Assembly (NCBI GenBank): GCA_001516055.1 | Contig: LOEZ01000030.1 | Location: forward strand, 1 to 60,138 | Direction: 5' to 3' | DNA length: 60,138 bases | From: Gracilibacter sp. BRH_c7a | Lineage (GTDB): Bacteria > Bacillota > Desulfitobacteriia > Desulfitobacteriales > Syntrophobotulaceae | Part shown: piece by piece, positions 1-60,138 of the stretch | Layout of the letters: each line of letters starts with the position of its first letter | How positions within the stretch are numbered: the first letter of the stretch is position 1 | Position numbers and translations under genes: made by a program | The notes under the pieces: generated by a model | Database searches by the model: none | Told to the model about the DNA's origin: nothing | The model's input: only the letters and a program-made list of their open reading frames with translations

Positions 1-30
1 AACAAAATTTCTTTATGGAAGGGATTATGC

Positions 31-1305
31 ATGGCTAAATTTCTAGAGTATCAGGGTAAGGAATGGCTGGCAAAGGCTGGTATGCCTGTTCCTAAGGGAA
101 GAGTGGCATCCTCAGCAGCAGAAGCCAAACAAGTCGCGGAGTGGATCGGTGGTCCAGTAGCCGTTAAAGGTCAGGTTCAGGCTGGCGGACGTGGAAAAGC
201 CGGTATTGTCAAATTAGTTAACACTCCTGAAGAATGCGAAGCAGTAGCGGCAGAAATTCTTGCAAAAGTAGTTCAAGGACTTCCTGTTAAACAAGTTTTA
301 ATTGAAGAAAAACTTGATATCAAGAAGGAATACTACTGTTCTTTCGTTGTTAACAATGCAAGAGAAGCTCGTAGCCCAATGTTAATGTTCAGCACCGAGG
401 GTGGAATGGACATTGAAAGTGTGCCTGAAGAATTACTCTTCAAGGTAAACATCGATCCTATTTTTGGTTTTCAAATGTATGATGCGGTAGACCTTTGTGT
501 TAAGGCAGGAATTCCTGACAAGGATTTAAGTAAATTCGCTTCTTTCCTCGTCAAGTTATCTCAAACTTACAAGAAGTATGATTGCCAAATGTTAGAAATC
601 AATCCGTTTATCATGACTGGTGACGGAAAATTGATTTGTGCCGACTGTAAAATGGAAATTGATAATAGTGCAGTAGGCCGTCATCCAGAGTTCGGTATCG
701 AAATAGCTCGTGACTTACCTGGTGAACCTACAGATCTAGATATCATCGGCTGGAAAATCGAAGAAACCGATGCTCGCGGAACAGGCTTCCTCATGAACAT
801 GGGTTATGATGAAGTCAGCCCAGGACATATTGGATATCACCCAATCGGTGGTGGATCAGCTATGATGGGCTTAGATGCGCTCAATCAAGTCGGTCTCTTC
901 CCAGCTAACTATGCTGACACAAGTGGTAATCCAGTTGGATCTAAAATCTATCGTGTAGCAAAATCAGTTCTATCTCAGCCTAATATTGATGGTTACCTGC
1001 TTGGTGGCTTCATGATGGCTAATCAGGAGCAATGGCACCATGCTAATGCTATCGTTAAGGTCTTATGGGAAGAACTTCCTAAGAAACCTGGTTTGCCTTG
1101 CGTTTTACTTCTGTGCGGTAACAGAGAAGATGAATCTCAAGAAATCATGAAAAAGGGTTTGGCAGAGTTAATGACTGCTGATGGTCCTGGAAAAAGAATC
1201 GAAATCTATGGCAAAGAGTATGTAACTGATACCAAATTTATTGGACAAAGACTCTTGGCTCTAAGTACTGAATATAGAGCTGAGAAAGAAGCTCAAGGAA
1301 AGTAG
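31..1305 (+). CDS. ATP-grasp acyl-CoA synthetase, beta subunit (SucC / malate-CoA ligase / citryl-CoA synthetase type)
   Basis: This 424-residue protein starts with the SucC-like segment EYQGKEWLAKAGMPVP and has the ATP-grasp signature QAGGRGKAG near residues 50-58. An EINP motif near residue 190 supplies metal/nucleotide ligands in this family. The C-terminal ligase half (GGGSAMMGLDALNQVG) diverges from true succinyl-CoA synthetase and is longer than usual (about 390 residues), so it resembles malate-CoA ligase or the large subunit of citryl-CoA synthetase more than TCA-cycle SucC. The partner subunit is encoded at 1661-2554 and a CitE-like lyase follows. From that context I infer conversion of malyl-CoA (or a related CoA ester) plus ADP and phosphate to the free acid plus ATP, in the cytoplasm. 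GAAGGGA lies about 6 bases upstream of the ATG. The substrate is inferred, not seen. Confidence 0.85.
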   Translation: MAKFLEYQGKEWLAKAGMPVPKGRVASSAAEAKQVAEWIGGPVAVKGQVQAGGRGKAGIVKLVNTPEECEAVAAEILAKVVQGLPVKQVLIEEKLDIKKEYYCSFVVNNAREARSPMLMFSTEGGMDIESVPEELLFKVNIDPIFGFQMYDAVDLCVKAGIPDKDLSKFASFLVKLSQTYKKYDCQMLEINPFIMTGDGKLICADCKMEIDNSAVGRHPEFGIEIARDLPGEPTDLDIIGWKIEETDARGTGFLMNMGYDEVSPGHIGYHPIGGGSAMMGLDALNQVGLFPANYADTSGNPVGSKIYRVAKSVLSQPNIDGYLLGGFMMANQEQWHHANAIVKVLWEELPKKPGLPCVLLLCGNREDESQEIMKKGLAELMTADGPGKRIEIYGKEYVTDTKFIGQRLLALSTEYRAEKEAQGK

Positions 1306-1314
1306 GGAAATACT

Positions 1315-1605
1315 GTGCTGGAAATCAAGGAAAAAACTATATCAGTCAATATAGATACCAGCAAGTGCGACACATGCGAGACTAAAGCGTGTGCTGCTGC
1401 GTGCAAGAAATTTGCCAGAGGTTTACTTCAGATTACTGATGGGAAACCTTCGGTCGAGCATCTCAGTGCTGACGAAGTTCTTCGTCTGGGAACTGAGTGT
1501 CTGGCATGTGAACTTGCCTGCAAGTTTGAAGGCAACCAAGCAATCAAGATTGATGTACCCATCGAGGGACTTGATGATTATCTTGCTAAGCGTGGTTTAG
1601 CCTAA
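1315..1605 (+). CDS. Small cysteine-rich ferredoxin-like protein between acyl-CoA synthetase subunits
   Basis: This 96-residue protein starts at a GTG ten bases after the preceding stop, with AGGGAAA upstream. Seven cysteines fall in two groups: C18-x2-C21-x4-C26-x3-C30 and C62-x2-C65-x3-C69. This suggests one [4Fe-4S] cluster or a zinc/iron site, though the spacing is not the standard CxxCxxCxxxCP ferredoxin motif. There is no signal peptide or membrane segment. It lies between the two subunit genes of an ADP-forming CoA ligase, so it is almost certainly co-transcribed and may be an extra subunit. No such subunit is part of classical SucCD or MtkAB. Function unknown. Confidence 0.8.
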   Translation: MLEIKEKTISVNIDTSKCDTCETKACAAACKKFARGLLQITDGKPSVEHLSADEVLRLGTECLACELACKFEGNQAIKIDVPIEGLDDYLAKRGLA

Positions 1606-1660
1606 CTCACTTGTCTAGTATCAAGTGATACAAGCAAAAACTAGAATGAGGGATAAGTAA

Positions 1661-2554
1661 ATGGGCATATTGATAAATAAAAATACGAAAGTAATTGTCC
1701 AAGGTATTACCGGTCGTGAAGGATCGGTAAGGACAAAATACATGAAAGACTATGGTACCAAAGTTATCGGCGGAACTAGCCCTGGTAAAAAAGGCGAAGT
1801 AGTTCATGATATTCCAGTTTATAATACCGTGAAAGAAATTGCCAACGATCAGGGTGAGATTGATTTTAGCGTAATCTTTGTACCTGGCAGTATTCTCAAA
1901 ACTGCTGTCTTCGAAGCTGCCGATGCCGGGGTCAAAAATATTATCCCCTGTGTAGAGGGAACTCCTATCCACGATATCATGGAGATGGTTGCCTATTGTA
2001 AATTAAAAGGTGCCCGTCTTCTAGGACCTGGATCTATCGGTATTATCACCCCTGGTGAAGCTGTTGTTGGATGGTTGGGTGGTAACGTTGAATGGGCAAA
2101 TAAGTTTTTCCAAAAAGGAAATATCGGTGTGTTCTCTCGTAGTGGTGGACAATCCGGTACCATCCCTTGGGTATTAAGAGAAGGGGGCTTCGGTATAAGC
2201 ACAGTTGTTCATACCGGGACTGAGCCTGTTCTTGGAACATCTATGGCAGATTTACTACCAATGTTTGAAGCGGATCCAGACACCAAAGGTGTTGCTGTTT
2301 ATGCTGAAATCGGCGGTTCTCAAGAAGAAGAATGTGCTGAAGTAATCGCTGCCGGTCAGTTCACTAAGCCTTTCGTTATCTATGTAGCGGGTGCTTGGGC
2401 TCCAGAAGGTCAACGTTTCTCACACGCTTCTAATATCGTAGAACGTGGACGTGGATCTGCTAAGAGTAAGATGGATGCAATTACTCAGGCTGGCGGATTC
2501 GTAGCTCAGACTCCTACAGATATTCCTATCATTATGAAGGAACAATTGAAATAA
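1661..2554 (+). CDS. CoA-binding acyl-CoA synthetase, alpha subunit (SucD / malate-CoA ligase type)
   Basis: The 297-residue protein matches the usual SucD length. It has an N-terminal CoA-binding Rossmann segment (VIVQGITGREG, residues 11-21) and a ligase domain. The phosphohistidine region reads SHASNIVERGRGSAKSKMDA, with His255 aligned to the phosphorylated His of SucD. It should transfer phosphate between the acyl-CoA site and the nucleotide site of the beta subunit at 31-1305. The start is an ATG preceded by GAGGGATAAGTAA. The operon context (beta subunit, Cys-rich protein, alpha subunit, CitE-like lyase, malic enzyme) favours a malyl-CoA or citramalyl-CoA substrate, which is inference. 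Confidence 0.87.
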   Translation: MGILINKNTKVIVQGITGREGSVRTKYMKDYGTKVIGGTSPGKKGEVVHDIPVYNTVKEIANDQGEIDFSVIFVPGSILKTAVFEAADAGVKNIIPCVEGTPIHDIMEMVAYCKLKGARLLGPGSIGIITPGEAVVGWLGGNVEWANKFFQKGNIGVFSRSGGQSGTIPWVLREGGFGISTVVHTGTEPVLGTSMADLLPMFEADPDTKGVAVYAEIGGSQEEECAEVIAAGQFTKPFVIYVAGAWAPEGQRFSHASNIVERGRGSAKSKMDAITQAGGFVAQTPTDIPIIMKEQLK

Positions 2555-2669
2555 TTGACTTCTGAATGTCAATTCAAATTAAAACTGAATGAGTTATCTA
2601 ATAACTTTGGCAAGAAGCCAAAAGTTAAAAAGCCGAAAAGGCTTAAAAAAACGAAGGAGGCGTACTAAA

Positions 2670-3554
2670 ATGGCTGTAATGCGCTCAATTCTCTATGTCC
2701 CTGGTAATAACCCCAAAATGGTGGAGAAGGCTCCAAGTTTTCCTGCTGACATCATCACTCTAGACCTTGAGGATTCCGTACCACCAGCGGAGAAAGAAAC
2801 TGCCCGGAAAATAATTGCCGAAAATCTTAAGTATGTTGGACAGAATGGATCCTTGGTTTATGTCAGAATTAATAACTGGGAAACCGAACTTACCAACGAC
2901 GATTTGGAAGCAATTGTCTGGGAAGGTCTTGCTGGAGTCACTCTAGCAAAAACCGGACATCCCGATGATGTCCAACGCCTTGACTGGAAACTCGAAGAGC
3001 TCGAACGTCGTCGTGGTTTAGAAGTTGGATCAATTAAGATCTCTATGCTTCTGGAAACTGCTAAAGGTATTATGAATGCTTATGAGTGCTGTATGGCTAG
3101 TAAGCGTAATGTAAACGCCATTTTTGGTGCTGTTGACTACTGCCGTGACTTGAGAGTCAAGCTTACATCCGAATCTGATGAGCAACTATGGGGTCGTGCT
3201 AAAGTAGGTATTGCTTGTCGTGCAGCCGGAATCGTAGCTATCGATGCTCCTTTCGTAGCTTACCAGGATATCCCTGCGTTTGAAAAGAATGTTCTTGGTG
3301 GAAAACAAATGGGTTATGAAGGTCGTATGATCATTCATCCTAGCCAAGTCGAGCCTTCCAACCGTATGTATGCTCCAGACCCAGCTGATGTAGAATGGGC
3401 TGTTGGCGTTGTTAAAGTATTCGAAGAAGAAGGTATTGCAAAAGGTAAAGCTGCTGTTTCCTTTAATGGCAAAATGGTAGATACACCTGTATACCTCAAC
3501 GCTTTGGATATTCTCGCATCTGACAAAGAAATTAAAGCTAAAGACAACAAATAA
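2670..3554 (+). CDS. HpcH/HpaI-CitE family lyase, probable malyl-CoA (or citramalyl-CoA) lyase
   Basis: The ATG at 2670 is preceded by GAAGGAGG. An upstream in-frame ATG at 2589 would add 27 basic, low-complexity residues and has no ribosome binding site, so I reject it. The 294-residue protein has the CitE-type TIM-barrel motifs: LDLEDSVPP (CoA/metal region), SMLLETAKGI with the metal-binding Glu, FGAVDYCRDL with an Asp, and GRMIIHPSQVE near the C terminus. The family cleaves or forms malyl-CoA, citramalyl-CoA or citryl-CoA. Next to a CoA ligase and malic enzyme, the simplest role is condensing acetyl-CoA with glyoxylate to malyl-CoA. The C-terminal CitE arm is present, so the protein appears complete. 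Confidence 0.85.
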   Translation: MAVMRSILYVPGNNPKMVEKAPSFPADIITLDLEDSVPPAEKETARKIIAENLKYVGQNGSLVYVRINNWETELTNDDLEAIVWEGLAGVTLAKTGHPDDVQRLDWKLEELERRRGLEVGSIKISMLLETAKGIMNAYECCMASKRNVNAIFGAVDYCRDLRVKLTSESDEQLWGRAKVGIACRAAGIVAIDAPFVAYQDIPAFEKNVLGGKQMGYEGRMIIHPSQVEPSNRMYAPDPADVEWAVGVVKVFEEEGIAKGKAAVSFNGKMVDTPVYLNALDILASDKEIKAKDNK

Positions 3555-3567
3555 ATTCTGATGACCA

Positions 3568-3600
3568 GGTCGCCTCGCGTAGAGGCGACCGACCTTCTTT
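3568..3600 (+). terminator. Intrinsic terminator or attenuator after the lyase gene
   Basis: A perfect 9-bp stem, GGTCGCCTC / GAGGCGACC with a 5-nt loop (GCGTA), starts 14 bases after the stop codon of the CitE-like lyase. The following T tract is weak (GACCTTCTTT), so it may only partly separate malic enzyme from the upstream operon. Confidence 0.6.
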
Positions 3601-3602
3601 AT

Positions 3603-3624
3603 GCTTGTTACATATGTTACAAGC
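3603..3624. promoter_or_regulatory. Near-perfect 22-bp palindrome upstream of malic enzyme
   Basis: The half-sites GCTTGTTACAT and ATGTTACAAGC form a palindrome with a single mismatched pair per arm. It sits between the upstream terminator and the malic enzyme gene, about 110 bases before its start. It looks like a dimeric-regulator operator. It differs from the TGGT-type elements found elsewhere in the window, and the cognate regulator is unknown. Confidence 0.4.
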
Positions 3625-3733
3625 TCAATTCTAAAATAGGCAAAATAATTTACTCAAAGAATACAAAGAATATAGTATAGAGATTGTTTTGCAAAACTTA
3701 ATATTATCTTAATATTGAAAGGAAGATGCATAA

Positions 3734-4987
3734 ATGTCAAAAATCAAAAATCTTCGTGAAGAAGCTCTGGCATTCCATACTGCAAGGCCAGGTAAACTTG
3801 AAGTTAGAGTGACTGTCCCAGCCTCAACCAGAGATGACCTTACTCTTGCTTATTCTCCTGGTGTTGCTGAACCAGTAAAAGAGATTGGCAAAGATCTTGA
3901 GACTTTACCTTTATATACTAACCAAGCTAACTTTGTAAGCATTGTTTCCGACGGTACAGCTATCCTTGGTCTCGGAAATCTCGGAGCTGCTGCTTCTATG
4001 CCAGTTATGGAAGGAAAAGCCCTTCTTTTTAAAGTTTTCGGTGATGTTGATGCTTTCCCTCTCTGCGTAAATACCAATGATGTAGATAAAATCGTAGAGA
4101 TCGTTGAATTGACCAATCCAACCTTTGGTGGAGTCAATCTTGAAGATATCAAGGCACCTCAGTGCTTCGAAATCGAAGGTAAACTTAAAGAGCGCGGTGT
4201 CTTCAAAGGACCTATCTTCCATGATGACCAACATGGTACAGCTGTTGTTACTCTGGCAGGTCTATACAATGCTCTTAAAGTAGTTAACAAGAAAATGGAA
4301 GATGTTAAAGTTGTTGTTAACGGAGCAGGTGCCGCAGGTATTGCTATCGTTAAACTCTTAATGGCTGAAGGTCTTAAGAACGTTATCATGTGTGACACTA
4401 AAGGTGCGATCTATGATGGTCGTCCAGTTGGCATGAATAAATGGAAAGACGAAATTGCTAAAGCTACTAACCTTGATAAATTCAGCGGCGACCTCGCTGG
4501 AGCTCTCGTAGGTGCTGATATCTTTATCGGTGTATCTGTTGAAGGTGCCATGACCCAGGATATGATTAAGACCATGGCAAAAGATCCGATTATCTTTGCC
4601 CAAGCTAATCCTGTACCGGAAATCTGGCCAGAAGAAGCTTATGCAGCAGGTGCTAAGATTGTATCTACAGGACGTTCCGACCTCCCGAACCAGGTTAACA
4701 ATGTCTTGGCATTCCCTGGTATCTTCCGTGGTGCTATTGACGTTAGAGCAACTGACATCAATGATGCTATGAAGATTGCTGCTGCTAGGGCTATAGCTGA
4801 TGCTCTTCCAGCTAGTGAACTTAATGCACAAAATATTATTCCATTTGCACTTGACCCTGAAGTTGCTCCAGCTGTTGCTGCTGCTACTGCAAAAGCTGCT
4901 ATCGAAAGTGGAATTGCTAGAAATCCAATCGATCCAGCAGTAGTTGCAGAAAACCTTAAAAAGAGACTTGCTAATCAGTATAAATAA
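3734..4987 (+). CDS. Malic enzyme (malate dehydrogenase, oxaloacetate-decarboxylating), short bacterial type
   Basis: The 417-residue protein has the expected length for short NAD(P)-malic enzymes without a phosphotransacetylase domain. It shows the malic-enzyme N-terminal domain (AYSPGVAEPVKEI, VSDGTAILGLGN), the metal/substrate segment FHDDQHGTAVV, and the dinucleotide-binding motif VNGAGAAGIAI. The late motif ANPVPEIWPEEA is also typical. The ATG follows GAAAGGAAG. It oxidatively decarboxylates malate to pyruvate and CO2. In the malyl-CoA scheme it takes malate released by the upstream ligase. A terminator-like hairpin and a palindrome precede it, so it may have its own promoter. Cofactor preference cannot be read from sequence alone. 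Confidence 0.93.
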   Translation: MSKIKNLREEALAFHTARPGKLEVRVTVPASTRDDLTLAYSPGVAEPVKEIGKDLETLPLYTNQANFVSIVSDGTAILGLGNLGAAASMPVMEGKALLFKVFGDVDAFPLCVNTNDVDKIVEIVELTNPTFGGVNLEDIKAPQCFEIEGKLKERGVFKGPIFHDDQHGTAVVTLAGLYNALKVVNKKMEDVKVVVNGAGAAGIAIVKLLMAEGLKNVIMCDTKGAIYDGRPVGMNKWKDEIAKATNLDKFSGDLAGALVGADIFIGVSVEGAMTQDMIKTMAKDPIIFAQANPVPEIWPEEAYAAGAKIVSTGRSDLPNQVNNVLAFPGIFRGAIDVRATDINDAMKIAAARAIADALPASELNAQNIIPFALDPEVAPAVAAATAKAAIESGIARNPIDPAVVAENLKKRLANQYK

Positions 4988-5036
4988 ATCTCTTTGGGTT
5001 AAACTCCAAAAGGTTGAGTAAATAGAACCTTAAATA

Positions 5037-5063
5037 GCCGCTGGCAATTGTCAGCGGCTTTCT
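5037..5063 (+). terminator. Intrinsic terminator after malic enzyme (first of two)
   Basis: The stem GCCGCTG / CAGCGGC encloses an 8-nt loop (GCAATTGT) and is followed by TTTCTAT, 50 bases after the malic enzyme stop. Confidence 0.8.
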
Positions 5064-5065
5064 AT

Positions 5066-5106
5066 GTAGGTTAGGATTTATTATAAATCCTAACCTACTT
5101 TTCTAT
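5066..5106 (+). terminator. Second tandem terminator, long perfect palindrome
   Basis: Arms 5066-5081 and 5083-5098 are fully complementary over 16 bp and are followed by TTTTCTAT. It starts three bases after the first terminator, so the malic enzyme transcript meets two hairpins in a row before the regulator gene. Confidence 0.7.
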
Positions 5107-5146
5107 AATATATAGCTAAATTAATAATTTAATAATTATAAAGATA

Positions 5147-5194
5147 TTGAATAGTTTAAAATCTTATGGTATACTGGTATATAATAATAGACCA
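5147..5194 (+). promoter_or_regulatory. Promoter-operator of the first GntR regulator (shared TGGT element)
   Basis: A TTGAAT -35 box (5147-5152), a 17-bp spacer and a TATACT -10 box (5170-5175) are directly followed by TGGT-N12-ACCA (5175-5194). TGG immediately precedes the -10 box. The same geometry recurs at 11149-11196 and 14076-14125. The inverted TGGT/ACCA pair overlaps the expected transcription start, which suggests repression or autoregulation by the GntR paralogues. Confidence 0.6.
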
Positions 5195-5222
5195 ATATGC
5201 AACGTGCGAAAGGAAAAAGAAT

Positions 5223-6212
5223 ATGGATATTTCTTCTGAAAAGATGAAAAACATATTACTCTTTGTAAATAGAGACAGTAATATGCCTCTATATTTACAA
5301 GTAAAAGAGCAGATTAAGTATATGATTTTAACGAAAAGGCTTAATCCAGATAATAAATTTCCTAGTAGCAGACAATTAGCTAATTTTTTACATATTAACA
5401 GAGCAACGATTAATAATGCTCTAAATGAATTGGAAAACGAAGGATATTTGCAAACGGAAAAGGGAATAGGGATTCGTGTATCAGCTTGCACTCTTGAAAG
5501 AGATCATGAAAAGTTCAATAATTTGATCATAGACTCAATTGCAAAAGCTGAACAGATAGGATTTACTAAAGAAGAATTTGTTACAGGTACTTTTGTTTTA
5601 GCCCATCATAGGGATTTGAGAAATAGTCAAGATGATTTCTATACTATCTTTGTAGAATGTAATGAGCCTGTCTTAAATGGTTACAAGAAAGATCTTGAAG
5701 ACTCCCTTAATATTAGAGTCGAACCAGTTCTAATCGATAGCTTAATAAACATGGACTACAAGACTCAACGATTGGTACAAAATTCTAGTATGGTAATAAC
5801 TACATTTACTCATCTTCATGAAGTAAGAACTTTATTAAAAGATATAGACATAGAGATTATCGGGGTAACCGCGGGACCTTATTTGGAATTGCTATTCAGA
5901 TTATCTACAATTGAATTTGGTCAAAAAATTGCGGTTATTATGGTTACTGATAGGGGGGCAGTTGAAGTAGCGCAGTCTATCAAGGATAGTGGAGTTAAAC
6001 ATTCACAGATAATGATTGCTAGTTTTGAAAACAAAGAAAAACTAATTGAGACTGTTAAGGGAGCACATTTAATAGTAGCTTCTAATGCTGTAGTAGCAGA
6101 AGTTAAAAAACATACAAATACTGAACAGGACATTATGACATATTATAATTCTCTAGATTCAGCAAGTAAGAATATGCTTCAGAAAGTTATTTCTGAATGT
6201 CATAATCGCTAA
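5223..6212 (+). CDS. GntR-family transcriptional regulator with unrecognised C-terminal effector domain (paralogue 1)
   Basis: I place the start at the ATG at 5223 (AAAGGAAAA upstream), because an earlier in-frame ATG at 5166 lies inside the -10 region. The 329-residue protein has a YtrA-like winged helix near residues 18-85 (PLYLQVKEQIKYMILTKRL, FPSSRQLANFLHINRATINN). It is followed by about 240 residues that are not UTRA, FCD or an aminotransferase fold as far as I can tell. The C-terminal part contains FVECNEPVL, VITTFTHLHEV and IGVTAGPYLELL, all conserved in the paralogue at 14146-15174. It probably senses a carboxylate and controls the transporter and enzyme genes that follow. Confidence 0.85.
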   Translation: MDISSEKMKNILLFVNRDSNMPLYLQVKEQIKYMILTKRLNPDNKFPSSRQLANFLHINRATINNALNELENEGYLQTEKGIGIRVSACTLERDHEKFNNLIIDSIAKAEQIGFTKEEFVTGTFVLAHHRDLRNSQDDFYTIFVECNEPVLNGYKKDLEDSLNIRVEPVLIDSLINMDYKTQRLVQNSSMVITTFTHLHEVRTLLKDIDIEIIGVTAGPYLELLFRLSTIEFGQKIAVIMVTDRGAVEVAQSIKDSGVKHSQIMIASFENKEKLIETVKGAHLIVASNAVVAEVKKHTNTEQDIMTYYNSLDSASKNMLQKVISECHNR

Positions 6213-6342
6213 ATAAATTCGAAAACATTAACTAGTCAGAAAGGAGTTAGTATTGTTTGGCTCAAGTGAAAAATTAAAATAGATTACAAAAAAGTTTACT
6301 AACAAACGTCAAAATTATTTCTAGAAAGAAAGGGGTTTATAT

Positions 6343-8244
6343 ATGGAGATTAAAGGAAGAGGTGGACGAAAGTTAAGTGGATTACAAGCTAAAGCTGTTT
6401 ATATAATAGCTGCTGCCATGGCTTTATATCACTTCTATTTTTTGACTCTAGGAGTCCTAGATCCTTGGTTATTTAGAGGCGGTCATTTAGCTTTCGCCTT
6501 AGTTCTAATATTCTTAATAACTCCGGCGAGAAGAAAAACTGAAGCAGGTAAAAGTGGTTTTACTCCTATAGATATGTTATTTGCACTAGCAGCCATACTT
6601 GTTTATGTTTATCTCATATTAAATCTTAAAGGATTAAACATGAGAGCAGGAGTAGCCCCGACAAGTATGGATGTAATAGCCGCAGTAACAACACTTATTT
6701 TAGTTTTGGAAGCATCTAGAAGATATTTTGGAAAGGTACTGCCTATCGTAGCAGGAATTGCCTTGTTATATACGTTCTTTGGGGATCTTATACCCGGGGG
6801 ACTATTCATGACACCAAACTACAGTTTTGAACGAATAGTCAGTTATATGTTTAGTACAACTGGAATATATGGAATCGCGCTCCATACTTCAACTACCTAT
6901 GTCTTTTTGTTTGTTTTGTTTGGGACTTTTTTAGTAAATTCAGGCGTAGGGGATGTTTTTATGGATATCGCTAAAGGTTTAGCTGGTGGAGTAAGAGGTG
7001 GTCCAGCAAAAGTTTCAGTAATATCTAGTGCTTTATTTGGTTCAATATCGGGAAGTGCTTCTTCAAATGTAGTTACCACAGGAGCATTTACAATTCCGTT
7101 GATGAAGAAAACGGGTTATCGTGGAGATTATGCTGCCGCTGTAGAAACCACAGCATCAATAGGCGGTTTGTTTCTTCCACCTGTGATGGGGGCTGGCGGA
7201 TTTCTTATGGCTGACATCTTACAAATTCCATATCTTGAAGTTGTTAAAGCCGCGATAGTTCCAGCACTTCTATATTATATCGTTTTATTTGTTTTGGTGG
7301 ACTTTGAAGCAGTAAGATTAAATCTGAAAGGAATGGAGCGGGCTCAGCTTCCAGATGTAAAAAAGATTTTTATGTCAAATGGATATCTGCTTATTCCTAT
7401 TGGTGTGTTGCTCTATTCTTTATTGATAATGCATTCTTCTCCTGTCAGAGCAGGACTATGGGCTATTGCAGCTATGATTATTGTATCTTGGGTAAAAAAA
7501 GCAAGCAGAATTGGTATTAAAAAGCTAATAGATATTCTTAGTGAAGGGTCACTAATGGCTCTTAATATTAGCGCTGCTACAGCTACTGCGGGAATCATCA
7601 TTGGAGTAGTTCAAATGACTGGAGTAGGCTTGACTTTTTCAAGTCTAATTATGAATTTAAGTGGGACATCTATGGTATTAGCACTTATTTTAGCAATGGT
7701 AGTATCAATTGTTCTAGGGATGGGTCTTCCTATTACTGCTACCTATATAACTTGTGCGGCAATTCTTGCACCCGCCATTATCAATCTTGGTGTGGAGCCA
7801 ATTGCTGCTCACCTATTCTTATACTTCTTTGCCGCTATTTCCGGAATGACTCCCCCGGTGGCGGTGACAGCTTTTGCTGCAGCTGGAGTTTCAGGGGAAG
7901 ACCCAATAAAAGTTGGTTTTAGCTCTATGAAATTAGGATGGATTGCTTATATTCTTCCATATATGTTCGTTTTTGGAGCTCCTTTATTATTAATTGGTAC
8001 TACGAGCCAGATACTAATAGCTATTACAACCGCTTTAATAGGATCTATTGCAATGTCTGCTGCTTTGCATGGGGTTATAAATAGAAAGTTATTAATCTAT
8101 GAACGTTCCATGCTTTTAGTAGGTGGATTATTGTTAATTAAAGTAGGTGCTTTTTCCAATTATGTAGGATTCGCGATTATAGCTTTGTTCCTTATCTTTT
8201 ATAAGATGTTAAATATAAAAAATGCTAAAGTTAAAACACAATAG
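6343..8244 (+). CDS. TRAP transporter permease, fused DctQ-DctM type (TAXI family)
   Basis: This 633-residue polytopic membrane protein has an N-terminal four-helix DctQ-like part (about residues 15-150) fused to a DctM-like large permease. Family landmarks include GGPAKVSVISSALFGSISGS, GMGLPITATYI and a late AISGMTPPVAVTAFAA segment. Fused permeases of this type work with TAXI-family solute receptors, and one is encoded at 11315-12334. Import is driven by an ion gradient. The ATG follows GAAAGGGG. No separate promoter is obvious, so it is probably co-transcribed with the regulator upstream. The substrate is probably an organic acid, but this is inferred. Confidence 0.93.
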   Translation: MEIKGRGGRKLSGLQAKAVYIIAAAMALYHFYFLTLGVLDPWLFRGGHLAFALVLIFLITPARRKTEAGKSGFTPIDMLFALAAILVYVYLILNLKGLNMRAGVAPTSMDVIAAVTTLILVLEASRRYFGKVLPIVAGIALLYTFFGDLIPGGLFMTPNYSFERIVSYMFSTTGIYGIALHTSTTYVFLFVLFGTFLVNSGVGDVFMDIAKGLAGGVRGGPAKVSVISSALFGSISGSASSNVVTTGAFTIPLMKKTGYRGDYAAAVETTASIGGLFLPPVMGAGGFLMADILQIPYLEVVKAAIVPALLYYIVLFVLVDFEAVRLNLKGMERAQLPDVKKIFMSNGYLLIPIGVLLYSLLIMHSSPVRAGLWAIAAMIIVSWVKKASRIGIKKLIDILSEGSLMALNISAATATAGIIIGVVQMTGVGLTFSSLIMNLSGTSMVLALILAMVVSIVLGMGLPITATYITCAAILAPAIINLGVEPIAAHLFLYFFAAISGMTPPVAVTAFAAAGVSGEDPIKVGFSSMKLGWIAYILPYMFVFGAPLLLIGTTSQILIAITTALIGSIAMSAALHGVINRKLLIYERSMLLVGGLLLIKVGAFSNYVGFAIIALFLIFYKMLNIKNAKVKTQ

Positions 8245-8258
8245 AAAGGATGGCTGAT

Positions 8259-9272
8259 ATGTATAAGGTTACATTAATCCCAGGTGATGGCATAGGGCCC
8301 GAAATAGTCAGTGCAACGAGGTCTGTAATTGATGCCACAGGTGTTCCGATAAAATGGGAGATAGCTCAAGCAGGACAGAGTGCTGTGCCTAAATATGGAG
8401 AACCTATTCCTCAAGAAACTATTGAATCAATTAGGAAAAATAGAATCGCCTTAAAGGGACCTTTGACTAATATCGTTGGGTCGGGTTTTCCGAGTCCAAA
8501 TATTACCTTAAGACAGAAATTAGATCTTTTCGCTAATATAAGACATGCAAAAAGTTTTCCTGGTTCTGGCTCCAAATGGGACAATATAGATCTAATTGTT
8601 GTTAGAGAAAGTATCGAGGATATTTATTCAGGTCTAGAACAAATGATTGGCGATGATATTGCAATAGGAACAAAATTTATAACTCGTAAGGGTTCCGAAA
8701 GAGTTATAAGAAAGGCATTTGAATATGCTAAAGAATTTGGACGAAAAAAGGTAACTGTTTCCGTGAAAGCAAATGTTTTAAAACTTACAGATGGAATGTT
8801 CCTGAGGGTTGGTAGAGAAATCGCCAAAGAGTACCCCGAGATTGAATTTGATGAAACAATTATTGATGCTCTTGCTATGCACTTGGTCAGAGAACCCGAA
8901 AGATTCGATGTCATAGTAACTCAAAATCTATACGGAGATATCGTATCTGATTTAGCTGCGGGATTAGCTGGAAGTTTAGGTATTGGATCAGGTTCCAATT
9001 ATGGAGAGGATGGCATTGCAGTATTTGAACCGGTTCATGGAAGTGCCCCGAAATATGCTGATAAAAATAAAGTAAATCCTTGTGCTGAAATCCTTTCAGG
9101 GGCCTTAATGCTAAGCTATCTAGGTGAGAAAGCACAATCAAAACGTGTAGAAAAAGCTGTCTCAGAAGTAATTGCCGAGGGTAAAACGGTCACTTATGAT
9201 CTTGGTGGAGATGCCGGGACTAAAGAAATGGCCGAAGCCATAATTCAAAAAATCTTAAAGGAGGAAGTTTAA
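8259..9272 (+). CDS. Beta-decarboxylating dehydrogenase (isocitrate/isopropylmalate/tartrate dehydrogenase family)
   Basis: The ATG at 8259 lies 8 bases from AGAAAGGA. The in-frame ATG at 8250 overlaps that site and is unlikely. The 337-residue protein has the family motifs LIPGDGIGPEIV, LRQKLDLFANIR, the NAD-loop HGSAPKYADKNKVNP and the metal-site segment NLYGDIVSDLAAGLAG. The substrate-loop sequence reads VRESIEDIYSGLEQ where NAD-isocitrate dehydrogenases usually have VRENTED or VRENVED, and ANIRHAK replaces ANIRPAK. These changes leave the substrate open: isocitrate, D-malate, tartrate or a substituted malate. It is tightly packed between the permease and two FAH-family genes. Confidence 0.88.
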   Translation: MYKVTLIPGDGIGPEIVSATRSVIDATGVPIKWEIAQAGQSAVPKYGEPIPQETIESIRKNRIALKGPLTNIVGSGFPSPNITLRQKLDLFANIRHAKSFPGSGSKWDNIDLIVVRESIEDIYSGLEQMIGDDIAIGTKFITRKGSERVIRKAFEYAKEFGRKKVTVSVKANVLKLTDGMFLRVGREIAKEYPEIEFDETIIDALAMHLVREPERFDVIVTQNLYGDIVSDLAAGLAGSLGIGSGSNYGEDGIAVFEPVHGSAPKYADKNKVNPCAEILSGALMLSYLGEKAQSKRVEKAVSEVIAEGKTVTYDLGGDAGTKEMAEAIIQKILKEEV

Positions 9273-9273
9273 A

Positions 9274-10218
9274 TTGAAACTAGTTACGTATGAATCAAAC
9301 GGAGTTAAACGTCTCGGTGTTATGACTCAAAATAACCAGGTCTTAGATCTAAATTGGGCTTATACTGAGCAATTGGCATCTGATGGTGAATTAACACCGC
9401 AGGTGGTAGCTGATGCTTTGATACCTGCCAATATGAAAAGTTTTCTAGCCCGAGGAGATAAGGGTATAGAGTTAGCACAAAAGGTTCAATCCTTCAGCGA
9501 ACAAAAAGGACAGCAATTTTTTAGTAAGAAAGTGTTTTTAGAACGTAAAGAAGTAAAACTTTGTGCTCCGATTCTTGACCCCGGTAAAATAATTTGCCTT
9601 GCACATAATTACAGTAACTTTCTTGAAGAAAACAATCTTCCAATCCCTCCAGAGCCGAGAATTTTTTCTAAATATCTTAATGCAATCTGCGGGCCAGAGG
9701 ATGATATTATCAAACCTAAAGCTACAAATGAACTGGGTTACGAAGCGGAGATGGCTTTTGTTATCGGTAAGCCTGCCCGAAATGTAAAAGAAGAAGACGC
9801 ATATGAGTATATTGCGGGCTATACAATATTTAATGATGTAAGTGCTAGTGATATTACAACTATTGACAAGCAAGTTCTAAGAGGAAAGACATATGACACA
9901 TTTGCTCCCATAGGCCCATATCTCGTTACAAAAGATGAAGTTCCTGATCCACATAAGTTAGATATCAAATTATGGGTTAATGATAAAAAGCTTCAGGATT
10001 CTAATACTGATCAAGTATTATATAAAACCCCAAAACTTGTTGCTTTCTTATCGCGTGTTATGACACTTGAACCAGGAGACATTATTGCTACAGGGACTCC
10101 TCCAGGTATAGGTAAATTTGCTTCAGATCCAACCTATATGTGGCCTGGTGATGTTTGCAAAATTGAAGTAGAAAAACTTGGTGTTTTAGAAAATAAAATT
10201 ATTGATGAAGGAGAATAG
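9274..10218 (+). CDS. Fumarylacetoacetate hydrolase (FAH) family protein, first copy
   Basis: It starts at a TTG one base after the preceding stop, behind AAAGGAGGAA. The 314-residue protein has an N-terminal extension of about 90 residues and a C-terminal FAH domain. The metal ligands appear as Glu-x-Glu in LGYEAEMAFVIGK and Asp in FNDVSASD. IIATGTPPGIG near the C terminus is typical. The family includes acylpyruvate hydrolases, oxaloacetate decarboxylases/tautomerases and 2-keto-3-deoxy-acid dehydratases, so the exact reaction cannot be assigned. It probably acts on the 2-oxo acid made by the dehydrogenase just upstream. Confidence 0.85.
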   Translation: MKLVTYESNGVKRLGVMTQNNQVLDLNWAYTEQLASDGELTPQVVADALIPANMKSFLARGDKGIELAQKVQSFSEQKGQQFFSKKVFLERKEVKLCAPILDPGKIICLAHNYSNFLEENNLPIPPEPRIFSKYLNAICGPEDDIIKPKATNELGYEAEMAFVIGKPARNVKEEDAYEYIAGYTIFNDVSASDITTIDKQVLRGKTYDTFAPIGPYLVTKDEVPDPHKLDIKLWVNDKKLQDSNTDQVLYKTPKLVAFLSRVMTLEPGDIIATGTPPGIGKFASDPTYMWPGDVCKIEVEKLGVLENKIIDEGE

Positions 10219-10222
10219 TAAA

Positions 10223-10984
10223 ATGAAATACGTGCGTTTTCAAAAAGCTGACAAAACAATTAAATCTGGAATAGTAGAAGGTAATTCTATTAAGACGGTT
10301 GAAGGAAATATTTTTGGAGAACATAAGGTAACAGATGAAAGCTATAACCTTGATGATGTGAAGCTCCTGTCTCCTGTAGAACCCAGTAAATTGCTATGTA
10401 TTGGTCTTAACTATAGTGACCATGCTAAAGAATTTGGAAAGCCTATTCCTGAGGAACCTATGCTTTTCCTAAAACCACCTACATGTGTTATAGGACCTGA
10501 AGATAATATTATGTATCCTTCTCAAACCCAAAATCTTCATTATGAAGTAGAACTTGTAATCGTAATTGGTAAAGAAGCTAAGAACGTTAGCGAGGAAAAA
10601 GCATTTGATTATGTTTTCGGATATACTGTAGGAAATGATGTAACTGCCAGAGATATTCAATTTAGAGATAATCAATGGGGAAGAGCTAAAGGCTTTGACA
10701 CTTTTGCACCATTAGGACCATGGATTGAAACAGAAATTAAAGACCCTGACAGCCTTGATGTTAAACTGTTACTGAATGGTGAAGTTAAACAAAGCTCTAA
10801 TACAAGTAATTTATTCTTTAAATGTGCCAATCTGATTTCATATCTTTCCGGTATTATGACTCTGCTTCCTGGAGATGTGATTATGACTGGAACTCCTGGG
10901 GGTATTGGACCAATGCAGGTTGGAGACAAAGTTGAGGCTATTGTAGACGGTATAGGCACACTTAAAAACTACATTGCAAAATAG
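10223..10984 (+). CDS. Fumarylacetoacetate hydrolase (FAH) family protein, second copy
   Basis: The ATG at 10223 is preceded by GAAGGAGAA and lies 4 bases after the stop of the first FAH gene. The 253-residue protein is the common short FAH form. It shows LLCIGLNYSDHAKE, metal-binding Glu residues in LHYEVELVIVIGK, the Asp motif GNDVTARD, and VIMTGTPGGIG. It is distantly related to the first copy and may act as a partner or consecutive step. Substrates of the family are 2,4-dioxo acids, oxaloacetate and related compounds. A strong terminator follows. Confidence 0.87.
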   Translation: MKYVRFQKADKTIKSGIVEGNSIKTVEGNIFGEHKVTDESYNLDDVKLLSPVEPSKLLCIGLNYSDHAKEFGKPIPEEPMLFLKPPTCVIGPEDNIMYPSQTQNLHYEVELVIVIGKEAKNVSEEKAFDYVFGYTVGNDVTARDIQFRDNQWGRAKGFDTFAPLGPWIETEIKDPDSLDVKLLLNGEVKQSSNTSNLFFKCANLISYLSGIMTLLPGDVIMTGTPGGIGPMQVGDKVEAIVDGIGTLKNYIAK

Positions 10985-11059
10985 CCATATGTAAATCAAG
11001 ATGGCTCCTGACAATTATTGGGATTAGCACGAAAACAGGATAGTTAATAAATTTAAGAA

Positions 11060-11096
11060 GACCGTCAACGAACTGTTGGCGGTCTCTTCAGTTTCC
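11060..11096 (+). terminator. Intrinsic terminator of the TRAP-dehydrogenase-FAH operon
   Basis: The 10-bp stem GACCGTCAAC / GTTGGCGGTC (one G-T pair) has loop GAACT and is followed by TCTTCAGTTTCC. Confidence 0.8.
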
Positions 11097-11148
11097 TATA
11101 AGTAGAAGTGACAATTTAAAAAAAAAATCACCAATTATTAAAAATATA

Positions 11149-11196
11149 TTGAAAATTCAATATATAAGTGGTATAGTGGTACATATAAATAATCCA
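11149..11196 (+). promoter_or_regulatory. Promoter-operator of the TAXI receptor gene (shared TGGT element)
   Basis: TTGAAA (11149-11154), 17 bp, then TATAGT (11172-11177) preceded by TGG. TGGTACA begins on the last T of the -10 box and TCCA follows at the same distance as ACCA in the two regulator promoters. The receptor gene therefore probably answers to the same GntR proteins as 5147-5194 and 14076-14125. Confidence 0.6.
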
Positions 11197-11314
11197 ATAA
11201 TCCATATGGATATATATTAGAACTGTTTACAAATTTACTAAAGGAGGTATGTTAAAAGTGTCATAAATAATGTTTATCCTAAGAACTATAAAAAATTGTA
11301 AGGGGGAAAAGAAA

Positions 11315-12334
11315 TTGTTTAAAAAAAATGTATTATTCATAGGAATTGTATTGATTTTAGCTTTAAGTGTAGTTTTGACTGGCTGCAGTAACTCAGCTCC
11401 TGTTGACAATCCAGATGCTATAGATAATGAAGTTAAACCGATGGCACTCGTTGCTGGTTCTGCCAGTTCCGGGGGTGCAAATTATCTAATCATGTCAGGT
11501 TGGGCAGAAATTATTAATCAAAATTCTCAACATCGTGTAACAGTTGAGGCAACGGGCGGACCTGCTTCCAATATCCAAATGATGGGTAATGGAGATGCTC
11601 AAATAGGGGTCGTAACGATGTCACTCGCACAGCCCGCATATGACGGTAAAGGTTGGGCTGAAGGAACGAAATATGATATGATGCGCTCAATGTTTGGTGT
11701 TCACGAGGCATTCATGGATGGTGTAACATTAGAGGGCAAAGGTATTGATTCACTTCGTGATCTTGAAGGAAAATCTGTTTCACTCGGACCTGCTGGAGGT
11801 ACTCCTGCATTAGCTGTTCCTCCTTTACTAGATGTTTTAGGTGTAAATGCTAAAATTGTGAACCTTGGCCAAGGTGATAGCATCAATGCTTTGAAAGATG
11901 GTCAAATAGACGCAGCAATCTTTTTCGGTGGTGTTCCACGTCCAGCATTCCAAGAGTTAGCTGCTTCACATCCGGCAATCCGCCTAGGATTAAAAGACGA
12001 GGATGTCAAGGCTATTACTGAAAAAATGCCAGAATATTCAATTGGAATAATTAAAGCGGGTACTTATGATTACTTGGATAAGGAAGTTTTAACTTTAAGA
12101 GACCGGTATGCATTTGTAATTGATAAGGAAATCCCTGATGAAGTAGTCTATGAAATTGTGAAAGCAACTATCGATAACATGGATAAATTCGTGGCTGTGC
12201 ATAAGTCATTAAATATCTTAAATAGCAATGATGCTTTATTGGATGGAATCTCCATTCCTCTGCACCCAGGTGCTGTCAAAGCCTATCAAGAAGCAGGGAT
12301 TAATATTCCAGAAAAGTTAATGCCGCCTAAGTAA
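11315..12334 (+). CDS. TAXI-family TRAP transporter solute receptor, lipoprotein
   Basis: I choose the TTG at 11315, 8 bases after AGGGGGAAA. It gives a clean lipoprotein signal: basic start, hydrophobic core, and lipobox LTGC near residue 24 of the 339-residue product. The earlier ATG at 11270 would put 15 polar residues before the signal. The mature protein has TAXI hallmarks: GSASSGGANYLI, VEATGGPASNIQMM and VSLGPAGGTPALAVPPLL. It should be anchored outside the membrane and deliver a carboxylate to the fused permease at 6343-8244. It has its own promoter, separated from the permease operon by a terminator. Confidence 0.9.
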   Translation: MFKKNVLFIGIVLILALSVVLTGCSNSAPVDNPDAIDNEVKPMALVAGSASSGGANYLIMSGWAEIINQNSQHRVTVEATGGPASNIQMMGNGDAQIGVVTMSLAQPAYDGKGWAEGTKYDMMRSMFGVHEAFMDGVTLEGKGIDSLRDLEGKSVSLGPAGGTPALAVPPLLDVLGVNAKIVNLGQGDSINALKDGQIDAAIFFGGVPRPAFQELAASHPAIRLGLKDEDVKAITEKMPEYSIGIIKAGTYDYLDKEVLTLRDRYAFVIDKEIPDEVVYEIVKATIDNMDKFVAVHKSLNILNSNDALLDGISIPLHPGAVKAYQEAGINIPEKLMPPK

Positions 12335-12404
12335 TAATAAACAATGCAAATTTATATATTAACTTATCTAAATAATTTTAAGTAATAAAACCTTATAACG
12401 CAGT

Positions 12405-12455
12405 AAATATGGTGATGGTGTTCGAAAATTGTTTTTCGGCTCCATCACTATATTT
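12405..12455. other. Long stem-loop between the TAXI and SLC13 genes
   Basis: Arms 12405-12418 and 12442-12455 pair over 14 bp with one G-T pair. The 23-nt loop can form an inner CGAAAA / TTTTCG stem. There is no clear T run. It may end the receptor transcript or act as a leader structure for the symporter gene. The remaining gap sequence is AT-rich without a recognisable promoter. Confidence 0.45.
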
Positions 12456-12546
12456 CTAAATAAACCAATTAAATCAATCAAAACAATTATTAAGTATATT
12501 ATTAGTGCAGTTTTCCTGGAAAATACTAAAAAGGAATCTTCAGATA

Positions 12547-13956
12547 ATGAAAGATACTATGAAACTTACAACAATACTTATTGTAGTCATAATTATAACA
12601 CTAGGTTTTTCCCCATTGTTTCCTGTCCCTGAAGGAATGGGTGAAAAAGGGCTTACAACAGTTTTTATAATTTTTTTAGGGATCGTACTTTGGTCTACCA
12701 ACATACTTCCTTCTGCAATTACAGGCATGGTTCTTATTGTTCTTTTTTCAGGATTTAGGATTATCCCTTTCTCTGAAGCTACAGCAAATCTCGGAAAAGA
12801 AATAATATGGTTATTAGTTTCTATGTTAATTATGAGTAAGGCTGTTGAGAAAACTGCTCTACCTAAAAGAATGGCTTATAATATGTTTCTGATGGCTGGG
12901 GGAAATATAAGGTTAATCTTATTATTTCTTATTGTTTTTTTATTTTTAATAACTTTCTTTATTCCTAATATAATAGGAAGAATTATGCTGATAATACCAA
13001 TATGTATTGGTTTAATAAATTCAATGGAAAAACAAAACATAAATGATTTAGGCAAAATAATAATACCCACGATTACTTTTGTGCCTGTTATTAGTGCATT
13101 TAGTATTATTACGGGAAGTGGTGGAACTTTATATGCAGTCGATTTATTTGAAAGTTTATTAGGATATAACTGGGGATATCTAGAATGGCTTATCGCAATG
13201 ATGCCAATAGGGCTTATAACAGTTATCATATACTGGTTGATTGTAGTTTTTCTCATATTTCCAAGTCTAATGAAAACAAAAGCAAACATGGATTATATTT
13301 ATGAAGAGAAAAGCAAACTTGGAAAAGTTACCTCGCAGGAAATAATCATAATAATCATTTACATTATATTACTTGCTTTATGGATAACCAAAGAAATACA
13401 TGGATTTTCCTTAGCAATGTCAGCAGTTCTGATGGTTAGTACTTTGTTTTTTCCAAGGATAAATATACTTACTTGGAAAGAAGCGATTAACTCAGTAGAG
13501 TGGGGTATCCCCTTTGTTTTTGCGGCAGGTTTTAGTATTGCCCAAGCACTAAATTATAGCGAAGTAACAAATTGGCTTTCTGTTCTCGCCTCAAAATATT
13601 TGAGTGATTTACCAACCTTTACTACAGTAGTGATTTTAATATTAGCACTAGTTTTATTAAGATTAGGGTTCGTAAATAACACGATGATGATAGCAGCGAT
13701 AATGCCAATAATTATTAGCTTTGCTTCAGGTACTACTATTAATCCTCTTTGGCTGGGAATGATGAGCTTGATAGGATCCTGTGTATGTTTTATGCTACCT
13801 ATGCAAACAATTAGTAATATGGCAACTTTTTCACTGGGATATCATAATTTTAAGGAGCATTTATTATTAGGTATAGTAATAACAATTATTCTAATAACGG
13901 TTACACTAATAAGTGCTTTTTATTATTGGCCCCTAATAGGCTTGGGGGTTTACTGA
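12547..13956 (+). CDS. SLC13/DASS family carboxylate symporter
   Basis: I place the start at ATG 12547 (469 residues), 11 bases after AAGGA. A GTG at 12505 is in frame but lacks a ribosome binding site. The protein is almost entirely hydrophobic with about 11-12 membrane segments. It fits the divalent-anion/Na+ symporter family: repeat-like hairpins in ILPSAITGMVLIVLFSG and VEWGIPFVFAAGFSIAQAL, and a late LPMQTISNMATFSLGY. Members carry succinate, malate, citrate or tartrate. Its position inside the GntR-bounded island suggests a second uptake route for the same or a related acid. Confidence 0.85.
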   Translation: MKDTMKLTTILIVVIIITLGFSPLFPVPEGMGEKGLTTVFIIFLGIVLWSTNILPSAITGMVLIVLFSGFRIIPFSEATANLGKEIIWLLVSMLIMSKAVEKTALPKRMAYNMFLMAGGNIRLILLFLIVFLFLITFFIPNIIGRIMLIIPICIGLINSMEKQNINDLGKIIIPTITFVPVISAFSIITGSGGTLYAVDLFESLLGYNWGYLEWLIAMMPIGLITVIIYWLIVVFLIFPSLMKTKANMDYIYEEKSKLGKVTSQEIIIIIIYIILLALWITKEIHGFSLAMSAVLMVSTLFFPRINILTWKEAINSVEWGIPFVFAAGFSIAQALNYSEVTNWLSVLASKYLSDLPTFTTVVILILALVLLRLGFVNNTMMIAAIMPIIISFASGTTINPLWLGMMSLIGSCVCFMLPMQTISNMATFSLGYHNFKEHLLLGIVITIILITVTLISAFYYWPLIGLGVY

Positions 13957-13995
13957 ACTTAATAACTTAGTCCCTCCCTAATTAAATATATATTT

Positions 13996-14038
13996 GAATA
14001 AACCTGTCCTAGTTTACATACTCACGACAGGTTTATTC
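13996..14038 (+). terminator. Hairpin after the SLC13 gene
   Basis: The arms GAATAAACCTGTC and GACAGGTTTATTC pair over 13 bp across a 17-nt loop. It is a likely terminator, though no long T run follows. Confidence 0.6.
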
Positions 14039-14075
14039 TGACCAGATTTATTATAGTGAATATTAGTGACAATTA

Positions 14076-14125
14076 TTGAAATAAAAGATAACATATGGTA
14101 GTCTATGGTATATACAAATAAACCA
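14076..14125 (+). promoter_or_regulatory. Promoter-operator of the second GntR regulator (shared TGGT element)
   Basis: TTGAAA (14076-14081), 17 bp, then TAGTCT (14099-14104) preceded by TGG. TGGT-N12-ACCA lies at 14106-14125. Compared with the other two copies there are two extra bases between the first TGG and the second TGGT. This supports auto- or cross-regulation by the paralogous GntR proteins. Confidence 0.55.
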
Positions 14126-14145
14126 GCATTTCTTAGGAGAATAGA

Positions 14146-15174
14146 ATGATAAATAATTACTCAGTACCAGAACCAGAACCTAAAATGTCTTTTTTTATAA
14201 ATAAGGACAGTAGTACGCCATTATATGTGCAAATAATGGAACAAATAAAGTATATGATTTTAACTGGTGAGTTAAAACCGGGTTGTAAGCTCCCCAGTGG
14301 AAGACAATTAGCTGATTTTCTGCATGTCAATAGGGCTACGATAAATAATGCTTTGAATGAATTAGAAGGGCAAGGTTATCTGCACACTGAAAAAGGGATA
14401 GGTACTTATGTCAATGATCATATTAGCCTCAAAGTGAAAAGAGATCAGAATAAGTTTAGAGAAATTATTATAACAGCGATGGAGGAAGCAAAGAAAATAG
14501 GGTTTGCTCCGGATGAATTTATTACTGCAGCATTTGTATTAGGAGAACAGGAGAGAGAACAACCTAATGGAAGTCAAGAAGATTTCTATGCTATATTTGT
14601 AGAGTGTAATGAGCCTGTCCTCCATAGTTATAAACGAGACATTGAAGAATCGTTATCAATTAAGGTAGAAACTTTATTAATTGACAGACTGAATGAGATT
14701 GACCTTACGACGTTACAGCTAATCAAAAATGCAGGAATGGTTATAACTACGTTTACTCACTTGCATGAAGTGAAGTCTAAACTAAAAGATATTGATGTTG
14801 AAATTATTGGGGTAACGGCAGGTCCATATCTCGAATTATTATTAAGAATGTCCCAAATGGAAAAGGGTGTTAGAATTGCAGTTGTTATGGTTTCACACAG
14901 AGGAGCAAAAGAAGTAGCACAATCTATTATTGATAGTGGTATTAACCAGTCCTCAATTATTGTAACAAGTAATGATCAAGAAAAAAGTATGATAGAAGCT
15001 ATTAAAGAAGCTCAGCTAGTTATTGTTTCTAGTGCTATTGTTGAGAAGGTTAAAGAATATACAAATCCAAATCAAGAAATCATGATTTACCGTAATGTAT
15101 TAGATTCTGCAAGTAAAAGTATGCTTAAAAGCGTAATTGCGGATTTGCAAAAAAACAAAAGGAGTTCCGAATAA
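14146..15174 (+). CDS. GntR-family transcriptional regulator with unrecognised C-terminal effector domain (paralogue 2)
   Basis: The ATG follows AGGAGAATAGA. The 342-residue protein is a close paralogue of the regulator at 5223-6212 along its whole length, with a short extra PEPEPK segment at the N terminus. The winged helix spans about residues 20-90 (TPLYVQIMEQIKYMILTGEL, HVNRATINNALNELEGQGYL). The effector region keeps FVECNEPVL, VITTFTHLHEV and IGVTAGPYLELL. The two paralogues bracket the transporter/enzyme island like bookends, and each has the TGGT-type promoter. The island may have been built by duplication, or the two sensors may respond to different acids. Confidence 0.85.
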   Translation: MINNYSVPEPEPKMSFFINKDSSTPLYVQIMEQIKYMILTGELKPGCKLPSGRQLADFLHVNRATINNALNELEGQGYLHTEKGIGTYVNDHISLKVKRDQNKFREIIITAMEEAKKIGFAPDEFITAAFVLGEQEREQPNGSQEDFYAIFVECNEPVLHSYKRDIEESLSIKVETLLIDRLNEIDLTTLQLIKNAGMVITTFTHLHEVKSKLKDIDVEIIGVTAGPYLELLLRMSQMEKGVRIAVVMVSHRGAKEVAQSIIDSGINQSSIIVTSNDQEKSMIEAIKEAQLVIVSSAIVEKVKEYTNPNQEIMIYRNVLDSASKSMLKSVIADLQKNKRSSE

Positions 15175-15219
15175 AAGTTGAGTAAAAAAGATAATAATTA
15201 ATAATCTCATTTTACAGCA

Positions 15220-15253
15220 AAACTGTTTTTAGAGTATTAACTAAAAGCAGTTT
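15220..15253 (+). terminator. Hairpin terminator after the second GntR gene
   Basis: The 13-bp arms AAACTGTTTTTAG and CTAAAAGCAGTTT (one G-T pair) enclose an 8-nt loop and are followed by ATCTATTTTAGC. Confidence 0.6.
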
Positions 15254-15309
15254 ATCTATTTTAGCTATTTTTTTAGGAGAATAAGTCTTTGGAAAACTTT
15301 AAAATATAA

Positions 15310-15370
15310 TTGAAATATATAACGATATATTATATTATAAAAACAAACCCATGGCATGGTGGTCAGACCG
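15310..15370 (+). promoter_or_regulatory. lutC promoter with FadR/LldR-type operator
   Basis: TTGAAA (15310-15315), 17 bp and TATTAT (15333-15338) form a good sigma-A promoter. The palindromic TGGTCAGACC core lies at 15360-15369, about 15 bases past the predicted start. The same core occurs at 19579-19589 downstream of the glcD promoter. TGGTC-N-GACCA is the known operator style of FadR-subfamily regulators such as LldR, GlcC and PdhR. The regulator at 18690-19439 is the obvious candidate. Confidence 0.65.
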
Positions 15371-15408
15371 GGATTGATATTTTTATAAGAGGGAAAGAGG
15401 TGTATATA

Positions 15409-15957
15409 ATGGACATCACTAATAATTTATATGAGAAATTTAAGGAAAAGTTTGAAGGGGTAAATGGGGAATGTCATCGTGTCTCAACAATGGAAAGCTT
15501 AGCTGACCTCATGTCAGATATCTTAACCCAAAAAGGAGTTAAGACATTATCAATTTTCGAATCCCCTTTGTCTCAAGCTTCTAATTTGAAAGAAAAGCTT
15601 AGCGGAGCAGGATTCGAAGTTCACACAGATGATCTTCTATCGTCCACAGCTCACGATGATGCCGGGATAACAGAAGTAAAATGGGGGATAGCAGAACTGG
15701 GAACTCTTGTCCAGATTGCTCCCGAAGTAGATAATCGTTTATGTTCGACCCTTGTACCTATTCATATTGCCCTGCTTAAAACCTCTTCAGTTTTACCTGA
15801 ATTGGATGATATGCTGGAAACTATTCACAGTCTTCCTCAGATACCGGGCTTTGTTGGTTTCATGTCCGGTCCCAGCAGAAGTTCTGACATTGAAAGAATT
15901 CTGGAAATTGGAGTCCACGGACCAGAGCAAGTGATAGCTATCTTAGTTGATGAATAG
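15409..15957 (+). CDS. lutC: LutC/YkgG-family LUD-domain protein
   Basis: The start is ATG 15409, after GGGAAAGAGGTG. An in-frame TTG at 15310 lies in the -35 box and is rejected. The 182-residue protein is a LUD domain (DUF162) protein with AGITEVKWGIAELGTLVQ and a C-terminal GPSRSSDIE..GVHGPEQ segment typical of LutC/LldG. It is one part of the LutABC-type cytoplasmic iron-sulfur lactate oxidase. The partner LutB-LutA fusion follows 29 bases downstream. Because glycolate oxidase genes and a shared operator lie nearby, lactate or another 2-hydroxy acid is the probable substrate. Confidence 0.9.
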   Translation: MDITNNLYEKFKEKFEGVNGECHRVSTMESLADLMSDILTQKGVKTLSIFESPLSQASNLKEKLSGAGFEVHTDDLLSSTAHDDAGITEVKWGIAELGTLVQIAPEVDNRLCSTLVPIHIALLKTSSVLPELDDMLETIHSLPQIPGFVGFMSGPSRSSDIERILEIGVHGPEQVIAILVDE

Positions 15958-15986
15958 ATAAATGGAAGGGATAGAGGTGAAAAACA

Positions 15987-18134
15987 ATGGCCAATAATGA
16001 GCTTAAAAAAGAAATTGCTAATGCCTTAGAGAATAATGTTTTGCGAGGAGCATTGGGACGTTTTGCCCAAGCTTACCCCATTGCCAGAGAAAAGGCTTTT
16101 ACGGGTTATGATTTTGAGGCTTTAAGAGATAAAGTACAAGAAGTAAAATCATTCGCTGCTAATAATATCGATGAAATGATTGACCAGTTTGAGAAAAATG
16201 CCACAGCAAGAGGGGCTAAGGTTTTTAGAGCAGCTAATGCTAAGGAAGCCAATGAATATGTCAAAAAAGTTGCAAATGATAATAATGTTCAGAGAATAGT
16301 AAAGTCTAAATCCATGGCATCAGAAGAAATTCTTCTCAATGAATCTCTACGAGAAGAAGGCATGGATGTTCAAGAAACTGACCTTGGGGAATTGATTATC
16401 GCTTTAGCTGGTCATCATCCTTCTCACATGGTTCTGCCTGCTATTCATCTTACAAAAGAACAGGTTGCTGATTTATTCACTGATTATACAAAGAAAAAGA
16501 ATGAGCCGGTTATATCTTATTTAGTCAAAACAGCTAGAGTTGCAATGAGAAAGAAATTCCTGGAAGCCGATATGGGAGTTTCAGGTGCCAACATGGCTAT
16601 AGCCGAAACGGGAACACTTATGATGATGACCAATGAAGGTAATGGTCGGCTTACTTCAACCATCCCTAGGGTTCATGTATATATCGTTGGTATAGAAAAA
16701 ATTATCCCTAAATTTACGGATGCAAGTTACATTTTAAAAACCCTGCCCCGTAATGGAACGGCTCAGAATATAACTACTTATGTTTCTATGTATACTGGTG
16801 CTACCGAAGCTTATCTGGCTGACGGTTCTAAAGGTACGAAAGATTTTCATATCGTTATTCTCGATAATGGCCGCCGTAATATGCTTAAGGATCAAAAATT
16901 CAAACAGATGTTTAACTGTGTGCGTTGTGCAGCTTGTATCAACGTCTGTCCTGCTTTCCAGCTCGTCGGCGGTCATGTCTATGGCGGTCATGCCTATACG
17001 GGAGGGATTGGAACACTCCTTACGGCATTTTTAACTTCTGAAAAGACTGCCAGTAAAGTCCAAAACTTGTGCTTGCAATGTGGTAAGTGTAAGGAAGTTT
17101 GTGCGGGCAAGTTAGATATTCCAGAAATGATTTTGGAGTTAAGACAGAAATATACATCCGAAACAGGATTGCCGTTTACACAAAGGTTTGCTTTAGATGT
17201 TGTATCGAATCGTAAACTATTCCATTCCATGTTAAGAATCGCTTCAGTTGCCCAGAAACCATTTACCAAAGGGCAACAAGTTATCCGTCATTTACCGATG
17301 TTTTTATCCGGACTTACCGAAGGAAGAAGTCTACCAGCAATCGCAGAGAAACCTTTTAGGGATATATTCCCGACCATAAAGCAAGAAGTGAAGGAACCTA
17401 AAGGTAAAATTGCTTTATATGCCGGATGCCTGCTTGACTTTGTCTACCCTAAGATTGGAATTGGCGTAGTTAGTGCACTCAATGAAGCAGGGTACCAAGT
17501 AATCTTTCCTAAGGAACAGTCTTGCTGTGGGGCACCTGCCACCTATATGGGAGATAAGGAAAATGCTCTTAAATCTGCAATCTTGAATGTGGAAGCACTA
17601 AGCTCTGAAAAGGTAGATTATGTGGTCTCTGCTTGTCCTACCTGTACCCATGCCTTGAAAGAGTACAAAATATTATTAAAAGATAATTCCGAAATGCTTC
17701 AAAAAGCAGAAGAGCTGGACAATAAGGCATTCGACTTTTCTAAGCTAATTACCATGCTCGGCGGTTTAGAAGATAAAGGAGATGGGGAACCACTAAAAGT
17801 GACCTATCATGATTCCTGTCATTTAAAAAGAAAATTAGGAGTCTATCAGGAACAGCGAGACTTGCTTACTAATACGAAAGGAGTAGAACTGGTCGAGATG
17901 AACGAATCCGACAGATGCTGTGGATTTGCTGGATCATACTCCATAAAGTTCCCAGAAATCTCAGGACCAATTCTTGATAGGAAAATACAAAATATCCTCG
18001 AAACAGGGGCTGACGTAGTAGCTGTGGACTGTCCAGGTTGTCTGATGCAAATCTCAGGGGGTTTAGATCAGAAGAGTCCTCAAATTAAAGTTAAGCATAC
18101 AGCAGAATTGCTTTTAGAAAAAAGAAAAGATTAA
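15987..18134 (+). CDS. Fused LutB-LutA iron-sulfur 2-hydroxyacid (lactate) oxidoreductase subunit
   Basis: The 715-residue protein joins two proteins that are separate in Bacillus. Residues about 1-300 are a LutB-type LUD domain (AIAETGTLMMMTNEGNGRL). Two ferredoxin-like clusters follow, CVRCAACINVCP near 310 and CLQCGKCKEVC near 362. The C-terminal LutA part has two CCG domains (SCCGAP near 514, YHDSCHLK near 608, RCCGFAGS near 647). Fused forms are known in anaerobes (LldEF-like). It probably oxidises L-lactate or a related 2-hydroxy acid and passes electrons to quinone or ferredoxin. The ATG follows AGAGGTGAAAAACA. It is co-transcribed with lutC. Confidence 0.9.
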   Translation: MANNELKKEIANALENNVLRGALGRFAQAYPIAREKAFTGYDFEALRDKVQEVKSFAANNIDEMIDQFEKNATARGAKVFRAANAKEANEYVKKVANDNNVQRIVKSKSMASEEILLNESLREEGMDVQETDLGELIIALAGHHPSHMVLPAIHLTKEQVADLFTDYTKKKNEPVISYLVKTARVAMRKKFLEADMGVSGANMAIAETGTLMMMTNEGNGRLTSTIPRVHVYIVGIEKIIPKFTDASYILKTLPRNGTAQNITTYVSMYTGATEAYLADGSKGTKDFHIVILDNGRRNMLKDQKFKQMFNCVRCAACINVCPAFQLVGGHVYGGHAYTGGIGTLLTAFLTSEKTASKVQNLCLQCGKCKEVCAGKLDIPEMILELRQKYTSETGLPFTQRFALDVVSNRKLFHSMLRIASVAQKPFTKGQQVIRHLPMFLSGLTEGRSLPAIAEKPFRDIFPTIKQEVKEPKGKIALYAGCLLDFVYPKIGIGVVSALNEAGYQVIFPKEQSCCGAPATYMGDKENALKSAILNVEALSSEKVDYVVSACPTCTHALKEYKILLKDNSEMLQKAEELDNKAFDFSKLITMLGGLEDKGDGEPLKVTYHDSCHLKRKLGVYQEQRDLLTNTKGVELVEMNESDRCCGFAGSYSIKFPEISGPILDRKIQNILETGADVVAVDCPGCLMQISGGLDQKSPQIKVKHTAELLLEKRKD

Positions 18135-18183
18135 TACTTGCTGTATTTAATAACTTTTCGACAAATATAGTATTTAATAGAAA

Positions 18184-18569
18184 TTATTTTCCCAAGGGAT
18201 TGAACAGAATTAATAGAATATAAGACAGTGTAAGAAACACCTTTTCTGTAAGAGAATGACAATGTGTTGTCACGGTAAGCGACGTATCGCCAAACAGGAA
18301 AAGGTTACAATGTTCAGAAGATTGAAAGGAGGTAGGCCTTGCATAGACTCTACAGGTAAATAAACTATTGTTTTTTCTATTATATTTAGGAATGGTATAT
18401 GGCAATATGCCTGGAGAATCTTAAGACATGGTTAATGCTGGGCATCAATCTTCAATTTATTTAGAAAATTGCGGTATAAGTTCAAAAAAGTAAATCAGAC
18501 TGCTTAAAGTTGTACGGAAGAAGCAGTCAAAGGGTGTGGGAGCTAAGGAAAGCTCCCTTTTTTCTTTTA
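18184..18569 (+). ncRNA. Candidate structured RNA upstream of the FadR-type regulator
   Basis: This stretch of the 555-bp gap between lutBA and the regulator has no plausible gene but several potential helices. CCTTTTCTGT (18240-18249) can pair with ACAGGAAAAGG (18294-18304) to close a junction. The junction holds a TGACAA-tgtg-TTGTCA hairpin and a GCGA-cgta-TCGC hairpin. A GACTGCTT / AAGCAGTC hairpin (18498-18528) comes just before a strong terminator. A Shine-Dalgarno-like AAAGGAGG at 18325-18332 precedes a six-codon ORF (TTG to TAA, MHRLYR). I could not match it to a riboswitch, T-box, 6S or SRP RNA by eye. It could be a regulatory leader or an independent small RNA. Confidence 0.35.
18538..18569 (+). 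terminator. Strong intrinsic terminator ending the structured region
   Basis: The stem GGGAGCT / AGCTCCC with a 6-nt loop (AAGGAA) is followed by TTTTTTCTTTT. It ends before the promoter of the regulator at 18690. Confidence 0.88.
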
Positions 18570-18596
18570 TCGTGCCGCGCAGTAACATAATTCCTC

Positions 18597-18625
18597 TAAA
18601 CAAATAACGATAAATAAGATATAAT
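18597..18625 (+). promoter_or_regulatory. Probable promoter of the FadR-type regulator
   Basis: TAAACA (18597-18602), 17 bp and TATAAT (18620-18625) lie just after the terminator at 18538-18569, about 65 bases before the regulator start. The -35 is only a partial match. Confidence 0.4.
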
Positions 18626-18689
18626 GATAATACATCATACAAGTTAGAATAAGACTGCTAATTCATTAATTCAAAAGGGAAGTGAAAAT

Positions 18690-19439
18690 ATGACCATAAA
18701 CATGGACATTAAACCTATTAAGAATAAACGGACTACTGAAATTATCCTAGAACAAATAAAACAATTTATGATAGATGGACAGTTGAATCCAGGGGATAAA
18801 CTTCCTACAGAAATGGAGTTAGCTGATCTTTTTCAGGTGAGCCGTACCTCGATTCGAGAATCTTTATCGGCTCTAAGTCTAACAGGTATCTTAGAAATAC
18901 GCCAAGGGGAAGGGATTTTTGTCAAACATTCACTTTCCAATGCTGTCATCGAGCCTCTCACATTTATTCTTTTGATGGAAAAGAATAATGTCCAAAATAT
19001 CTTGGAGGTACGTAAGGCTTTAGAAATAGTTGCAGTTGACTTAGCTGCTGAAAGAAGGACTGAACAGGATATAGAAAGCCTTCGCGTTTTGGTAGAACAG
19101 ATGGAGAAAGATTTGCCTGAGGCTAAAAATAGCGAACATTTAGATTTGGAATTTCACTTAGCCCTTGCTACAGCGAGCAAAAATCCGTTATTGGATAGAT
19201 TGATGAATACTGTTCAAGAAATCTTCGGACAAACTTTGAAGGTAACGAGAACCCTTTGGATGATGTCTTCGCAAGAAGGCACAACCCAACAGCTTTTCGA
19301 AGAACATAAAGCAATGTACGTAGCTGTAGCCAATGGCGAGAATGGAGAAGCACGTCGTTTGATGTATGAACACCTTACTAAGGTTGAGCAACAACTACAG
19401 CGTTATAAAGAGCTTACAGACCTGATCGAAACAACTTAA
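18690..19439 (+). CDS. FadR-subfamily GntR regulator (LldR/GlcC/LutR type)
   Basis: The 249-residue protein has a GntR winged helix at about residues 12-75 (LPTEMELADLFQVSRTSIRE) and a C-terminal FCD domain. The FCD metal ligands are recognisable as Asp/His in LDLEFHLALA, His in EEHKAMYVAV and His in YEHLTKVEQ. FCD regulators of this type sense lactate, glycolate or similar acids. It sits between lutC-lutBA and glcD-glcF, and TGGTCAGACC palindromes are present in both promoter regions, so I infer it controls both operons. The ATG follows AAAAGGGAAGTGAAAAT. Confidence 0.9.
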   Translation: MTINMDIKPIKNKRTTEIILEQIKQFMIDGQLNPGDKLPTEMELADLFQVSRTSIRESLSALSLTGILEIRQGEGIFVKHSLSNAVIEPLTFILLMEKNNVQNILEVRKALEIVAVDLAAERRTEQDIESLRVLVEQMEKDLPEAKNSEHLDLEFHLALATASKNPLLDRLMNTVQEIFGQTLKVTRTLWMMSSQEGTTQQLFEEHKAMYVAVANGENGEARRLMYEHLTKVEQQLQRYKELTDLIETT

Positions 19440-19518
19440 AGGCTGCTATATCTAAACAAGATGAGGGGGCAGGGGATTAAAGTTAGAGAAATTTTGTAAT
19501 AATTTCTAATAATTATAA

Positions 19519-19589
19519 TTTACAAATAATCAGATTATTATTATAATGGAGTAAGTCATCTTATGACCTATCATAGGATGGTCAGACCA
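19519..19589 (+). promoter_or_regulatory. glcD promoter with FadR/GlcC-type operator
   Basis: TTTACA (19519-19524), 17 bp and TATAAT (19542-19547) form a strong promoter. A perfect 11-bp palindrome TGGTCAGACCA lies at 19579-19589, about 25 bases past the predicted start. A second small palindrome, CCTATCATAGG, precedes it at 19567-19577. The first is shared with the lutC promoter. Confidence 0.7.
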
Positions 19590-19628
19590 ATAAATCAATT
19601 AAAATAATATTGGGGAGGATATAAGCTA

Positions 19629-21020
19629 ATGTTTTCTAAAGAAGTGATTAATGAGTTAGTAACAGTAGTGGGTAAGGAAAATGTAATCAGTGAACTTGAA
19701 GATTTGGTTACTTATTCATTTGATGCTACAGCCGCGATGCCAAGGGTTAAGCCAGATGTTGTGGTAACACCGCTAAATACGGAACACGTAGTAAAGATTG
19801 TAGAAGTCGCTAAGAAATATGAAATCCCTATCTATCCTAGGGGTTCAGGTACTAACTTAAGTGGCGGAACTATCCCCTTAGAGAAGGGAATTGTTGTTTC
19901 TATGGTTCACATGAATAAGATTCTCGAGGTAGACCTTGATAACCTATGTGCCTGGGTAGAACCGGGAGTAATAATCCAAGACTTGAACAATGAAGCGATG
20001 AAACATGGTCTCATCTATCCACCTGATCCAGGAACAGTTGCCACAGCTACCATGGGTGGATCAGTTTCCGAATGTTCCGGTGGATTGCGTGGATTAAAAT
20101 ATGGTGTGACTAAACATTATATTATGGGAATGGAGCTCGTTCTGGCTAATGGGGATGTTATCAAATGGGGAGGAAAAACTGTCAAGAACGTAACGGGATA
20201 TGATCTTACTGCCTTGTTCACAGGTGCAGAAGGTACACTCGGAATAATTACCAGACTGTTAGTTAAACTGATTCCCGCTCCTGAGGCTAGAAAAAGTCTT
20301 TTGGCTGTATTTGATGATCTCGATAAGGCAGGGAATGCAATATCTTCAATAGTTAGAAATAAAATTATTCCCGCTACTTTGGAAATTATGGATAAGGTTA
20401 CGATTAACACTGTTGAGAACTTTACTAAAGCTGGTTTACCCATCCACGCTGAAGCCGTACTCTTGATTGAAGTGGATGGCTATAAAGAATCAGTAGCCCG
20501 TGAAGCCCCGCTTGTAGAAAAAATCTGTCAGGAATGCGGAGCAATCGATATCAAAGTTGCTGAAACAGACGAGGAAAGAGATTTAATATGGTTTGCTCGT
20601 CGTAATGCTCTCCCATCTTTAGGCCAGGTTAAACCTTCTACTGTTTTAGAAGATGCCACCGTACCTCGTAGCAAAATTCCAGAGATTATTAAAGCCATAC
20701 GTCGTATCGCTGATAAATATCAACTGTTTATAGCTACTTATGGACATGCCGGTGATGGTAATCTGCATCCTACTATTGTTATTGACCCGACCGATAAAGA
20801 CGAAATTGAGAGAATGGAACATGCAGTCGCAGAAATATTTGAAGCTGCTCTTGGTTTGGGTGGGACTATATCAGGAGAACACGGTATAGGCATAGGCAAA
20901 ATTAAATATCTACCCTTGGAATTCGGTGAAGCAGGGGTTGATACTTTAAGAAGAATTAAAGAAGCACTCGACCCTAACTATATGCTCAATCCAGGAAAAG
21001 TAGTCGATAGGGGGGAGTAA
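19629..21020 (+). CDS. glcD: FAD-linked 2-hydroxyacid (glycolate/D-lactate) oxidase subunit GlcD
   Basis: The 463-residue protein is a typical GlcD-length VAO-family flavoprotein. The FAD-binding domain has PIYPRGSGTNLSGGTIP and ATMGGSVSECSGGLRG. The C-terminal domain has YGHAGDGNLHPTI and ends with ISGEHGIGIGK and LDPNYMLNPGKV. It oxidises glycolate (or D-lactate) to the 2-oxo acid. Electrons pass to the iron-sulfur partner encoded directly downstream. The ATG follows GGGGAGG. No GlcE homologue is present, which is common in Firmicutes. In the malyl-CoA scheme it supplies glyoxylate. Confidence 0.92.
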   Translation: MFSKEVINELVTVVGKENVISELEDLVTYSFDATAAMPRVKPDVVVTPLNTEHVVKIVEVAKKYEIPIYPRGSGTNLSGGTIPLEKGIVVSMVHMNKILEVDLDNLCAWVEPGVIIQDLNNEAMKHGLIYPPDPGTVATATMGGSVSECSGGLRGLKYGVTKHYIMGMELVLANGDVIKWGGKTVKNVTGYDLTALFTGAEGTLGIITRLLVKLIPAPEARKSLLAVFDDLDKAGNAISSIVRNKIIPATLEIMDKVTINTVENFTKAGLPIHAEAVLLIEVDGYKESVAREAPLVEKICQECGAIDIKVAETDEERDLIWFARRNALPSLGQVKPSTVLEDATVPRSKIPEIIKAIRRIADKYQLFIATYGHAGDGNLHPTIVIDPTDKDEIERMEHAVAEIFEAALGLGGTISGEHGIGIGKIKYLPLEFGEAGVDTLRRIKEALDPNYMLNPGKVVDRGE

Positions 21021-21024
21021 TACT

Positions 21025-22308
21025 ATGAGCGTATATACATCACTAGACTCAGTCAAAGATGAATTGCTTAAATGTCTCAAGTGCGGAAACTGTCAAGCTG
21101 TTTGTCCAATCTATAAAGAGATGCGGCATGAAGTAGCAGTTGCCCGAGGTAAAATTGTTCTTGTCGAAACCCTCTTGAACGGCGAAATTGAGATGACAGA
21201 TCGCCTGGCAGATAAATTATCTCTTTGCACCACCTGCATGGCCTGTAACCAAATCTGTCCCAATGGTATCCGTTTTGATAAAGTCATCCTGGCCGCTAGG
21301 GCTGAGGGTGTAAGGAAGAAAGGTCTGCATCCGATTAAGAAGATAGCCTTCAAAGCACTTAAGCTTCAAAGGTTATTTGATTTAGGAATGAAGACAGGTA
21401 GTAAATTCCAGGGTCTAGCTATGAAAAGAGTAAAAGGTCAAGACTATGGGGCTAGAATGCGTATCGATCTGGGTATTGGCAAGGAAAAAGTCTTTCCTAA
21501 CCTAGCATCTAAGCCATTCCGCTCGCAATTTCCTTCTGAGGTCAAAGTTCCCAATCCTAAAATGAAGGTAGCCTTTTTCTCCGGTTGTATGATTAATTAT
21601 TTCTATCCGGATATGGGTAAGTCTGTAGTCGATGTTCTTACTGAAAACGATATTGAAATAGCAATTCCTGCTGATCAAGCCTGTTGTGGTATTCCAGCAT
21701 CAGTCAATGGTGATGTTGACAGTGCAAAAGAACAAGCTAAACGAAATCTTAGAGCTTTTGAGGAATCAGGAGCAGATGCTTTGCTTATAGCTTGCTCGTC
21801 ATGTGGTAGTGCCTGGAAGCATTCTTTTTCCGAATTAATGGAGGGGGACGCATACTACAAGGAGCTAGCTGATAAATGGGCCGCTAAGACCTATGATATC
21901 AATGAATTCTTAGTAAATGTTGTGCCTTTCAAGAGAGATGGATTAGGTGAAGTTAAGAGAACAGTAACCTACCATGATCCTTGTCATCTAAATAGAGGAC
22001 AGAATATTAATAAAGAACCGAGAGAAATTCTTAAGGCTATTCCCGGTGTACAATTCATTGAAATGAAAGAACCTGGACGTTGCTGCGGGATGGCAGGATC
22101 ATTCTCTCTGGTTCACCCTGAACTGTCAGGAAAGATTTCTGATAAGAAGATTGCAGATATTGCTACTACTTCAACTAACACCGTAGCCACGGCTTGCCCA
22201 GCCTGCCGGTTACAGCTCGCCAGCGGAGTAATTAATGCCGGTATGAATAAAGATGTGTTGCACACAGTCCAAATCCTTGCCGAATCGTATGCTAAGGGGA
22301 AACAATGA
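21025..22308 (+). CDS. glcF: Iron-sulfur glycolate/2-hydroxyacid oxidase subunit GlcF-like
   Basis: The 427-residue protein has two N-terminal ferredoxin motifs, CLKCGNCQAVCP and CTTCMACNQICP, and two CCG (heterodisulfide-reductase-type) domains. The CCG motifs include ACCGIPAS, YHDPCHLNRG and RCCGMAGS. It lies 4 bases after glcD with GGGGGGAG upstream, so the two form one operon. It should accept electrons from GlcD and deliver them to menaquinone or another membrane carrier. The menaquinone methyltransferase at 28658 is consistent with this. Confidence 0.9.
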   Translation: MSVYTSLDSVKDELLKCLKCGNCQAVCPIYKEMRHEVAVARGKIVLVETLLNGEIEMTDRLADKLSLCTTCMACNQICPNGIRFDKVILAARAEGVRKKGLHPIKKIAFKALKLQRLFDLGMKTGSKFQGLAMKRVKGQDYGARMRIDLGIGKEKVFPNLASKPFRSQFPSEVKVPNPKMKVAFFSGCMINYFYPDMGKSVVDVLTENDIEIAIPADQACCGIPASVNGDVDSAKEQAKRNLRAFEESGADALLIACSSCGSAWKHSFSELMEGDAYYKELADKWAAKTYDINEFLVNVVPFKRDGLGEVKRTVTYHDPCHLNRGQNINKEPREILKAIPGVQFIEMKEPGRCCGMAGSFSLVHPELSGKISDKKIADIATTSTNTVATACPACRLQLASGVINAGMNKDVLHTVQILAESYAKGKQ

Positions 22309-22357
22309 TTTTCTGGTTATTTCAAACTAAGATCTAATGAATCAGAGATATAAATAA

Positions 22358-22396
22358 GGGAGCGTAGCGAAATATTAGTTTCGCTACGCTCCCTTT
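22358..22396. terminator. Bidirectional terminator between glcF and the helicase gene
   Basis: A perfect 15-bp stem (22358-22372 with 22379-22393) has a 6-nt loop. It is flanked by TTTAG on the plus strand and TTATTTAT on the minus strand. It serves two convergent transcripts. Confidence 0.88.
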
Positions 22397-22413
22397 AGTC
22401 ATATGACCGATAA

Positions 22414-24666
22414 TCATAGCTCCAATATCGAAGCTTCATCTCGATCAAGCTTCTTCATGGTGATACTAAAACGTTCTCGGAGAAGGGGGTCGGTGGTAGC
22501 TTCACGCATCTGGCGCAAGAGATCGATCGCTCTACGGAAGACGGCAATAATATCACCTTCATCTAAATTACATAACTGTTGAATATCACTGAGAGGGGAA
22601 CCTTTACTCCAAAAATATGTGATAACAGCAACCCGATGATCAAAACGCACTGCTTCAGCACCGCAAATACTTTGGACATAATTAAGGATCACTTTTACAG
22701 GTTTAAAATCAATTAAGTCTGCTTTATGATAATAGTCATTACGCTTATTCTCATAATCGATACAAGATATGAGTGCCGCCAATTGATCATCATCCAATTG
22801 ATTAATAATATCGGAATATACTAATTCCGTGACCAATATCTCTTGAACATATACATGGCGCGCAAATTCTCCGCGAGGATTAATCACACCATCTTCAATA
22901 TAACCCATTTGTTCAAGTTGAAATTTTTTGCGAAGGAATTCATTGTTGAAAGTGTTATAATCCGGCAGGGAGGATAACTGATTCTTAAATCCATTTATTT
23001 TGTCCTGAAGTTTATACCATTCGGTCGAGTGGATTTGACAGTGTTCATTCTGTTTCTTGGAACACTTTTTGGGAGCAACTTTTAGAACCTTTTCCCACTT
23101 GCGAATTTTTCGGTGCATCTGGCGACCGTAGATTTTATTTTTCCTGCGAGGTTCAAGTTTATTGTAGGCTTTACGTAATCTTTCCAGTTCTTTATGTTTC
23201 GGATAATAGTTTATTGGACACTTATAAGAACCAACATGTTCACATAAAAACTCTTGGGACTTTGTAGCCTGTTCTGAAAGAGTTCTTATCTCAGCTTCAG
23301 CTTTCTCAGCAACAACAACATACGAGTGTGCAGCAAAGCTTTTTCTAAAGTAGATCTCTATCTGTTCCTGAGAAAGAGTAGCCAGTAGGTTTAGCACTGT
23401 ATTATACGAAAGTTTGAACTGACTGGTTAGCGGTTCCAATTTATTGATATCAAATTTAATTGGAGGTTCTTTATCAAAGTAGTTTAAGTCAACAATAGCG
23501 AATGAATAACCCCTATCATCTATCCCACGACGCCCAGCCCTTCCTGACATTTGAAAGAATTCATGGTTGGCCAGTGGTCTAAAGCTGCGACCGTCATACT
23601 TGTTTAACGAATCAAAGCATACTGCTTTAACGGGGTAATTAATACCGACACTGAATGTTTCGGTACAATAGAGAACAGAAACTGTCTTACTAAGAAACAA
23701 ATCCTCAACGAGGGATTTCTGGAGAGGTAATAGACCGGCATGATGATATGCAATACCTTTCCGACATGCTCTGAAAAGCCTGCGAGTAGAAGGAGACCAA
23801 CTGTCTTCATCTCCAAATTGTTCCAGGAAGGCATTCTTAACCTTTATACTTTGCTCAGGATTGAGATAGTTTTTCAAGGTAGCAAGCTCATGCGCTTTAT
23901 CAGCACATTGTTTTCTGCTAAAAACAAAATACAAGGCAGGTAAGAATTGTTTCTCTATACTTTTTACTAGATCAATATGGGAAGTAGGCTTGAATAAAGG
24001 TTCAGAACTGGACCTGTCGCCAGTTTTTAATTTTTCATAATAAAAGTCGAGTAGGGCATCGTAGCCAATATAACCTGTTTCTTTTGAGTAATAATAATAT
24101 TCTAAAGGAACAATTCTTTTATGTTCTTCTATAAGGACAACATTATCATTTCTGATAACTTCTATCCAGCGTGCCAGCTCCTCAGCATTAGCAATAGTGG
24201 CACTTAAACCAAGCACTTTTATATGTAAAGGAGCAAGGATAATTGACTCTTCCCAAACCGTTCCTCTTTCCTCATCATTAAGCCAATGGATTTCGTCGAA
24301 TATCACGAAAGAGACATGCTTAAGCTCTTCGTCATTGGTAATGACTTGATTACGAAAAATCTCTGTCGTCATAAGAAGGAGAAGAGCATTCGGGTTAATT
24401 ACTACATCTCCGGTCATTATGCCTACACGATCACTACCGAACTGCTTGGAGAAGTCCTTGAATTTCTGGTTGCTTAAAGCTTTGATAGGTGCTGTATAGA
24501 TAACTCTTTTATCTTCCAGGATAGATTTTTCAACCAGGTAATCAGCTACCAGAGTTTTACCTGTTCCAGTAGGAGCAGATAATATTACAGAATTACCATT
24601 ATTAATAGCCTCGATAGCCTCTATCTGGAATTTATCGAGTTTTAGCCCTTGATACTCTGATATCAC
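22414..24666 (-). CDS. Ski2/Mtr4-like DExH-box helicase
   Basis: The 750-residue protein has all the superfamily-2 motifs: APTGTGKT at 31-38, DEIH at 124-127, SAT at 155-157 and QMSGRAGRRGID in the second RecA domain. A C-terminal part with DDDQLAALISCIDYENKR resembles the DSHCT domain of Mtr4/Ski2 and actinobacterial HelY. Between these lies a segment with CEHVGSYKCP and KKCSKKQNEHCQIH, which could be a small zinc site. It starts at a GTG with a weak ribosome binding site. Ski2-like proteins act on RNA, but the bacterial role is unclear. Confidence 0.88.
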   Translation of the reverse strand: MISEYQGLKLDKFQIEAIEAINNGNSVILSAPTGTGKTLVADYLVEKSILEDKRVIYTAPIKALSNQKFKDFSKQFGSDRVGIMTGDVVINPNALLLLMTTEIFRNQVITNDEELKHVSFVIFDEIHWLNDEERGTVWEESIILAPLHIKVLGLSATIANAEELARWIEVIRNDNVVLIEEHKRIVPLEYYYYSKETGYIGYDALLDFYYEKLKTGDRSSSEPLFKPTSHIDLVKSIEKQFLPALYFVFSRKQCADKAHELATLKNYLNPEQSIKVKNAFLEQFGDEDSWSPSTRRLFRACRKGIAYHHAGLLPLQKSLVEDLFLSKTVSVLYCTETFSVGINYPVKAVCFDSLNKYDGRSFRPLANHEFFQMSGRAGRRGIDDRGYSFAIVDLNYFDKEPPIKFDINKLEPLTSQFKLSYNTVLNLLATLSQEQIEIYFRKSFAAHSYVVVAEKAEAEIRTLSEQATKSQEFLCEHVGSYKCPINYYPKHKELERLRKAYNKLEPRRKNKIYGRQMHRKIRKWEKVLKVAPKKCSKKQNEHCQIHSTEWYKLQDKINGFKNQLSSLPDYNTFNNEFLRKKFQLEQMGYIEDGVINPRGEFARHVYVQEILVTELVYSDIINQLDDDQLAALISCIDYENKRNDYYHKADLIDFKPVKVILNYVQSICGAEAVRFDHRVAVITYFWSKGSPLSDIQQLCNLDEGDIIAVFRRAIDLLRQMREATTDPLLRERFSITMKKLDRDEASILEL

Positions 24667-24754
24667 ACTAACTTCATCTCACTTTAGTATTAAAATTCAT
24701 CAATCATTGTATCAGACAAATTCGGCATAATCAAATTTTGGAAATGATGAATAA

Positions 24755-24861
24755 AATAACTGACCATTAAGAATATGTTTCTAGGAGCTTAGTGCCTCTT
24801 ATCTTCTAAAAGAAGATTGAAGATAAGAAGGGTTAGCTATTAGAAATAATGGTCAGTTATT
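24755..24861. repeat. 107-nt imperfect foldback repeat
   Basis: The outer 15-bp arms (24755-24769 and 24847-24861) are perfectly complementary. Inner complementary pairs TTTCTA / TAGAAA and CTTATCTTC / GAAGATAAG fit the same fold. A T8 run follows on the plus strand, and TTTTATTC follows on the minus strand. It may terminate comFB on the minus strand or be a small palindromic mobile-type repeat. No second copy is seen in this window. Confidence 0.6.
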
Positions 24862-24899
24862 AATTAGATATTTTTTTTAAAGGTCATTTAAAAGATATT

Positions 24900-25169
24900 C
24901 TATTTATGTGAAGGATAAGCCGAAATAATTTGAGCAGCAGATACTACCTCAGAAAGTACGCGGGCCCTGTCTGGGGCCATTTGAGATTCAAAATGAGTCA
25001 TAACTTCTCCTTTTAGAGAAACATAATAACGGGGGGGGAGACGGTTAAGGGCAAAGGCTATGATATCAGCCTGACATCTCTCGCACTTACATGGTAAATT
25101 AGCTATCGGTAAGTATTCTTCCACAGCTCGTTTAACCATAAGCTCATTGAAATTGCTGAACTCGTACAT
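24900..25169 (-). CDS. comFB: Late competence ComFB family protein
   Basis: The 89-residue protein matches ComFB: ELMVKRAVEEYLP, the zinc-type CKCERCQADI motif and FALNRLPPRYYVSLKGE. Three cysteines lie at residues 27, 29 and 32. In Bacillus the gene sits in the comF operon, but here it stands alone behind the helicase gene. ComFB relatives have recently been linked to cyclic dinucleotide binding; I cite that from memory. The ATG follows a good AAGGAGGAGTAGCAAT. The 215-bp gap upstream holds nothing I can recognise. Confidence 0.88.
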   Translation of the reverse strand: MYEFSNFNELMVKRAVEEYLPIANLPCKCERCQADIIAFALNRLPPRYYVSLKGEVMTHFESQMAPDRARVLSEVVSAAQIISAYPSHK

Positions 25170-25384
25170 ATTGCTACTCCTCCTTACTTAAAACAAATGT
25201 CACCTTTTTCCCATAGTATCCATTAGTAATAATTCTATTAAATAGCTAAAATAAACTAGAAATTTATTCTATTTTATCATAATTAATAGTAAGGGAGTAG
25301 ATGATGAAAAATATAATTTGTGATTAATATGTTAAAACAGCCTTCTGTTCAGAAGAAGTTACTTGGAATCATGCTATTTAAGTA

Positions 25385-26134
25385 TTAGGTATTTAGCAGA
25401 TGAAATAATTTCTTCTTTAATTCTAATATCTCGTGAGAGAGGATGAGTTCCGGCTTTCGTGGACGTGGGAAGGGGACATCCATTATTTCAACTATTTCAG
25501 CTGGTCTTTTACTTAGAACTATTATCTGATCGGACAACAAGATAGCTTCCTCTATATCATGGGTTACGAATAAAACTGTATTCTGCATTTCATTCCAGAT
25601 TGATAGTAACCAATATTGCATTTCGCGTCTTGTCAAAGCATCAAGTGCTCCAAATGGTTCATCTAAGAGTAGCGTTGATTGACCAAATAATATCGTCCTG
25701 AGTAAGGCACCTCTCTGCCTCATCCCTCCAGAAAGTTGATGTGGGTAGTAATCCCCGAATTCTAATAAGCCAAAACGTTCTAACCACTTGCTGGTTTCAT
25801 CAGCGGTAGTCTTTTTATCAAAACCTCGCAAATCGCAACCGAGTCTTACGTTTTGCTCGAGGGTACGCCAGGGAAGAAGAAGATCCTTTTGAAACATATA
25901 TCCTACATTACCTGATGTACCCGTTATGTCTTTTCCATTAAGATATACTTTACCTGTGTCAGGGCATTCGATACCTGAGATAAGATTCAAAAAAGTACTC
26001 TTACCAGAGCCCGAAGGTCCGATAAGAGAGACAAATGAACCCTTTTCTAGGGAGATATCAATATTACGAAAGACTTCAACTTCCTGATTGTTTTCTAGAT
26101 AACTTTTGGAAAGATTACTGACAGAAAGGGTCAA
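25385..26134 (-). CDS. ABC transporter ATPase for thiamine precursor uptake (ThiZ-like)
   Basis: The 249-residue ATPase has Walker A GPSGSGKST, the signature LSGGMRQRG, Walker B LLLDEPFGALD and the switch His in VTHDIEEA. The best start is the TTG at 26134, 9 bases after GGGAG. A TTG at 26143 lies too close to that site. It is similar to taurine/nitrate/ThiZ-type ATPases. It is the last gene of a four-gene operon under a TPP riboswitch, so the substrate is probably a hydroxymethylpyrimidine-type thiamine precursor. Confidence 0.88.
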   Translation of the reverse strand: MTLSVSNLSKSYLENNQEVEVFRNIDISLEKGSFVSLIGPSGSGKSTFLNLISGIECPDTGKVYLNGKDITGTSGNVGYMFQKDLLLPWRTLEQNVRLGCDLRGFDKKTTADETSKWLERFGLLEFGDYYPHQLSGGMRQRGALLRTILFGQSTLLLDEPFGALDALTRREMQYWLLSIWNEMQNTVLFVTHDIEEAILLSDQIIVLSKRPAEIVEIMDVPFPRPRKPELILSHEILELKKKLFHLLNT

Positions 26135-26150
26135 AACGTTCAACTCCCAA

Positions 26151-27149
26151 CTAATCTTTGGGTAAAAACTCGTTAGTAAAGGCTTTGGCAGATTCCATTT
26201 TCTCAGGGACTAATTCGTTCTCAAATAACCATTGCGCATAGCTTTCCCAAATAACTTCTTTTTGTTCTCCCCAACGATCAGCTTCAGCTTTATATTGAGG
26301 ACTTAACCATAGTTGGCTTTGCTTAATCATTTCCGGATCAGATTCTGGAGCGTGTTTAATAAGAATGTCTGCTGCTTCCTCTGGGTTGGCGATAGCGAAT
26401 TCATACCCAGCACTAACGGCTTTCATCAGTTTCTCGATAACATCAGGTTTTTGCTCAATCATTGATTCACTAGTTATCAATACAGGGGTGTAGTAATCAA
26501 GAGCAGGGTCCACATCTTTAAGCCAAATCATATTAAGTTCTTGGTTTCTCTGTTCAGCTTGTATTCCTGTCCAACCATAAAATATCCAAGTTAGATCGAT
26601 GTCTCTTTCTAGAGCTACAAGCTGGTCAGATTCACCTATGTTTACCATTTCAAGTTTAGAAAAGTCGAGGTTTTCTTTCTGCATGAGTGCTGTAAGGATA
26701 GCAGTTTCCGATGGAAGATCCCATCCGCCATACACTTTGTTTTCAAAGTCTTTAGCTGATCGGATATTCTTGCTTTTCAGAGAAGCGAAACCAGAAGTGT
26801 TGTGTTGGATGAGTGCAGCTAGGGATACTACTGGCAGGCCACTGATGCGAGCAGTTGTAACTTGTTCTTGATGACTAATCCCAAAGTCCACATTTCCAGT
26901 GGCAACTAATTGTTCAAGAGTACCCTGGCTAGAAGGATTTACAATACTAACGTCCAGTCCTTCAGCTTGGAAATAGCCTTTCTCCAAAGCGACATATAAT
27001 CCGGTATGATTGGTATTAGGAGCCCAATCAAGCATAATTGTTGTTTCACTAAGGTCTTCGGGCTGTTCTGCAGGTTTACTGCAACCTGCTAGGGCTACGA
27101 AGGATAAAATTATTGTTAAAAATAGTACGAATATTTTTTTTGTCTTCAT
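26151..27149 (-). CDS. NMT1/THI5-like substrate-binding lipoprotein (ThiY-like)
   Basis: The 332-residue protein begins with a lipoprotein signal (hydrophobic core, lipobox ALAGC near residue 23). It continues with IMLDWAPNTNHTGLYVALEKG, the hallmark of NMT1/THI5-like pyrimidine-binding proteins, and later GNVDFGISHQEQ. ThiY homologues bind formylaminopyrimidine or HMP. The ATG follows GAGGAGGC. It should act outside the membrane and deliver ligand to the permease and ATPase of the same operon. Confidence 0.9.
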   Translation of the reverse strand: MKTKKIFVLFLTIILSFVALAGCSKPAEQPEDLSETTIMLDWAPNTNHTGLYVALEKGYFQAEGLDVSIVNPSSQGTLEQLVATGNVDFGISHQEQVTTARISGLPVVSLAALIQHNTSGFASLKSKNIRSAKDFENKVYGGWDLPSETAILTALMQKENLDFSKLEMVNIGESDQLVALERDIDLTWIFYGWTGIQAEQRNQELNMIWLKDVDPALDYYTPVLITSESMIEQKPDVIEKLMKAVSAGYEFAIANPEEAADILIKHAPESDPEMIKQSQLWLSPQYKAEADRWGEQKEVIWESYAQWLFENELVPEKMESAKAFTNEFLPKD

Positions 27150-27178
27150 GTGGATAGCCTCCTCGTTTATTGACGTAT

Positions 27179-27967
27179 TTAGTCAGTTTTTTGACTTAAT
27201 TGTGAATACCAGGGGAGAAGTAATTTTGTAAGTAACATGATAACGGCGTAATATAGGAAACTTAGTGCTGAAATAGTAATGATACCTGCAAAGACCCTGT
27301 CGGTTAGAAAATTATTCGAAGAACGTGTTAGATAAACACCTAATCCTTGACTGGCTCCTAACCATTCTCCAATCACTGCTGCCATAACACTGTAAGTAGC
27401 TGCAATTTTAAGTCCGGCAAAGAGAGAAGGCAAAGCATGAGGCCAACGAACCTGATAAAAAATTTGCCACTTAGTGGCACCCATACTCCGTAACAAATTA
27501 AGTAAATCTCGGTCGCTTACTTCTAATCCTTCCAGTAGACTTACGGCTATAGGGAAGAAACAGACTAGAATAACTATGATAATCTTCGGTAATAATCCGT
27601 AACCAAGCCAGAGGATGAGAAGTGGTGCTACAGCAATCAGAGGAACAGTTTGAGAAAAAATAAGGAAAGGGTAGAATATACGTTTGGCAAAAGGGAACAG
27701 GGTCATAAGAGTGCTTACCAGTATTCCAAGAATGATAGCCAAGACGAATCCTGTAGATATTTCTAAAAGAGTGATTTGAGCGTGACTCCAGATTAAAGAC
27801 TTGGTTTCCCAGAGAGCTTGGCCAACCTTCATAGGAGAAGGAAGAAGCCAAGGGGGTATTCCGTATTTATTAACAGTGAACTGCCATACAGAAAGCAAGA
27901 TAACAAGAAATACTACAGCAGGAGTATAATGAAAAATTTTTTTGATGGTTACTCCTTTTTTTAGCAA
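27179..27967 (-). CDS. ABC transporter permease for thiamine precursor uptake (ThiX-like)
   Basis: The 262-residue integral membrane protein is a SsuC/TauC/ThiX-type permease with about six helices. It has the coupling-loop sequence LLRSMGATKWQIFYQVRWPHALPSL split over that region. I prefer the TTG at 27967, 7 bases after AGAAGGAAG. Another TTG at 27994 would overlap the upstream gene by 23 bases. It pairs with the ThiY-like and ThiZ-like genes downstream in the TPP-controlled operon. Confidence 0.88.
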   Translation of the reverse strand: MLKKGVTIKKIFHYTPAVVFLVILLSVWQFTVNKYGIPPWLLPSPMKVGQALWETKSLIWSHAQITLLEISTGFVLAIILGILVSTLMTLFPFAKRIFYPFLIFSQTVPLIAVAPLLILWLGYGLLPKIIIVILVCFFPIAVSLLEGLEVSDRDLLNLLRSMGATKWQIFYQVRWPHALPSLFAGLKIAATYSVMAAVIGEWLGASQGLGVYLTRSSNNFLTDRVFAGIITISALSFLYYAVIMLLTKLLLPWYSQLSQKTD

Positions 27968-27971
27968 CTTA

Positions 27972-28268
27972 TCACTTCCTTCTGTATTTACCAATCTTTT
28001 CTTGGATAGTAGAGCCTTGAGGGACGTAGTCTATCTTGACATTAGTCATTACCCTAGAAGCCCCTGCTTGGACACAAGCTTCCATAGCTTGTTTAATAAC
28101 AGCCCAGATTTGATCAGGTTCACCTTCAATAGTAGTTTCCATAGGTCCTACTTCATAGACGAGACCACTGTCTTCTACAACCTTGATAGCCTCATCAACT
28201 ACTTCGTATATCCTTGATTCTTCAACCTTAGGGATTACTTGAAAAGCCATAGTGATTTTTTTGGACAT
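27972..28268 (-). CDS. Thiamine-binding/MTH1187-YkoF family protein
   Basis: The 98-residue protein matches the MTH1187/YkoF (DUF77) fold: MAFQVIPKVEESRIYEVVDEAI, GPMETTIEGE and QAGASRVMTNVKIDY. These small ferredoxin-like-fold proteins bind thiamine or pyrimidine moieties. It is the first gene after the TPP riboswitch and lies just upstream of the permease gene. The ATG follows AGGAGGAAACTAAA. I infer a role in intracellular handling or sensing of the imported precursor. Confidence 0.87.
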   Translation of the reverse strand: MSKKITMAFQVIPKVEESRIYEVVDEAIKVVEDSGLVYEVGPMETTIEGEPDQIWAVIKQAMEACVQAGASRVMTNVKIDYVPQGSTIQEKIGKYRRK

Positions 28269-28340
28269 TTTAGTTTCCTCCTTACTTCATAGACGAAATA
28301 ATACATAGGGGGGTTAAAATTCTAAAAGGAGAGTGAGAAA

Positions 28341-28371
28341 TTAAAAAAACGCTGCATAATAATGCAGCGTT
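28341..28371 (-). terminator. Expression-platform terminator of the TPP riboswitch
   Basis: On the minus strand AACGCTGCAT / ATGCAGCGTT forms a 10-bp stem with a 4-nt loop, followed by TTTTTTAA. It lies between the TPP aptamer and the first structural gene, as expected for a ligand-dependent transcription terminator. Confidence 0.9.
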
Positions 28372-28385
28372 AATTACCGTTAATT

Positions 28386-28472
28386 TTCTCCTACGCTGGC
28401 ATTACCCAGATCAGTTTTAAGGGTCGGATAAAATATCCCTCTCAGCCAGATTAATCCAGCTCCCCATGAGTA
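28386..28472 (-). promoter_or_regulatory. TPP (THI-box) riboswitch aptamer
   Basis: Read on the minus strand, this contains the universally conserved GGCTGAGAGGG and ACTGATCTGGGTAATGCC followed by AGCGTAGGAGA. The leading GGGGAGCTGGATTAATCT forms the P2/P1 side. It precedes a terminator and the thiamine precursor transport operon (28268 down to 25385). TPP binding should cause premature termination. Confidence 0.96.
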
Positions 28473-28488
28473 TTAAGTTTACGGAATC

Positions 28489-28517
28489 ATACTACCATAA
28501 TAATTAATATTTAGCAA
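28489..28517 (-). promoter_or_regulatory. Promoter of the TPP-controlled operon
   Basis: On the minus strand TTGCTA (28517-28512), 17 bp and TAGTAT (28494-28489) are correctly placed just ahead of the riboswitch. Confidence 0.6.
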
Positions 28518-28657
28518 TTTGTTTTCTATAATGCCTCAAGTGGACAACAACATAGATTTATCATATTATCTAGTTAGCAGTTTTTAAGAATAGTAGTTCT
28601 TTCCCAATAAAAATTATATATCACCAATTAGAACTATACTGACGAAGGAGAAAGAAA

Positions 28658-29377
28658 ATGAGTCTTACCGGTAAAGATAAATCAGAATATGTAAAGAAAA
28701 CATTTAACTCTATAGCAGGTAATTATGATTTAATGAATACCTTAATGACTTTAGGTATGGATAAATCATGGCGCAGAAAAGTAGTTAAAACAGTTAAAGC
28801 TGCGCCTGGATTGAAGATTCTTGATGTTTGTTGTGGATCAGGCAAGCTTGCAATAGAGATTGCTAAAGCTGTAACTCCTATTGGATCTGTGACCGGGCTT
28901 GATTTCTCTGAGAAGATGTTGGAGGAAGCTAAGAAAAATATTGCTTCTAGTAAGGTGGACGGAATTGAATTGGTTCAAGGGGACGCTATGAATCTACCTT
29001 TTGCCAATGATACTTTTGATGGTGCCACCGTCGGATGGGGTCTAAGAAATCTTCCTGATCTACGCAAAGGAATCCTGGAAATGGTTCGAGTAGTCAAACC
29101 AGGATCGATGGTAGTGTCGTTGGATATGGCTAAACCCGAGATACCTATTTTTAGAAATATATATTGGTTTAGTTTTAAAAATATCATCCCTCTTCTAGGA
29201 AAGATTTGGGCAGATAAACAACAAGAATATGATTATCTTTTCCGATCAGCTAGTGATTTTGAGTCCCAGAAAGAACTGGCCAAGATATTTGCGGAGTCAG
29301 GTCTTACGAATACAGGTTATATAAATCTATTTGGTGGGGTAGTAGCTATTGTTTACGGGCAAAAGCCCCTGCAATAA
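28658..29377 (+). CDS. menG: Demethylmenaquinone methyltransferase (MenG/UbiE family)
   Basis: The 239-residue protein is a class I SAM methyltransferase of UbiE/MenG length. It has VKKTFNSIAGNYDLMN at the N terminus, the SAM motif LDVCCGSGKLAIEIAK and the UbiE signature GWGLRNLPDLRKGILEMVRV. It methylates demethylmenaquinone in the last step of menaquinone synthesis. This implies a menaquinone-dependent electron chain, which fits the GlcDF and Lut oxidoreductases nearby. The ATG follows CGAAGGAGAAAGAAA. It stands alone, divergent from the thiamine operon. Confidence 0.92.
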   Translation: MSLTGKDKSEYVKKTFNSIAGNYDLMNTLMTLGMDKSWRRKVVKTVKAAPGLKILDVCCGSGKLAIEIAKAVTPIGSVTGLDFSEKMLEEAKKNIASSKVDGIELVQGDAMNLPFANDTFDGATVGWGLRNLPDLRKGILEMVRVVKPGSMVVSLDMAKPEIPIFRNIYWFSFKNIIPLLGKIWADKQQEYDYLFRSASDFESQKELAKIFAESGLTNTGYINLFGGVVAIVYGQKPLQ

Positions 29378-29712
29378 TCTAAATGGATATCTCTCTCTTA
29401 GAATATCTCTATTGACAAATTATATAATTTACAATTATGTAATATTTTTACAGTATTGATTATATTCAAATGTTACTAATCTTTGGAGACTCAGTTTATT
29501 GCGGGGTCTCTTTATTGCTAACTTGGCAAAATTCCCTCTTAACGAATGGTTATTGAGAATTCTGGTTGCTCAAGTAATCTTTTAAATCTATACAGACAGA
29601 CGCATTTATGCTTAAGCGGAATTTGCAATATTACTGACGAGTCTTCACCTTCATAAGCCCGTCCACATATTCTGTTACAGAAGTATGAAAAAAGGACGGG
29701 GAACCGGGATGG
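29378..29712 (+). other. 335-bp gene-less region with a promoter candidate and a hairpin
   Basis: No plausible gene is present. TTGACA at 29412-29417 with TATGTA 18 bp later could be a promoter. GGAGAC (29485-29490) and GTCTCTTT (29506-29513) form a weak hairpin. The rest leads into a patch of decayed coding sequence. Confidence 0.35.
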
Positions 29713-29958
29713 ATGCAGCTCTTTGAAGAGTATGGGTCCAAACTGCTCGCCTCTTTCGATAAGAACGGCAGCTTAAACTCCGCAACGTTGCGGAATTTAA
29801 CCTACTCCCAGGCACTCATCCTCTTAGGAATCCAGGAAGAGGAACGCAGCGAGTTTATTGCAGAAAATGATAAGATTATTAAAGCCTTCGAAGAACTGCT
29901 GAAAACACTCTCCGCCTTAGCCCAAACGGATCCGGAAATGATATCGAAGCTCTTTTAA
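29713..29958 (+). pseudogene. Fragment of a DUF3102-like protein
   Basis: The 81-codon frame contains LRNLTYSQALILLGIQEEER and SEFIAEND. This resembles the conserved core of DUF3102 proteins (TYSQAVxLLGIPEEEREEFIAEND). Full-length members are several hundred residues and are often linked to mobile elements. The segment after EFIAEND no longer matches and the frame stops soon after. The ATG lies near GGACGGGGAAC, not a convincing ribosome binding site. I read it as a truncated remnant, but a short expressed protein cannot be excluded. Confidence 0.45.
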
Positions 29959-30122
29959 TTGAAAAGCAAGGGCTTGTAAGTATTGTCTGTGAGAATGAGT
30001 TTTTATTTTATCTTACCGGTGAGGTTGATAAAAATGAGCTAATCAAAATGGCTGAGAGCGTAGAAAAAAATATTTCCAAATACTGTTATATAGAGCCACT
30101 CCTTTTCGTTTACTTATTATGA
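29947..30122 (+). pseudogene. Fragment resembling the C terminus of a DUF4367-type protein
   Basis: In the frame ending at TGA 30120-30122 the translation includes LVSIVCENEFLFYLTGEV and DKNELIKMAESV. This is the style of DUF4367 C-terminal domains (YxLSGxLSKEELIKIAESI). No start codon or upstream part of the gene is present, and the frame overlaps the end of the previous fragment. It is a gene remnant. Confidence 0.4.
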
Positions 30123-30158
30123 GAGGATAAATAAACAAAAATACAAGGAGGTGGCCCC

Positions 30159-30236
30159 ATGATAGTTTAGCAGAAAAGAGATAATAAGTTTAATCTATTG
30201 CCCAAAAGAGAACATTCCGTTGGAAAGTTATTCTAA
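30159..30236 (+). pseudogene. Short frame interrupted by TAG behind a strong ribosome binding site
   Basis: ATG at 30159 follows AAGGAGGTGGCCCC, but the fourth codon is TAG. The same frame then stays open for 21 codons (QKRDNKFNLLPKREHS...) to a TAA at 30234. It could be the start of a decayed gene. No family is recognised. Confidence 0.3.
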
Positions 30237-30267
30237 ATTTTATATTTGAGATAGGAGGTTTGTGTGT

Positions 30268-30786
30268 ATGAAAGGAAAACGATTATTCATTAGTGTTATT
30301 GCTATAACATTGTTCATATTATCTCAGGCTTCACCTACTTTTGCACAGTCTAAGTATGGAACTAGCACATATATTAATGGGTCAAGTTCCGTATACCCTG
30401 CAAGTATTGATGGTAGTATTACCAATCATCTTGATGTATCTAAGTCATCCAACCTCAGAAGCGGATAGAGCCCATCCAATATCAACAAAATAGATGGAAT
30501 ACCACAGTATAAAACGACCAGTATCCCGGCATACGCTATTCTCGGTTGGGGATTTTCAGGCGACTGGAATGTATCACATGATGAATCCAGCGGAGATAGT
30601 TGGTATCTTTATGAGGATTTTGACTCCGTTTTCGATACTAGCCTTAATGGCTCAATTTATCAAGGCTTCTATTACACATATAATAATCTAATCACTGGCC
30701 GTTCGCGAACGGTCACTATTATTCACGCTATAATATACAATGGTGTTTCTAATAGTATCACGCAGTTATATAACGTGAATTCTTAA
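30268..30786 (+). pseudogene. Secreted protein gene interrupted by an in-frame TAG
   Basis: ATG 30268 follows AGGAGGTTTGTGTGT. It begins with a signal peptide (KRLF, hydrophobic core, cleavage near PTFAQ). The frame meets TAG at 30466-30468, then remains open for 105 codons to TAA 30784-30786. The second part is protein-like: GWGFSGDWNVSHDESSGDSW and YYTYNNLITGRSRTVTIIH. A single CAG-to-TAG change would explain it. Intact length would be about 172 residues. The function is unknown, probably extracellular. It lies just upstream of another exported protein gene. Confidence 0.55.
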
Positions 30787-30810
30787 TCTATCTGAAAAGG
30801 AGGACCTTCT

Positions 30811-31779
30811 ATGAAAAAGTGGTTTTTAGGGGCGATCTTTGGACTAGTAGTTGGGGTCAGCATTGCCTTCTCAATAGGGCTTTTTGCCTCTCCCGAAACG
30901 GCAACTCGCAGCGTGACAATTTCAGTTTCAGGCCTGCCCAGTGATCGGACAGTTGATGTTTGGAATGGTTCCGAAAAACTAGCCAGCTTTCCATCTGATC
31001 AGACGGTACAACAGCTAGTTGTTTCGTCTAATCTAGATAAACTTGTAGTAAAATCGGAACCTATACAGCGACAAGTATATAACGAACAAACAGGCAGAGA
31101 GGTTACCACGAGTACGGAGCCCGGGATCCGTTATTTCACTGAAAAATCGGAATATGATTTGTCGGGGACGGCAAACCTTAATATTGTCTTTAAAAAGCAG
31201 TATAACCTCGGTTTGGGAACCTCGGCAACAGTGCGAGGTACTAATATGGAAGCTTCAACTTCCGCACTGGAACAGATTCAGTTCAATCCTGCCAGTAGAA
31301 ATGGGTTTTATGATGCTGGTACTACGGTAATCGTAACAGTACCAAAAATGGTCGGCATGCAATTTGCATACTGGGTTATAAAAGATGCCGGTAGCGATGA
31401 AGTGAGTGCGGATATTCGGGAGTTCAGCAGCGCAGATAATCCTTTGCATATTACTTTGGACCAACCGACTTATCTTTTTAGCCATTTTGTTGGAGAATGG
31501 GAGCAACTGCCAGCACAAAAAGAGAGTGACGGAAAAGTTAACGATGATATCGTTGTGCAAAACCTGGTGGAGGGGCAGAAGGTCACAATCATTCAAGATG
31601 GAAATTCCGTTTTAGAGAAGACGGTTGAAATTGGGGGGACGGAAGCAAAACTTCAGCCAGGAACGGATAAACAGCTTAACAATGCACAGATTATTATCAC
31701 CGCCCCGGACGGGAAAACCGTAATCTTTGAATCACCCGTGTATGATAATCTTCAGCCAGGCGACCGATTCTTCTTTTAG
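30811..31779 (+). CDS. Exported or membrane-anchored protein of unknown function
   Basis: The 322-residue protein has one N-terminal hydrophobic segment (residues 5-27), an uncleaved anchor or signal peptide. It continues as a soluble, probably beta-rich ectodomain with few cysteines. Sequence such as SVTISVSGLPSDRTVDVW, GFYDAGTTVIVTVPK and FAYWVIKDAGSDE suggests PEGA- or bacterial-repeat-like sandwich modules, but I recognise no named family. The ATG follows AAAAGGAGGACCTTCT. Its base composition looks more G+C-rich than neighbouring genes, and it abuts a decayed region, so it may have been acquired. Confidence 0.75.
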   Translation: MKKWFLGAIFGLVVGVSIAFSIGLFASPETATRSVTISVSGLPSDRTVDVWNGSEKLASFPSDQTVQQLVVSSNLDKLVVKSEPIQRQVYNEQTGREVTTSTEPGIRYFTEKSEYDLSGTANLNIVFKKQYNLGLGTSATVRGTNMEASTSALEQIQFNPASRNGFYDAGTTVIVTVPKMVGMQFAYWVIKDAGSDEVSADIREFSSADNPLHITLDQPTYLFSHFVGEWEQLPAQKESDGKVNDDIVVQNLVEGQKVTIIQDGNSVLEKTVEIGGTEAKLQPGTDKQLNNAQIIITAPDGKTVIFESPVYDNLQPGDRFFF

Positions 31780-31805
31780 TTGTATCGGCAGTTTGACAGC
31801 AAATG

Positions 31806-31850
31806 AAAGCAACCGACGAAAGATGTTTAAATGTTCGTTGGTTGCTTTTA
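31806..31850 (+). terminator. Intrinsic terminator after the exported protein gene
   Basis: Arms 31806-31820 and 31834-31848 pair over 15 bp with one G-T pair, with the 3' arm ending in CTTT and followed by TATGG. Confidence 0.75.
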
Positions 31851-31884
31851 TGGAATGTTTAACTTTATGGAAATAGATAAAGAT

Positions 31885-33285
31885 TCATGCTAACCCAAGC
31901 AAGCGTACTGTTTGAGTAAGGATAAAGCAAACTGTAAATGCCACAGTTGTGGGAATAATGAAAGCTGCCAAAGTCCACTTCTTACTGCCTGTTTCTTTAC
32001 GAGTTGTTATGAGAGTAGTACCACAAGGCCAATGAAGAAGGGTAAATAACATCACATTGGCTGCCGTAAGCCAAGTCCAACCATGATTGATAAACAGCAT
32101 TTGCAATTCCGCTAGACTTTCTAGCTCAATCATAGTTCCACTTGATATGTAGCTCATTATCAGTATCGGAAAAACGATCTCATTAGCAGGTAGACCAAGG
32201 ATAAAGGCCAATAGAATATAACCATCCATACCGATCGTCTGGGCAAAAGGATTAAGCCAACCGGCAAGATGGTTTAATATGCTTATTTCTCCGATATACG
32301 TATTAGCAACGATCCAAATTATCCCACCAGCTGGAGCAGCCACAATAACAGCTCTTTTCAAAACAAAAATCGTTCTATCGATTATGGAACGGTAAACAAC
32401 AGAAACTATTTTGGGTCGACGGTAGGGAGGTAGCTCCAGAACCATAGAAGAAGCCTCTCCTTTAAGAACGCTTCGTGAAAGGAACCAAGAAACAGCGAAA
32501 GTTACAAAGACACCAATCATTATTACACCTGTGATGATGCCTGTGACGGCTAGAGCTTGCAATTGACTCGCTAAAGCACCGACTCCGAATATTGTGCCGA
32601 TTGCTATTAGGATTGGAAACCTTCCATTACAAGGTACAAAATTATTAGTTAGGATAGCAATTAGCCTTTCCCTTGGAGAATCTATTATCCTGCAGGCAAC
32701 AACTCCGGCAGCATTACAACCAAAGCCCATACACATGGTAAGGCTCTGTTTGCCGCATGTTTTTGCTTTCTTAAAGAGATTGTCAAGATTAAACGCCACT
32801 CTCGGAAGATATCCTAAATCTTCTAGGAGGGTAAACAAAGGAAAAAAGATTGCCATAGGTGGAAGCATGACGGATACAACCCAAGCTACTGAATTGAATA
32901 CCCCTAAAACTAATACACCATGTAGCCAAGCAGGTGCCCCTAAACTTAAGAACCCTCTAGAGACTACTTCCTGCAAACCAAATAAGGCCGAGGCCAATAT
33001 GTCTGACGGTATATTGGCCCCACTAATTGTTATCCAAAGGATAATTCCAAGAACGAGAAGCATAAAAGGATAACCGAATACTTTAGAAGTAAGATAGTTA
33101 TCTAGCTTAAGCGTCCAATTTTTTTTATTATTATCGATAAGTATGACATTTTTCGTTATCTGTTCAGCATTTTTATAGATATCGGCAATAATTTTATCCC
33201 CTAAACTATTTCCGTAAGATAGCCGTAATGTTTCAGCATCTTTGTTAAGTTCGTGTAGAAAGGCGTCACCTGTTGATCTAATCAT
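31885..33285 (-). CDS. feoB: Ferrous iron transporter FeoB, membrane (gate) domain as a separate protein
   Basis: The 466-residue protein corresponds to the transmembrane half of FeoB. It has two Gate-like repeats and the cysteine motifs MCMGFGCNAAGV and NNFVPCNGRFPI, plus FILGLPANEIVFPIL. The GTPase half is encoded upstream as a separate gene with a 4-base ATGA overlap. Both reading frames are intact at the junction, so it is a natural split gene and not a simple frameshift. It is the channel for Fe(II) uptake in the cytoplasmic membrane. Confidence 0.92.
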   Translation of the reverse strand: MIRSTGDAFLHELNKDAETLRLSYGNSLGDKIIADIYKNAEQITKNVILIDNNKKNWTLKLDNYLTSKVFGYPFMLLVLGIILWITISGANIPSDILASALFGLQEVVSRGFLSLGAPAWLHGVLVLGVFNSVAWVVSVMLPPMAIFFPLFTLLEDLGYLPRVAFNLDNLFKKAKTCGKQSLTMCMGFGCNAAGVVACRIIDSPRERLIAILTNNFVPCNGRFPILIAIGTIFGVGALASQLQALAVTGIITGVIMIGVFVTFAVSWFLSRSVLKGEASSMVLELPPYRRPKIVSVVYRSIIDRTIFVLKRAVIVAAPAGGIIWIVANTYIGEISILNHLAGWLNPFAQTIGMDGYILLAFILGLPANEIVFPILIMSYISSGTMIELESLAELQMLFINHGWTWLTAANVMLFTLLHWPCGTTLITTRKETGSKKWTLAAFIIPTTVAFTVCFILTQTVRLLGLA

Positions 33286-34058
33286 AGAGCCATACTGACC
33301 TCCTTATATATATCCCCTTCAGAGTTAGCGCTCAGATAGGCACAAACCTTCCTAGTAAGCATCTGATCACTATCGAGGAGACGCAAAGCTAACCAACGAG
33401 GATTGAGATATTCGCTAAGTCCAAACTGTTCTATCTTGGGTAATAGTTGTTCTATAGCTTTTTCAACTTCTTGAGAATATTGTAGTTGACGAGGATGGAA
33501 TGACATTTGCTCTTTAACAGCTAGATATAATACTTCTTTTAGCTTATCCAAACCTATGCCTTGCCGGGCGGAAGTGCCAATCACAGGTACTCCCAGTTCT
33601 TTTTCTAAGCCAGGAAGATCAAGTACTATCCTGTTCTTTTGTGCTTCATCCATTAAATTGACACAGACTATTACTTTTGGTGTTATCTCCATAACCTGTA
33701 AGGCTATATTCAAGTTGCGTTCTAAGGACGTAGCATCTAATACCACTATTGTAACGTCTGGAATAGCAAAACAGATAAAATCCCGAGCGATTTCTTCTTC
33801 AACTGTGTTAGTAAGAATCGAGTATGTTCCAGGGAGGTCAACCATAAGAAAATCGATATTTTGGTAGGAAAAGCTTCCTTGAGCGTTATCGACAGTTTTA
33901 CCTGGCCAGTTTCCTGTATGCTGTCGTAATCCTGTTAGGGCATTAAAAACTGTACTTTTGCCAACATTGGGATTGCCTGCTAAGGCAATTATATATTGAT
34001 CTGATTTGGCCTTAATACCAAAATGTTCTCTAAGTAACTTTTTATGTCCTACGTTCAT
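33282..34058 (-). CDS. feoB: Ferrous iron transporter FeoB, GTPase domain as a separate protein
   Basis: The 258-residue protein holds the G domain: G1 GNPNVGKST at about residues 28-36, the FeoB-specific QHTGNWPGKTVDNAQG segment, G3 DLPGTYS, G4 NLMD and G5 TSARQGIG. A helical region follows. In canonical FeoB (about 700 residues) it is fused to the membrane domain. Here the two genes overlap by ATGA and are surely co-translated. GTP binding should gate the membrane subunit at 31885-33285. Confidence 0.92.
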   Translation of the reverse strand: MNVGHKKLLREHFGIKAKSDQYIIALAGNPNVGKSTVFNALTGLRQHTGNWPGKTVDNAQGSFSYQNIDFLMVDLPGTYSILTNTVEEEIARDFICFAIPDVTIVVLDATSLERNLNIALQVMEITPKVIVCVNLMDEAQKNRIVLDLPGLEKELGVPVIGTSARQGIGLDKLKEVLYLAVKEQMSFHPRQLQYSQEVEKAIEQLLPKIEQFGLSEYLNPRWLALRLLDSDQMLTRKVCAYLSANSEGDIYKEVSMAL

Positions 34059-34069
34059 GTTTTACCTCC

Positions 34070-34172
34070 TAACGGCCACGGATGGCCTAAGTGCCGCGAC
34101 GGCCATGAATGGTTTAGTACAGCGATATCATAGATGAATGGAGCTGGCGAAGCGAAGGATGGCAAGGAGCGG
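34070..34172. repeat. Dispersed intergenic repeat, copy 1
   Basis: The 19-bp sequence at 34070-34088 and the 12-mer GGCAAGGAGCGG at 34161-34172 both recur in the same order at 45406-45456. In this copy about 50 extra bases separate them. It lies between feoA and the FeoB GTPase gene. GGCC-N6-GGCC makes it locally palindromic. Confidence 0.6.
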
Positions 34173-34418
34173 TTATATTGGGAAGACATTTATTAGATGG
34201 GCATCTTCTTTGCGGAGAGCAATTGTTGTTCCCCGAACTACATAGGCAGTTGGATCACCGGAAGGACCTCTTCGTAAACATTCGACTGTTGTTCCAGGAA
34301 TAATACCTAAATCTTGTATTCTTCTCCTCAATAACCCATTTAACCCTATTTCTGCAATTGTGCAGCTTGACCCTATGGAGAGTTGGGAGAGAGGCATAGC
34401 ATTAGGAACAAAACTCAT
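34173..34418 (-). CDS. feoA: FeoA family protein
   Basis: The 81-residue SH3-like protein has the FeoA core: MPLSQLSIGSSCTIAEI, RRRIQDLGIIPGTTVECL and AYVVRGTTIALRKEDA. It is the first gene of the feoA-feoB(G)-feoB(M) operon, and FeoA assists FeoB-dependent Fe(II) uptake. The ATG follows TAGGAGGAATTAGCG. Two palindromic operator-like sequences lie directly upstream. Confidence 0.93.
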   Translation of the reverse strand: MSFVPNAMPLSQLSIGSSCTIAEIGLNGLLRRRIQDLGIIPGTTVECLRRGPSGDPTAYVVRGTTIALRKEDAHLINVFPI

Positions 34419-34436
34419 CGCTAATTCCTCCTATAA

Positions 34437-34486
34437 GTTAGCCGGGGCTAACTGTTGTGAAAATTAATTGGTTAGCCGGAGCTAAC
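34437..34486 (-). promoter_or_regulatory. Tandem DtxR/IdeR-like operators upstream of feoA
   Basis: GTTAGCCGGGGCTAAC at 34437-34452 and GTTAGCCGGAGCTAAC at 34471-34486 are near-identical palindromes, 34 bp apart. The first ends 18 bases before the feoA start. TTAG-N-CTAA palindromes are the style of iron-dependent DtxR-family repressor sites. I infer iron repression of feoAB. Confidence 0.65.
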
Positions 34487-34668
34487 ACTTTGAAAGTAGT
34501 TCTGAGATATATTACTGTAAGAGGAGAGTTTTTGACACATATTTAGCAGTTATTATCACTGGTAAGAAATTGTAATTCTTGTATAAAGGCGGATGTCTAG
34601 ATAAGTATGATGGTTATGTTATAATTTTGTGTAAACAATATAAACAATACATTTTTAAGGATTAAGAC

Positions 34669-35271
34669 ATGAGAATTATGATAGAAGAATCTTACCAACA
34701 GCTAAGACAAGACCTAGACCTTCAACCAATAGTTGAAAAATGGGGAAGATGTAATCTGAAACCGGGGGAGAATTACTATTGGGAACTTGTCAGAAGCATT
34801 CTTGCGCAACAGATATCCACTAAGGTTGCCCAGAAGCTAGGTGCTAGGTTTTTAGAATATTTTCAGGGCGATGTTACACCAGTTGCGGTGTCTTGTTCAT
34901 CGGCAGAGGAACTGAGATGTCTAGGAGTATCAGCACGAAAAGCAGAAACTATCTTAACTATAGCCTTCCAGTGTCAACAAGGAAAAATTAACCTGAATGA
35001 ATTAGATAATAAATCAGATCAAGAAATCCAGACTGAGCTAACCAAGGTTAAAGGAATAGGTTCTTGGACTGTGACAATGTTTCTAATCTTTGCTTTAAAC
35101 AGACCCAGAGTTGTTCCCTCTGCTGATTTTGGGATCAGAAAGGCTATTCAGATAATATATGGTCTCGAAGAACTTCCGTCTCCTGCAATGGTGGATGAAT
35201 ACTACCGAGCATGGAAACCACATGAATCGGCTGTTAGTTGGTACTTATGGCGAAGTTTAGAAAACAATTGA
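34669..35271 (+). CDS. DNA-3-methyladenine glycosylase II-like HhH-GPD protein
   Basis: The 200-residue protein has an AlkA/HhH-GPD core: WELVRSILAQQISTKVAQKL, the helix-hairpin-helix KVKGIGSWTVTMF and the catalytic Asp in VVPSADFGIRKAI. It lacks the iron-sulfur loop of endonuclease III. It should remove alkylated bases in base excision repair. The ATG follows AAGGATTAAGAC. It is a single gene; a TTGACA box at 34533-34538 may mark its promoter. Confidence 0.88.
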   Translation: MRIMIEESYQQLRQDLDLQPIVEKWGRCNLKPGENYYWELVRSILAQQISTKVAQKLGARFLEYFQGDVTPVAVSCSSAEELRCLGVSARKAETILTIAFQCQQGKINLNELDNKSDQEIQTELTKVKGIGSWTVTMFLIFALNRPRVVPSADFGIRKAIQIIYGLEELPSPAMVDEYYRAWKPHESAVSWYLWRSLENN

Positions 35272-35379
35272 AGCAAAAATGAAAGTCTTAAATGGTTTAT
35301 TATATTTCATTACATAAACATGTTCAGAGAGTGTAAAACTATCTTTGTAAATTATTTTAACTAAGGAGGTAGTTTTTAC

Positions 35380-35802
35380 ATGAAAGTAAGCGATATTATG
35401 TCTTCGAATGTTAGTTTTGTAGATCCTTCAACTAAATTAATTGACATAGCAAAGCTGATGAAGGAAAAGGATGTCGGATCTGTACCTGTCGTGCAAAATG
35501 ACACTGTCAAAGGAATTATTACTGACAGGGATATTGTTATCAGAGTTATTTCCGAAGGGAAAGATACGAACCAAGTAACAGCTGAACAGGTTATGTCCGC
35601 TGATCCGGTAGTTATCGAAGATAGTGAAGATATCGATAAAGCAGCTGATATTATGTTTGAATACCAGATTAAGAGATTACCTGTCGTTAAAAAAGATAAA
35701 CTAGTAGGAATAATTTCTCTTGGTGACCTTGCTGTGGAACGGATTCATATGGATGAAGCAGGTGAAGCTTTAAGCGGTATCTCACGAGGTATATCACATT
35801 AA
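35380..35802 (+). CDS. Tandem CBS-domain protein
   Basis: The 140-residue protein consists of two CBS motifs (residues about 5-60 and 70-125). These include KVSDIMSSNVSFVDP, VGSVPVVQNDTVKGIITDRD and QIKRLPVVKKDKLVGIISLGD. Such stand-alone pairs bind adenine nucleotides and often act as energy or stress sensors. The ATG follows AAGGAGGTAGTTTTTAC. The partner is unknown. Confidence 0.88.
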   Translation: MKVSDIMSSNVSFVDPSTKLIDIAKLMKEKDVGSVPVVQNDTVKGIITDRDIVIRVISEGKDTNQVTAEQVMSADPVVIEDSEDIDKAADIMFEYQIKRLPVVKKDKLVGIISLGDLAVERIHMDEAGEALSGISRGISH

Positions 35803-35870
35803 ACCACTCTAAGCATTAGACTTGGTCAAAATAACAGATATGTAGTATCTCTTAATCGAGGTATATGAAA

Positions 35871-35909
35871 AAGGGGTGTAACGGATTTAAAGTTACGCTC
35901 CCTTTTTTT
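35871..35909. terminator. Terminator between the CBS gene and the acyltransferase gene
   Basis: AAGGGGTGTAAC pairs imperfectly with GTTACGCTCCCTT across a 7-9 nt loop, followed by TTTTTTT on the plus strand. The two flanking genes converge here. Confidence 0.7.
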
Positions 35910-35933
35910 AAAAAAATTTATTGTTATGGTAGG

Positions 35934-37046
35934 TTAGACTTTAAGATATATTTTTTTCCAATGTAGCAAAAAGGTAAGTAAAGTCCAAAAGAGAAAAATT
36001 ATAGTTGCATATATCAATTGGGGTGAAGATGACCAGGATGTAACCCAATTTAGTAATAGCTCTTTCGTTGAAAGCCCATATCTTGGAATAGTGATATTCG
36101 TCATAAAAGAAACCAATAAGAACTTACCAAAGTAGACGAGAAACGAATTTCGTCCAAAGGCTTCAAAGAACCACAAAACTTTACTTTTTAATAACGCTAA
36201 GGATTTATTATGAATTTCGTGACTTTGATCGAAGAAAAAATGTCCTAAAGCAACTAATAAAATAGTTGTACCAGATGTTAATGTTACAAAAGCTGGAGAC
36301 CAGATTCTTTTAATAATAGGGCAAAAAAGCTGTAATAACGGAGTGGAACTTAGAAGAACAATACCTAAAACAGTGAGTAAGAGAATAGTTTTTTTCTGGG
36401 AGAGAATAATCTTTCCGGCAGCATACCCGATAAGTACACTTGCAATTGCAGAATAAATCGTGAAGATTCCCTCAGGGTCATGACCAAGATTTCCTTGTTG
36501 ATATATATGATTTAATCCAAAGATCAGAGGATCAAATTGCCCAGATAAATTAAATGAAGGTTGAGGGAAAGAAGAACTGGTTTTTATCAGTAGAAAACTA
36601 TAGCTTCCTAATATCAAAAAACTCATAAGAAGACTTGACTTCCAACTATTAAATATCCTTGAAAATAACACAACAACTATACCAAGAATAGAATATAATT
36701 GTAAAACGCCGGTAAAACGCAGGGTATCTAAATTAATCCCCCAATCTACGACAGAGTTAAAGACTAGACCATAGATAATCAACAAGATTGTTCGGCGGAT
36801 TAGTTTATACCAGTTAACACCATTGCGGTAAGCAAATGCGATACCTAGACCAAAAAGAGTCACAAAAGCAGGAAGGATAAAATCTATGATTGTAATTCCA
36901 TTCCATTGAGCATGACGTGCTAGCGTATAAGGCTGTTCCCCATAAGGAATATTGCTTAAGAAAGCAGATAAAGCCACCACAAGTCCTCGAGCAAAATCTA
37001 AAGAATAAACCCTAAACTTCTCAGTTCTGATAGTACTTTTAATCAT
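35934..37046 (-). CDS. Acyltransferase family membrane protein (NagX / heparan-alpha-glucosaminide N-acetyltransferase-like)
   Basis: The 370-residue protein has about 10 membrane helices. It has the COG4299-like N terminus SLDFARGLVVALSAFLSN, HAQWNGITIIDFILPAFVTL and DPEGIFTIYSAIASVLIGYA. Relatives transfer acetyl groups from cytosolic acetyl-CoA to extracellular sugars. It lies 57 bases downstream of a PIG-L deacetylase gene on the same strand, so the two may modify the same glycan or amino sugar. The substrate is unknown. Confidence 0.8.
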   Translation of the reverse strand: MIKSTIRTEKFRVYSLDFARGLVVALSAFLSNIPYGEQPYTLARHAQWNGITIIDFILPAFVTLFGLGIAFAYRNGVNWYKLIRRTILLIIYGLVFNSVVDWGINLDTLRFTGVLQLYSILGIVVVLFSRIFNSWKSSLLMSFLILGSYSFLLIKTSSSFPQPSFNLSGQFDPLIFGLNHIYQQGNLGHDPEGIFTIYSAIASVLIGYAAGKIILSQKKTILLLTVLGIVLLSSTPLLQLFCPIIKRIWSPAFVTLTSGTTILLVALGHFFFDQSHEIHNKSLALLKSKVLWFFEAFGRNSFLVYFGKFLLVSFMTNITIPRYGLSTKELLLNWVTSWSSSPQLIYATIIFLFWTLLTFLLHWKKIYLKV

Positions 37047-37103
37047 ATAAGACCCTTTTCTATTTTAGTAACTTGACTATATCATATCCACATCTTCGAT
37101 ATG

Positions 37104-37847
37104 CTAAAAATGTACGCGACTGGAAAAGGAATTCTCAAACTTTTCAAAGTAATCAGGCACAGAATGGTAGCCTATAGCATAATTTCCTCCTCGGGGATTC
37201 CATCTTTTGTATATTTCTGCAGCATTAATAATTCTCGGATTGTTTCTAGCTTTAACATAATAATGGTATCTTCCAGTCACTTGATTAACTTGAATGGGTA
37301 AAAAGAAGAGTCCATGCCTGATATCTCTCGAATCAAGCAAAGACTTTAAGGCTTCACCTGAGGCTCTATGATCAGGATGGGGATCATGGTATGTCATACA
37401 ATGGTGAACAGAATTTGGATATTTTTGTTCAAAAGAAACGATGATGCTTTTGATATCTTCCATCTGAATGTTTCCATCCTGCAGGTCATAGACATAAATG
37501 TTTTCTTTCTTAACTCCTAAAGCTTGAACAGAAGATTTAAATTCTTGAACTCTGGCCTTCCCGAATTCAACCAAAGATAAATCACTAAGTGCTAGTTCAG
37601 ATAAACGAGAATTTATTGTATTATAGCTCTTACTGGCGGTACCTGAACTTAACAAAACAACAATAACTTCGTTATATTGCTGAAGAGCTTGAACTATTCC
37701 CGGTCCCATGCTGAGAATTTCATCGTCAGGATGTGGAGAATAGTATATTGCTGTAGTATTATAATTGTACGAATTATAAAGCATAAACAGTGAAACTAGA
37801 ATGATAAATAGTATTGAGGGGGCGTAAAGATTCTTTTTCCAAGCCAT
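37104..37847 (-). CDS. Membrane-anchored PIG-L family deacetylase
   Basis: The 247-residue protein has one N-terminal transmembrane segment (about residues 8-25) followed by a PIG-L/LmbE domain. The zinc motif is SPHPDDEILSMG and the second metal motif is DPHPDHRASGEAL. This family removes N-acetyl groups from sugars. The anchor suggests it works on the outside of the membrane. Together with the acyltransferase downstream it may form a deacetylation/re-acetylation pair. The ATG follows TTAAGGAGCTTCATAA. Confidence 0.87.
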   Translation of the reverse strand: MAWKKNLYAPSILFIILVSLFMLYNSYNYNTTAIYYSPHPDDEILSMGPGIVQALQQYNEVIVVLLSSGTASKSYNTINSRLSELALSDLSLVEFGKARVQEFKSSVQALGVKKENIYVYDLQDGNIQMEDIKSIIVSFEQKYPNSVHHCMTYHDPHPDHRASGEALKSLLDSRDIRHGLFFLPIQVNQVTGRYHYYVKARNNPRIINAAEIYKRWNPRGGNYAIGYHSVPDYFEKFENSFSSRVHF

Positions 37848-37997
37848 TTATGAAGCTCCTTAAAGATAGAGTAGTTTATTATTTGAAAATATTACTAGTT
37901 TTATTACAGTGGAAAGAAACTTCTTTTTAATAACAAAGTATTTATGATAGAATAATTAGAAGAAAATACATAAATGTTTCTGAGGAGGTTGGAATAC

Positions 37998-38372
37998 ATG
38001 CTCGGATTAAAAGGAAAATCTGAAGTAATTGTTTCGGTTAATAATACAGCAAAAGCAGTAGGAAGCGGCTCTCTTGAAGTATTTGCCACTCCCATGATGG
38101 TTGCTATGATGGAAAACGCAGCAATCAAAGCACTGCAGTTGCCAGAAGAACAAACAAGTGTTGGTACCTACCTTAATGTCAAGCATATCGCAGCGACTCC
38201 AGTGGGAATGAAGGTGTGGGCGGAAGCGGAAATTATTGAGGTTGAAGGACGTAGACTTGTCTATAAGATTGAAGCTTATGATGAAAAGGAAAAAATCGGC
38301 GAAGGACAACATGAAAGATTCGTGGTTAATCGAGATAAATTCATGGCCAAAGCAAATTCGAAGAACGGGTAG
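37998..38372 (+). CDS. Hotdog-fold thioesterase (FlK-like)
   Basis: The start is ATG 37998, directly after GAGGAGGTTGGAATAC. A start at 37974 would lie on the wrong side of that site. The 124-residue protein has LEVFATPMMVAMMENAA and GTYLNVKHIAATPVGM, typical of the fluoroacetyl-CoA thioesterase-like group. The acidic residue near residue 38 and His near 58 fit the FlK catalytic set. It should hydrolyse an acyl-CoA of unknown identity. Confidence 0.87.
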   Translation: MLGLKGKSEVIVSVNNTAKAVGSGSLEVFATPMMVAMMENAAIKALQLPEEQTSVGTYLNVKHIAATPVGMKVWAEAEIIEVEGRRLVYKIEAYDEKEKIGEGQHERFVVNRDKFMAKANSKNG

Positions 38373-38384
38373 AGGGAGACTGAT

Positions 38385-39014
38385 GTGGAAGGTTTTTATA
38401 CTGTTGTCAAAGATACTGCCGCAGAGCAGATTATTGATAAATCTCGTTTTATTGCTCTAGTATCTATGGTAACAAGTGTTGAGGATACTCAAAGACACAG
38501 ACAAACTGTTGAGGATCAATATCCGAATGCAAGGCATTATGTGTATGCTTACCGAATTCATGAAGGGCGACTGGAAAAGGCTTCTGACGATGGAGAACCT
38601 CAAGGTACAGGAGGAAGACCTGTGCTTGACTTGCTTCAACATAGACAACTTTGGAATATTCAAATCATTGTTGTTCGTTATTTTGGTGGAGTTTTGCTCG
38701 GAACAGGAGGGCTGACCAGAGCATACGGAGGTACGGCTCGTCTGGCTTTGGAAGAAACCATGATTACACTCTTGATTCCTCATTATATCTATCAGCTTAG
38801 AGTGCCTTATTCTATGTATGAGCAGATTAAATACCAGATTAGGCAAAAGAATTGGGATACTTCCCCGGAACAGTTCTCTGAACAGGTGACATTTGATATC
38901 TTTATACCTGAGGAAGAAGCGGGGGGCTTTGAACAATGGCTCATAGAATATACGAATAAACACGTACCTTATGAAAATGTAGGAACAGTGTTAAGAACAG
39001 CAAAGATCGTCTAA
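38385..39014 (+). CDS. YigZ/IMPACT family protein
   Basis: The 209-residue protein has the UPF0029 N-terminal domain (KSRFIALVSMVTSVEDTQ, ASDDGEPQGTGGRPVLDLL, VVRYFGGVLLGTGGLTRAYG). A C-terminal DUF1949-like ferredoxin fold follows. The family is widespread and is linked to translation or ribosome regulation in eukaryotes. The start is GTG 38385 after AGAGGGAGACTGAT. It lies 12 bases after the thioesterase gene. Confidence 0.9.
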   Translation: MEGFYTVVKDTAAEQIIDKSRFIALVSMVTSVEDTQRHRQTVEDQYPNARHYVYAYRIHEGRLEKASDDGEPQGTGGRPVLDLLQHRQLWNIQIIVVRYFGGVLLGTGGLTRAYGGTARLALEETMITLLIPHYIYQLRVPYSMYEQIKYQIRQKNWDTSPEQFSEQVTFDIFIPEEEAGGFEQWLIEYTNKHVPYENVGTVLRTAKIV

Positions 39015-39036
39015 GTGAAGACGATCTTTGTTTAAA
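39002..39036 (+). terminator. Intrinsic terminator overlapping the yigZ stop codon
   Basis: AAAGATCGTC / GACGATCTTT pairs over 10 bp with an 8-nt loop containing the TAA stop, followed by GTTTAAAAC. Confidence 0.7.
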
Positions 39037-39092
39037 ACAACACTTTCTGGCTAGAATTATAAAGACAAATATTATTATAAAGGTGATAACAA

Positions 39093-39776
39093 ATGTCTAT
39101 CAAACTTATGGCCTTCGATATCGATGGCACCTTAGCCAAGACAGAGGAAGTAATTCCGCCACATATTAGCGCCAAGCTTAGAGAATTGGAAAACAGTAAT
39201 ATACAAATAGTTCTTATCTCAGGGAGAACGGCATCTTACTTGGCAGGGTTGGCCAGAGGAATGGGCTTGATGAAACCCCTGGTGGCGGGTGAGAATGGGG
39301 GAGTGGTATTCAATCCTCTCAATCTCTGGGAAAAGAAACTTGATGTTATACCTGAAGAAGTTATTCAGGAAATGAAGGCTGTTCTGCTTCGTGAATTTGG
39401 GGATGTTTGGTTTCAGCCTAACCAAACCATGCTTACCGCAGCTCCCAGAAATTTGTCAAGGATAGATGAACTCCATGAGGTTGTTCTCAGTCTTGAGTCA
39501 GTTTCTCGGTACGATTTTAATATACATAAGTACTATGATGCTGTTGAAGTGTTACCCAAACAAAACAGCAAGGGCAAAGCCCTTGCTGTTATTAAGCTGT
39601 ATCTCGGCCTCAAGACCGAAGAAGTGATAGCAATAGGGAACACAATCGTAGATATCCCTATGAAACCCGAAGCTAAAGAATTCTTATTTGTTGGAGATTC
39701 AATCAAGGAATCTGGTATTAAAAGCGTTAACACTATAGAAGAAGCATTGGTTTATTTAAAAAGAACATCCAATTAA
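39093..39776 (+). CDS. HAD-superfamily phosphatase (subfamily IIB)
   Basis: The 227-residue protein has motif I AFDIDGTL (Asp8/Asp10), motif II LISGRTASYL, Lys in SKGKALAVI, and a modified motif IV, IGNTIVDIPM, where GDGxND is usual. Size and layout resemble Cof-type or archaeal-type phosphoglycolate phosphatases. Phosphoglycolate would be attractive given the glycolate genes, but they are 17 kb away and the changed motif IV makes the substrate uncertain. The start ATG follows AAAGGTGATAACAA. Confidence 0.82.
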   Translation: MSIKLMAFDIDGTLAKTEEVIPPHISAKLRELENSNIQIVLISGRTASYLAGLARGMGLMKPLVAGENGGVVFNPLNLWEKKLDVIPEEVIQEMKAVLLREFGDVWFQPNQTMLTAAPRNLSRIDELHEVVLSLESVSRYDFNIHKYYDAVEVLPKQNSKGKALAVIKLYLGLKTEEVIAIGNTIVDIPMKPEAKEFLFVGDSIKESGIKSVNTIEEALVYLKRTSN

Positions 39777-39785
39777 GAATTTCGT

Positions 39786-41168
39786 TTATAACTTTTCTAG
39801 AATGTTTCTCGCTACATAGATTCCACTTGCTGCAGCTTGAGAAAGTGATCTGGTGATCCCGGCTCCATCCCCGATAGCATAGAAGTTAGGATATTTGGTT
39901 TCCAGCTTTTCATCCAGTTCCGGTCTGGCTGAATAGAACTTGACTTCTACTCCGTAGAGTAGGGTATCATAATTTGCCGTCCCCCGAGCTATGTTATCCA
40001 AAGAATAGAGCATTTCAATGATATTATCTAAATAACGTTTAGGAAGGGCTAACCCTAGATCGCCAGCATTAGCAGATTGCAAGGTCGGAATAGTGAATGA
40101 TTTTTTCATTCTTTTCTCGTTTGTTCTCCGTCCTTTTATTAGATCTCCAAATCTTTGAACGATTACCCCATCACCAAGCATATTAGATAAAGTTGCAATA
40201 TACTTACCATATTTAATAGGTTCATTAAAGGGAGAAGTAAATTTATTACTTACTAAAAGAGCGAAATTGGTATTATCACTTTTGAGACTTTCATCAGAGT
40301 AACTATGACCATTGACGGTCATGACCCCGATAGTATTCTCAGTTACTACATGACCCCGAGGATTCATACAGAACGTTTTTACAAGATCGTTATACTTTTG
40401 GGTATGATAGTGAAGTTTGGCTTCATACACCTCGTCCGTGATATGACTGAATATTTCATAGGGAAGCTCTACCCTGACTCCTAAATCAATCTGATTATTC
40501 GTAAGATTAATTTTTAGTTTCTTACATTGTTCTGTGAACCATTCACTTCCAACTCTGCCCACAGCTCCAATCAGATAATCGGAGGAGAACTGTTCCTTGG
40601 CAGTGTCAAGGATGTATTTGGAGTTCTCAAAGGATATATCTTTGATTTCAGTATGATGCCTGACATCAACTTTATCTTTTAGATGATTAAAAAGATTAGT
40701 CATAATCTTGAGGTTATTCTCGGTTCCAAGATGTTTAACCTCAGCTTGAAGAAGATGAAGATCGTTCTGCATAGCTAATTTTCTAAGTTCTCTTGCTTTT
40801 GGGGTGCGCGTGCTAAATCTTTGGGTAGTTGCGCCAAAGTCCACCAAGATAAGATCCATATACTCGATCAGATTCATCACTTTATCACTTGAAATATATT
40901 CATTTAACCAGCCGCCAAATTCTGTAGTGAAATTATATTTCCCATCAGAAAAGGAACCGCATCCGCCGAAGCCTTCCATGATAGCACAGGTAGGACATTT
41001 TACACATTTCTTTGCTTTATCTTCGGTAAGTGGGCAACTTCTATTAAGGATACTACTGCCTCTTTCAAATATGCAGATATTCAAGTCAGGCCTATTCTTA
41101 ACCAGTTCATAAGCGCACATAATACCCGAGATACCCCCACCTATAATGCCTACATCATAATGTTTCAT
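39786..41168 (-). CDS. FAD-dependent dehydrogenase (COG2509 type)
   Basis: The 460-residue protein has an N-terminal dinucleotide motif VGIIGGGISGIMCAYEL and a cysteine group KKCVKCPTCAIMEGFGGCG near residues 52-70. The FAD motif FYAIGDGAGITRSLSQAAAS is near the C terminus. It belongs to the NAD(FAD)-utilising dehydrogenases of unknown substrate. The cysteines may bind a cluster or be redox-active. It converges with the HAD gene with a 9-bp gap. The ATG is preceded by GGGGAGTGACAA. Confidence 0.85.
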   Translation of the reverse strand: MKHYDVGIIGGGISGIMCAYELVKNRPDLNICIFERGSSILNRSCPLTEDKAKKCVKCPTCAIMEGFGGCGSFSDGKYNFTTEFGGWLNEYISSDKVMNLIEYMDLILVDFGATTQRFSTRTPKARELRKLAMQNDLHLLQAEVKHLGTENNLKIMTNLFNHLKDKVDVRHHTEIKDISFENSKYILDTAKEQFSSDYLIGAVGRVGSEWFTEQCKKLKINLTNNQIDLGVRVELPYEIFSHITDEVYEAKLHYHTQKYNDLVKTFCMNPRGHVVTENTIGVMTVNGHSYSDESLKSDNTNFALLVSNKFTSPFNEPIKYGKYIATLSNMLGDGVIVQRFGDLIKGRRTNEKRMKKSFTIPTLQSANAGDLGLALPKRYLDNIIEMLYSLDNIARGTANYDTLLYGVEVKFYSARPELDEKLETKYPNFYAIGDGAGITRSLSQAAASGIYVARNILEKL

Positions 41169-41399
41169 TTGTCACTCCCCGTTTCCAAATAATTTGTAAA
41201 AATTAAAATAATTATTAGCTGGATAATTGCCATAAGAAGTATATCATTACTTCAAAGATTCAGCAATAAACAATATTTTATAGTAATAGATTAAATAACT
41301 GCTAATAATTTAAATAATAGGAAAAACAGAAATAATTCTAAGATAATTTGTTATTCTAGAGAAGAGAGTATAAATAAACAAACAGGAGACAGAAGCTTG

Positions 41400-42767
41400 A
41401 TGAATCTTGGAATGATAGTTTATTTTGTCTTTACTTCCCTGATAATAGTCACAATCTTTTTTAGAAAGAAACCTATCCTTATAGCTGCTTTCGGGATAAT
41501 GGTTGTTGGTATAGCAGAAATGAAAAGTATCATTGGAGGCGTACAAGTTGCTTTTAGAGGTTTACTATTTACAGCTACTGATCTCTTGCCGATAATCCTG
41601 CTTATTGGACTTGTTATCGCTATGACCGATATGTTGAAAACAACCCAGGCAGACGAGATTATAACGAAACCTTTTCTTAAGATTCGCAACGTTTTTGCGC
41701 TTTATTGGTTATTAGGATTATCGTTATGGTTATTAACGCTATTTCTCTGGCCCACTCCTGCGGTAACCCTGTTAGGTGCTGTAGCTCTGCCTATAATAGC
41801 AAATACCAAGATTCATCCGCTTGGATTAGCTAGCGGATTTTGTATTTTCGGAGCAGTAGGATTAGCTGGGGATTATATTATTCAGGGTGCTCCTGGACTA
41901 TTAGCTCAAGCTTCCGGAGTTGAGGTAGAGCAAGTAATCTCAGAGTCAATACCTTTGGTTATTGGTAGTGGAATTGTGGCCTCAAGTTTAGGTTATTGGA
42001 AATTGTTAAAAACAAACAAGAGTAACCCCATAGGGCATAAAAAACCTAACTCTCCAAAGTCTGAAGAACCTAATTCAAGCAATAGAACACTATATCGAAA
42101 AAAGAAAAAAAGTAAAATAGTAGCTATGATTGTAATTAGTGCCTATACGCTAACGATATTCTGGCTTTTACTGAGTGGTCTAAGAGGTGATAATGCTGCA
42201 GCTGCTACCGGGGGAGTATCTATCGCTGTATTGATATTAGGGACGGTATTGTTCAATTATAAAACAGCACTGAATACTTTCGTCCTGCACATTCAAAACG
42301 GTTTGAAAGTATCGATGGGAGTCTTTGCACCTATTGTTGTTATCGCGGGTTTCTTTTTATTAGGTACGCAAAGCGGAAGTGAGCTGATTCTTAATAGATC
42401 AGGGCCCGGTTATCTTGAACTATTAGCTCTTCAATTATCTGGATTAATATATATTAATGAGTTTACTTCCGCTATTATAGTAATTATAGCAGCAGTTCTT
42501 GGGGCAATGAGTGGGTCAGGTTTTTCGGCCATTCCATTGGTTGGGGGTGTTGCGGCTGCTTTAGGGGAAGTTAGCGGTGTACCGGTTGTTCCGTTGGCGG
42601 TATTAGGACAGGTTGCTGCTATCTGGACAGACGCGATGATCATACCTTGGGGATTTCCAGCTGTGGTGAGTGCTGTTACGCGTACAGAAGCTATAAATGT
42701 AGGAATTCAAAATATCTTACCTTGGTTTGCTGCTCTTGCTTTTGTATTCATCTGGACAGTGATATGA
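41400..42767 (+). CDS. Polytopic membrane transporter of unrecognised substrate
   Basis: The 455-residue protein has about 11 hydrophobic segments in two similar halves. The halves are separated by a charged loop (residues about 205-240, lysine/asparagine-rich). Features such as WPTPAVTLLGAVALPIIAN, GAVGLAGDYIIQGAPGLLA and AAVLGAMSGSGFSAIPLVGG resemble ion-transporter-superfamily carriers with inverted repeats. I cannot name the family or substrate. The ATG at 41400 follows CAGGAGACAGAAGCTTG; a TTG at 41397 is also possible. Confidence 0.78.
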   Translation: MNLGMIVYFVFTSLIIVTIFFRKKPILIAAFGIMVVGIAEMKSIIGGVQVAFRGLLFTATDLLPIILLIGLVIAMTDMLKTTQADEIITKPFLKIRNVFALYWLLGLSLWLLTLFLWPTPAVTLLGAVALPIIANTKIHPLGLASGFCIFGAVGLAGDYIIQGAPGLLAQASGVEVEQVISESIPLVIGSGIVASSLGYWKLLKTNKSNPIGHKKPNSPKSEEPNSSNRTLYRKKKKSKIVAMIVISAYTLTIFWLLLSGLRGDNAAAATGGVSIAVLILGTVLFNYKTALNTFVLHIQNGLKVSMGVFAPIVVIAGFFLLGTQSGSELILNRSGPGYLELLALQLSGLIYINEFTSAIIVIIAAVLGAMSGSGFSAIPLVGGVAAALGEVSGVPVVPLAVLGQVAAIWTDAMIIPWGFPAVVSAVTRTEAINVGIQNILPWFAALAFVFIWTVI

Positions 42768-42878
42768 AGAAAACAATTGAGCTTAGACCAAAATAGGAGT
42801 AAAATAAAGACAAGTTATGTCTAAAAAATGCGCAATGATAAGATGTGCTTTTATTGAATTAACAAGGGAGGATTTCTA

Positions 42879-43745
42879 GTGATGAAGTCTTCATCAGTAA
42901 TTAACGGATTAAAAATTATTAGTATAGCTGAAGGGCAACAGATTAGCACAGTAAAAGATATTATTTTGGATGCCGAGAACGGTTGTTTAGCATATTTCAT
43001 TATTGATCAACCGTCAGATTATTTAGGTGCTCGACTTATTGCTTATAATGATATCTTAGGTCTGGGTGACTATGCTCTTATTATACCTAATAGAGATGTA
43101 ATTCAAGATGTAGCTCATTGCTTAGTTGGGATTGATTTGATTAAGAAGGATATTAAAGTGATTGGGGCTCAAGTCTTATCCGAAAAGGGCAGCTTAATTG
43201 GCGAAGTGACCGAGATAATGATAAACGAAGAGACGGGAAGAATTGCTGTTTGCCAGGTGACCGACCCACAAGGCAGTATTAGTGAAATTAAGTGCGATAA
43301 AGTAATTAAGTATGGGAAAAATATAATTATTTTAGGAGACTCCCCTTCGAAAGAGGGACAAGCCCAAGTACTTAAGGAAAAGATAAAAGTTCAGCCTTCA
43401 GAAAAAGTCCAACCTATTGACAGATTTCAACCATTAGATAAATTTCAACCTTTAGAAAAGACTATAAATGAAAAAGAGATTCTTAAAAAGAGAATTGAAG
43501 AATTCGGAAAAAGTGATAATTTGCTCAAAACAGCCGTCATTGCTAATTCACTTAATTATCCTGAAGATTTTAACGTCTTTGAACAAAGACAGCTTCAGTT
43601 TCTTTTAGGAAAAACCCTAAATACTAGTGTGAATCTAGATAATGGTCAAGTTTTGTCGGCTGGACAACAAATCACAACGGAAGATCTTTCTGCGGTTAAA
43701 ACCAGAAACACCTTGATGCAAATCACTGCTCATGTAGTTAAATAG
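42879..43745 (+). CDS. PRC-barrel domain protein
   Basis: The 288-residue protein carries two PRC-barrel-like domains. The first is GLKIISIAEGQQISTVKDII; the second is GAQVLSEKGSLIGEVTEIMI. A linker follows with four near-perfect hexapeptide repeats (VQPSEK, VQPIDR, FQPLDK, FQPLEK; residues about 171-194) and a C-terminal helical region. The start is GTG 42879 or ATG 42882, both behind GGGAGGA. It is followed 13 bases later by a DUF948-like gene. PRC-barrel proteins often help organise membrane or RNA-processing complexes; the role here is unknown. Confidence 0.82.
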   Translation: MMKSSSVINGLKIISIAEGQQISTVKDIILDAENGCLAYFIIDQPSDYLGARLIAYNDILGLGDYALIIPNRDVIQDVAHCLVGIDLIKKDIKVIGAQVLSEKGSLIGEVTEIMINEETGRIAVCQVTDPQGSISEIKCDKVIKYGKNIIILGDSPSKEGQAQVLKEKIKVQPSEKVQPIDRFQPLDKFQPLEKTINEKEILKKRIEEFGKSDNLLKTAVIANSLNYPEDFNVFEQRQLQFLLGKTLNTSVNLDNGQVLSAGQQITTEDLSAVKTRNTLMQITAHVVK

Positions 43746-43758
43746 ATGGGGTGAAAAG

Positions 43759-44160
43759 ATGAGTATCTATGTTATTTCAGCAATTTTAGCAACAACTGTA
43801 CTGTGCACCACCAGTTTTTTTATCATACGATTTATTCATTCCGCCAATAAAGCTTTAGATAATGTTAATAAAACTATGGAAGAAATCAGACACACAGCTA
43901 AAAGTTTAGATAAAACTGCTACTGAGGCTGAAGTTACTTTAGAAACGATCAATAAAAAATTACCGACAATAATGAGTGATTTGGAACAGACCACAACTAA
44001 TACCAAATTGATTAGTGAGAATGCCGACGCTCAGATGCGCAAAGGGATAGACAAAATCGAGAACTCGGTGGTTCCGGCCCTAACTGCAGCCTCAAACCTT
44101 GGCAACTATGTCCTCAGAGGTTATACGACTTGGAGGCGACTGAAGAGGGGTCGGCTTTAG
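43759..44160 (+). CDS. DUF948-like membrane-anchored coiled-coil protein
   Basis: The 133-residue protein has an N-terminal membrane helix (residues 3-25). A long heptad-like region follows: ANKALDNVNKTMEEIRHTAK and TLETINKKLPTIMSDLEQTT. It ends with a basic tail, TWRRLKRGRL. This matches DUF948-type general stress proteins. It lies directly downstream of the PRC-barrel gene, and its 3' end overlaps that of the convergent endonuclease III gene by 47 bases. Confidence 0.78.
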   Translation: MSIYVISAILATTVLCTTSFFIIRFIHSANKALDNVNKTMEEIRHTAKSLDKTATEAEVTLETINKKLPTIMSDLEQTTTNTKLISENADAQMRKGIDKIENSVVPALTAASNLGNYVLRGYTTWRRLKRGRL

Positions 44161-44794
44161 AAGAGGGACAGTATTCTCGTAATAGACATTGACCGCATTG
44201 AGGATTTTTAGCGCTACATACGCGGCGCCCATGAAAAATCAATTGGTGATGAGTATCTATCCATAGTTCCGAAGGGATCAAAGCGGTCAGCGTGTTTTCT
44301 ACCTCAAAAGGATTCTTGCCTTGAGCCAGACCAAGACGGTTAGAAACTCTAAGCACATGAGTATCCACCGGAAAAGCGGGTACTCCAAAAGCATTGGCTA
44401 AGACGACATTGGCTGTTTTACGACCGACTCCTGGAAGGTTAATTAATTCAGCGAGGGTCTTAGGAACTTCGCCATCATAGTCTTCCACTAGTATACGGCA
44501 AGTTTCTAAGATATTATGAGCTTTGGTTCTATAAAGCCCGATAGATTTTATTTTAGCTTCTAATTGGGAAGGAGTAAGTCGTAGCATATCAGCAGGAGTA
44601 GGATAGGAAGGGAACAACTTGGACGTTATCTGATTAACTTTCTGATCGGTTGCTTGAGCACTGAGAATAGTGGCGATTAATAATTCAAAAGGGTTTTTAT
44701 ATGTGAGTTCACAGTATGCGTCAGGATAAGCCATAGCTAATAATTTCAATATCTCAGAGGATTTTTTCTCGGAATCGTAATTTTTACTGCTCAT
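44114..44794 (-). CDS. nth: Endonuclease III
   Basis: The 226-residue protein starts at ATG 44794 after AGAAAGAAGATAACT. It has the helix-hairpin-helix LPGVGRKTANVVLANAFG with the catalytic Lys and the following Asp in FPVDTHVLRVSNRLG. The C-terminal iron-sulfur loop is C-x6-C-x2-C-x5-C (CSAKNPQCGQCLLREYC). It is a bifunctional glycosylase/AP lyase acting on oxidised pyrimidines. Its 3' end overlaps the DUF948-like gene on the other strand by 47 bp. Confidence 0.94.
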   Translation of the reverse strand: MSSKNYDSEKKSSEILKLLAMAYPDAYCELTYKNPFELLIATILSAQATDQKVNQITSKLFPSYPTPADMLRLTPSQLEAKIKSIGLYRTKAHNILETCRILVEDYDGEVPKTLAELINLPGVGRKTANVVLANAFGVPAFPVDTHVLRVSNRLGLAQGKNPFEVENTLTALIPSELWIDTHHQLIFHGRRVCSAKNPQCGQCLLREYCPSSKADPSSVASKSYNL

Positions 44795-44841
44795 AGTTAT
44801 CTTCTTTCTACCGTAATTAGATACATATGGAGGAATGAACA

Positions 44842-45234
44842 ATGTTTAATGTAGCACTGATTGCTCATGATAAAATGAAACCGGAAATAATCGATTTCTC
44901 TTTGAAGTATAAAGATGTTCTCCAGAAATGTAAACTGATAGCTACCGGCACAACAGGACAGCTTATTCAAGAACATACAGGGTTAGAGATCGAAAGACTT
45001 CTGTCAGGTCCCCTTGGAGGAGATCAACAGATAGGGAGCAGGATATCCTGCCAACGGGTAGATTTGGTAGTATTCTTACGGGATCCTCTTACAGCTCAAC
45101 CACATGAACCAGATATCACCGCTCTATTAAGAATTTGTGATGTTCATAATGTACCGGTTGCCACAAATCGTAAAACAGCAGATATACTTCTAGATTACCT
45201 AAGAATACAAATAGAAGACGATGACAGGACATAG
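44842..45234 (+). CDS. mgsA: Methylglyoxal synthase
   Basis: The 130-residue protein has the MGS-fold motifs [38 protein letters not shown] and [16 protein letters not shown]. It converts dihydroxyacetone phosphate to methylglyoxal. The ATG follows GGAGGAATGAACA. It is divergent from nth with a 47-bp gap, so promoters for both must be compact. Confidence 0.95.
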
Positions 45235-45250
45235 GGACGTATATAATAAC

Positions 45251-45294
45251 ATAGTTAAGGGCGTGAGAATTTAAACTTCCCACGCCTTAACTAT
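45251..45294. terminator. Hairpin after mgsA
   Basis: ATAGTTAAGGGCGTG pairs with CCACGCCTTAACTAT, with small internal mismatches and a short A/T loop. No T run follows. It is likely a bidirectional terminator between mgsA and the convergent kinase gene. Confidence 0.55.
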
Positions 45295-45320
45295 CTCATT
45301 CCCTCCTGATTAAAAACATA

Positions 45321-45550
45321 GTAGACTCGCACAGAATACGAAGCGAGTGTAAGGGTAGTAGCGTTAAACGAACGAAAATCCGTAGCGTTAGAGCATGCCA
45401 ACGGTTAACGGCCACGGATGGCCTGATGCCGCGGTGCCATGGAAGGCAAGGAGCGGCAACTTGCAGAAAGCATAAGGGTTTTGGCATGTTAGCGTAGGAT
45501 TTCGTTCGTGGCTACGATACCGTGCAAGCGGAGTATCTGTGCAACTCTAC
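45321..45550. repeat. 230-bp foldback element with dispersed repeat core (copy 2)
   Basis: The outer sequences GTAGACTCGCACAGAATAC and GTATCTGTGCAACTCTAC are inverted repeats. An inner pair, 45370-45402 with 45480-45508, also matches in inverted orientation with small gaps. The centre (45406-45456) carries the same motifs as 34070-34172. No ORF or transposase is present. It looks like a MITE-like or large REP-type element and fills most of the 329-bp gap between mgsA and the kinase gene. Confidence 0.6.
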
Positions 45551-45563
45551 GAGTATTTTATCA

Positions 45564-46937
45564 TCAATGCTCATAAACACAACCACCTATGAATTCTCTA
45601 AGGATAGAGTTGAACGGTACTTTTTCAATATCCATAGGTTCAAAGAATGATAATAGGTTCAAGAGTCGTTGGGCTGCATCATAGTGTTCACTTTCTATAG
45701 GGACAGTTTTCAAAAGTGGTTCAGCAAAGGAACGCAGCGCATTAAGTTCATAAAGCAGACTGGAATTAAACATTACGTCTGCTTCCTCCTGATACTTAAA
45801 AACGTTGGAGTTTTCACCCCGTCTCACACTGGCCCATTGGTTGAGCGTTCTTTCAGGAAGAAAGCCTCTGAATTGTTCATCTCGGATAATCCGCCTAATA
45901 AGCCTGGCTTCAGTAGTAGGTACTCTATTATAATCATCAATATTTAGTTGGAAGAGAGCACTGATATAGATATTAAAGAAATAGTTACGGTTAATGGAAG
46001 TCAGTAAATTAGGATTAAGAGCATGGATACCTTCAACTATTAATATATCATCGTACTTCAGTTGCAAGTTATTACCGTGAGGTTCTCTCGTCCCAGTTTT
46101 AAAGTTAAAGATAGGGGTTTCTACACATTCACCTTTAATAAGTTGTACCATTTGTTCATTCAAAAGCTGAAGATTAAGTGCCTCCAAGGCGTCGAAATCA
46201 TATTGTCCAAACTCATCGAGTGGAGTTTCATCCCTATTCACAAAATAGTTATCAAGTGAAAGGGAGATAGGTTTAAGACCATTAACCTTAAGTTGGGTTG
46301 CCAGTCGTTGGGCAAAAGTAGTCTTGCCGGATGAAGAAGGACCGGAAATAAGGATAATCCTAACAGTTCTCTTTTGTTGAAGTATCATATCTGCTATGTT
46401 AGAAATTTTCTTCTCGTGAAGTGCTTCAGCGACGTTGATTAGTTCCAGATAACGGCCTTCTTTGATATATTCGTTTACATCTTTAACTTTATCAAGATGT
46501 AAATTTTCCAGCCATCTTTGAGTTTCGGCAAAAGTTGCAGAAAGCTGCTCCGGAAGTATAAAGTTATTATCATCATCCATAAAGTGCAGGATAAAACCAG
46601 GCAAGAAGTCGATAATATCAAAGTCTTTAATTACGGAAGGATCCTTGAAAGCTGGACAGATACCTTTAATGATTGTTCCATCTACATCGTATTTATAGAA
46701 ACTGCCTTCTTTACCCAAGACTTTTATTTCATTATTTTGTTGTACCCACTCTGATAATCTCGCCTTAATAAGCTTCGCTTCTCGGGGAGAGACTACGGAA
46801 TCCGATAATTCACAAAAAATACCATCTAGGATGGAATGGGGGATTTTTAAATTCTCCCCGGGGAAGAGATCCTGAACTACCTTAATAAGACCTAATTGTA
46901 GGGTTTGCCTATACATGCGCATAAAATCGTTTGCCAT
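45564..46937 (-). CDS. Uridine kinase-like nucleoside kinase (phosphoribulokinase/uridine kinase family)
   Basis: The 457-residue protein has a P-loop kinase domain in its centre: ILISGPSSSGKTTFAQRLA, SLDNYFVNRDETPLDEFGQY and VEGIHALNPNL. An N-terminal region of about 185 residues precedes it. Longer relatives (about 550 residues) carry TGS/ThrRS-like N-terminal domains; this one is shorter and its N terminus is not clearly TGS. The substrate may be uridine/cytidine or another nucleoside. The ATG follows AAAGGTGATTAA. Confidence 0.85.
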   Translation of the reverse strand: MANDFMRMYRQTLQLGLIKVVQDLFPGENLKIPHSILDGIFCELSDSVVSPREAKLIKARLSEWVQQNNEIKVLGKEGSFYKYDVDGTIIKGICPAFKDPSVIKDFDIIDFLPGFILHFMDDDNNFILPEQLSATFAETQRWLENLHLDKVKDVNEYIKEGRYLELINVAEALHEKKISNIADMILQQKRTVRIILISGPSSSGKTTFAQRLATQLKVNGLKPISLSLDNYFVNRDETPLDEFGQYDFDALEALNLQLLNEQMVQLIKGECVETPIFNFKTGTREPHGNNLQLKYDDILIVEGIHALNPNLLTSINRNYFFNIYISALFQLNIDDYNRVPTTEARLIRRIIRDEQFRGFLPERTLNQWASVRRGENSNVFKYQEEADVMFNSSLLYELNALRSFAEPLLKTVPIESEHYDAAQRLLNLLSFFEPMDIEKVPFNSILREFIGGCVYEH

Positions 46938-46971
46938 TTAATCACCTTTCATCTGTAGACTGATTATGTCA

Positions 46972-47001
46972 ATTATAAGTACTATAAGTAGTTTTACACA
47001 A
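46972..47001 (-). promoter_or_regulatory. Promoter of the nucleoside kinase gene
   Basis: On the minus strand TTGTGT (47001-46996), 18 bp and TATAAT (46977-46972) lie 35 bases ahead of the kinase start. Confidence 0.5.
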
Positions 47002-47125
47002 TACTTTGCTTAAGATTTCCTTCGTACTTGAATGAGATGAAAAATAGTTGTATTGTTATTGTATACTAATATACGGAGTATTTGCTCAGACTAACCTGTC
47101 TGTAATTAACAGGAGGGAATAAAAA

Positions 47126-48604
47126 TTGTATATCAGCACTCGAGGAAATATTAGACCCCAGACTTCAGCACAAGCAATAGCTAGCGGAATGGTTCCCCAA
47201 GGAGGTTTATTCGTTGCCCAGGATCTACCCCTTATCAGTTGGCAGAAATTCATTGATTGGGACTATTCTCAGATTGCTTTAAGCGTAATGAGTTCTTTCC
47301 TTGATGATTTACCTCAGGATGTACTGGAGAATGCGGTTAAGGTCTATAGTGATGGCCGTTTCGATTCTAACGACCCAGCTCCTCTCGTTCAAGTGGGTGA
47401 CTGTGGTATCCTTGAACTTTGGCATGGTCCTACTGCAGCTTTTAAAGATATGGCTCTACAAGTGCTCCCTTATCTCTTAACATCAAGCTTGAAAACCCTA
47501 GATATGCAAAAGGAAGTCCTAATCCTGACTGCTACCTCAGGAGATACTGGAAAAGCGGCCTTAGAAGGATTCAAAGATGTACCGGGAACTAAGATTGTAG
47601 TTTTCTACCCCGAAGGTGGTGTCAGCCCTGTCCAGGAACGTCAGATGATAACTACAGGAGGTGGAAATACTTATATTTCTGCCGTTCAAGGCAATTTTGA
47701 CCAATGTCAAACTGCCGTAAAAGAAATTTTTTCCTCTGAGGATATAATAAAAAAACTTGCTGATAAGGATATGGTTTTTTCTTCGGCTAACTCTATAAAT
47801 TGGGGAAGGCTTTTACCCCAGATAGTGTATTATTTCTGGACTTATATTCAAACTATGCGTCAAGAGCAAACAGCCTTTGGTGAGCCAATTAACATTGTGG
47901 TACCTACAGGCAATTTTGGTAACATTCTAGCGGCTTATTATGCTAAGATGATGGGATTACCCATTGGCAAGCTAATATGTGCTTCCAATAAGAATAATGT
48001 CCTAGCTGATTTCTTTAATACAGGAATTTACGATACAAAGAGACCATTTTTCCTTACATCGTCTCCATCTATGGATATTCTTCTTTCGAGTAATTTTGAG
48101 CGCTTCCTGTTTGAAGCCTCAGGGAGAGATGCTGATAGAATTAAATTGTGGTATGCTGATTTGACTAGAAACGGCAAATTCAAAGTTGATGACCAGACTC
48201 TGAAAAGCTGTAAGACAAGTATGTACGCCGGTTGGGCTGATGAAGAAGAAGTTATGGATACTATTGCCAAAACTTATATTGATTATGACTATATTCTTGA
48301 TCCTCATACTGCAGTTGGGATGAAAGTATATCAAGATTACAGACAAACTTCAGGTGATAACCGATATACAGTCTTAGCATCTACAGCTAGTCCATTTAAG
48401 TTTGCCAATAGTGTCTTAACCGCTTTAGATAAGCGTAGATATACAGGTTATGACTCTTGGGAGGCGTTGAATACTCTTAGCAGTATTACAGGATGGAAGA
48501 TCCCACTTGGACTGATGAATCTAAAAGATAAACCTGGTCAGGAAGTATCTAAAATTAGCCCTGAAGGTATAGCCGACTACCTTACTTCTCAATTTATCCG
48601 CTAG
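47126..48604 (+). CDS. thrC: Threonine synthase
   Basis: The 492-residue protein is the long form of threonine synthase. It starts with YISTRGN and has the PLP-lysine motif HGPTAAFKDMALQ (Lys107), the phosphate-binding LTATSGDTGKAALEG, and VPTGNFGNILAAYYAKMMG. It converts O-phosphohomoserine to threonine. The start is a TTG behind AGGAGGGAATAAAAA. It is not accompanied by hom or thrB in this window. Confidence 0.94.
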   Translation: MYISTRGNIRPQTSAQAIASGMVPQGGLFVAQDLPLISWQKFIDWDYSQIALSVMSSFLDDLPQDVLENAVKVYSDGRFDSNDPAPLVQVGDCGILELWHGPTAAFKDMALQVLPYLLTSSLKTLDMQKEVLILTATSGDTGKAALEGFKDVPGTKIVVFYPEGGVSPVQERQMITTGGGNTYISAVQGNFDQCQTAVKEIFSSEDIIKKLADKDMVFSSANSINWGRLLPQIVYYFWTYIQTMRQEQTAFGEPINIVVPTGNFGNILAAYYAKMMGLPIGKLICASNKNNVLADFFNTGIYDTKRPFFLTSSPSMDILLSSNFERFLFEASGRDADRIKLWYADLTRNGKFKVDDQTLKSCKTSMYAGWADEEEVMDTIAKTYIDYDYILDPHTAVGMKVYQDYRQTSGDNRYTVLASTASPFKFANSVLTALDKRRYTGYDSWEALNTLSSITGWKIPLGLMNLKDKPGQEVSKISPEGIADYLTSQFIR

Positions 48605-48690
48605 CCGAGGATAATTATTCTGCTTAAAATTATTGCGTTAATTCGCTTTCGAAACTTGCAATTGAAAAAAGCTTGAAGTAAAATAATTTT

Positions 48691-48845
48691 GGAAGGATGG
48701 GGAACCTTCCTGGGAGAATAGGTGGACGAGGTGATTGAGACAGGCAGTGGAACGTACGCTGCCTGTTTCACATTTAACCGATTAAGGCTGATATTTTACT
48801 GTTTACCCCTTGATAAGTGCAACTTGTAATCAAGGGGTTTTTTGT
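48691..48845 (+). other. Three hairpins upstream of acetyl-CoA synthetase, ending in a terminator
   Basis: The 315-bp gap between thrC and acs holds a GGAAGG / CCTTCC hairpin (48691-48710), an 11-bp GAGACAGGCAG / CTGCCTGTTTC hairpin (48737-48769), and a 9-bp CCCCTTGAT / ATCAAGGGG stem (48806-48837) followed by TTTTTT. The last is a clear intrinsic terminator. The first two could be part of a leader or small RNA. I could not match them to a known riboswitch class by eye. Confidence 0.45.
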
Positions 48846-48919
48846 ATGCTCTTAAGTATGATATTATCTTAACAATATAGAGAGAACAATAAGGGGTTAG
48901 AATGGAGGAAAATTGGTAG

Positions 48920-50851
48920 ATGACACAAGACAAATTTAAAGGGTTGGAAGAAGGGCGCATCTTCCCGCCGTCCGAAGAATTTAGAAACAAGGCGCTTATT
49001 TCTGATGTCGGTATTTATAAAAAAGCTGATGACAGATTAGCCTTCTGGGAAGAACGGGCTGGGACTTTAAGCTGGTTTCAAAAATGGAATAGTGTTCTGG
49101 AATGGAAACCTCCTTTCGCCAAATGGTTTAATGGAGGTAAAATTAATGCTTCTTATAACTGCTTAGACCGTCACCTCGAAGGCTCCCGAAGAAATAAACC
49201 CGCTATAATTTTTGAAGGGGAACATGGAGACAGTTTTGAACTTAGCTATGAAGAGCTTCACCAGGAAGTATGCAAATTTGCTAATGTTCTTAAGTCTATG
49301 GGAGTACAAAAAGGTGAAGTTGTCACCATCTATATGCCTATGATACCAGAGGCTGTTGTTGCTATGCTGGCTTGTGCCAGGATCGGAGCACCTCATAGTG
49401 TAGTCTTCGGAGGATTCAGTGCGGAGGCGTTAAGAGATAGGATTAATGATGGAGGCTCAAAAGTATTGGTAACTTCCGATGCTGCCTATCGCAGAGGGAA
49501 AATTCTACCTATCAAAGAAAATGTCTGTGCTGCACTTCAAGGTGTGGAAGGTATTGAAAAAGTAATTATTGTTAATAGAACAAATACTAAGATTGAGATT
49601 ATTAAGGGACGGGACTTTTGGTACCATAAGTTAATGGAACAAGCTTCAACTGAATGCCCGGCGGAAAAGATGGATGCTGAAGATATGTTATTCATCCTCT
49701 ATACCAGTGGCACAACAGGTAAGCCCAAGGGTGTAGTTCATACAACGGGTGGGTATTTGACAGGTGTAGCTACTACTCATGAATTTGTATTCGATCTCAA
49801 AGAAGATGATATATATTGGTGCACGGCGGATATAGGTTGGATAACAGGTCACAGCTATCTGGTCTATGGTCCCTTAACTAATGGTTCTACCATAGTAATC
49901 TTTGAAGGTACCCCGGATTATCCGGAGAAGGATAGATTCTGGCAGATAGTCGAAAAGTACAAAGTAACGATTCTATATACCGCTCCTACAGCAATCAGAA
50001 CTTTTATGAAATGGGGAGCTGAATATCCAGCTAAAAGAGATCTTTCAAGTTTAAGACTCTTGGGATCAGTCGGGGAACCGATTAATCCTGAAGCTTGGAC
50101 ATGGTACCATAAATATATCGGTGGGGAGAGATGTCCTATAGTAGATACCTGGTGGCAGACAGAAACGGGTATGATTATGATCTCACCTCTGCCAGGAGTT
50201 ACAGATTTAAAACCAGGATCATGTACAAGACCTTTTCCAGGCGTAAAGGTGGAGATGTTAGATAGATCCGGGCAACCCGTAGAGAAAGGCGATGTTGGCT
50301 TCGTAGCCATATCGGAGCCATGGCCTGCGATGCTGAGGACAGTTTATGGTGATGATAGGAGGTTCATAGATACCTATTGGAGTAATTGGCCCAATAAATA
50401 TTTTGCCGGAGACGGGGCTAAACTAGATAAAGACGGATATTATTGGATTATCGGTAGAGTTGATGATGTCATCAATGTCTCAGGACATCGGATTGGAACT
50501 GCTGAAGTAGAAAGCGTTTTAGTTGAGCATCATGCAGTTGCTGAAGCAGCTTGCATCGGTAAGAATCATGAGGTTAAAGGACAAGCCATAGCTGCTTTTG
50601 TAACACTTAGAGAAGGGTTTAAGGCCAGTGAGGAACTAATCGCAGAACTTAAATCTTATGTCTCAAAGAAAATAGGAGCTATTGCCAGACCCGACGACCT
50701 TTACCTTACAGATGACCTGCCCAAAACCAGAAGCGGTAAGATCATTCGCAGAATTCTAAAAGATATTGCCGAAGGACGTTCTATTGGAGATACTACAACA
50801 TTAGCTGATTCATCCACCCTAGAATCCTTAAAGAAGCTTAGTCATAATTAG
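48920..50851 (+). CDS. acs: Acetyl-CoA synthetase (AMP-forming)
   Basis: The 643-residue protein has full Acs length. It shows the AMP-binding P-loop [20 protein letters not shown], the adenylate motif [10 protein letters not shown], the hinge region [18 protein letters not shown] and the C-terminal TRSGKIIRR. Lys607 there is the catalytic and acetylatable lysine. It activates acetate to acetyl-CoA. Acetyl-CoA is also the acceptor in the malyl-CoA pathway at the start of the window. The ATG lies 13 bases after GGAGG, and a terminator separates it from thrC. Confidence 0.95.
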
Positions 50852-50868
50852 ATTTAATTCTGGGGAGG

Positions 50869-50912
50869 AAGACCTCGCATCATAACAGCCAATGATGCGA
50901 GGTCTTATAATG
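50869..50912 (+). terminator. Intrinsic terminator after acs
   Basis: A perfect 15-bp stem (50869-50883 with 50892-50906) has an 8-nt loop and is followed by ATAATG. Confidence 0.78.
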
Positions 50913-51240
50913 TGGCAAGGGGACGTTTCGTTTGCCACATTAGGGTATTAAATAGCAATTTGAAGCTAGTTGATCAGATGAAATAAGTATTCTGGGTATA
51001 TGAATTAATTATTTTCTTTTAGAGATGACAGATTCTATAAATAGTTTAGGAAACGTAGGCCAATAATAGGGGAAAATGTATAATTAGGATATTTTAATAG
51101 TACGGAGGATTCGGCGACTAAGGGAGAGAATAAGTAGAATATAGTACAAATGGGTGAGAAAAGACGTGAAGGATGTGGCAAACGAAACGTCCCCTTGCCA
51201 CACATTGCCACCCCCTCCCCTTGCCACCCCCCTTGCCACC
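50911..51240. repeat. Pair of exact 30-bp inverted repeats, REP-like
   Basis: 50911-50940 and 51173-51202 are exact reverse complements over 30 bp. Each is itself a hairpin (GTGGCAA / TTGCCAC ends). Downstream of the second copy TTGCCACC recurs three more times up to 51240. The 232 bp between the copies has no convincing ORF. The pair lies in the 404-bp gap between acs and the CYTH gene. Confidence 0.75.
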
Positions 51241-51255
51241 CAAAAGGAGATTTAT

Positions 51256-51735
51256 ATGGCACTTGAAATTGAGAGAAAGTTTTTAGTACATAAAGATTTT
51301 TTACCGGAGTTAAGAGAGGGTAAGTTTATCATTCAGGGCTACTTATCAGAAAGGCCTTCTGTCAGATTCAGAATTATTGGATCCGAAGTTATCCTAGGGA
51401 TTAAAGAATACTTAACTGGTGGTACTCGTTTCGAACTGGAAACACCGAGTAAGGTAATCACATCAGATGAGATAGAGAAACTTCAGGAATTAGCGATAAG
51501 TCCACCAATTAGTAAAACCAGATATAATGTGGAACATGAAAGTTTAATTTGGGAGATTGATGTTTATCAGGGAGATAATCTAGGATTAATAACAGTTGAT
51601 GTGGAATTACCATACCATGATTATCCACTTATCTTCCCAAAGTGGGTAGATGAGAGTAATGAAATAACTGGTAATTCTGTGTATTCAAATATCAATCTGG
51701 GAAAGCATCCTTTTAATCACTGGAATCTCAAATAA
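51256..51735 (+). CDS. CYTH domain protein
   Basis: The start is ATG 51256 after AAAGGAGATTTAT. An upstream in-frame extension to 51154 runs through the TTGCCACC repeats and is not coding. The 159-residue protein begins with the ExExK signature (EIERKFLV) and has FRIIGSEVILGIKE and a late VDVELP strand. CYTH enzymes form a beta-barrel tunnel and hydrolyse or cyclise triphosphates. The specific substrate (tripolyphosphate, thiamine triphosphate, ATP) is not determined by the sequence. Confidence 0.88.
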   Translation: MALEIERKFLVHKDFLPELREGKFIIQGYLSERPSVRFRIIGSEVILGIKEYLTGGTRFELETPSKVITSDEIEKLQELAISPPISKTRYNVEHESLIWEIDVYQGDNLGLITVDVELPYHDYPLIFPKWVDESNEITGNSVYSNINLGKHPFNHWNLK

Positions 51736-51823
51736 GAAAATAGCTAATATATAACATGAAATTAGTAAATTTCCCTCTTACTGTGTATAATATTTAAGAA
51801 GATACACTTAGGAGGGATTTGTT

Positions 51824-53629
51824 TTGTCTGAAATTCTGCGTTCTCGTGAGGAGATACCCCAAGAAGATAAATGGCGATTGGAAGATATCTTTATTAGTGA
51901 TGATGAGTGGGAGAAAACTTTTGCCCTGGCGGAGAAGACAGTAGCCGAAGCTCAGAAATTCGCAGGTAAACTCAACCAAAGTGTTGATATCTTTGTTGAT
52001 TGCCTTAAGTGGGCAGAAAGCTTAGGTCTCTATCTCGAAAACCTGTATACTTATGCCAAAATGAGAAGGGATGAAGATAATCGAATCCCAAAATATCAAG
52101 GACTGACTGATAGGGCCAGTATGCTTTCTGTACAGGCGGGAAGCGCACTGTCATTTATAGTTCCAGAAATTCTAGCTATACCTGATGATAAGTTAGCTCA
52201 ATTCCGTCAAGATTCCAGATTGGAGATATATAAGCATTACCTTGATAATATTATTCGCCAGAAAGCACACATTCTTTCTTTAGCCGAAGAAAAAATATTA
52301 GCTGAAGCTGGTGAACTGGCTGCTGCTCCCAGTACAATTTTCAGTATGGCAAACGATGCCGATCTTAAGATCGGGTATATAAAAGATGAAAAGCAAAAGG
52401 AAGTTGAACTTACCAAAGGAAACTATATCAAATATTTAGAGAGTACGGATAGAATGGTTCGTAAGGATGCTTACAATACAATGTATACTGCCTACGGTAA
52501 ACAGATTAATTCCTGGGCCGCTATGATTAATGCTAGTGTAAAAGCTGATTGTTTCTTTGCCAGAGTAAGAAAATATAACTCTGCTATCGAAGGTGCTCTT
52601 GATGACGACAAAGTACCTCTAACGGTCTATGACTCGCTAATCTCTACTGTTCATAAATACTTGCCTGAATTTCAGCGTTATATTGGTTTAAGGAAAAAGA
52701 TCTTAGGCGTAGAAGAACTGAATATGTATGATCTCTATGTACCTTTGGTTCCTGAACTGAATACCCATATCCCTTATGATGAAGCGAAATCCACTGTAAG
52801 AACCGGTCTGGTACCACTAGGGGAAGAATACCTATCTGTCTTGGATAAAGGTTATGACGAACATTGGATAGATATTTATGAGAACATCGGTAAGACAAGT
52901 GGGGCTTATTCATGGGGAACATATAGTGCTCATCCTTATGTTCTGCTTAATCATCAGAATAACTTAAATTCTCTTTTTACTCTCGCTCATGAGATGGGAC
53001 ATGCTTTACACAGTTATTTTTCCAACAAGAATCAACCGCATATCTATGCAGGTTACAAGATTTTTGTAGCAGAGGTAGCTTCAACTCTTAACGAATCTCT
53101 GGTTATGAGACATCTGATAGATACGACTTCTGATAATAAGATGAAGGCTTATCTGATTAATTATTACATAGAACAATTCAGAGGCACTGTTTTCAGACAA
53201 ACCATGTTTGCGGAGTTTGAAAGGGAAATTCATGGGGCAGTTGAAAGAAACGAATCTTTAACTGTCGAGTATTTAAACGAGATTTATAGAAATTTGAATC
53301 TAAAGTATTTTGGTTCTGCGATTAACTTAGATGATAATATCGCTATAGAATGGGCTAGAATCCCTCATTTTTATAATGCGTTCTACGTCTACAAATATGC
53401 TACTGGTTTTTCCGCGGCAACGGCCTTAGCTCAACAGATAGTGGAAGAAGGACAGCCTGCAGTAGAACGGTATTTAAAGTTCTTAGGCAGTGGTGGTTCC
53501 GACTATCCTATCGAACTACTGCGTAGAGCAGGAGTCGATATGGAAAAGCCGGAGCCTGTGGAGCAAGCTTTAGATGTTTTTGTTGAGCTGTTGGATATGC
53601 TGGAAGAACTGATTACCCATACTATCTAA
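51824..53629 (+). CDS. pepF: Oligoendopeptidase F (M3 metallopeptidase)
   Basis: The 601-residue protein has the normal PepF length. It shows the zinc motif LAHEMGHALHSYF (His389, Glu390, His393), the third-ligand region FVAEVASTLNESLV, and the late FAEFEREIH and FYVYKYATGFSAA segments. It is a cytoplasmic peptidase for short peptides. The start is a TTG after TAGGAGGGATTTGTT. Confidence 0.95.
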   Translation: MSEILRSREEIPQEDKWRLEDIFISDDEWEKTFALAEKTVAEAQKFAGKLNQSVDIFVDCLKWAESLGLYLENLYTYAKMRRDEDNRIPKYQGLTDRASMLSVQAGSALSFIVPEILAIPDDKLAQFRQDSRLEIYKHYLDNIIRQKAHILSLAEEKILAEAGELAAAPSTIFSMANDADLKIGYIKDEKQKEVELTKGNYIKYLESTDRMVRKDAYNTMYTAYGKQINSWAAMINASVKADCFFARVRKYNSAIEGALDDDKVPLTVYDSLISTVHKYLPEFQRYIGLRKKILGVEELNMYDLYVPLVPELNTHIPYDEAKSTVRTGLVPLGEEYLSVLDKGYDEHWIDIYENIGKTSGAYSWGTYSAHPYVLLNHQNNLNSLFTLAHEMGHALHSYFSNKNQPHIYAGYKIFVAEVASTLNESLVMRHLIDTTSDNKMKAYLINYYIEQFRGTVFRQTMFAEFEREIHGAVERNESLTVEYLNEIYRNLNLKYFGSAINLDDNIAIEWARIPHFYNAFYVYKYATGFSAATALAQQIVEEGQPAVERYLKFLGSGGSDYPIELLRRAGVDMEKPEPVEQALDVFVELLDMLEELITHTI

Positions 53630-53752
53630 TATACAAAGAACATTAATTACTAAACTAAAAAGCAAAAATAAACATACATGTTTGTTCCAGATAGGGTGAA
53701 TAATATATATGACTAAGTATTATGCAGATATTTCCCTGAAAGGAGCGATATT

Positions 53753-54163
53753 ATGTTTAAGGAGTTACCGGAAATAATCGGAGAATCTCCCGCTTTAGGT
53801 TTAGTACTCGCAGGTACGGCTGCTGTAGTATTAGCACCATCAGTGAAAAATGTTCTGAGAGGTGTAGCGGTAGGAGCAGCAAAAGGGGTTCTTTCTCTTG
53901 CCGAAGGAGGGGTAGGTCTTACTTCTCGTATGAAGGATAACTGGGAAGATATTGTAGATGAGGCAAAAAATCAGCGGGGTATAATAAATATGGAATCAGG
54001 AGTAGTTGGCGCAGGAGCTGGAGGAGCTATAGGAGCTACAATCGGAAGTAGCATGGCCGGCCCTGTTGGAGCAGCTGTCGGAGGCGGGGTCGGAGGTGTG
54101 GCTGGTGCCAGTATAGCCAGTAATACTGATAAGAAGGAAGATACTAAGGGACTAAGACCTTAA
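53753..54163 (+). CDS. DUF5132-like plus glycine-zipper fusion protein
   Basis: The 136-residue protein has two modules. Residues about 10-75 contain VKNVLRGVAVGAAKGVLSLA and NWEDIVDEAKNQR, closely matching the small protein at 58023-58298 (GNILRPVAVLGVRGVLEIAA, EMEDIVAEAHFER). Residues about 82-125 are a glycine zipper, GAGAGGAIGATIGSSMAG and GAAVGGGVGGVAGASI. That is the same kind of module as in 57467-57766. So one gene here combines what the ATPase operon encodes separately. It is probably membrane-associated. The ATG follows GAAAGGAGCGATATT. Confidence 0.75.
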   Translation: MFKELPEIIGESPALGLVLAGTAAVVLAPSVKNVLRGVAVGAAKGVLSLAEGGVGLTSRMKDNWEDIVDEAKNQRGIINMESGVVGAGAGGAIGATIGSSMAGPVGAAVGGGVGGVAGASIASNTDKKEDTKGLRP

Positions 54164-54203
54164 TACTATGTTTTACCTTCAAGTCTAAGACTTCTGTTTT
54201 AAA

Positions 54204-54245
54204 AAGGGATTATAGCGATCTACGCTATAGAATCCCTTTTTCATT
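54204..54245. terminator. Terminator between the fusion protein and the P1B-like ATPase
   Basis: AAAGGGATT-TAGCG pairs with CGCTA-AATCCCTTT with a bulge, followed by TTC on the plus strand and by a T-rich tract on the minus strand. It lies between convergent genes. Confidence 0.7.
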
Positions 54246-54284
54246 AATCTCTGTGATATTATTTAAGTAAATACTTATATTTGA

Positions 54285-56372
54285 TCAGATTGACATGGAG
54301 TTAAACAAGACAGTGATGATTCCCATATTTGATAAGAGAGCCGCACCAGTTGGGGTAATAATTCCGGTAGTGCCTAAGCCCAATCCCACGATGTTTTGTG
54401 CTAAGGCGATATTCAGGTTTTCTTCCCCGGTCATTATGGCTTTTTGTAGCAACTTAAAGGTGTCTGCAAGCAAGTCCAGGTTTTCTGAGGCGATAACGAT
54501 CTCCGCTGCCTGGGCAGATGAGTTAATTCCGGTACTTCCTATGCAGATCCCCAGATCTGCTTGAGCCATGGCCGGTGTATCATCAAGTCCATCGCCAACC
54601 ATTGCTACCGAGTATCCTTTATCTTTCCATCTTCTGATCAGGTCTGCCTTATCCTGGGCAGATAGATCGTAATGTACCTCGGTTATTCCGATTTTATCTG
54701 CTATGATTTCAGCTGCTTCCTGAGAGTCGCCTGTCACGATAACAATTCTTTCTATGCCCAGAGCCCTCAATTTTTCTATAGTATCCCGTGCTTTAGGTTT
54801 TAATAATTCGGATACTGCCAGAATTCCGATGATTTTCTTATTCCTGGCTACGAAAATAGGAATCTGTCCAAGATGTCTCAGACGGGGAAGCTTAATCATC
54901 ACCTTTCCCAGGGATACATTATTTGCTGCCATAAAACTCTGGTCACCAATAATAATATCATCAGGCATTTCAGAATTATTATTCTGTTTTATGGTGCTTA
55001 CTGCGGATAGACCGATTTGCGCCTCAAGGGCTTTTCTCTGTATAGCTTCAGGCAAGCCTGGTCTGAGTTCGCCATCTGCAACCGATGCCAAACGTAGTAT
55101 ATCTTCAGATTTAATTTTTTTGTCTATAAGAATTATGTCTTCAATCTCAACTGCATTGAGAGAAAGTGTACCGGTTTTGTCCAGAGCGATAGTATTTATT
55201 TTGGCAGCTGCCGAAAAAATGTTTTCATCTCTGATAAATACTTTTTCTCTGGCTGCATTACCTAAAGCCAGACCTGTGGCTGTAGACAAGGCAAGACCGG
55301 CAGCAGAGGGTATTGCTGCCAGAAGCATGGTAATGCTTCTCAGCTTATTGCCGCTAAACAGATAATATATAGCGGTAAAAATGAGTGAAAACAATGATTG
55401 GGAATTGATACGTTGTTGATGTATTGTATTCTTAGCACTGCGGTTCTTATTTCTAAAGCTCTCTATGAGCCGCCCCTGAAAAGTATTAGAACCGACCTTT
55501 TCAACCAGGATGTAGATTTTTCCCGAAACGACCATCGAACCTGCGTATACTTCACTATTTTCCTCTTTGATTAAATGATCGGGTATACCTGTAATACGGC
55601 TTTCATCTACTTCTGCTCTACCGTGAGATACCTTACCGTCAGCCATGATGATTTCACCGTTTTTGACAACAAGTATCCATTGTTTATCGAGTATGGAAAG
55701 AGGAACTAAGGTCTCTTCCTCTCCCACCAGCACCCTGACTCTTGCTGGCAGTCGATGATGTCTCATGATTTCATAATTTGATTTTGTGAGGTTAACAGTA
55801 CCGACTAACCTGGCGAAACTAACCATCAAACTGATAAAAAGTCCTTCAAAACTCTCTTTTAGGATTAAAAGGAAGAGGCTGACGATATCAGCGAATTTTT
55901 CAAAACCTATTACCGGTGGGAATTTCCAATGATCCAGTTTCTGACTAAAAACAGGATATCCGCTAATTATGGATAGGAAAATTGCGAAATCGACAACACC
56001 TTCGGATGGAGAGGTTTTAGATCTGCCGAAGCACTTAATTTTGATATATATAATAAAGAGAGCAGCACAGATAAGAAGAACATGGACAGTAGGCCATTTT
56101 GTAATCAGATTAGGTGCAATCTTGGGCTCTAAACCATGATGCTGTCTTGTTTCCTCGATTAAGATAATAAGGTCGTTATAGTTAAGGATTTTGTCGTCAT
56201 AATGAATGAGAACTGATCCAGATAAACTATTTATCTTAATACTGATAACTCCAGGGGTTTTTCCTATATTAAAGTAAATAGATTGAGCCATGGGGGAATT
56301 CCTACTGAGACCTGGCACCATAACCCTGATTCTCCCGGGAAGCACATGCAGAAATTTATTTTTTTTCATCAT
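54285..56372 (-). CDS. P1B-like P-type ATPase with HMA-like N terminus and non-canonical motifs
   Basis: The 695-residue protein has an N-terminal HMA-like domain (about residues 8-80, HVLPGRIRVMVPGL) without a CxxC motif. Membrane helices follow, then an actuator domain (about 195-300), helices and an HAD ATPase domain. The phosphorylation motif DKTGT is intact at Asp398, as are TGD (547-549) and a GDGLDDTP motif (593-600). However, the membrane CPC motif is IPS (354-356), the actuator TGE is TGI (261-263), and the N-domain HP is absent. It is either a specialised transporter or a regulatory/inactive pump. The ATG follows GGGAAGGATTACCAAG. Confidence 0.85.
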   Translation of the reverse strand: MMKKNKFLHVLPGRIRVMVPGLSRNSPMAQSIYFNIGKTPGVISIKINSLSGSVLIHYDDKILNYNDLIILIEETRQHHGLEPKIAPNLITKWPTVHVLLICAALFIIYIKIKCFGRSKTSPSEGVVDFAIFLSIISGYPVFSQKLDHWKFPPVIGFEKFADIVSLFLLILKESFEGLFISLMVSFARLVGTVNLTKSNYEIMRHHRLPARVRVLVGEEETLVPLSILDKQWILVVKNGEIIMADGKVSHGRAEVDESRITGIPDHLIKEENSEVYAGSMVVSGKIYILVEKVGSNTFQGRLIESFRNKNRSAKNTIHQQRINSQSLFSLIFTAIYYLFSGNKLRSITMLLAAIPSAAGLALSTATGLALGNAAREKVFIRDENIFSAAAKINTIALDKTGTLSLNAVEIEDIILIDKKIKSEDILRLASVADGELRPGLPEAIQRKALEAQIGLSAVSTIKQNNNSEMPDDIIIGDQSFMAANNVSLGKVMIKLPRLRHLGQIPIFVARNKKIIGILAVSELLKPKARDTIEKLRALGIERIVIVTGDSQEAAEIIADKIGITEVHYDLSAQDKADLIRRWKDKGYSVAMVGDGLDDTPAMAQADLGICIGSTGINSSAQAAEIVIASENLDLLADTFKLLQKAIMTGEENLNIALAQNIVGLGLGTTGIITPTGAALLSNMGIITVLFNSMSI

Positions 56373-56485
56373 CTTGGTAATCCTTCCCTAAAATATGATT
56401 CAAAGCTAATGCTTTAACAGACTGTGGATTAACTTATCTATAGAAAGGATTCCCCAACTATGGAAAGAGCTATGTATCTAAAAAG

Positions 56486-56513
56486 AAAAAACGCCCCTCA
56501 GGACGTTTTTCTG
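56486..56513. terminator. Bidirectional terminator between the two P-type ATPase transcription units
   Basis: AAAAACG and CGTTTTT flank a small CC/GG-closed loop, giving T runs on both strands. It separates the 60138-56523 operon from the P1B-like ATPase gene. Confidence 0.65.
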
Positions 56514-56522
56514 ATACAATTC

Positions 56523-57380
56523 TTATCTTGCACAGATATTCTTCAGTACTTGGTCATCATAACAGTGTTTTTGTTTGATACTTTCAATTTTATCGTTAAG
56601 CCTTTCCTCCACATAAATATCGTGGAGTGAATAGAACGATTTTGCCGCAATAGATTGAAGATCGTTTTGAATATTAAGTTTGAGTGCTAACAAAACCCCT
56701 TCAAGCCTGCGTTCGGTATCAGATATGTGTTCTCGATAGACTTTCGCAGAATCGAACCCAAAGCCTGATAATAAAACAGAACTTAGATTAGAGAACTCGG
56801 CCAAATGATTAAGTATCTTATGTCGTATTATCTGACCAAAGGCAAGTTCCAAAGCGATTTCACTAACAATTCCTGCTCCTTCTGCAACTAACAGATTTCT
56901 TCTTTTCCCAGATAAGCATTCGTCGATAATAGCAAAACTATCTTTAAGCATATATTCTCTGGCTGGTGATACATTTTCAGGAATATGACCAAAACGATCT
57001 TCTAATCTTTCTGTAACTAAATTATTGATGGAAAGAATCAGCTCACTTAATTCAGTATCAGAAATAAAGAACTCATAATCAAAGTGACGGTATTTTTTTA
57101 ATGCTAAAGTTTTAACCAATGGTTTAATTAAACTGAGTTTATCCTTAAAGAAGAAGTCAACCTCAGCTGCTATATTTTGTCGGCATTTTTCTACAGCCTG
57201 AATAGTTTTATATTCTGCAACTTCTTTGTGATGGCAATAGAGATTAATGATATGAGTATATTTGGAATATCTGAAATAATTGTGGCGGAGATTTCTGGAC
57301 TTTGCTCTTCTTTTATAAAAGTCCAGATATATAACTCTATTTAATTTAACCGGGTTTTTAATTCGGTGATATACAGTCAT
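56523..57380 (-). CDS. Hypothetical protein, last gene of the P-type ATPase operon
   Basis: The 285-residue protein starts at ATG 57380, behind TAGGAGAGAAA; a TTG at 57404 is less likely. It is basic and mostly helical by eye, has no clear membrane segment and no family I recognise. Notable stretches are VYHRIKNPVKLNRVIYLDFY, a mid-region RHFDYEFFISDTELSELI and VSEIALELAFGQIIRHKIL. It lies 86 bases after the glycine-zipper gene and is followed by a terminator, so it appears co-transcribed with the ATPase. Function unknown. Confidence 0.7.
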   Translation of the reverse strand: MTVYHRIKNPVKLNRVIYLDFYKRRAKSRNLRHNYFRYSKYTHIINLYCHHKEVAEYKTIQAVEKCRQNIAAEVDFFFKDKLSLIKPLVKTLALKKYRHFDYEFFISDTELSELILSINNLVTERLEDRFGHIPENVSPAREYMLKDSFAIIDECLSGKRRNLLVAEGAGIVSEIALELAFGQIIRHKILNHLAEFSNLSSVLLSGFGFDSAKVYREHISDTERRLEGVLLALKLNIQNDLQSIAAKSFYSLHDIYVEERLNDKIESIKQKHCYDDQVLKNICAR

Positions 57381-57466
57381 TTTCTCTCCTAATTCCTTCT
57401 TCAATATTACGATATTATTATAAAAGAAAAGTATTAGGAGAGGTTTACTGTTATGTTAATTTTATG

Positions 57467-57766
57467 TTAATTTTTTAGGAATAATGAATTACCGACTTCC
57501 AAGCCGATAGAGTTTCCCAGACGGCTGCCAACTATAGCACCCAGGATTGAACCTATCGCAGTTCCGATTCCTGGCAAGACGGCAGAACCTACGCCGGCAC
57601 CATATTCTAATCCTGTCATTAACCCTAAGGCACTGGTTATATTTTTGGTTGTTCTGGCTGCTAGACCATTATCTGAGATACTCCCAGCGGCATAGGTTTT
57701 AATATCATGTACTTGTGACAATCCTCCGGATATCAAACCGGCAAATAATTGACCTCTGCTGAACAT
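57467..57766 (-). CDS. Small glycine-zipper membrane protein
   Basis: The 99-residue protein has a C-terminal glycine zipper (GVGSAVLPGIGTAIGSILGA, IVGSRLGNSIGLEVG). This suggests helix packing or oligomerisation in a membrane. The N terminus (RGQLFAGLISGGLSQVHDI) is also mildly hydrophobic. The ATG follows CAGGGAGTGATACC. The same zipper module is fused to a DUF5132-like domain in 53753-54163. It is the third gene after the ATPase in the operon. Confidence 0.7.
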   Translation of the reverse strand: MFSRGQLFAGLISGGLSQVHDIKTYAAGSISDNGLAARTTKNITSALGLMTGLEYGAGVGSAVLPGIGTAIGSILGAIVGSRLGNSIGLEVGNSLFLKN

Positions 57767-57802
57767 GGTATCACTCCCTGGATTTTTTTGTTAAATAATA
57801 AT

Positions 57803-58033
57803 TCAATTGAAGATTCGGCGAATGTTTATCCATTTAAAGAAATTGATCCCTTTTTCTTTACCCTTTATGCGTACGTAGTATAAGAACTGGCTGATGAATG
57901 TTTCCCATCTTTGACCGATTTGTTGAGCAGAAACTTCGTTGGATAAAACACTTTCGATGCTTTGATCGATAGCTTTTTCTATGTGTATCAGAGCCTCTTG
58001 AAAATGGAAATCAAGGGATTTTTTATTCTCCAC
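57803..58033 (-). CDS. Small hypothetical protein in the P-type ATPase operon
   Basis: I tentatively start at GTG 58033 (76 residues), which overlaps the upstream stop by 11 bases and can be translationally coupled. An ATG at 58075 would overlap by 53 bases and lacks a ribosome binding site. The protein is soluble and helical (EALIHIEKAIDQSIESVLSN, QIGQRWETFISQFLYYVR) with a basic C terminus. No family recognised. Confidence 0.5.
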   Translation of the reverse strand: MENKKSLDFHFQEALIHIEKAIDQSIESVLSNEVSAQQIGQRWETFISQFLYYVRIKGKEKGINFFKWINIRRIFN

Positions 58034-58298
58034 AGGTCGTTTGTTCACTCCTTGTACTATTACTTTCGATTTCATCGTCCATCTTTTTTCTCAGACGTTC
58101 AAAATGAGCTTCCGCAACAATGTCCTCCATTTCTTCTCTAGCCAATTGCAGGGCAGTTTTAGTCAGAGCTGCAATTTCCAGAACACCTCGGACACCCAGG
58201 ACTGCCACGGGACGAAGAATATTTCCTAGTGCAGGAGGAAGGATAGAGGGTCTTAAAGCAGGATCCCGGTTTTCATTTGATTTTTGATCTTCAATCAC
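58023..58298 (-). CDS. DUF5132-like small protein adjacent to the P-type ATPase
   Basis: The 91-residue protein starts at GTG 58298, 15 bases after the ATPase stop and 10 after AGAGGAG. Residues about 24-70 (GNILRPVAVLGVRGVLEIAA, then EMEDIVAEAHFER) match the first module of the fusion protein at 53753-54163. A moderately hydrophobic stretch is followed by an acidic EDIV motif and a charged tail ending in CGE. In layout it recalls small membrane partners of mycobacterial P-type pumps (PacL with CtpC), but I see no sequence match to them. Confidence 0.72.
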   Translation of the reverse strand: MIEDQKSNENRDPALRPSILPPALGNILRPVAVLGVRGVLEIAALTKTALQLAREEMEDIVAEAHFERLRKKMDDEIESNSTRSEQTTCGE

Positions 58299-58313
58299 GT
58301 CTTATCAACTCCT

Positions 58314-60138
58314 CTAGGAGGCTGTTCCATATAGAGGTAAGGATTTTGGACCTGGTACATAAGAATGTTCATTAACTCTGGTAAACAGAGGTACAAACAG
58401 TTTTGATATTGCAGAAACTGAAGCGGTGGTCAAGAAAATAGACAGCCAATACTTGAAATTTATTGGGGCTGTATGGAAGAAGCGGGCAAAGGGTGGGACA
58501 TAGATCGCAGCTAACAGGGCGAGGAAAGAGAATCCGATACCACCTATAAGATATCTGTCTTGAAGTGAATGAACAATTCCTTCCTGTGACCCTTCTTTTC
58601 TCCAGGATAGAGTCTGCACAAACTGCCCAACAACTAAAGAGACAAAAGCTGCTGTTTGGGCTACAGCAAGGGGTGCTCCACTGGAAAGTGCTACTCCGAA
58701 GATTCCAAGGGAAGTGGAGGCTAGGATAGATCCACGTGTAATCACCTTGCTATAGAGTTCACGGTCGACCACATCTTTGGTCAGAGAAGTTTGAGATTCA
58801 TTATTCTGGTTCCCTGGATTAACCGCCAGAATCATGGCAGGGATGGCATCGGTTAACAGATTCATTAGCAGAATCTGAATGGGAACCAGAGGCATTGGAA
58901 GTCCGGCGAGTACTGCTGTCGCAGTAACCATGATCTCTGCCAGATTGCCTGTAAGCAGACAACCAATAGCTTTCCTTATATTGCCAATAATTATGCGTCC
59001 TTGTGTGATACCTTCCAAGATAGAACCGAAATGGTCTTTCTTAAGGACCATATCGGCGGCAGCTTTTGTGACTTCCGTACCTGTCCCCATCGAAATGCCT
59101 ATGTTAGCCTGTTTGATTGCAGGAGTATCATTTACCCCGTCGCCAGTCATGGCAACGATTTGACCGTGGGCCTGGAAAGCTTTGACGATTCTGAGTTTAT
59201 GCTCCGGTGTCACCCTGGCGAAAATGTTTATTTCTTCTACCAGTTCAGCCAGTTCCTGATCTGTTAAGCGATCCAATTCTTGTCCTGTCATTACTTTGGA
59301 ATTTCCATTACTGATTCCAAGCTCTTTTGCTATGGAGATCGCTGTTACAGGATGGTCACCGGTAATCATCACCGGTTTAACACCGAGTGCATAAGCTTCT
59401 GTGATACTGGCTTGGATATCGGGTTTTGGTGGATCCATCATTCCGGCCAAACCAACATATATCATTTCTTTTGGAATCTGTCCGGGGTTTTCATTAACCC
59501 ATTCGATAGGTGCATAAGCAAATCCTAAAACACGAAGGGCTTCGCGTGCATATGATATATTTTGTTCGAAGATCTTATCTTTCATCTTCGGGGTCAAAGG
59601 TAAGACTTCTCCCTTTTGCTGATAAAACTTGCAGTGTTCCAAGACCACCTCAACAGATCCTTTGCAAAACACATAGCAATCTTTATCTTCCTTTGTATCC
59701 CGACAGACAACACTCATACTTCCTGAGTTGGAGTCGAAAGGTACTTCATGGACTCGGTGCCAGTGTTTGGCTTGATCCTGTAATGTACCCAGTTTAGCAG
59801 CTAAAGTCAAAAGTGCGCCTTCGGTAGGGTCACCTATAACATGCCATTGATCTTCTTTTTTCTCCAATTTACTGTTGTTACAAAGTAAACTGATGCGGGC
59901 TATATATTCAAGTTCAGGGTTAGAATCTTTGAGTGGAGAATCATGATCAGCTATATTCACACACTCAATGGAACCAACCGGTTCATAGCCACTGCCTGAG
60001 ACTTCCCATAAGCCACCCATTGTTGCTACTGTTTTGACGGTCATTTCATTTTTGGTCAGCGTCCCGGTTTTATCGGTACAGATAACAGTGGCTCTACCTA
60101 AGGTCTCTAAAGCCGATAACTTCCTGATGAGGGCATTT
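58314..60138 (-). CDS. P2-type cation-transporting ATPase (partial, N terminus beyond the window)
   Basis: The frame stays open to the window edge. The first visible residues read NALIRKLSALETLGRATVIC followed directly by DKTGTLTKNEMTV, so an internal ATG at 60044 is not the start. The visible 607 residues include the N domain (HVIGDPTEGALL, CKGSVEVVLEHC), PVMITGDHPVTAISIAKELG and TGDGVNDTPAIKQANIGISMG. M5-M10 contain NLLTDAIPAMILAVNPG, where Asn and Asp match cation ligands of the P2A Ca2+ pumps. It is probably a Ca2+ or Mn2+ exporter. It heads a five-gene operon with small membrane proteins. Confidence 0.9.
   Translation of the reverse strand, partial: NALIRKLSALETLGRATVICTDKTGTLTKNEMTVKTVATMGGLWEVSGSGYEPVGSIECVNIADHDSPLKDSNPELEYIARISLLCNNSKLEKKEDQWHVIGDPTEGALLTLAAKLGTLQDQAKHWHRVHEVPFDSNSGSMSVVCRDTKEDKDCYVFCKGSVEVVLEHCKFYQQKGEVLPLTPKMKDKIFEQNISYAREALRVLGFAYAPIEWVNENPGQIPKEMIYVGLAGMMDPPKPDIQASITEAYALGVKPVMITGDHPVTAISIAKELGISNGNSKVMTGQELDRLTDQELAELVEEINIFARVTPEHKLRIVKAFQAHGQIVAMTGDGVNDTPAIKQANIGISMGTGTEVTKAAADMVLKKDHFGSILEGITQGRIIIGNIRKAIGCLLTGNLAEIMVTATAVLAGLPMPLVPIQILLMNLLTDAIPAMILAVNPGNQNNESQTSLTKDVVDRELYSKVITRGSILASTSLGIFGVALSSGAPLAVAQTAAFVSLVVGQFVQTLSWRKEGSQEGIVHSLQDRYLIGGIGFSFLALLAAIYVPPFARFFHTAPINFKYWLSIFLTTASVSAISKLFVPLFTRVNEHSYVPGPKSLPLYGTAS

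Follow-up and report, generated by a model that had tools for sequence, protein, structure and literature searches.

DUF5132 proteins distantly related to PacL-like proteins are encoded with a giant P-type ATPase and a probable pseudo-ATPase in Desulfitobacteriales

Gene content of the locus

The stretch of DNA analyzed (the window; 60,138 nucleotides) is the whole of contig LOEZ01000030.1 of the Gracilibacter sp. BRH_c7a assembly (GCA_001516055.1). At one end it carries the 3' part of a P2-type ATPase gene followed by genes for a DUF5132-like protein, a small helical protein, a glycine-zipper protein, a protein of unknown family, and a P1B-like ATPase, with a convergent gene that fuses a DUF5132-like domain to a glycine zipper (Table 1). 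The initial annotation had described this arrangement, and its observation was confirmed, as all of the genes are present. Two qualifications are required. The P2-type ATPase gene runs off the end of the contig, and only one of the two modules said to occur in both fused and split forms could be shown to do so.

Table 1. Features of the locus, with Pfam matches (coordinates in parentheses) and other sequence evidence
Position	Strand	Feature	Evidence
58314..60138	-	3' part (607 aa) of a P2-type ATPase, cut by the contig end; almost certainly the C-half of a ~1570-aa giant ATPase	Cation_ATPase_C (58317-60137); DKTGT, GDGVND, and M5 NLAE / M6 NLLTD ligand motifs present
58023..58298	-	DUF5132-like protein, 91 aa	PF17195 at 20.6 bits (58026-58298), below the 25-bit cut-off; GTG start with Shine-Dalgarno-like AGAGGAG upstream; 34-44% identity to most of nine aligned homologues, 25% to the most distant
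57803..58075	-	Small soluble helical protein; likely real start the GTG at 58033, giving ~76 aa like its homologues	No hydrophobic segment; codon check; AAGGAG site
57467..57766	-	Glycine-zipper protein, 99 aa	Gly-zipper_Omp (PF13488) at 23.3 bits (57470-57766), just below cut-off
56523..57404	-	Helical protein of unknown family, 293 aa from TTG or 285 aa from the ATG at 57380	AGGAGAG site upstream of the ATG; no Pfam or NCBIfam hit
56486..56511	-	Terminator-like hairpin (11 pairs, T-rich tail) between the unknown and the P1B-like gene	Consensus match only
54285..56372	-	P1B-derived probable pseudo-ATPase, 695 aa	HMA_2 (without CxxC), E1-E2_ATPase, and HAD (54288-56372); TGE->TGI, CPC->IPS, HN->SN, GDGxND->GDGLDD; DKTGT and TGD kept
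54210..54230	both	Terminator-like hairpin between the convergent pseudo-P1B and fusion genes	Consensus match only
53753..54163	+	Fusion of a second DUF5132-like domain (about residues 1-82) with a C-terminal glycine zipper (about residues 85-129)	Gly-zipper_Omp (PF13488) at 33.6 bits (53753-54160), over cut-off; fusion conserved in six other genomes

Although the DUF5132 protein of the window scores below Pfam's cut-off, 43 of 48 homologues hit the same model at E<=1, with a best E value of 1.4e-8. The Pfam model was too narrow to serve as a survey tool, matching 5 of 398 genomes of the phylum, none over cut-off. The predicted structure (AlphaFold) of the protein of unknown family is all-helical at low confidence (pLDDT 70); no PDB entry matched it below E 0.001 (best match, E 0.07), and the fold could not be interpreted.

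Association of DUF5132 proteins with P-type ATPases

The initial annotation had named in advance two findings that would count against it: a lack of genomic association between the small proteins and P-type ATPases, and a lack of similarity between the fusion halves and the separate proteins. The association is clear. The same locus, with the same gene order, recurs in at least eight other genomes of the order. In an independent scan for loci found only by DUF5132 similarity, 71 of 72 loci carried a P-type ATPase, at a median distance of 46 bp and within 500 bp in 60 of them, across Bacilli, Clostridia, and Desulfitobacteriales. For comparison, the genome of the window has 7 E1-E2 domains in 4.1 Mb. 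Co-location by chance was therefore rejected. Homologues of the small helical protein were present in 59 of the 72 loci, the glycine-zipper family in 44, and divergent homologues of the protein of unknown family lay beside DUF5132 in nine loci. Most loci have two DUF5132-like proteins. Within the order, all 7 genomes that hold the N-terminal half of the giant ATPase described below also hold a DUF5132 gene, compared with 4 of the other 67 (Fisher p 1.8e-7). The distribution is patchy, however, in that none of the 24 other genomes of the window's family had a match. A search for plasmid-borne copies gave no DUF5132 hit, and no record covered 80% of the giant.

The comparison of fused and separate modules gave a divided result. 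The N-half of the fusion matched the DUF5132 alignment (hhalign prob 95.7, E 9.8e-9), whereas its glycine-zipper half did not specifically match the separate zipper protein (prob 4.5, or 5.0 when 44 zipper sequences were used). Homology of the two zippers is not supported; both are only generic Gly-zipper_Omp sequences.

Relationship of DUF5132 to PacL-like families

The initial annotation noted that the layout recalls the PacL proteins of mycobacterial metal pumps but considered the sequences to look unrelated. This was contradicted by profile comparisons. The DUF5132 profile aligned colinearly with DUF6110, the PacL-like family, over the whole protein (hhalign prob 94.5, E 7.4e-8, score 47 over 98 columns). 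In contrast, 200 column shuffles scored at most 21, the reversed profile scored 14, and a YtxH control scored 15, ruling out generic membrane-helix similarity as the cause of the match. In addition, 5 of 48 members hit DUF1490 (PacL) itself at E<=1 (best 4.2e-4) and one hit DUF6110 (3e-4), but the DUF1490 hits were weak and scattered and the window copy did not hit DUF1490.

A 19-residue segment with hydropathy >=1.6 was found in 48 of 61 homologues, together with a conserved AREExEDIVAEAQFER helix. In the window copy the N-terminal hydrophobic segment is shifted and interrupted by arginines. The C-terminal metal-binding motif of PacL is absent in nearly all members: only one of the DUF5132-like proteins scoring over 40 bits has a His-containing tail. 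P1B pumps at four of the DUF5132 loci (survey loci L032, L094, L098, and L093) keep CPC plus the HN motif of TM6, the signature of CtpC, the client of PacL1 (PMC9374683). The P1B-like partner in the window has IPS and SN instead.

A giant ATPase and a probable pseudo-pump

The initial annotation identified the truncated gene simply as a P2-type ATPase. It is almost certainly the 3' end of a giant of 1520-1690 aa, because the window protein is 65-67% identical to the C-half of Desulfosporosinus giants but only 39-41% identical to ordinary or short P2 pumps. In relatives, which are 1521-1686 aa, the N-half of the giant is a degenerate P1B ATPase that has neither an A domain nor DKTGT, fused to an intact P2 pump with calcium-type ligands. 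This N-half aligned with the P1B-like partner (prob 100, E 3e-47), and its AlphaFold model matched ZntA (4umw) at E 3.9e-15. All 43 long giants have one DKTGT, one PEGL, and one GDGxND in the C-half. In the window gene the M4 PEGL would lie beyond the contig end. The N-half of the window's own giant was not found elsewhere in the assembly.

The neighboring gene, annotated initially as an atypical P1B-like ATPase, is probably a pseudo-pump because the catalytic glutamate and metal-site residues are gone. The TGE glutamate of the A domain was lost in all 20 proteins of the partner lineage, the window included, being replaced by TGQ, SGQ, TGI, SGI, or SGK. In Clostridia the change is Glu to Gln. 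The same change in KdpB, E161Q, blocks aspartyl-phosphate hydrolysis (PMC7535926). In four Desulfosporosinus copies DKTGT itself has become DKIPSL/DKVPSL and TGD has become T[KR]D.

A possible PacL-type platform

The interpretation in the initial annotation, that the two modules act together, probably as membrane partners or scaffolds of the pumps, was supported only in part. The best explanation, held with moderate confidence, is that the locus encodes a multicomponent P-type ATPase module that works like the mycobacterial PacL/Ctp efflux platform, with one working P2 pump and one or two pseudo-P1B modules. The sequences themselves establish the remote kinship of DUF5132 with DUF6110, the near-universal proximity to P-type ATPases, the two-part construction of the giant in relatives, and the loss from the separate P1B-like protein of the residues for metal binding and dephosphorylation. 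Everything concerning function is inferred from sequence alone. In this view the P2 half is the only working pump and would export a divalent cation, most likely Ca2+ or a similar ion, because M4 PEGL (in relatives), M5 NLAE, and M6 NLLTD match the calcium ligands. The P1B-derived halves would act as nonpumping docking or regulatory subunits. The DUF5132 proteins would sit in the membrane by their N-terminal helix, bind the P1B-type membrane domain, and cluster and stabilize the complex, while the glycine-zipper parts, fused or separate, would help by oligomerizing in the membrane. The helical protein and the protein of unknown family would be accessory cytoplasmic parts. However, clostridial P2 partners (965-1060 aa) lack the long P1B half, so docking through that half cannot be general.

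A more speculative possibility, which can only be put forward tentatively, is that the platform is built around a natural pair of a live P2 pump and P1B-derived pseudo-pumps, one fused to the live pump and the other separate and carrying conserved substitutions at the dephosphorylation glutamate. Held in a fixed (E2P-like or nucleotide-bound) state, the separate protein would gate or scaffold the live pump. This would be a regulatory pseudoenzyme class within the P-type ATPases. A literature search found no paper on pseudoenzymes of this superfamily for the terms tried.

Alternative explanations appear less likely. One is that the separate P1B-like protein is still an active transporter with unusual chemistry, in which another residue does the work of the TGE glutamate and a non-cysteine site binds the ion, so that the locus holds two working pumps with their own DUF5132 partners. 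The window copy does keep DKTGT, TGD, and GDG, and in several loci two DUF5132 genes sit beside two ATPases. However, this is considered unlikely in view of the lineage-wide loss of the TGE glutamate, the degeneration of DKTGT and TGD in four Desulfosporosinus copies, the loss of CPC and HN, and the KdpB precedent. Equally unlikely is the possibility that DUF5132, the helical protein, and the zipper protein do not act on the pump but are an envelope or acid/metal-stress cassette that travels with the ATPase genes. The patchy distribution is consistent with this, and several carriers have names that point to acidic or peat habitats, but the very tight spacing across Bacilli, Clostridia, and Desulfitobacteriales, the PacL-family kinship, and the association with two different ATPase types speak for a direct partnership. 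A sporulation-linked calcium pump, in which the giant P2 ATPase would feed Ca2+ transport during spore formation and be localized by the small proteins to the engulfing membrane, is the least likely reading: although most carriers belong to spore-forming lineages of Bacillota and the P2 half has calcium-type ligands, a Chloroflexi locus (L098) also carries DUF5132 with a P1B pump, and the similarly built CtpH/CtpI pumps are in Mycobacterium (PMC3573892).

Comparison with known systems

No paper in the library searched mentions DUF5132. The results link this unstudied small-protein family to the PacL platform proteins, extend PacL-type partners from P1B pumps to the giant P2 class, and point to a family of P-type pseudo-ATPases. 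The function of the giant class is an open question, as CtpH and CtpI are described as uncharacterized and as possibly forming a unique family (PMC10654040). The module gives a way to find out what this little-studied class does, and because it occurs in cultivable Paenibacillus and Brevibacillus, the question can be tested outside mycobacteria.

CtpH/CtpI of M. tuberculosis (FUPA24 family, TC 3.A.3.24; PMC3573892, PMC10654040) resemble the giant in being unusually large P-type ATPases with a ten-helix P2 pump in the C-terminal half (per PMC3573892). No DUF5132 partner of CtpH/CtpI is described in these papers, and a literature search for Rv0424c gave nothing useful.

PacL1/2/3 (DUF1490), which accompany CtpC/CtpG/CtpV in Mycobacterium tuberculosis (PMC9374683, PMC13043812), are small proteins with an N-terminal membrane helix and a Glu/Ala-rich amphipathic helix, a layout that most DUF5132 homologues appear to share but that is less clear in the window copy. 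They are likewise encoded beside a P-type ATPase, and some DUF5132-linked pumps are of the same CPC+HN P1B6-like type as CtpC. The DUF5132 systems differ in lacking the C-terminal metal-binding motif, in having a giant P2-type ATPase as the main client, in the extra zipper, helical, and unknown partners and a pseudo-P1B, and in having two DUF5132-type genes per locus in most cases. The DUF6110 PacL-like proteins linked to P1B6 ATPases, mainly in Firmicutes (PMC9374683), share profile-level homology with DUF5132 and also lack the metal-binding motif. However, their clients and gene neighborhoods differ, and DUF5132 has its own EDI[IV]AEAQFER signature and can be fused to a glycine zipper or carry a coiled-coil tail. 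The separate partner and the N-half of the giant share fold and domain order with the Zn/Cd/Cu P1B ATPases (ZntA, CopA, CadA), but the partner lacks the TGE glutamate and the CPC cysteines and has an HMA_2 domain without CxxC, and the N-half of the giant has no A domain and no DKTGT.

Organization of the locus

The locus lies at the right end of the window, which is the whole of one contig of a 4.1-Mb, 98-contig genome whose order includes Desulfosporosinus and Acididesulfobacillus. Most of the genes read leftwards on the minus strand, with a convergent fusion gene on the plus strand. Gaps between genes are short, and most genes have a Shine-Dalgarno-like site. The small helical protein probably starts at the GTG at 58033, which matches the length of its homologues. 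The observation in the initial annotation held: the locus is real and conserved, and it is of more interest than was described.

Features of the locus (53753-60138), in the order read on the minus strand, and of related DUF5132 loci (designations beginning with L)
Sequence	Position	Strand	Length	Feature
Window	58314-60138	minus		P2-type ATPase, cut by the contig end
Window		minus	91 aa	DUF5132-like protein
Window		minus		Small helical protein
Window		minus	99 aa	Glycine-zipper protein
Window		minus	285 or 293 aa	Unknown
Window	56511-56486	minus		Terminator-like hairpin
Window		minus	695 aa	P1B-like ATPase
Window		both		Hairpin between the convergent genes
Window	53753-54163	plus	136 aa	DUF5132/glycine-zipper fusion
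L074	5214-9894			Giant ATPase gene broken into two frames, Paenibacillus terrae PIC167
L078	5178-9883			Giant ATPase gene broken into two frames, Paenibacillus sp. P25
L093	10305-12476			P1B-like pump with altered TM4 and TM6
L111	10306-12483			P1B-like pump with altered TM4 and TM6

Conservation of the locus

A search with the DUF5132 protein over the 74 genomes of the order found 11 with a match, including the window's own genome. The loci that were long enough to judge had the same kinds of genes, mostly in the same order. None of the 24 other genomes of the window's own family had a DUF5132 match, and the module looks patchily inherited or acquired. In a separate scan of one genome per species with the DUF5132 alignment alone, 72 loci were found in Paenibacillus, Cohnella, Brevibacillus, Desulfosporosinus, Clostridium, and others. 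Of these, 71 carried a P-type ATPase in the DNA retrieved, 60 of them within 500 bp, with a median distance of 46 bp. The helical protein was found in 59 loci, the zipper protein in 44, and the unknown in 9. The converse also held within the order: all 7 genomes with the N-half of the giant ATPase had a DUF5132 gene, compared with 4 of the other 67. Two of those 4, the window's own genome and another genome of the order (G028), have the ATPase cut at a contig edge.

Weak homologues of the 293-aa unknown (205 to 247 aa) lie just upstream of the DUF5132 gene in Clostridia (loci L094, L095, L097, L102, and L108), in some loci on the opposite strand, so this orphan family is also part of the module. 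In six clostridial loci (L097, L099, L101, L103, L104, and L109) the DUF5132 gene is directly followed by a gene for a protein of 374 to 452 aa with an N-terminal match to the HMA_2 region. Several Desulfitobacteriales carriers (L046, L051, L048, and L054) have names that suggest acidic or peat habitats (Acididesulfobacillus, CEB3, and palsa and peat MAGs), and a link to acid or metal exposure is possible.

Two DUF5132-like genes

The N-half of the fusion matched the DUF5132 alignment (probability 95.7, E 9.8e-9), but its zipper half did not specifically match the separate zipper protein. Most loci hold two DUF5132-like genes. In many Bacillales the second one (54 to 148 aa) lies just upstream of the zipper gene, on the opposite strand from the giant. 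In Clostridia it carries a C-terminal coiled-coil-like tail, and in Desulfitobacteriales it is fused to a glycine zipper. Thus, the pairing of a DUF5132 domain with a zipper is seen as neighbours in one group and as a fusion in another, even though the two zippers cannot be shown to be homologous.

The giant ATPase

In relatives the P2 gene is 1521 to 1686 codons long. All 43 long giants have a single DKTGT, a single PEGL, and a single GDGxND, all in the C-half. The N-half (36 sequences) aligned end to end with the P1B-like partner (probability 100, E 3e-47) and with ordinary P1B pumps (E 1.3e-19), with the A domain deleted. Its predicted structure (mean pLDDT 80) matched ZntA (4umw) at E 3.9e-15, as well as other P1B pumps. 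In the alignment rows inspected, most sequences read EDT or EDS at the phosphorylation site instead of DKTGT, and NPR at TM4 instead of CPC.

The P2 part in the window was 65 to 67% identical to the C-half of Desulfosporosinus giants, compared with 39 to 41% for a short clostridial P2 and the ordinary P2 pump of the same genome. Therefore, it is very probably the end of such a giant, although its missing part was not found in the assembly. The same giant gene is split between contigs in two other draft genomes of the order (G012 and G042), so that a short P2 annotation here would be an assembly effect. The giant genes broken into two frames in the two Paenibacillus strains reflect frameshifts or sequencing errors.

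The putative pseudo-P1B ATPase

In the alignment of P1B-type proteins from all loci, 20 proteins, including that of the window, have lost the TGE glutamate, which is replaced to give TGI, SGI, or SGK in Desulfitobacteriales and TGQ or SGQ in Clostridia. The TM4 CPC pair and the HN motif are also replaced. Four Desulfosporosinus copies have lost DKTGT and TGD as well, but the window copy keeps both. In KdpB the change of this glutamate to glutamine leaves phosphoenzyme formation intact but blocks its hydrolysis (PMC7535926). These proteins therefore look like P-type pseudo-ATPases, and it is possible that some of them can be phosphorylated once. A literature search on pseudoenzymes of this superfamily found no paper with the terms tried. 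The P1B-like pumps of L093 and L111 that are listed in the table represent a further unusual class at DUF5132 loci, with intact TGES and DKTGT but an altered TM4 (CPKP, CPGP) and a KD in place of HN in TM6.

Proposed function of the module

These results suggest a model in which one catalytic P2 pump, with calcium-type ligands (NLAE in M5 and NLLTD in M6, with PEGL in relatives), is surrounded by P1B-derived non-pumping modules and PacL-like DUF5132 membrane proteins that cluster and stabilize it, with glycine-zipper proteins helping membrane assembly. Only the gene content, the kinship, and the motif losses come directly from the sequences, and confidence in these is high. How the module works is inferred from them. 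Confidence in a PacL-like scaffold role is moderate. Confidence is low for the transported ion and for the pseudo-pump's task, which might be that of a scaffold, an ion sensor, or a brake.

Comparison with CtpH/CtpI and PacL

The architecture of the giant ATPase fits the description of CtpH/CtpI (FUPA24; PMC3573892), the function of which is listed as open in a 2023 review (PMC10654040).

To evaluate kinship with PacL, DUF6110 proteins were retrieved from relatives. A profile of 61 DUF5132-like proteins aligned colinearly with them over 98 columns (probability 94.5, E 7.4e-8, score 47), whereas 200 column shuffles scored at most 21, the reversed profile 14, and YtxH, another small membrane-helix family, 15. 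In a Pfam scan of 48 DUF5132-like proteins, 5 hit DUF1490 (best 4e-4) and one hit DUF6110. The interpretation in the initial annotation was only partly supported: a PacL-like arrangement remains the favored reading, but the remark that the sequences look unrelated to PacL does not hold at the profile level. However, the metal-binding tail of PacL is missing. DUF6110 proteins are stated to be related to DUF1490 and to go with P1B6 ATPases, and CtpC, the client of PacL1, is stated to be P1B6-like, with an HN motif in TM6 and a CPC motif in TM4 (Boudehen et al., PMC9374683). Four P1B pumps linked to DUF5132 (at loci L032, L094, L098, and L093) have exactly CPC plus HN. We regard the locus as a previously unrecognized form of the PacL-type pump platform, in which the PacL-like proteins lack the metal-binding tail and, in the proposed model, would accompany a P2 pump and P1B-derived non-pumping modules.

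Follow-up and report, generated by a model that had tools for sequence, protein, structure and literature searches.

A P1B-type pseudo-ATPase under purifying selection in its clade: probable non-catalytic partner of a co-encoded P2-type cation ATPase

Is a P-type ATPase that has lost most of its catalytic motifs still a pump, a pump in decay, or a component of something else? This question is raised by a gene of Gracilibacter sp. BRH_c7a on contig LOEZ01000030.1, whose positions 1 to 60,138 (60,138 nucleotides, forward strand) are called the window here. A preliminary description based on the letters of the window had recorded an open frame with every domain present, intact DKTGT and TGD motifs, substitutions in the TGE, CPC and GDGxND motifs, a missing HP dipeptide and an HMA-like domain without CxxC. 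We set the motif columns by aligning the protein with canonical P1B ATPases encoded in its own genome and in related ones. The alignment placed each of the losses (TGI, IPS, the missing HP and GDGLDD) in its motif column, located DKTGT and TGD as described and found no CPC or TGE at another place in the protein. The reading frame comprises 695 codons with an ATG start, and three Pfam domains, HMA_2 (residues 9-70), E1-E2_ATPase and HAD Hydrolase, scored above the gathering score. The gene and its motifs, with the nucleotide positions confirmed for each motif, are as follows.

54285 to 56372, minus strand: P1B-like pseudo-ATPase of 695 amino acids with HMA_2, A, P and N domains and predicted P-type membrane helices (open reading frame, Pfam, AlphaFold2, Foldseek).
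56163 to 56348, minus strand: HMA_2 domain with a PGRIR motif and no cysteine (PF19991 match; sequence).
55584 to 55592, minus strand: TGE of the A domain changed to TGI, T261-I263 (alignment with canonical P1B ATPases).
55305 to 55313, minus strand: CPC of M4 changed to IPS, residues 354-356 (alignment with canonical P1B ATPases).
55167 to 55181, minus strand: intact DKTGT, residues 398-402 (alignment with canonical P1B ATPases).
55056 to 55061, minus strand: HP of the N domain changed to PG, residues 438-439 (alignment with canonical P1B ATPases).
54726 to 54734, minus strand: intact TGD, residues 547-549 (alignment with canonical P1B ATPases).
54579 to 54596, minus strand: GDGxND changed to GDGLDD, residues 593-598, the N to D change being common to the whole clade described below (alignment).

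Further losses were detected in the window copy. In the N domain, GxG is missing and GN has become GD, which makes ATP binding by this protein doubtful, and the E preceding HP is D. Cysteine occurs only three times (residues 102, 114 and 610) and neither in HMA_2 nor in M4, so that HMA_2 is devoid of cysteine altogether, beyond the missing CxxC. Since its M4 metal route contains no cysteine, the protein is unlikely to transport soft metals.

By descent the protein is a P1B-type ATPase, as judged from its fold, its topology, the E1-E2 and HAD domains and its best P-ATPase model match. The best NCBIfam model was TIGR01525, 'heavy metal translocating P-type ATPase', with 303 bits against a cut-off of 346. 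AlphaFold2 modelled a P-type ATPase fold in full (mean pLDDT 75, pTM 0.62), with its weakest part at residues 455-470 in the N domain, and the first Foldseek matches of this model were the P1B structures of ATP7B, CopA and ZntA. Of the features that mark a functional P1B ATPase, DKTGT is present, whereas a CPC or equivalent M4 thiol motif, TGE, HP with the nucleotide pocket and GDGxND are missing. P1B6-like ATPases combine an 'HN' in M6 with a small transmembrane partner; here M6 reads SN, and DUF5132-like partners are present. The protein has the marks of a pseudoenzyme, in which catalytic motifs are gone while fold and purifying selection, the latter measured on orthologues, are kept. A recent foreign origin of the gene was set aside, as its GC content of 0.41 shows no clear anomaly against 0.38 for the window.

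Desulfosporosinus, Acididesulfobacillus and Peptococcaceae CEB3 carry full-length orthologues with 34-37% identity, and a fourth genus has a partial copy. Among 82 genomes of the class, searched at E 1e-55, full or near full-length relatives occurred in five from Desulfosporosinus and in two others, and the partial copy came from another genus. The sole match of this search in the family of the window organism was a 26% match to another P1B ATPase, and no orthologue was present in this family at E 1e-60. A single-sequence scan of genome contigs recovered no orthologue, whereas an alignment-based scan did, naming as carriers Desulfosporosinus (sp. BG, SbF1 and MAGs), Peptococcaceae bacterium CEB3 and Acididesulfobacillus acetoxydans. 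Plasmids contained distant P1B relatives only (26% identity) and no fused giant, and phages gave no match to the pseudo-ATPase. A haloarchaeal plasmid with nearby P1B and P2 genes was dropped, because its annotation points to separate pumps with universal stress proteins.

The eight standalone copies were monophyletic in two trees (support 98/96 and 100/99). The Glu of TGE, the CPC motif and the Asn of GDGxND are missing in all orthologues whose columns are covered; the Asn position is occupied by Asp across the whole clade, including the partial copy, while the position of the lost Glu holds I, K or L. DKTGT, TGD and HP are all missing from the Desulfosporosinus orthologues, which read SGI/SGK/SGL, SPA/SPS, NP, TRD/TKD and DKIPS/DKVPS/DNIPS. 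The CEB3 and Acididesulfobacillus copies read TGI, APA and TRD, but have retained DKTGT, HP and, in the N domain, GxG and GN. Invariant in the clade are the phosphorylation Asp (D398), the P-domain Lys and the Pro of M4, and HMA_2 is conserved in every copy with a complete N terminus.

The pattern bears on an alternative in which the protein can be phosphorylated but not dephosphorylated: D398 would take its phosphate from ATP, and the resulting E2P-like state would make the protein a slow switch, timer or sensor and not a pump. TGE serves in dephosphorylation (PMC10973460, PMC11977196), and P-type ATPases are said to carry it without exception (PMC10973460); the loss of its Glu in the whole clade and the intact DKTGT and TGD of the window copy are in line with such a switch. 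The nucleotide site of the same copy is eroded, however, and its GDGxND is changed. Moreover, phosphorylation cannot be the shared function of the clade, because the Desulfosporosinus copies are without DKTGT. We consider a phosphorylated switch unlikely for the window protein. The earlier suggestion that phosphorylation may still occur retains its basis in the two intact motifs but has become doubtful in view of the nucleotide site. For a sensor role, which the preliminary description also raised, the analysis yielded evidence in neither direction; the HMA_2 domain is free of cysteine. Some ATP chemistry could persist in the copies which keep motifs, namely DKTGT and TGD in the window and DKTGT, HP, GxG and GN in CEB3 and Acididesulfobacillus.

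Selection was measured on the orthologues by the Nei-Gojobori method, the window copy being too distant for dS. All ten Desulfosporosinus pairs gave dN/dS values of 0.11-0.17, and the CEB3/Acididesulfobacillus pair gave 0.20. In two Desulfosporosinus pairs split by domain, M3-M4, the P domain and M5-M6 were most constrained (0.08-0.14); constraint was weakest in the HMA domain, the early helices and the N domain (0.19-0.33). The features common to the clade can include the membrane core and the P domain, its most constrained parts. In the same clusters, the active half of the neighbouring P2 pump (see below) showed 0.065-0.11 and its fused dead half 0.17-0.28. The pseudo-ATPases fall between the two and are therefore under selection, at about half the constraint of the pump.

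These values weigh against a metal-pump relic on its way to a pseudogene. Motif loss is progressive across the clade, the window copy lies on a long branch (1.3-1.4) and it is the single known copy in the genus sample, all of which would suit a relic. The 695-codon frame is intact, however, full-length orthologues exist in three other genera, and dN/dS stays at 0.11-0.20 with the P domain and the membrane core most constrained, so that we regard decay as improbable. The argument of the preliminary description against simple decay is thereby borne out: its motif substitutions are common to a supported clade under purifying selection rather than confined to one strain with relaxed selection.

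A working pump with unusual chemistry, in which a different residue does the work of the TGE Glu and a cysteine-free site carries a hard or borderline cation, is very improbable. In its favour, no domain is missing, neither D398 nor the P-domain Lys varies within the clade, and active P1B subclasses with non-CPC metal motifs exist. On the other hand, several catalytic sites have changed together, DKTGT is missing in part of the clade, and the residue in place of the lost Glu changes freely, as expected if there is no replacement.

The pseudo-ATPase belongs to a same-strand run of genes, the first of which encodes a P2-type cation ATPase, and faces a convergent gene.

58314 to 60137, minus strand: P2-type cation ATPase, C-terminal 607 amino acids only, cut by the contig end, with intact DKTGT, TGD and GDGVND (open reading frame, Pfam).
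58023 to 58298, minus strand: small DUF5132/PacL-like protein (PF17195, 4.7e-4, below cut-off), conserved in related loci.
57803 to 58075, minus strand: fam4, a small helical protein without Pfam family, conserved in related loci.
57467 to 57766, minus strand: small glycine-zipper protein, fam2 (PF13488, 6e-5, below cut-off), conserved in pseudo-ATPase loci.
56523 to 57404, minus strand: fam3, about 290 amino acids, without Pfam family, conserved in related loci.
53753 to 54163, plus strand: convergent DUF5132/PacL-like protein with a glycine zipper (PF13488, 3.7e-8), found in the same place beside several orthologues.

This order of P2 pump, DUF5132-like protein, fam4, glycine-zipper protein, fam3 and pseudo-ATPase, with the convergent DUF5132-like gene, recurs with gains and losses in the related loci. 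By their layout and weak Pfam scores the small proteins of the window resemble PacL. In other families, canonical HMA_2 P1B ATPases likewise have DUF5132-like, fam3 and fam4 proteins as neighbours.

Two side observations concern these small proteins. The families fam3 and fam4, which have no Pfam entries, turn up repeatedly next to HMA_2 P-ATPases, in several families of Bacillota. Furthermore, some proteins of the DUF5132-like family near HMA_2 loci have a ferritin-like look (L168:8907-9443, L136:12800-13513 and L154:1729-2364); the first has weak Pfam Rubrerythrin and Ferritin matches beside DUF5132, and the other two were recognized by eye. Such neighbours are a possible hint at iron handling.

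The preliminary description needs correction in one respect, as the P2 ATPase of the window is incomplete and runs off the contig end. Its missing N-terminal half was sought in the whole genome assembly and not found there, so that a fusion in this organism is no more than putative. Orthologues of the P2 pump are 66% identical to it over the visible part. In the relatives, the gene encodes 1570-1690 amino acids consisting of an HMA_2 domain, a degenerate P1B half without A domain and then an intact P2 ATPase. In the fused P1B half CPC is changed to NPR or SPR and DKTGT to EDTHL or TDSAL. This half matches P1B structures in the PDB, and a profile comparison (hhalign) with the standalone clade gave 99.8% probability (E 4e-29, 561 columns).

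The pseudo-ATPase and this specific P2 pump, defined by 55% or more identity, occur in the identical 9 of the 82 genomes, the others having ordinary P2 pumps only (about 36-43%). The chance of drawing the same set is 1/C(82,9)=3.4e-12, a value left uncorrected for relatedness and linkage, and the co-occurrence follows in part from location in a single cluster. The two genes lie on separate short contigs in genome G063 and in the fragmented assemblies G045 and G069; clustering was seen directly in the others.

Because the pseudo-ATPase is selected in other genera beside a working ion pump, we propose that it is the partner of the P2 pump. In this proposal, to which we assign a probability of roughly 0.6, it is a non-catalytic, P1B-derived subunit within a membrane complex in which the co-encoded P2-type cation ATPase does the pumping. 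The P-type fold (HMA_2, A and P domains, eroded N domain and membrane core) would have been kept while the pumping chemistry was lost. The protein might bind the P2 pump or the fused dead half of that pump and might stabilise, localise or gate it, and the DUF5132/glycine-zipper (PacL-like) small proteins may organise the complex. A partnership with the P2 ATPase had already been suggested, in the form of a heterodimer. The partnership has gained from the exact co-occurrence in the 82 genomes and from recurrent pairing in other families, while the heterodimer itself is putative.

It is hardly probable, in comparison, that the dead ATPase is kept only as a metal-handling or scaffolding surface formed by HMA_2 and the P domain and unrelated to the P2 transport cycle. 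Conservation of HMA_2 in the copies with complete N termini and the scaffold-like neighbours would fit such a surface. The M3-M6 helices are among the most constrained parts, suggesting a membrane role, and co-occurrence with one specific pump is strict, both of which favour a subunit of the P2 pump complex over a mere surface.

Pairings of a complete HMA_2-type pump with a P1B-like partner, usually without the TGE Glu, were found as a theme in other Bacillota loci. These loci came from homology searches rather than from an unbiased survey, so they give a lead but no frequency. The tree did not fix the branching order among the P2-associated P1B-like groups, so that no number of independent TGE losses follows from them. 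In G224 a fused pump (L153:6979-11694) has a P1B half with TGS and SPS which keeps DKTGT, HP, TGD and GDGIND, and adjoins a standalone P1B-like protein with TGQ and TPS; this fused P1B and P2 ATPase may show what a fused giant looks like when degeneration has gone less far. A protein with RGK stands beside an HMA_2-P2 pump in G164, and the same reading occurs in G198 and G433. In G026, a P1B-like protein of 590 amino acids (L160:14626-16398) with RGQ and without DKTGT or N domain adjoins two HMA_2-P2 pumps. A TGQ/CPM protein adjoins a canonical P1B ATPase in G165 and G230, as does a fused pump with a dead half in G278 and G197. G410 is an exception, in which the P1B-like partner of the HMA_2-P2 pump keeps TGE and only CPC is changed, to SPR. 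No P1B-like neighbour was present in the stretch read around the HMA_2-P2 pumps of G182 and G292, and in the 14-20 kb read at six loci where the HMA_2 pump is canonical (CPC/TGE), no second full-size HMA_2 P-ATPase was present.

Some of these relatives have lost the TGE Glu with DKTGT, HP, TGD and GDGxND intact, namely those of G224 (TGQ, TGS), G164 (RGK) and G165/G230 (TGQ). For the TGQ, TGS and RGK proteins with an otherwise intact site a protein locked in E2P is a serious rival to a non-catalytic subunit, less so for the window copy. We offer a wider statement only tentatively and at somewhat below even odds: HMA_2-type P-ATPases of Bacillota may often be unlike pairs of a complete pump (P1B or P2) and a dead or E2P-locked P1B-like partner, separate or fused. 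If true, pseudo-P-type ATPases would be a recurrent class of regulatory subunits, and this would explain why giant CtpI/CtpH-like ATPases have a dead N-terminal half.

Two side observations may be added. At L171:6593-8752 and L170:1258-3420, a P1B-like protein with TGQ and CPM adjoins a canonical CPC/TGE HMA_2 pump, with a dN/dS of 0.25, compared with 0.09 for the pump. Another variant of the metal motif, DYSCG instead of ACPCA with TGE intact, was seen in Desulfosporosinus P1B ATPases of the HMA_2 type at L022, L024 and L030.

A selected clade that lacks TGE, CPC and in part DKTGT, and always occurs with one pump, provides a testable case for dead P-type ATPase partners, which would parallel the pseudokinases among kinases. 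Fused dead type I halves are already known in outline. A literature search found neither a conserved free-standing family without TGE nor a selected free-standing dead P1B clade tied to one pump; its coverage was incomplete, which makes this absence weak evidence.

A close parallel to the co-encoded P2 pump of the orthologues is FUPA24, the CtpI/CtpH type of mycobacteria, which has the same layout; the likeness is one of layout. According to Chan et al. 2010, FUPA24 is reportedly a fusion of a type I with a type II ATPase, of which only the latter is functional. In CtpI and CtpH the N-terminal segment is very large, and the functional motifs are found in the type II ATPase at the C terminus (PMC3573892); CtpI/CtpH-like giants are listed as uncharacterised (PMC10654040). 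The present finding gives a concrete idea for this large N-terminal half. The pseudo-ATPase itself is separate and so not of the FUPA24 type; in contrast to FUPA24, it is an unfused protein with its A domain kept, standing beside a fused one in the relatives.

With P1B6 and P1B6-like ATPases, which have DUF6110 or PacL (DUF1490) partners as in CtpC, the protein shares the HMA_2-type N terminus with GRxR and the small transmembrane neighbours. Its nearest canonical relatives carry CPC and the M6 HN as in P1B6-like ATPases (PMC9374683), whereas the window protein is without CPC, TGE, HP and M6 HN. PacL proteins are small transmembrane scaffolds beside P1B6-like ATPases and assemble mycobacterial P-ATPase platforms; in Firmicutes, P1B6 ATPases occur together with proteins of the related DUF6110 type (PMC9374683, PMC13043812). 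A similar pairing of a small membrane protein with a P-ATPase exists in the ferrosome system FezB/FezA of C. difficile and Desulfovibrio, in which ferrosomes require both the membrane protein FezA and the transporter FezB (PMC12574912). Finally, the PacL effluxosomes of M. tuberculosis contain several P-ATPases held by small transmembrane proteins (PMC13043812), an arrangement to which the gene neighbourhood in the window may correspond. In the available part of that source the ATPases are treated as active exporters, whereas here one partner has lost its catalytic residues.
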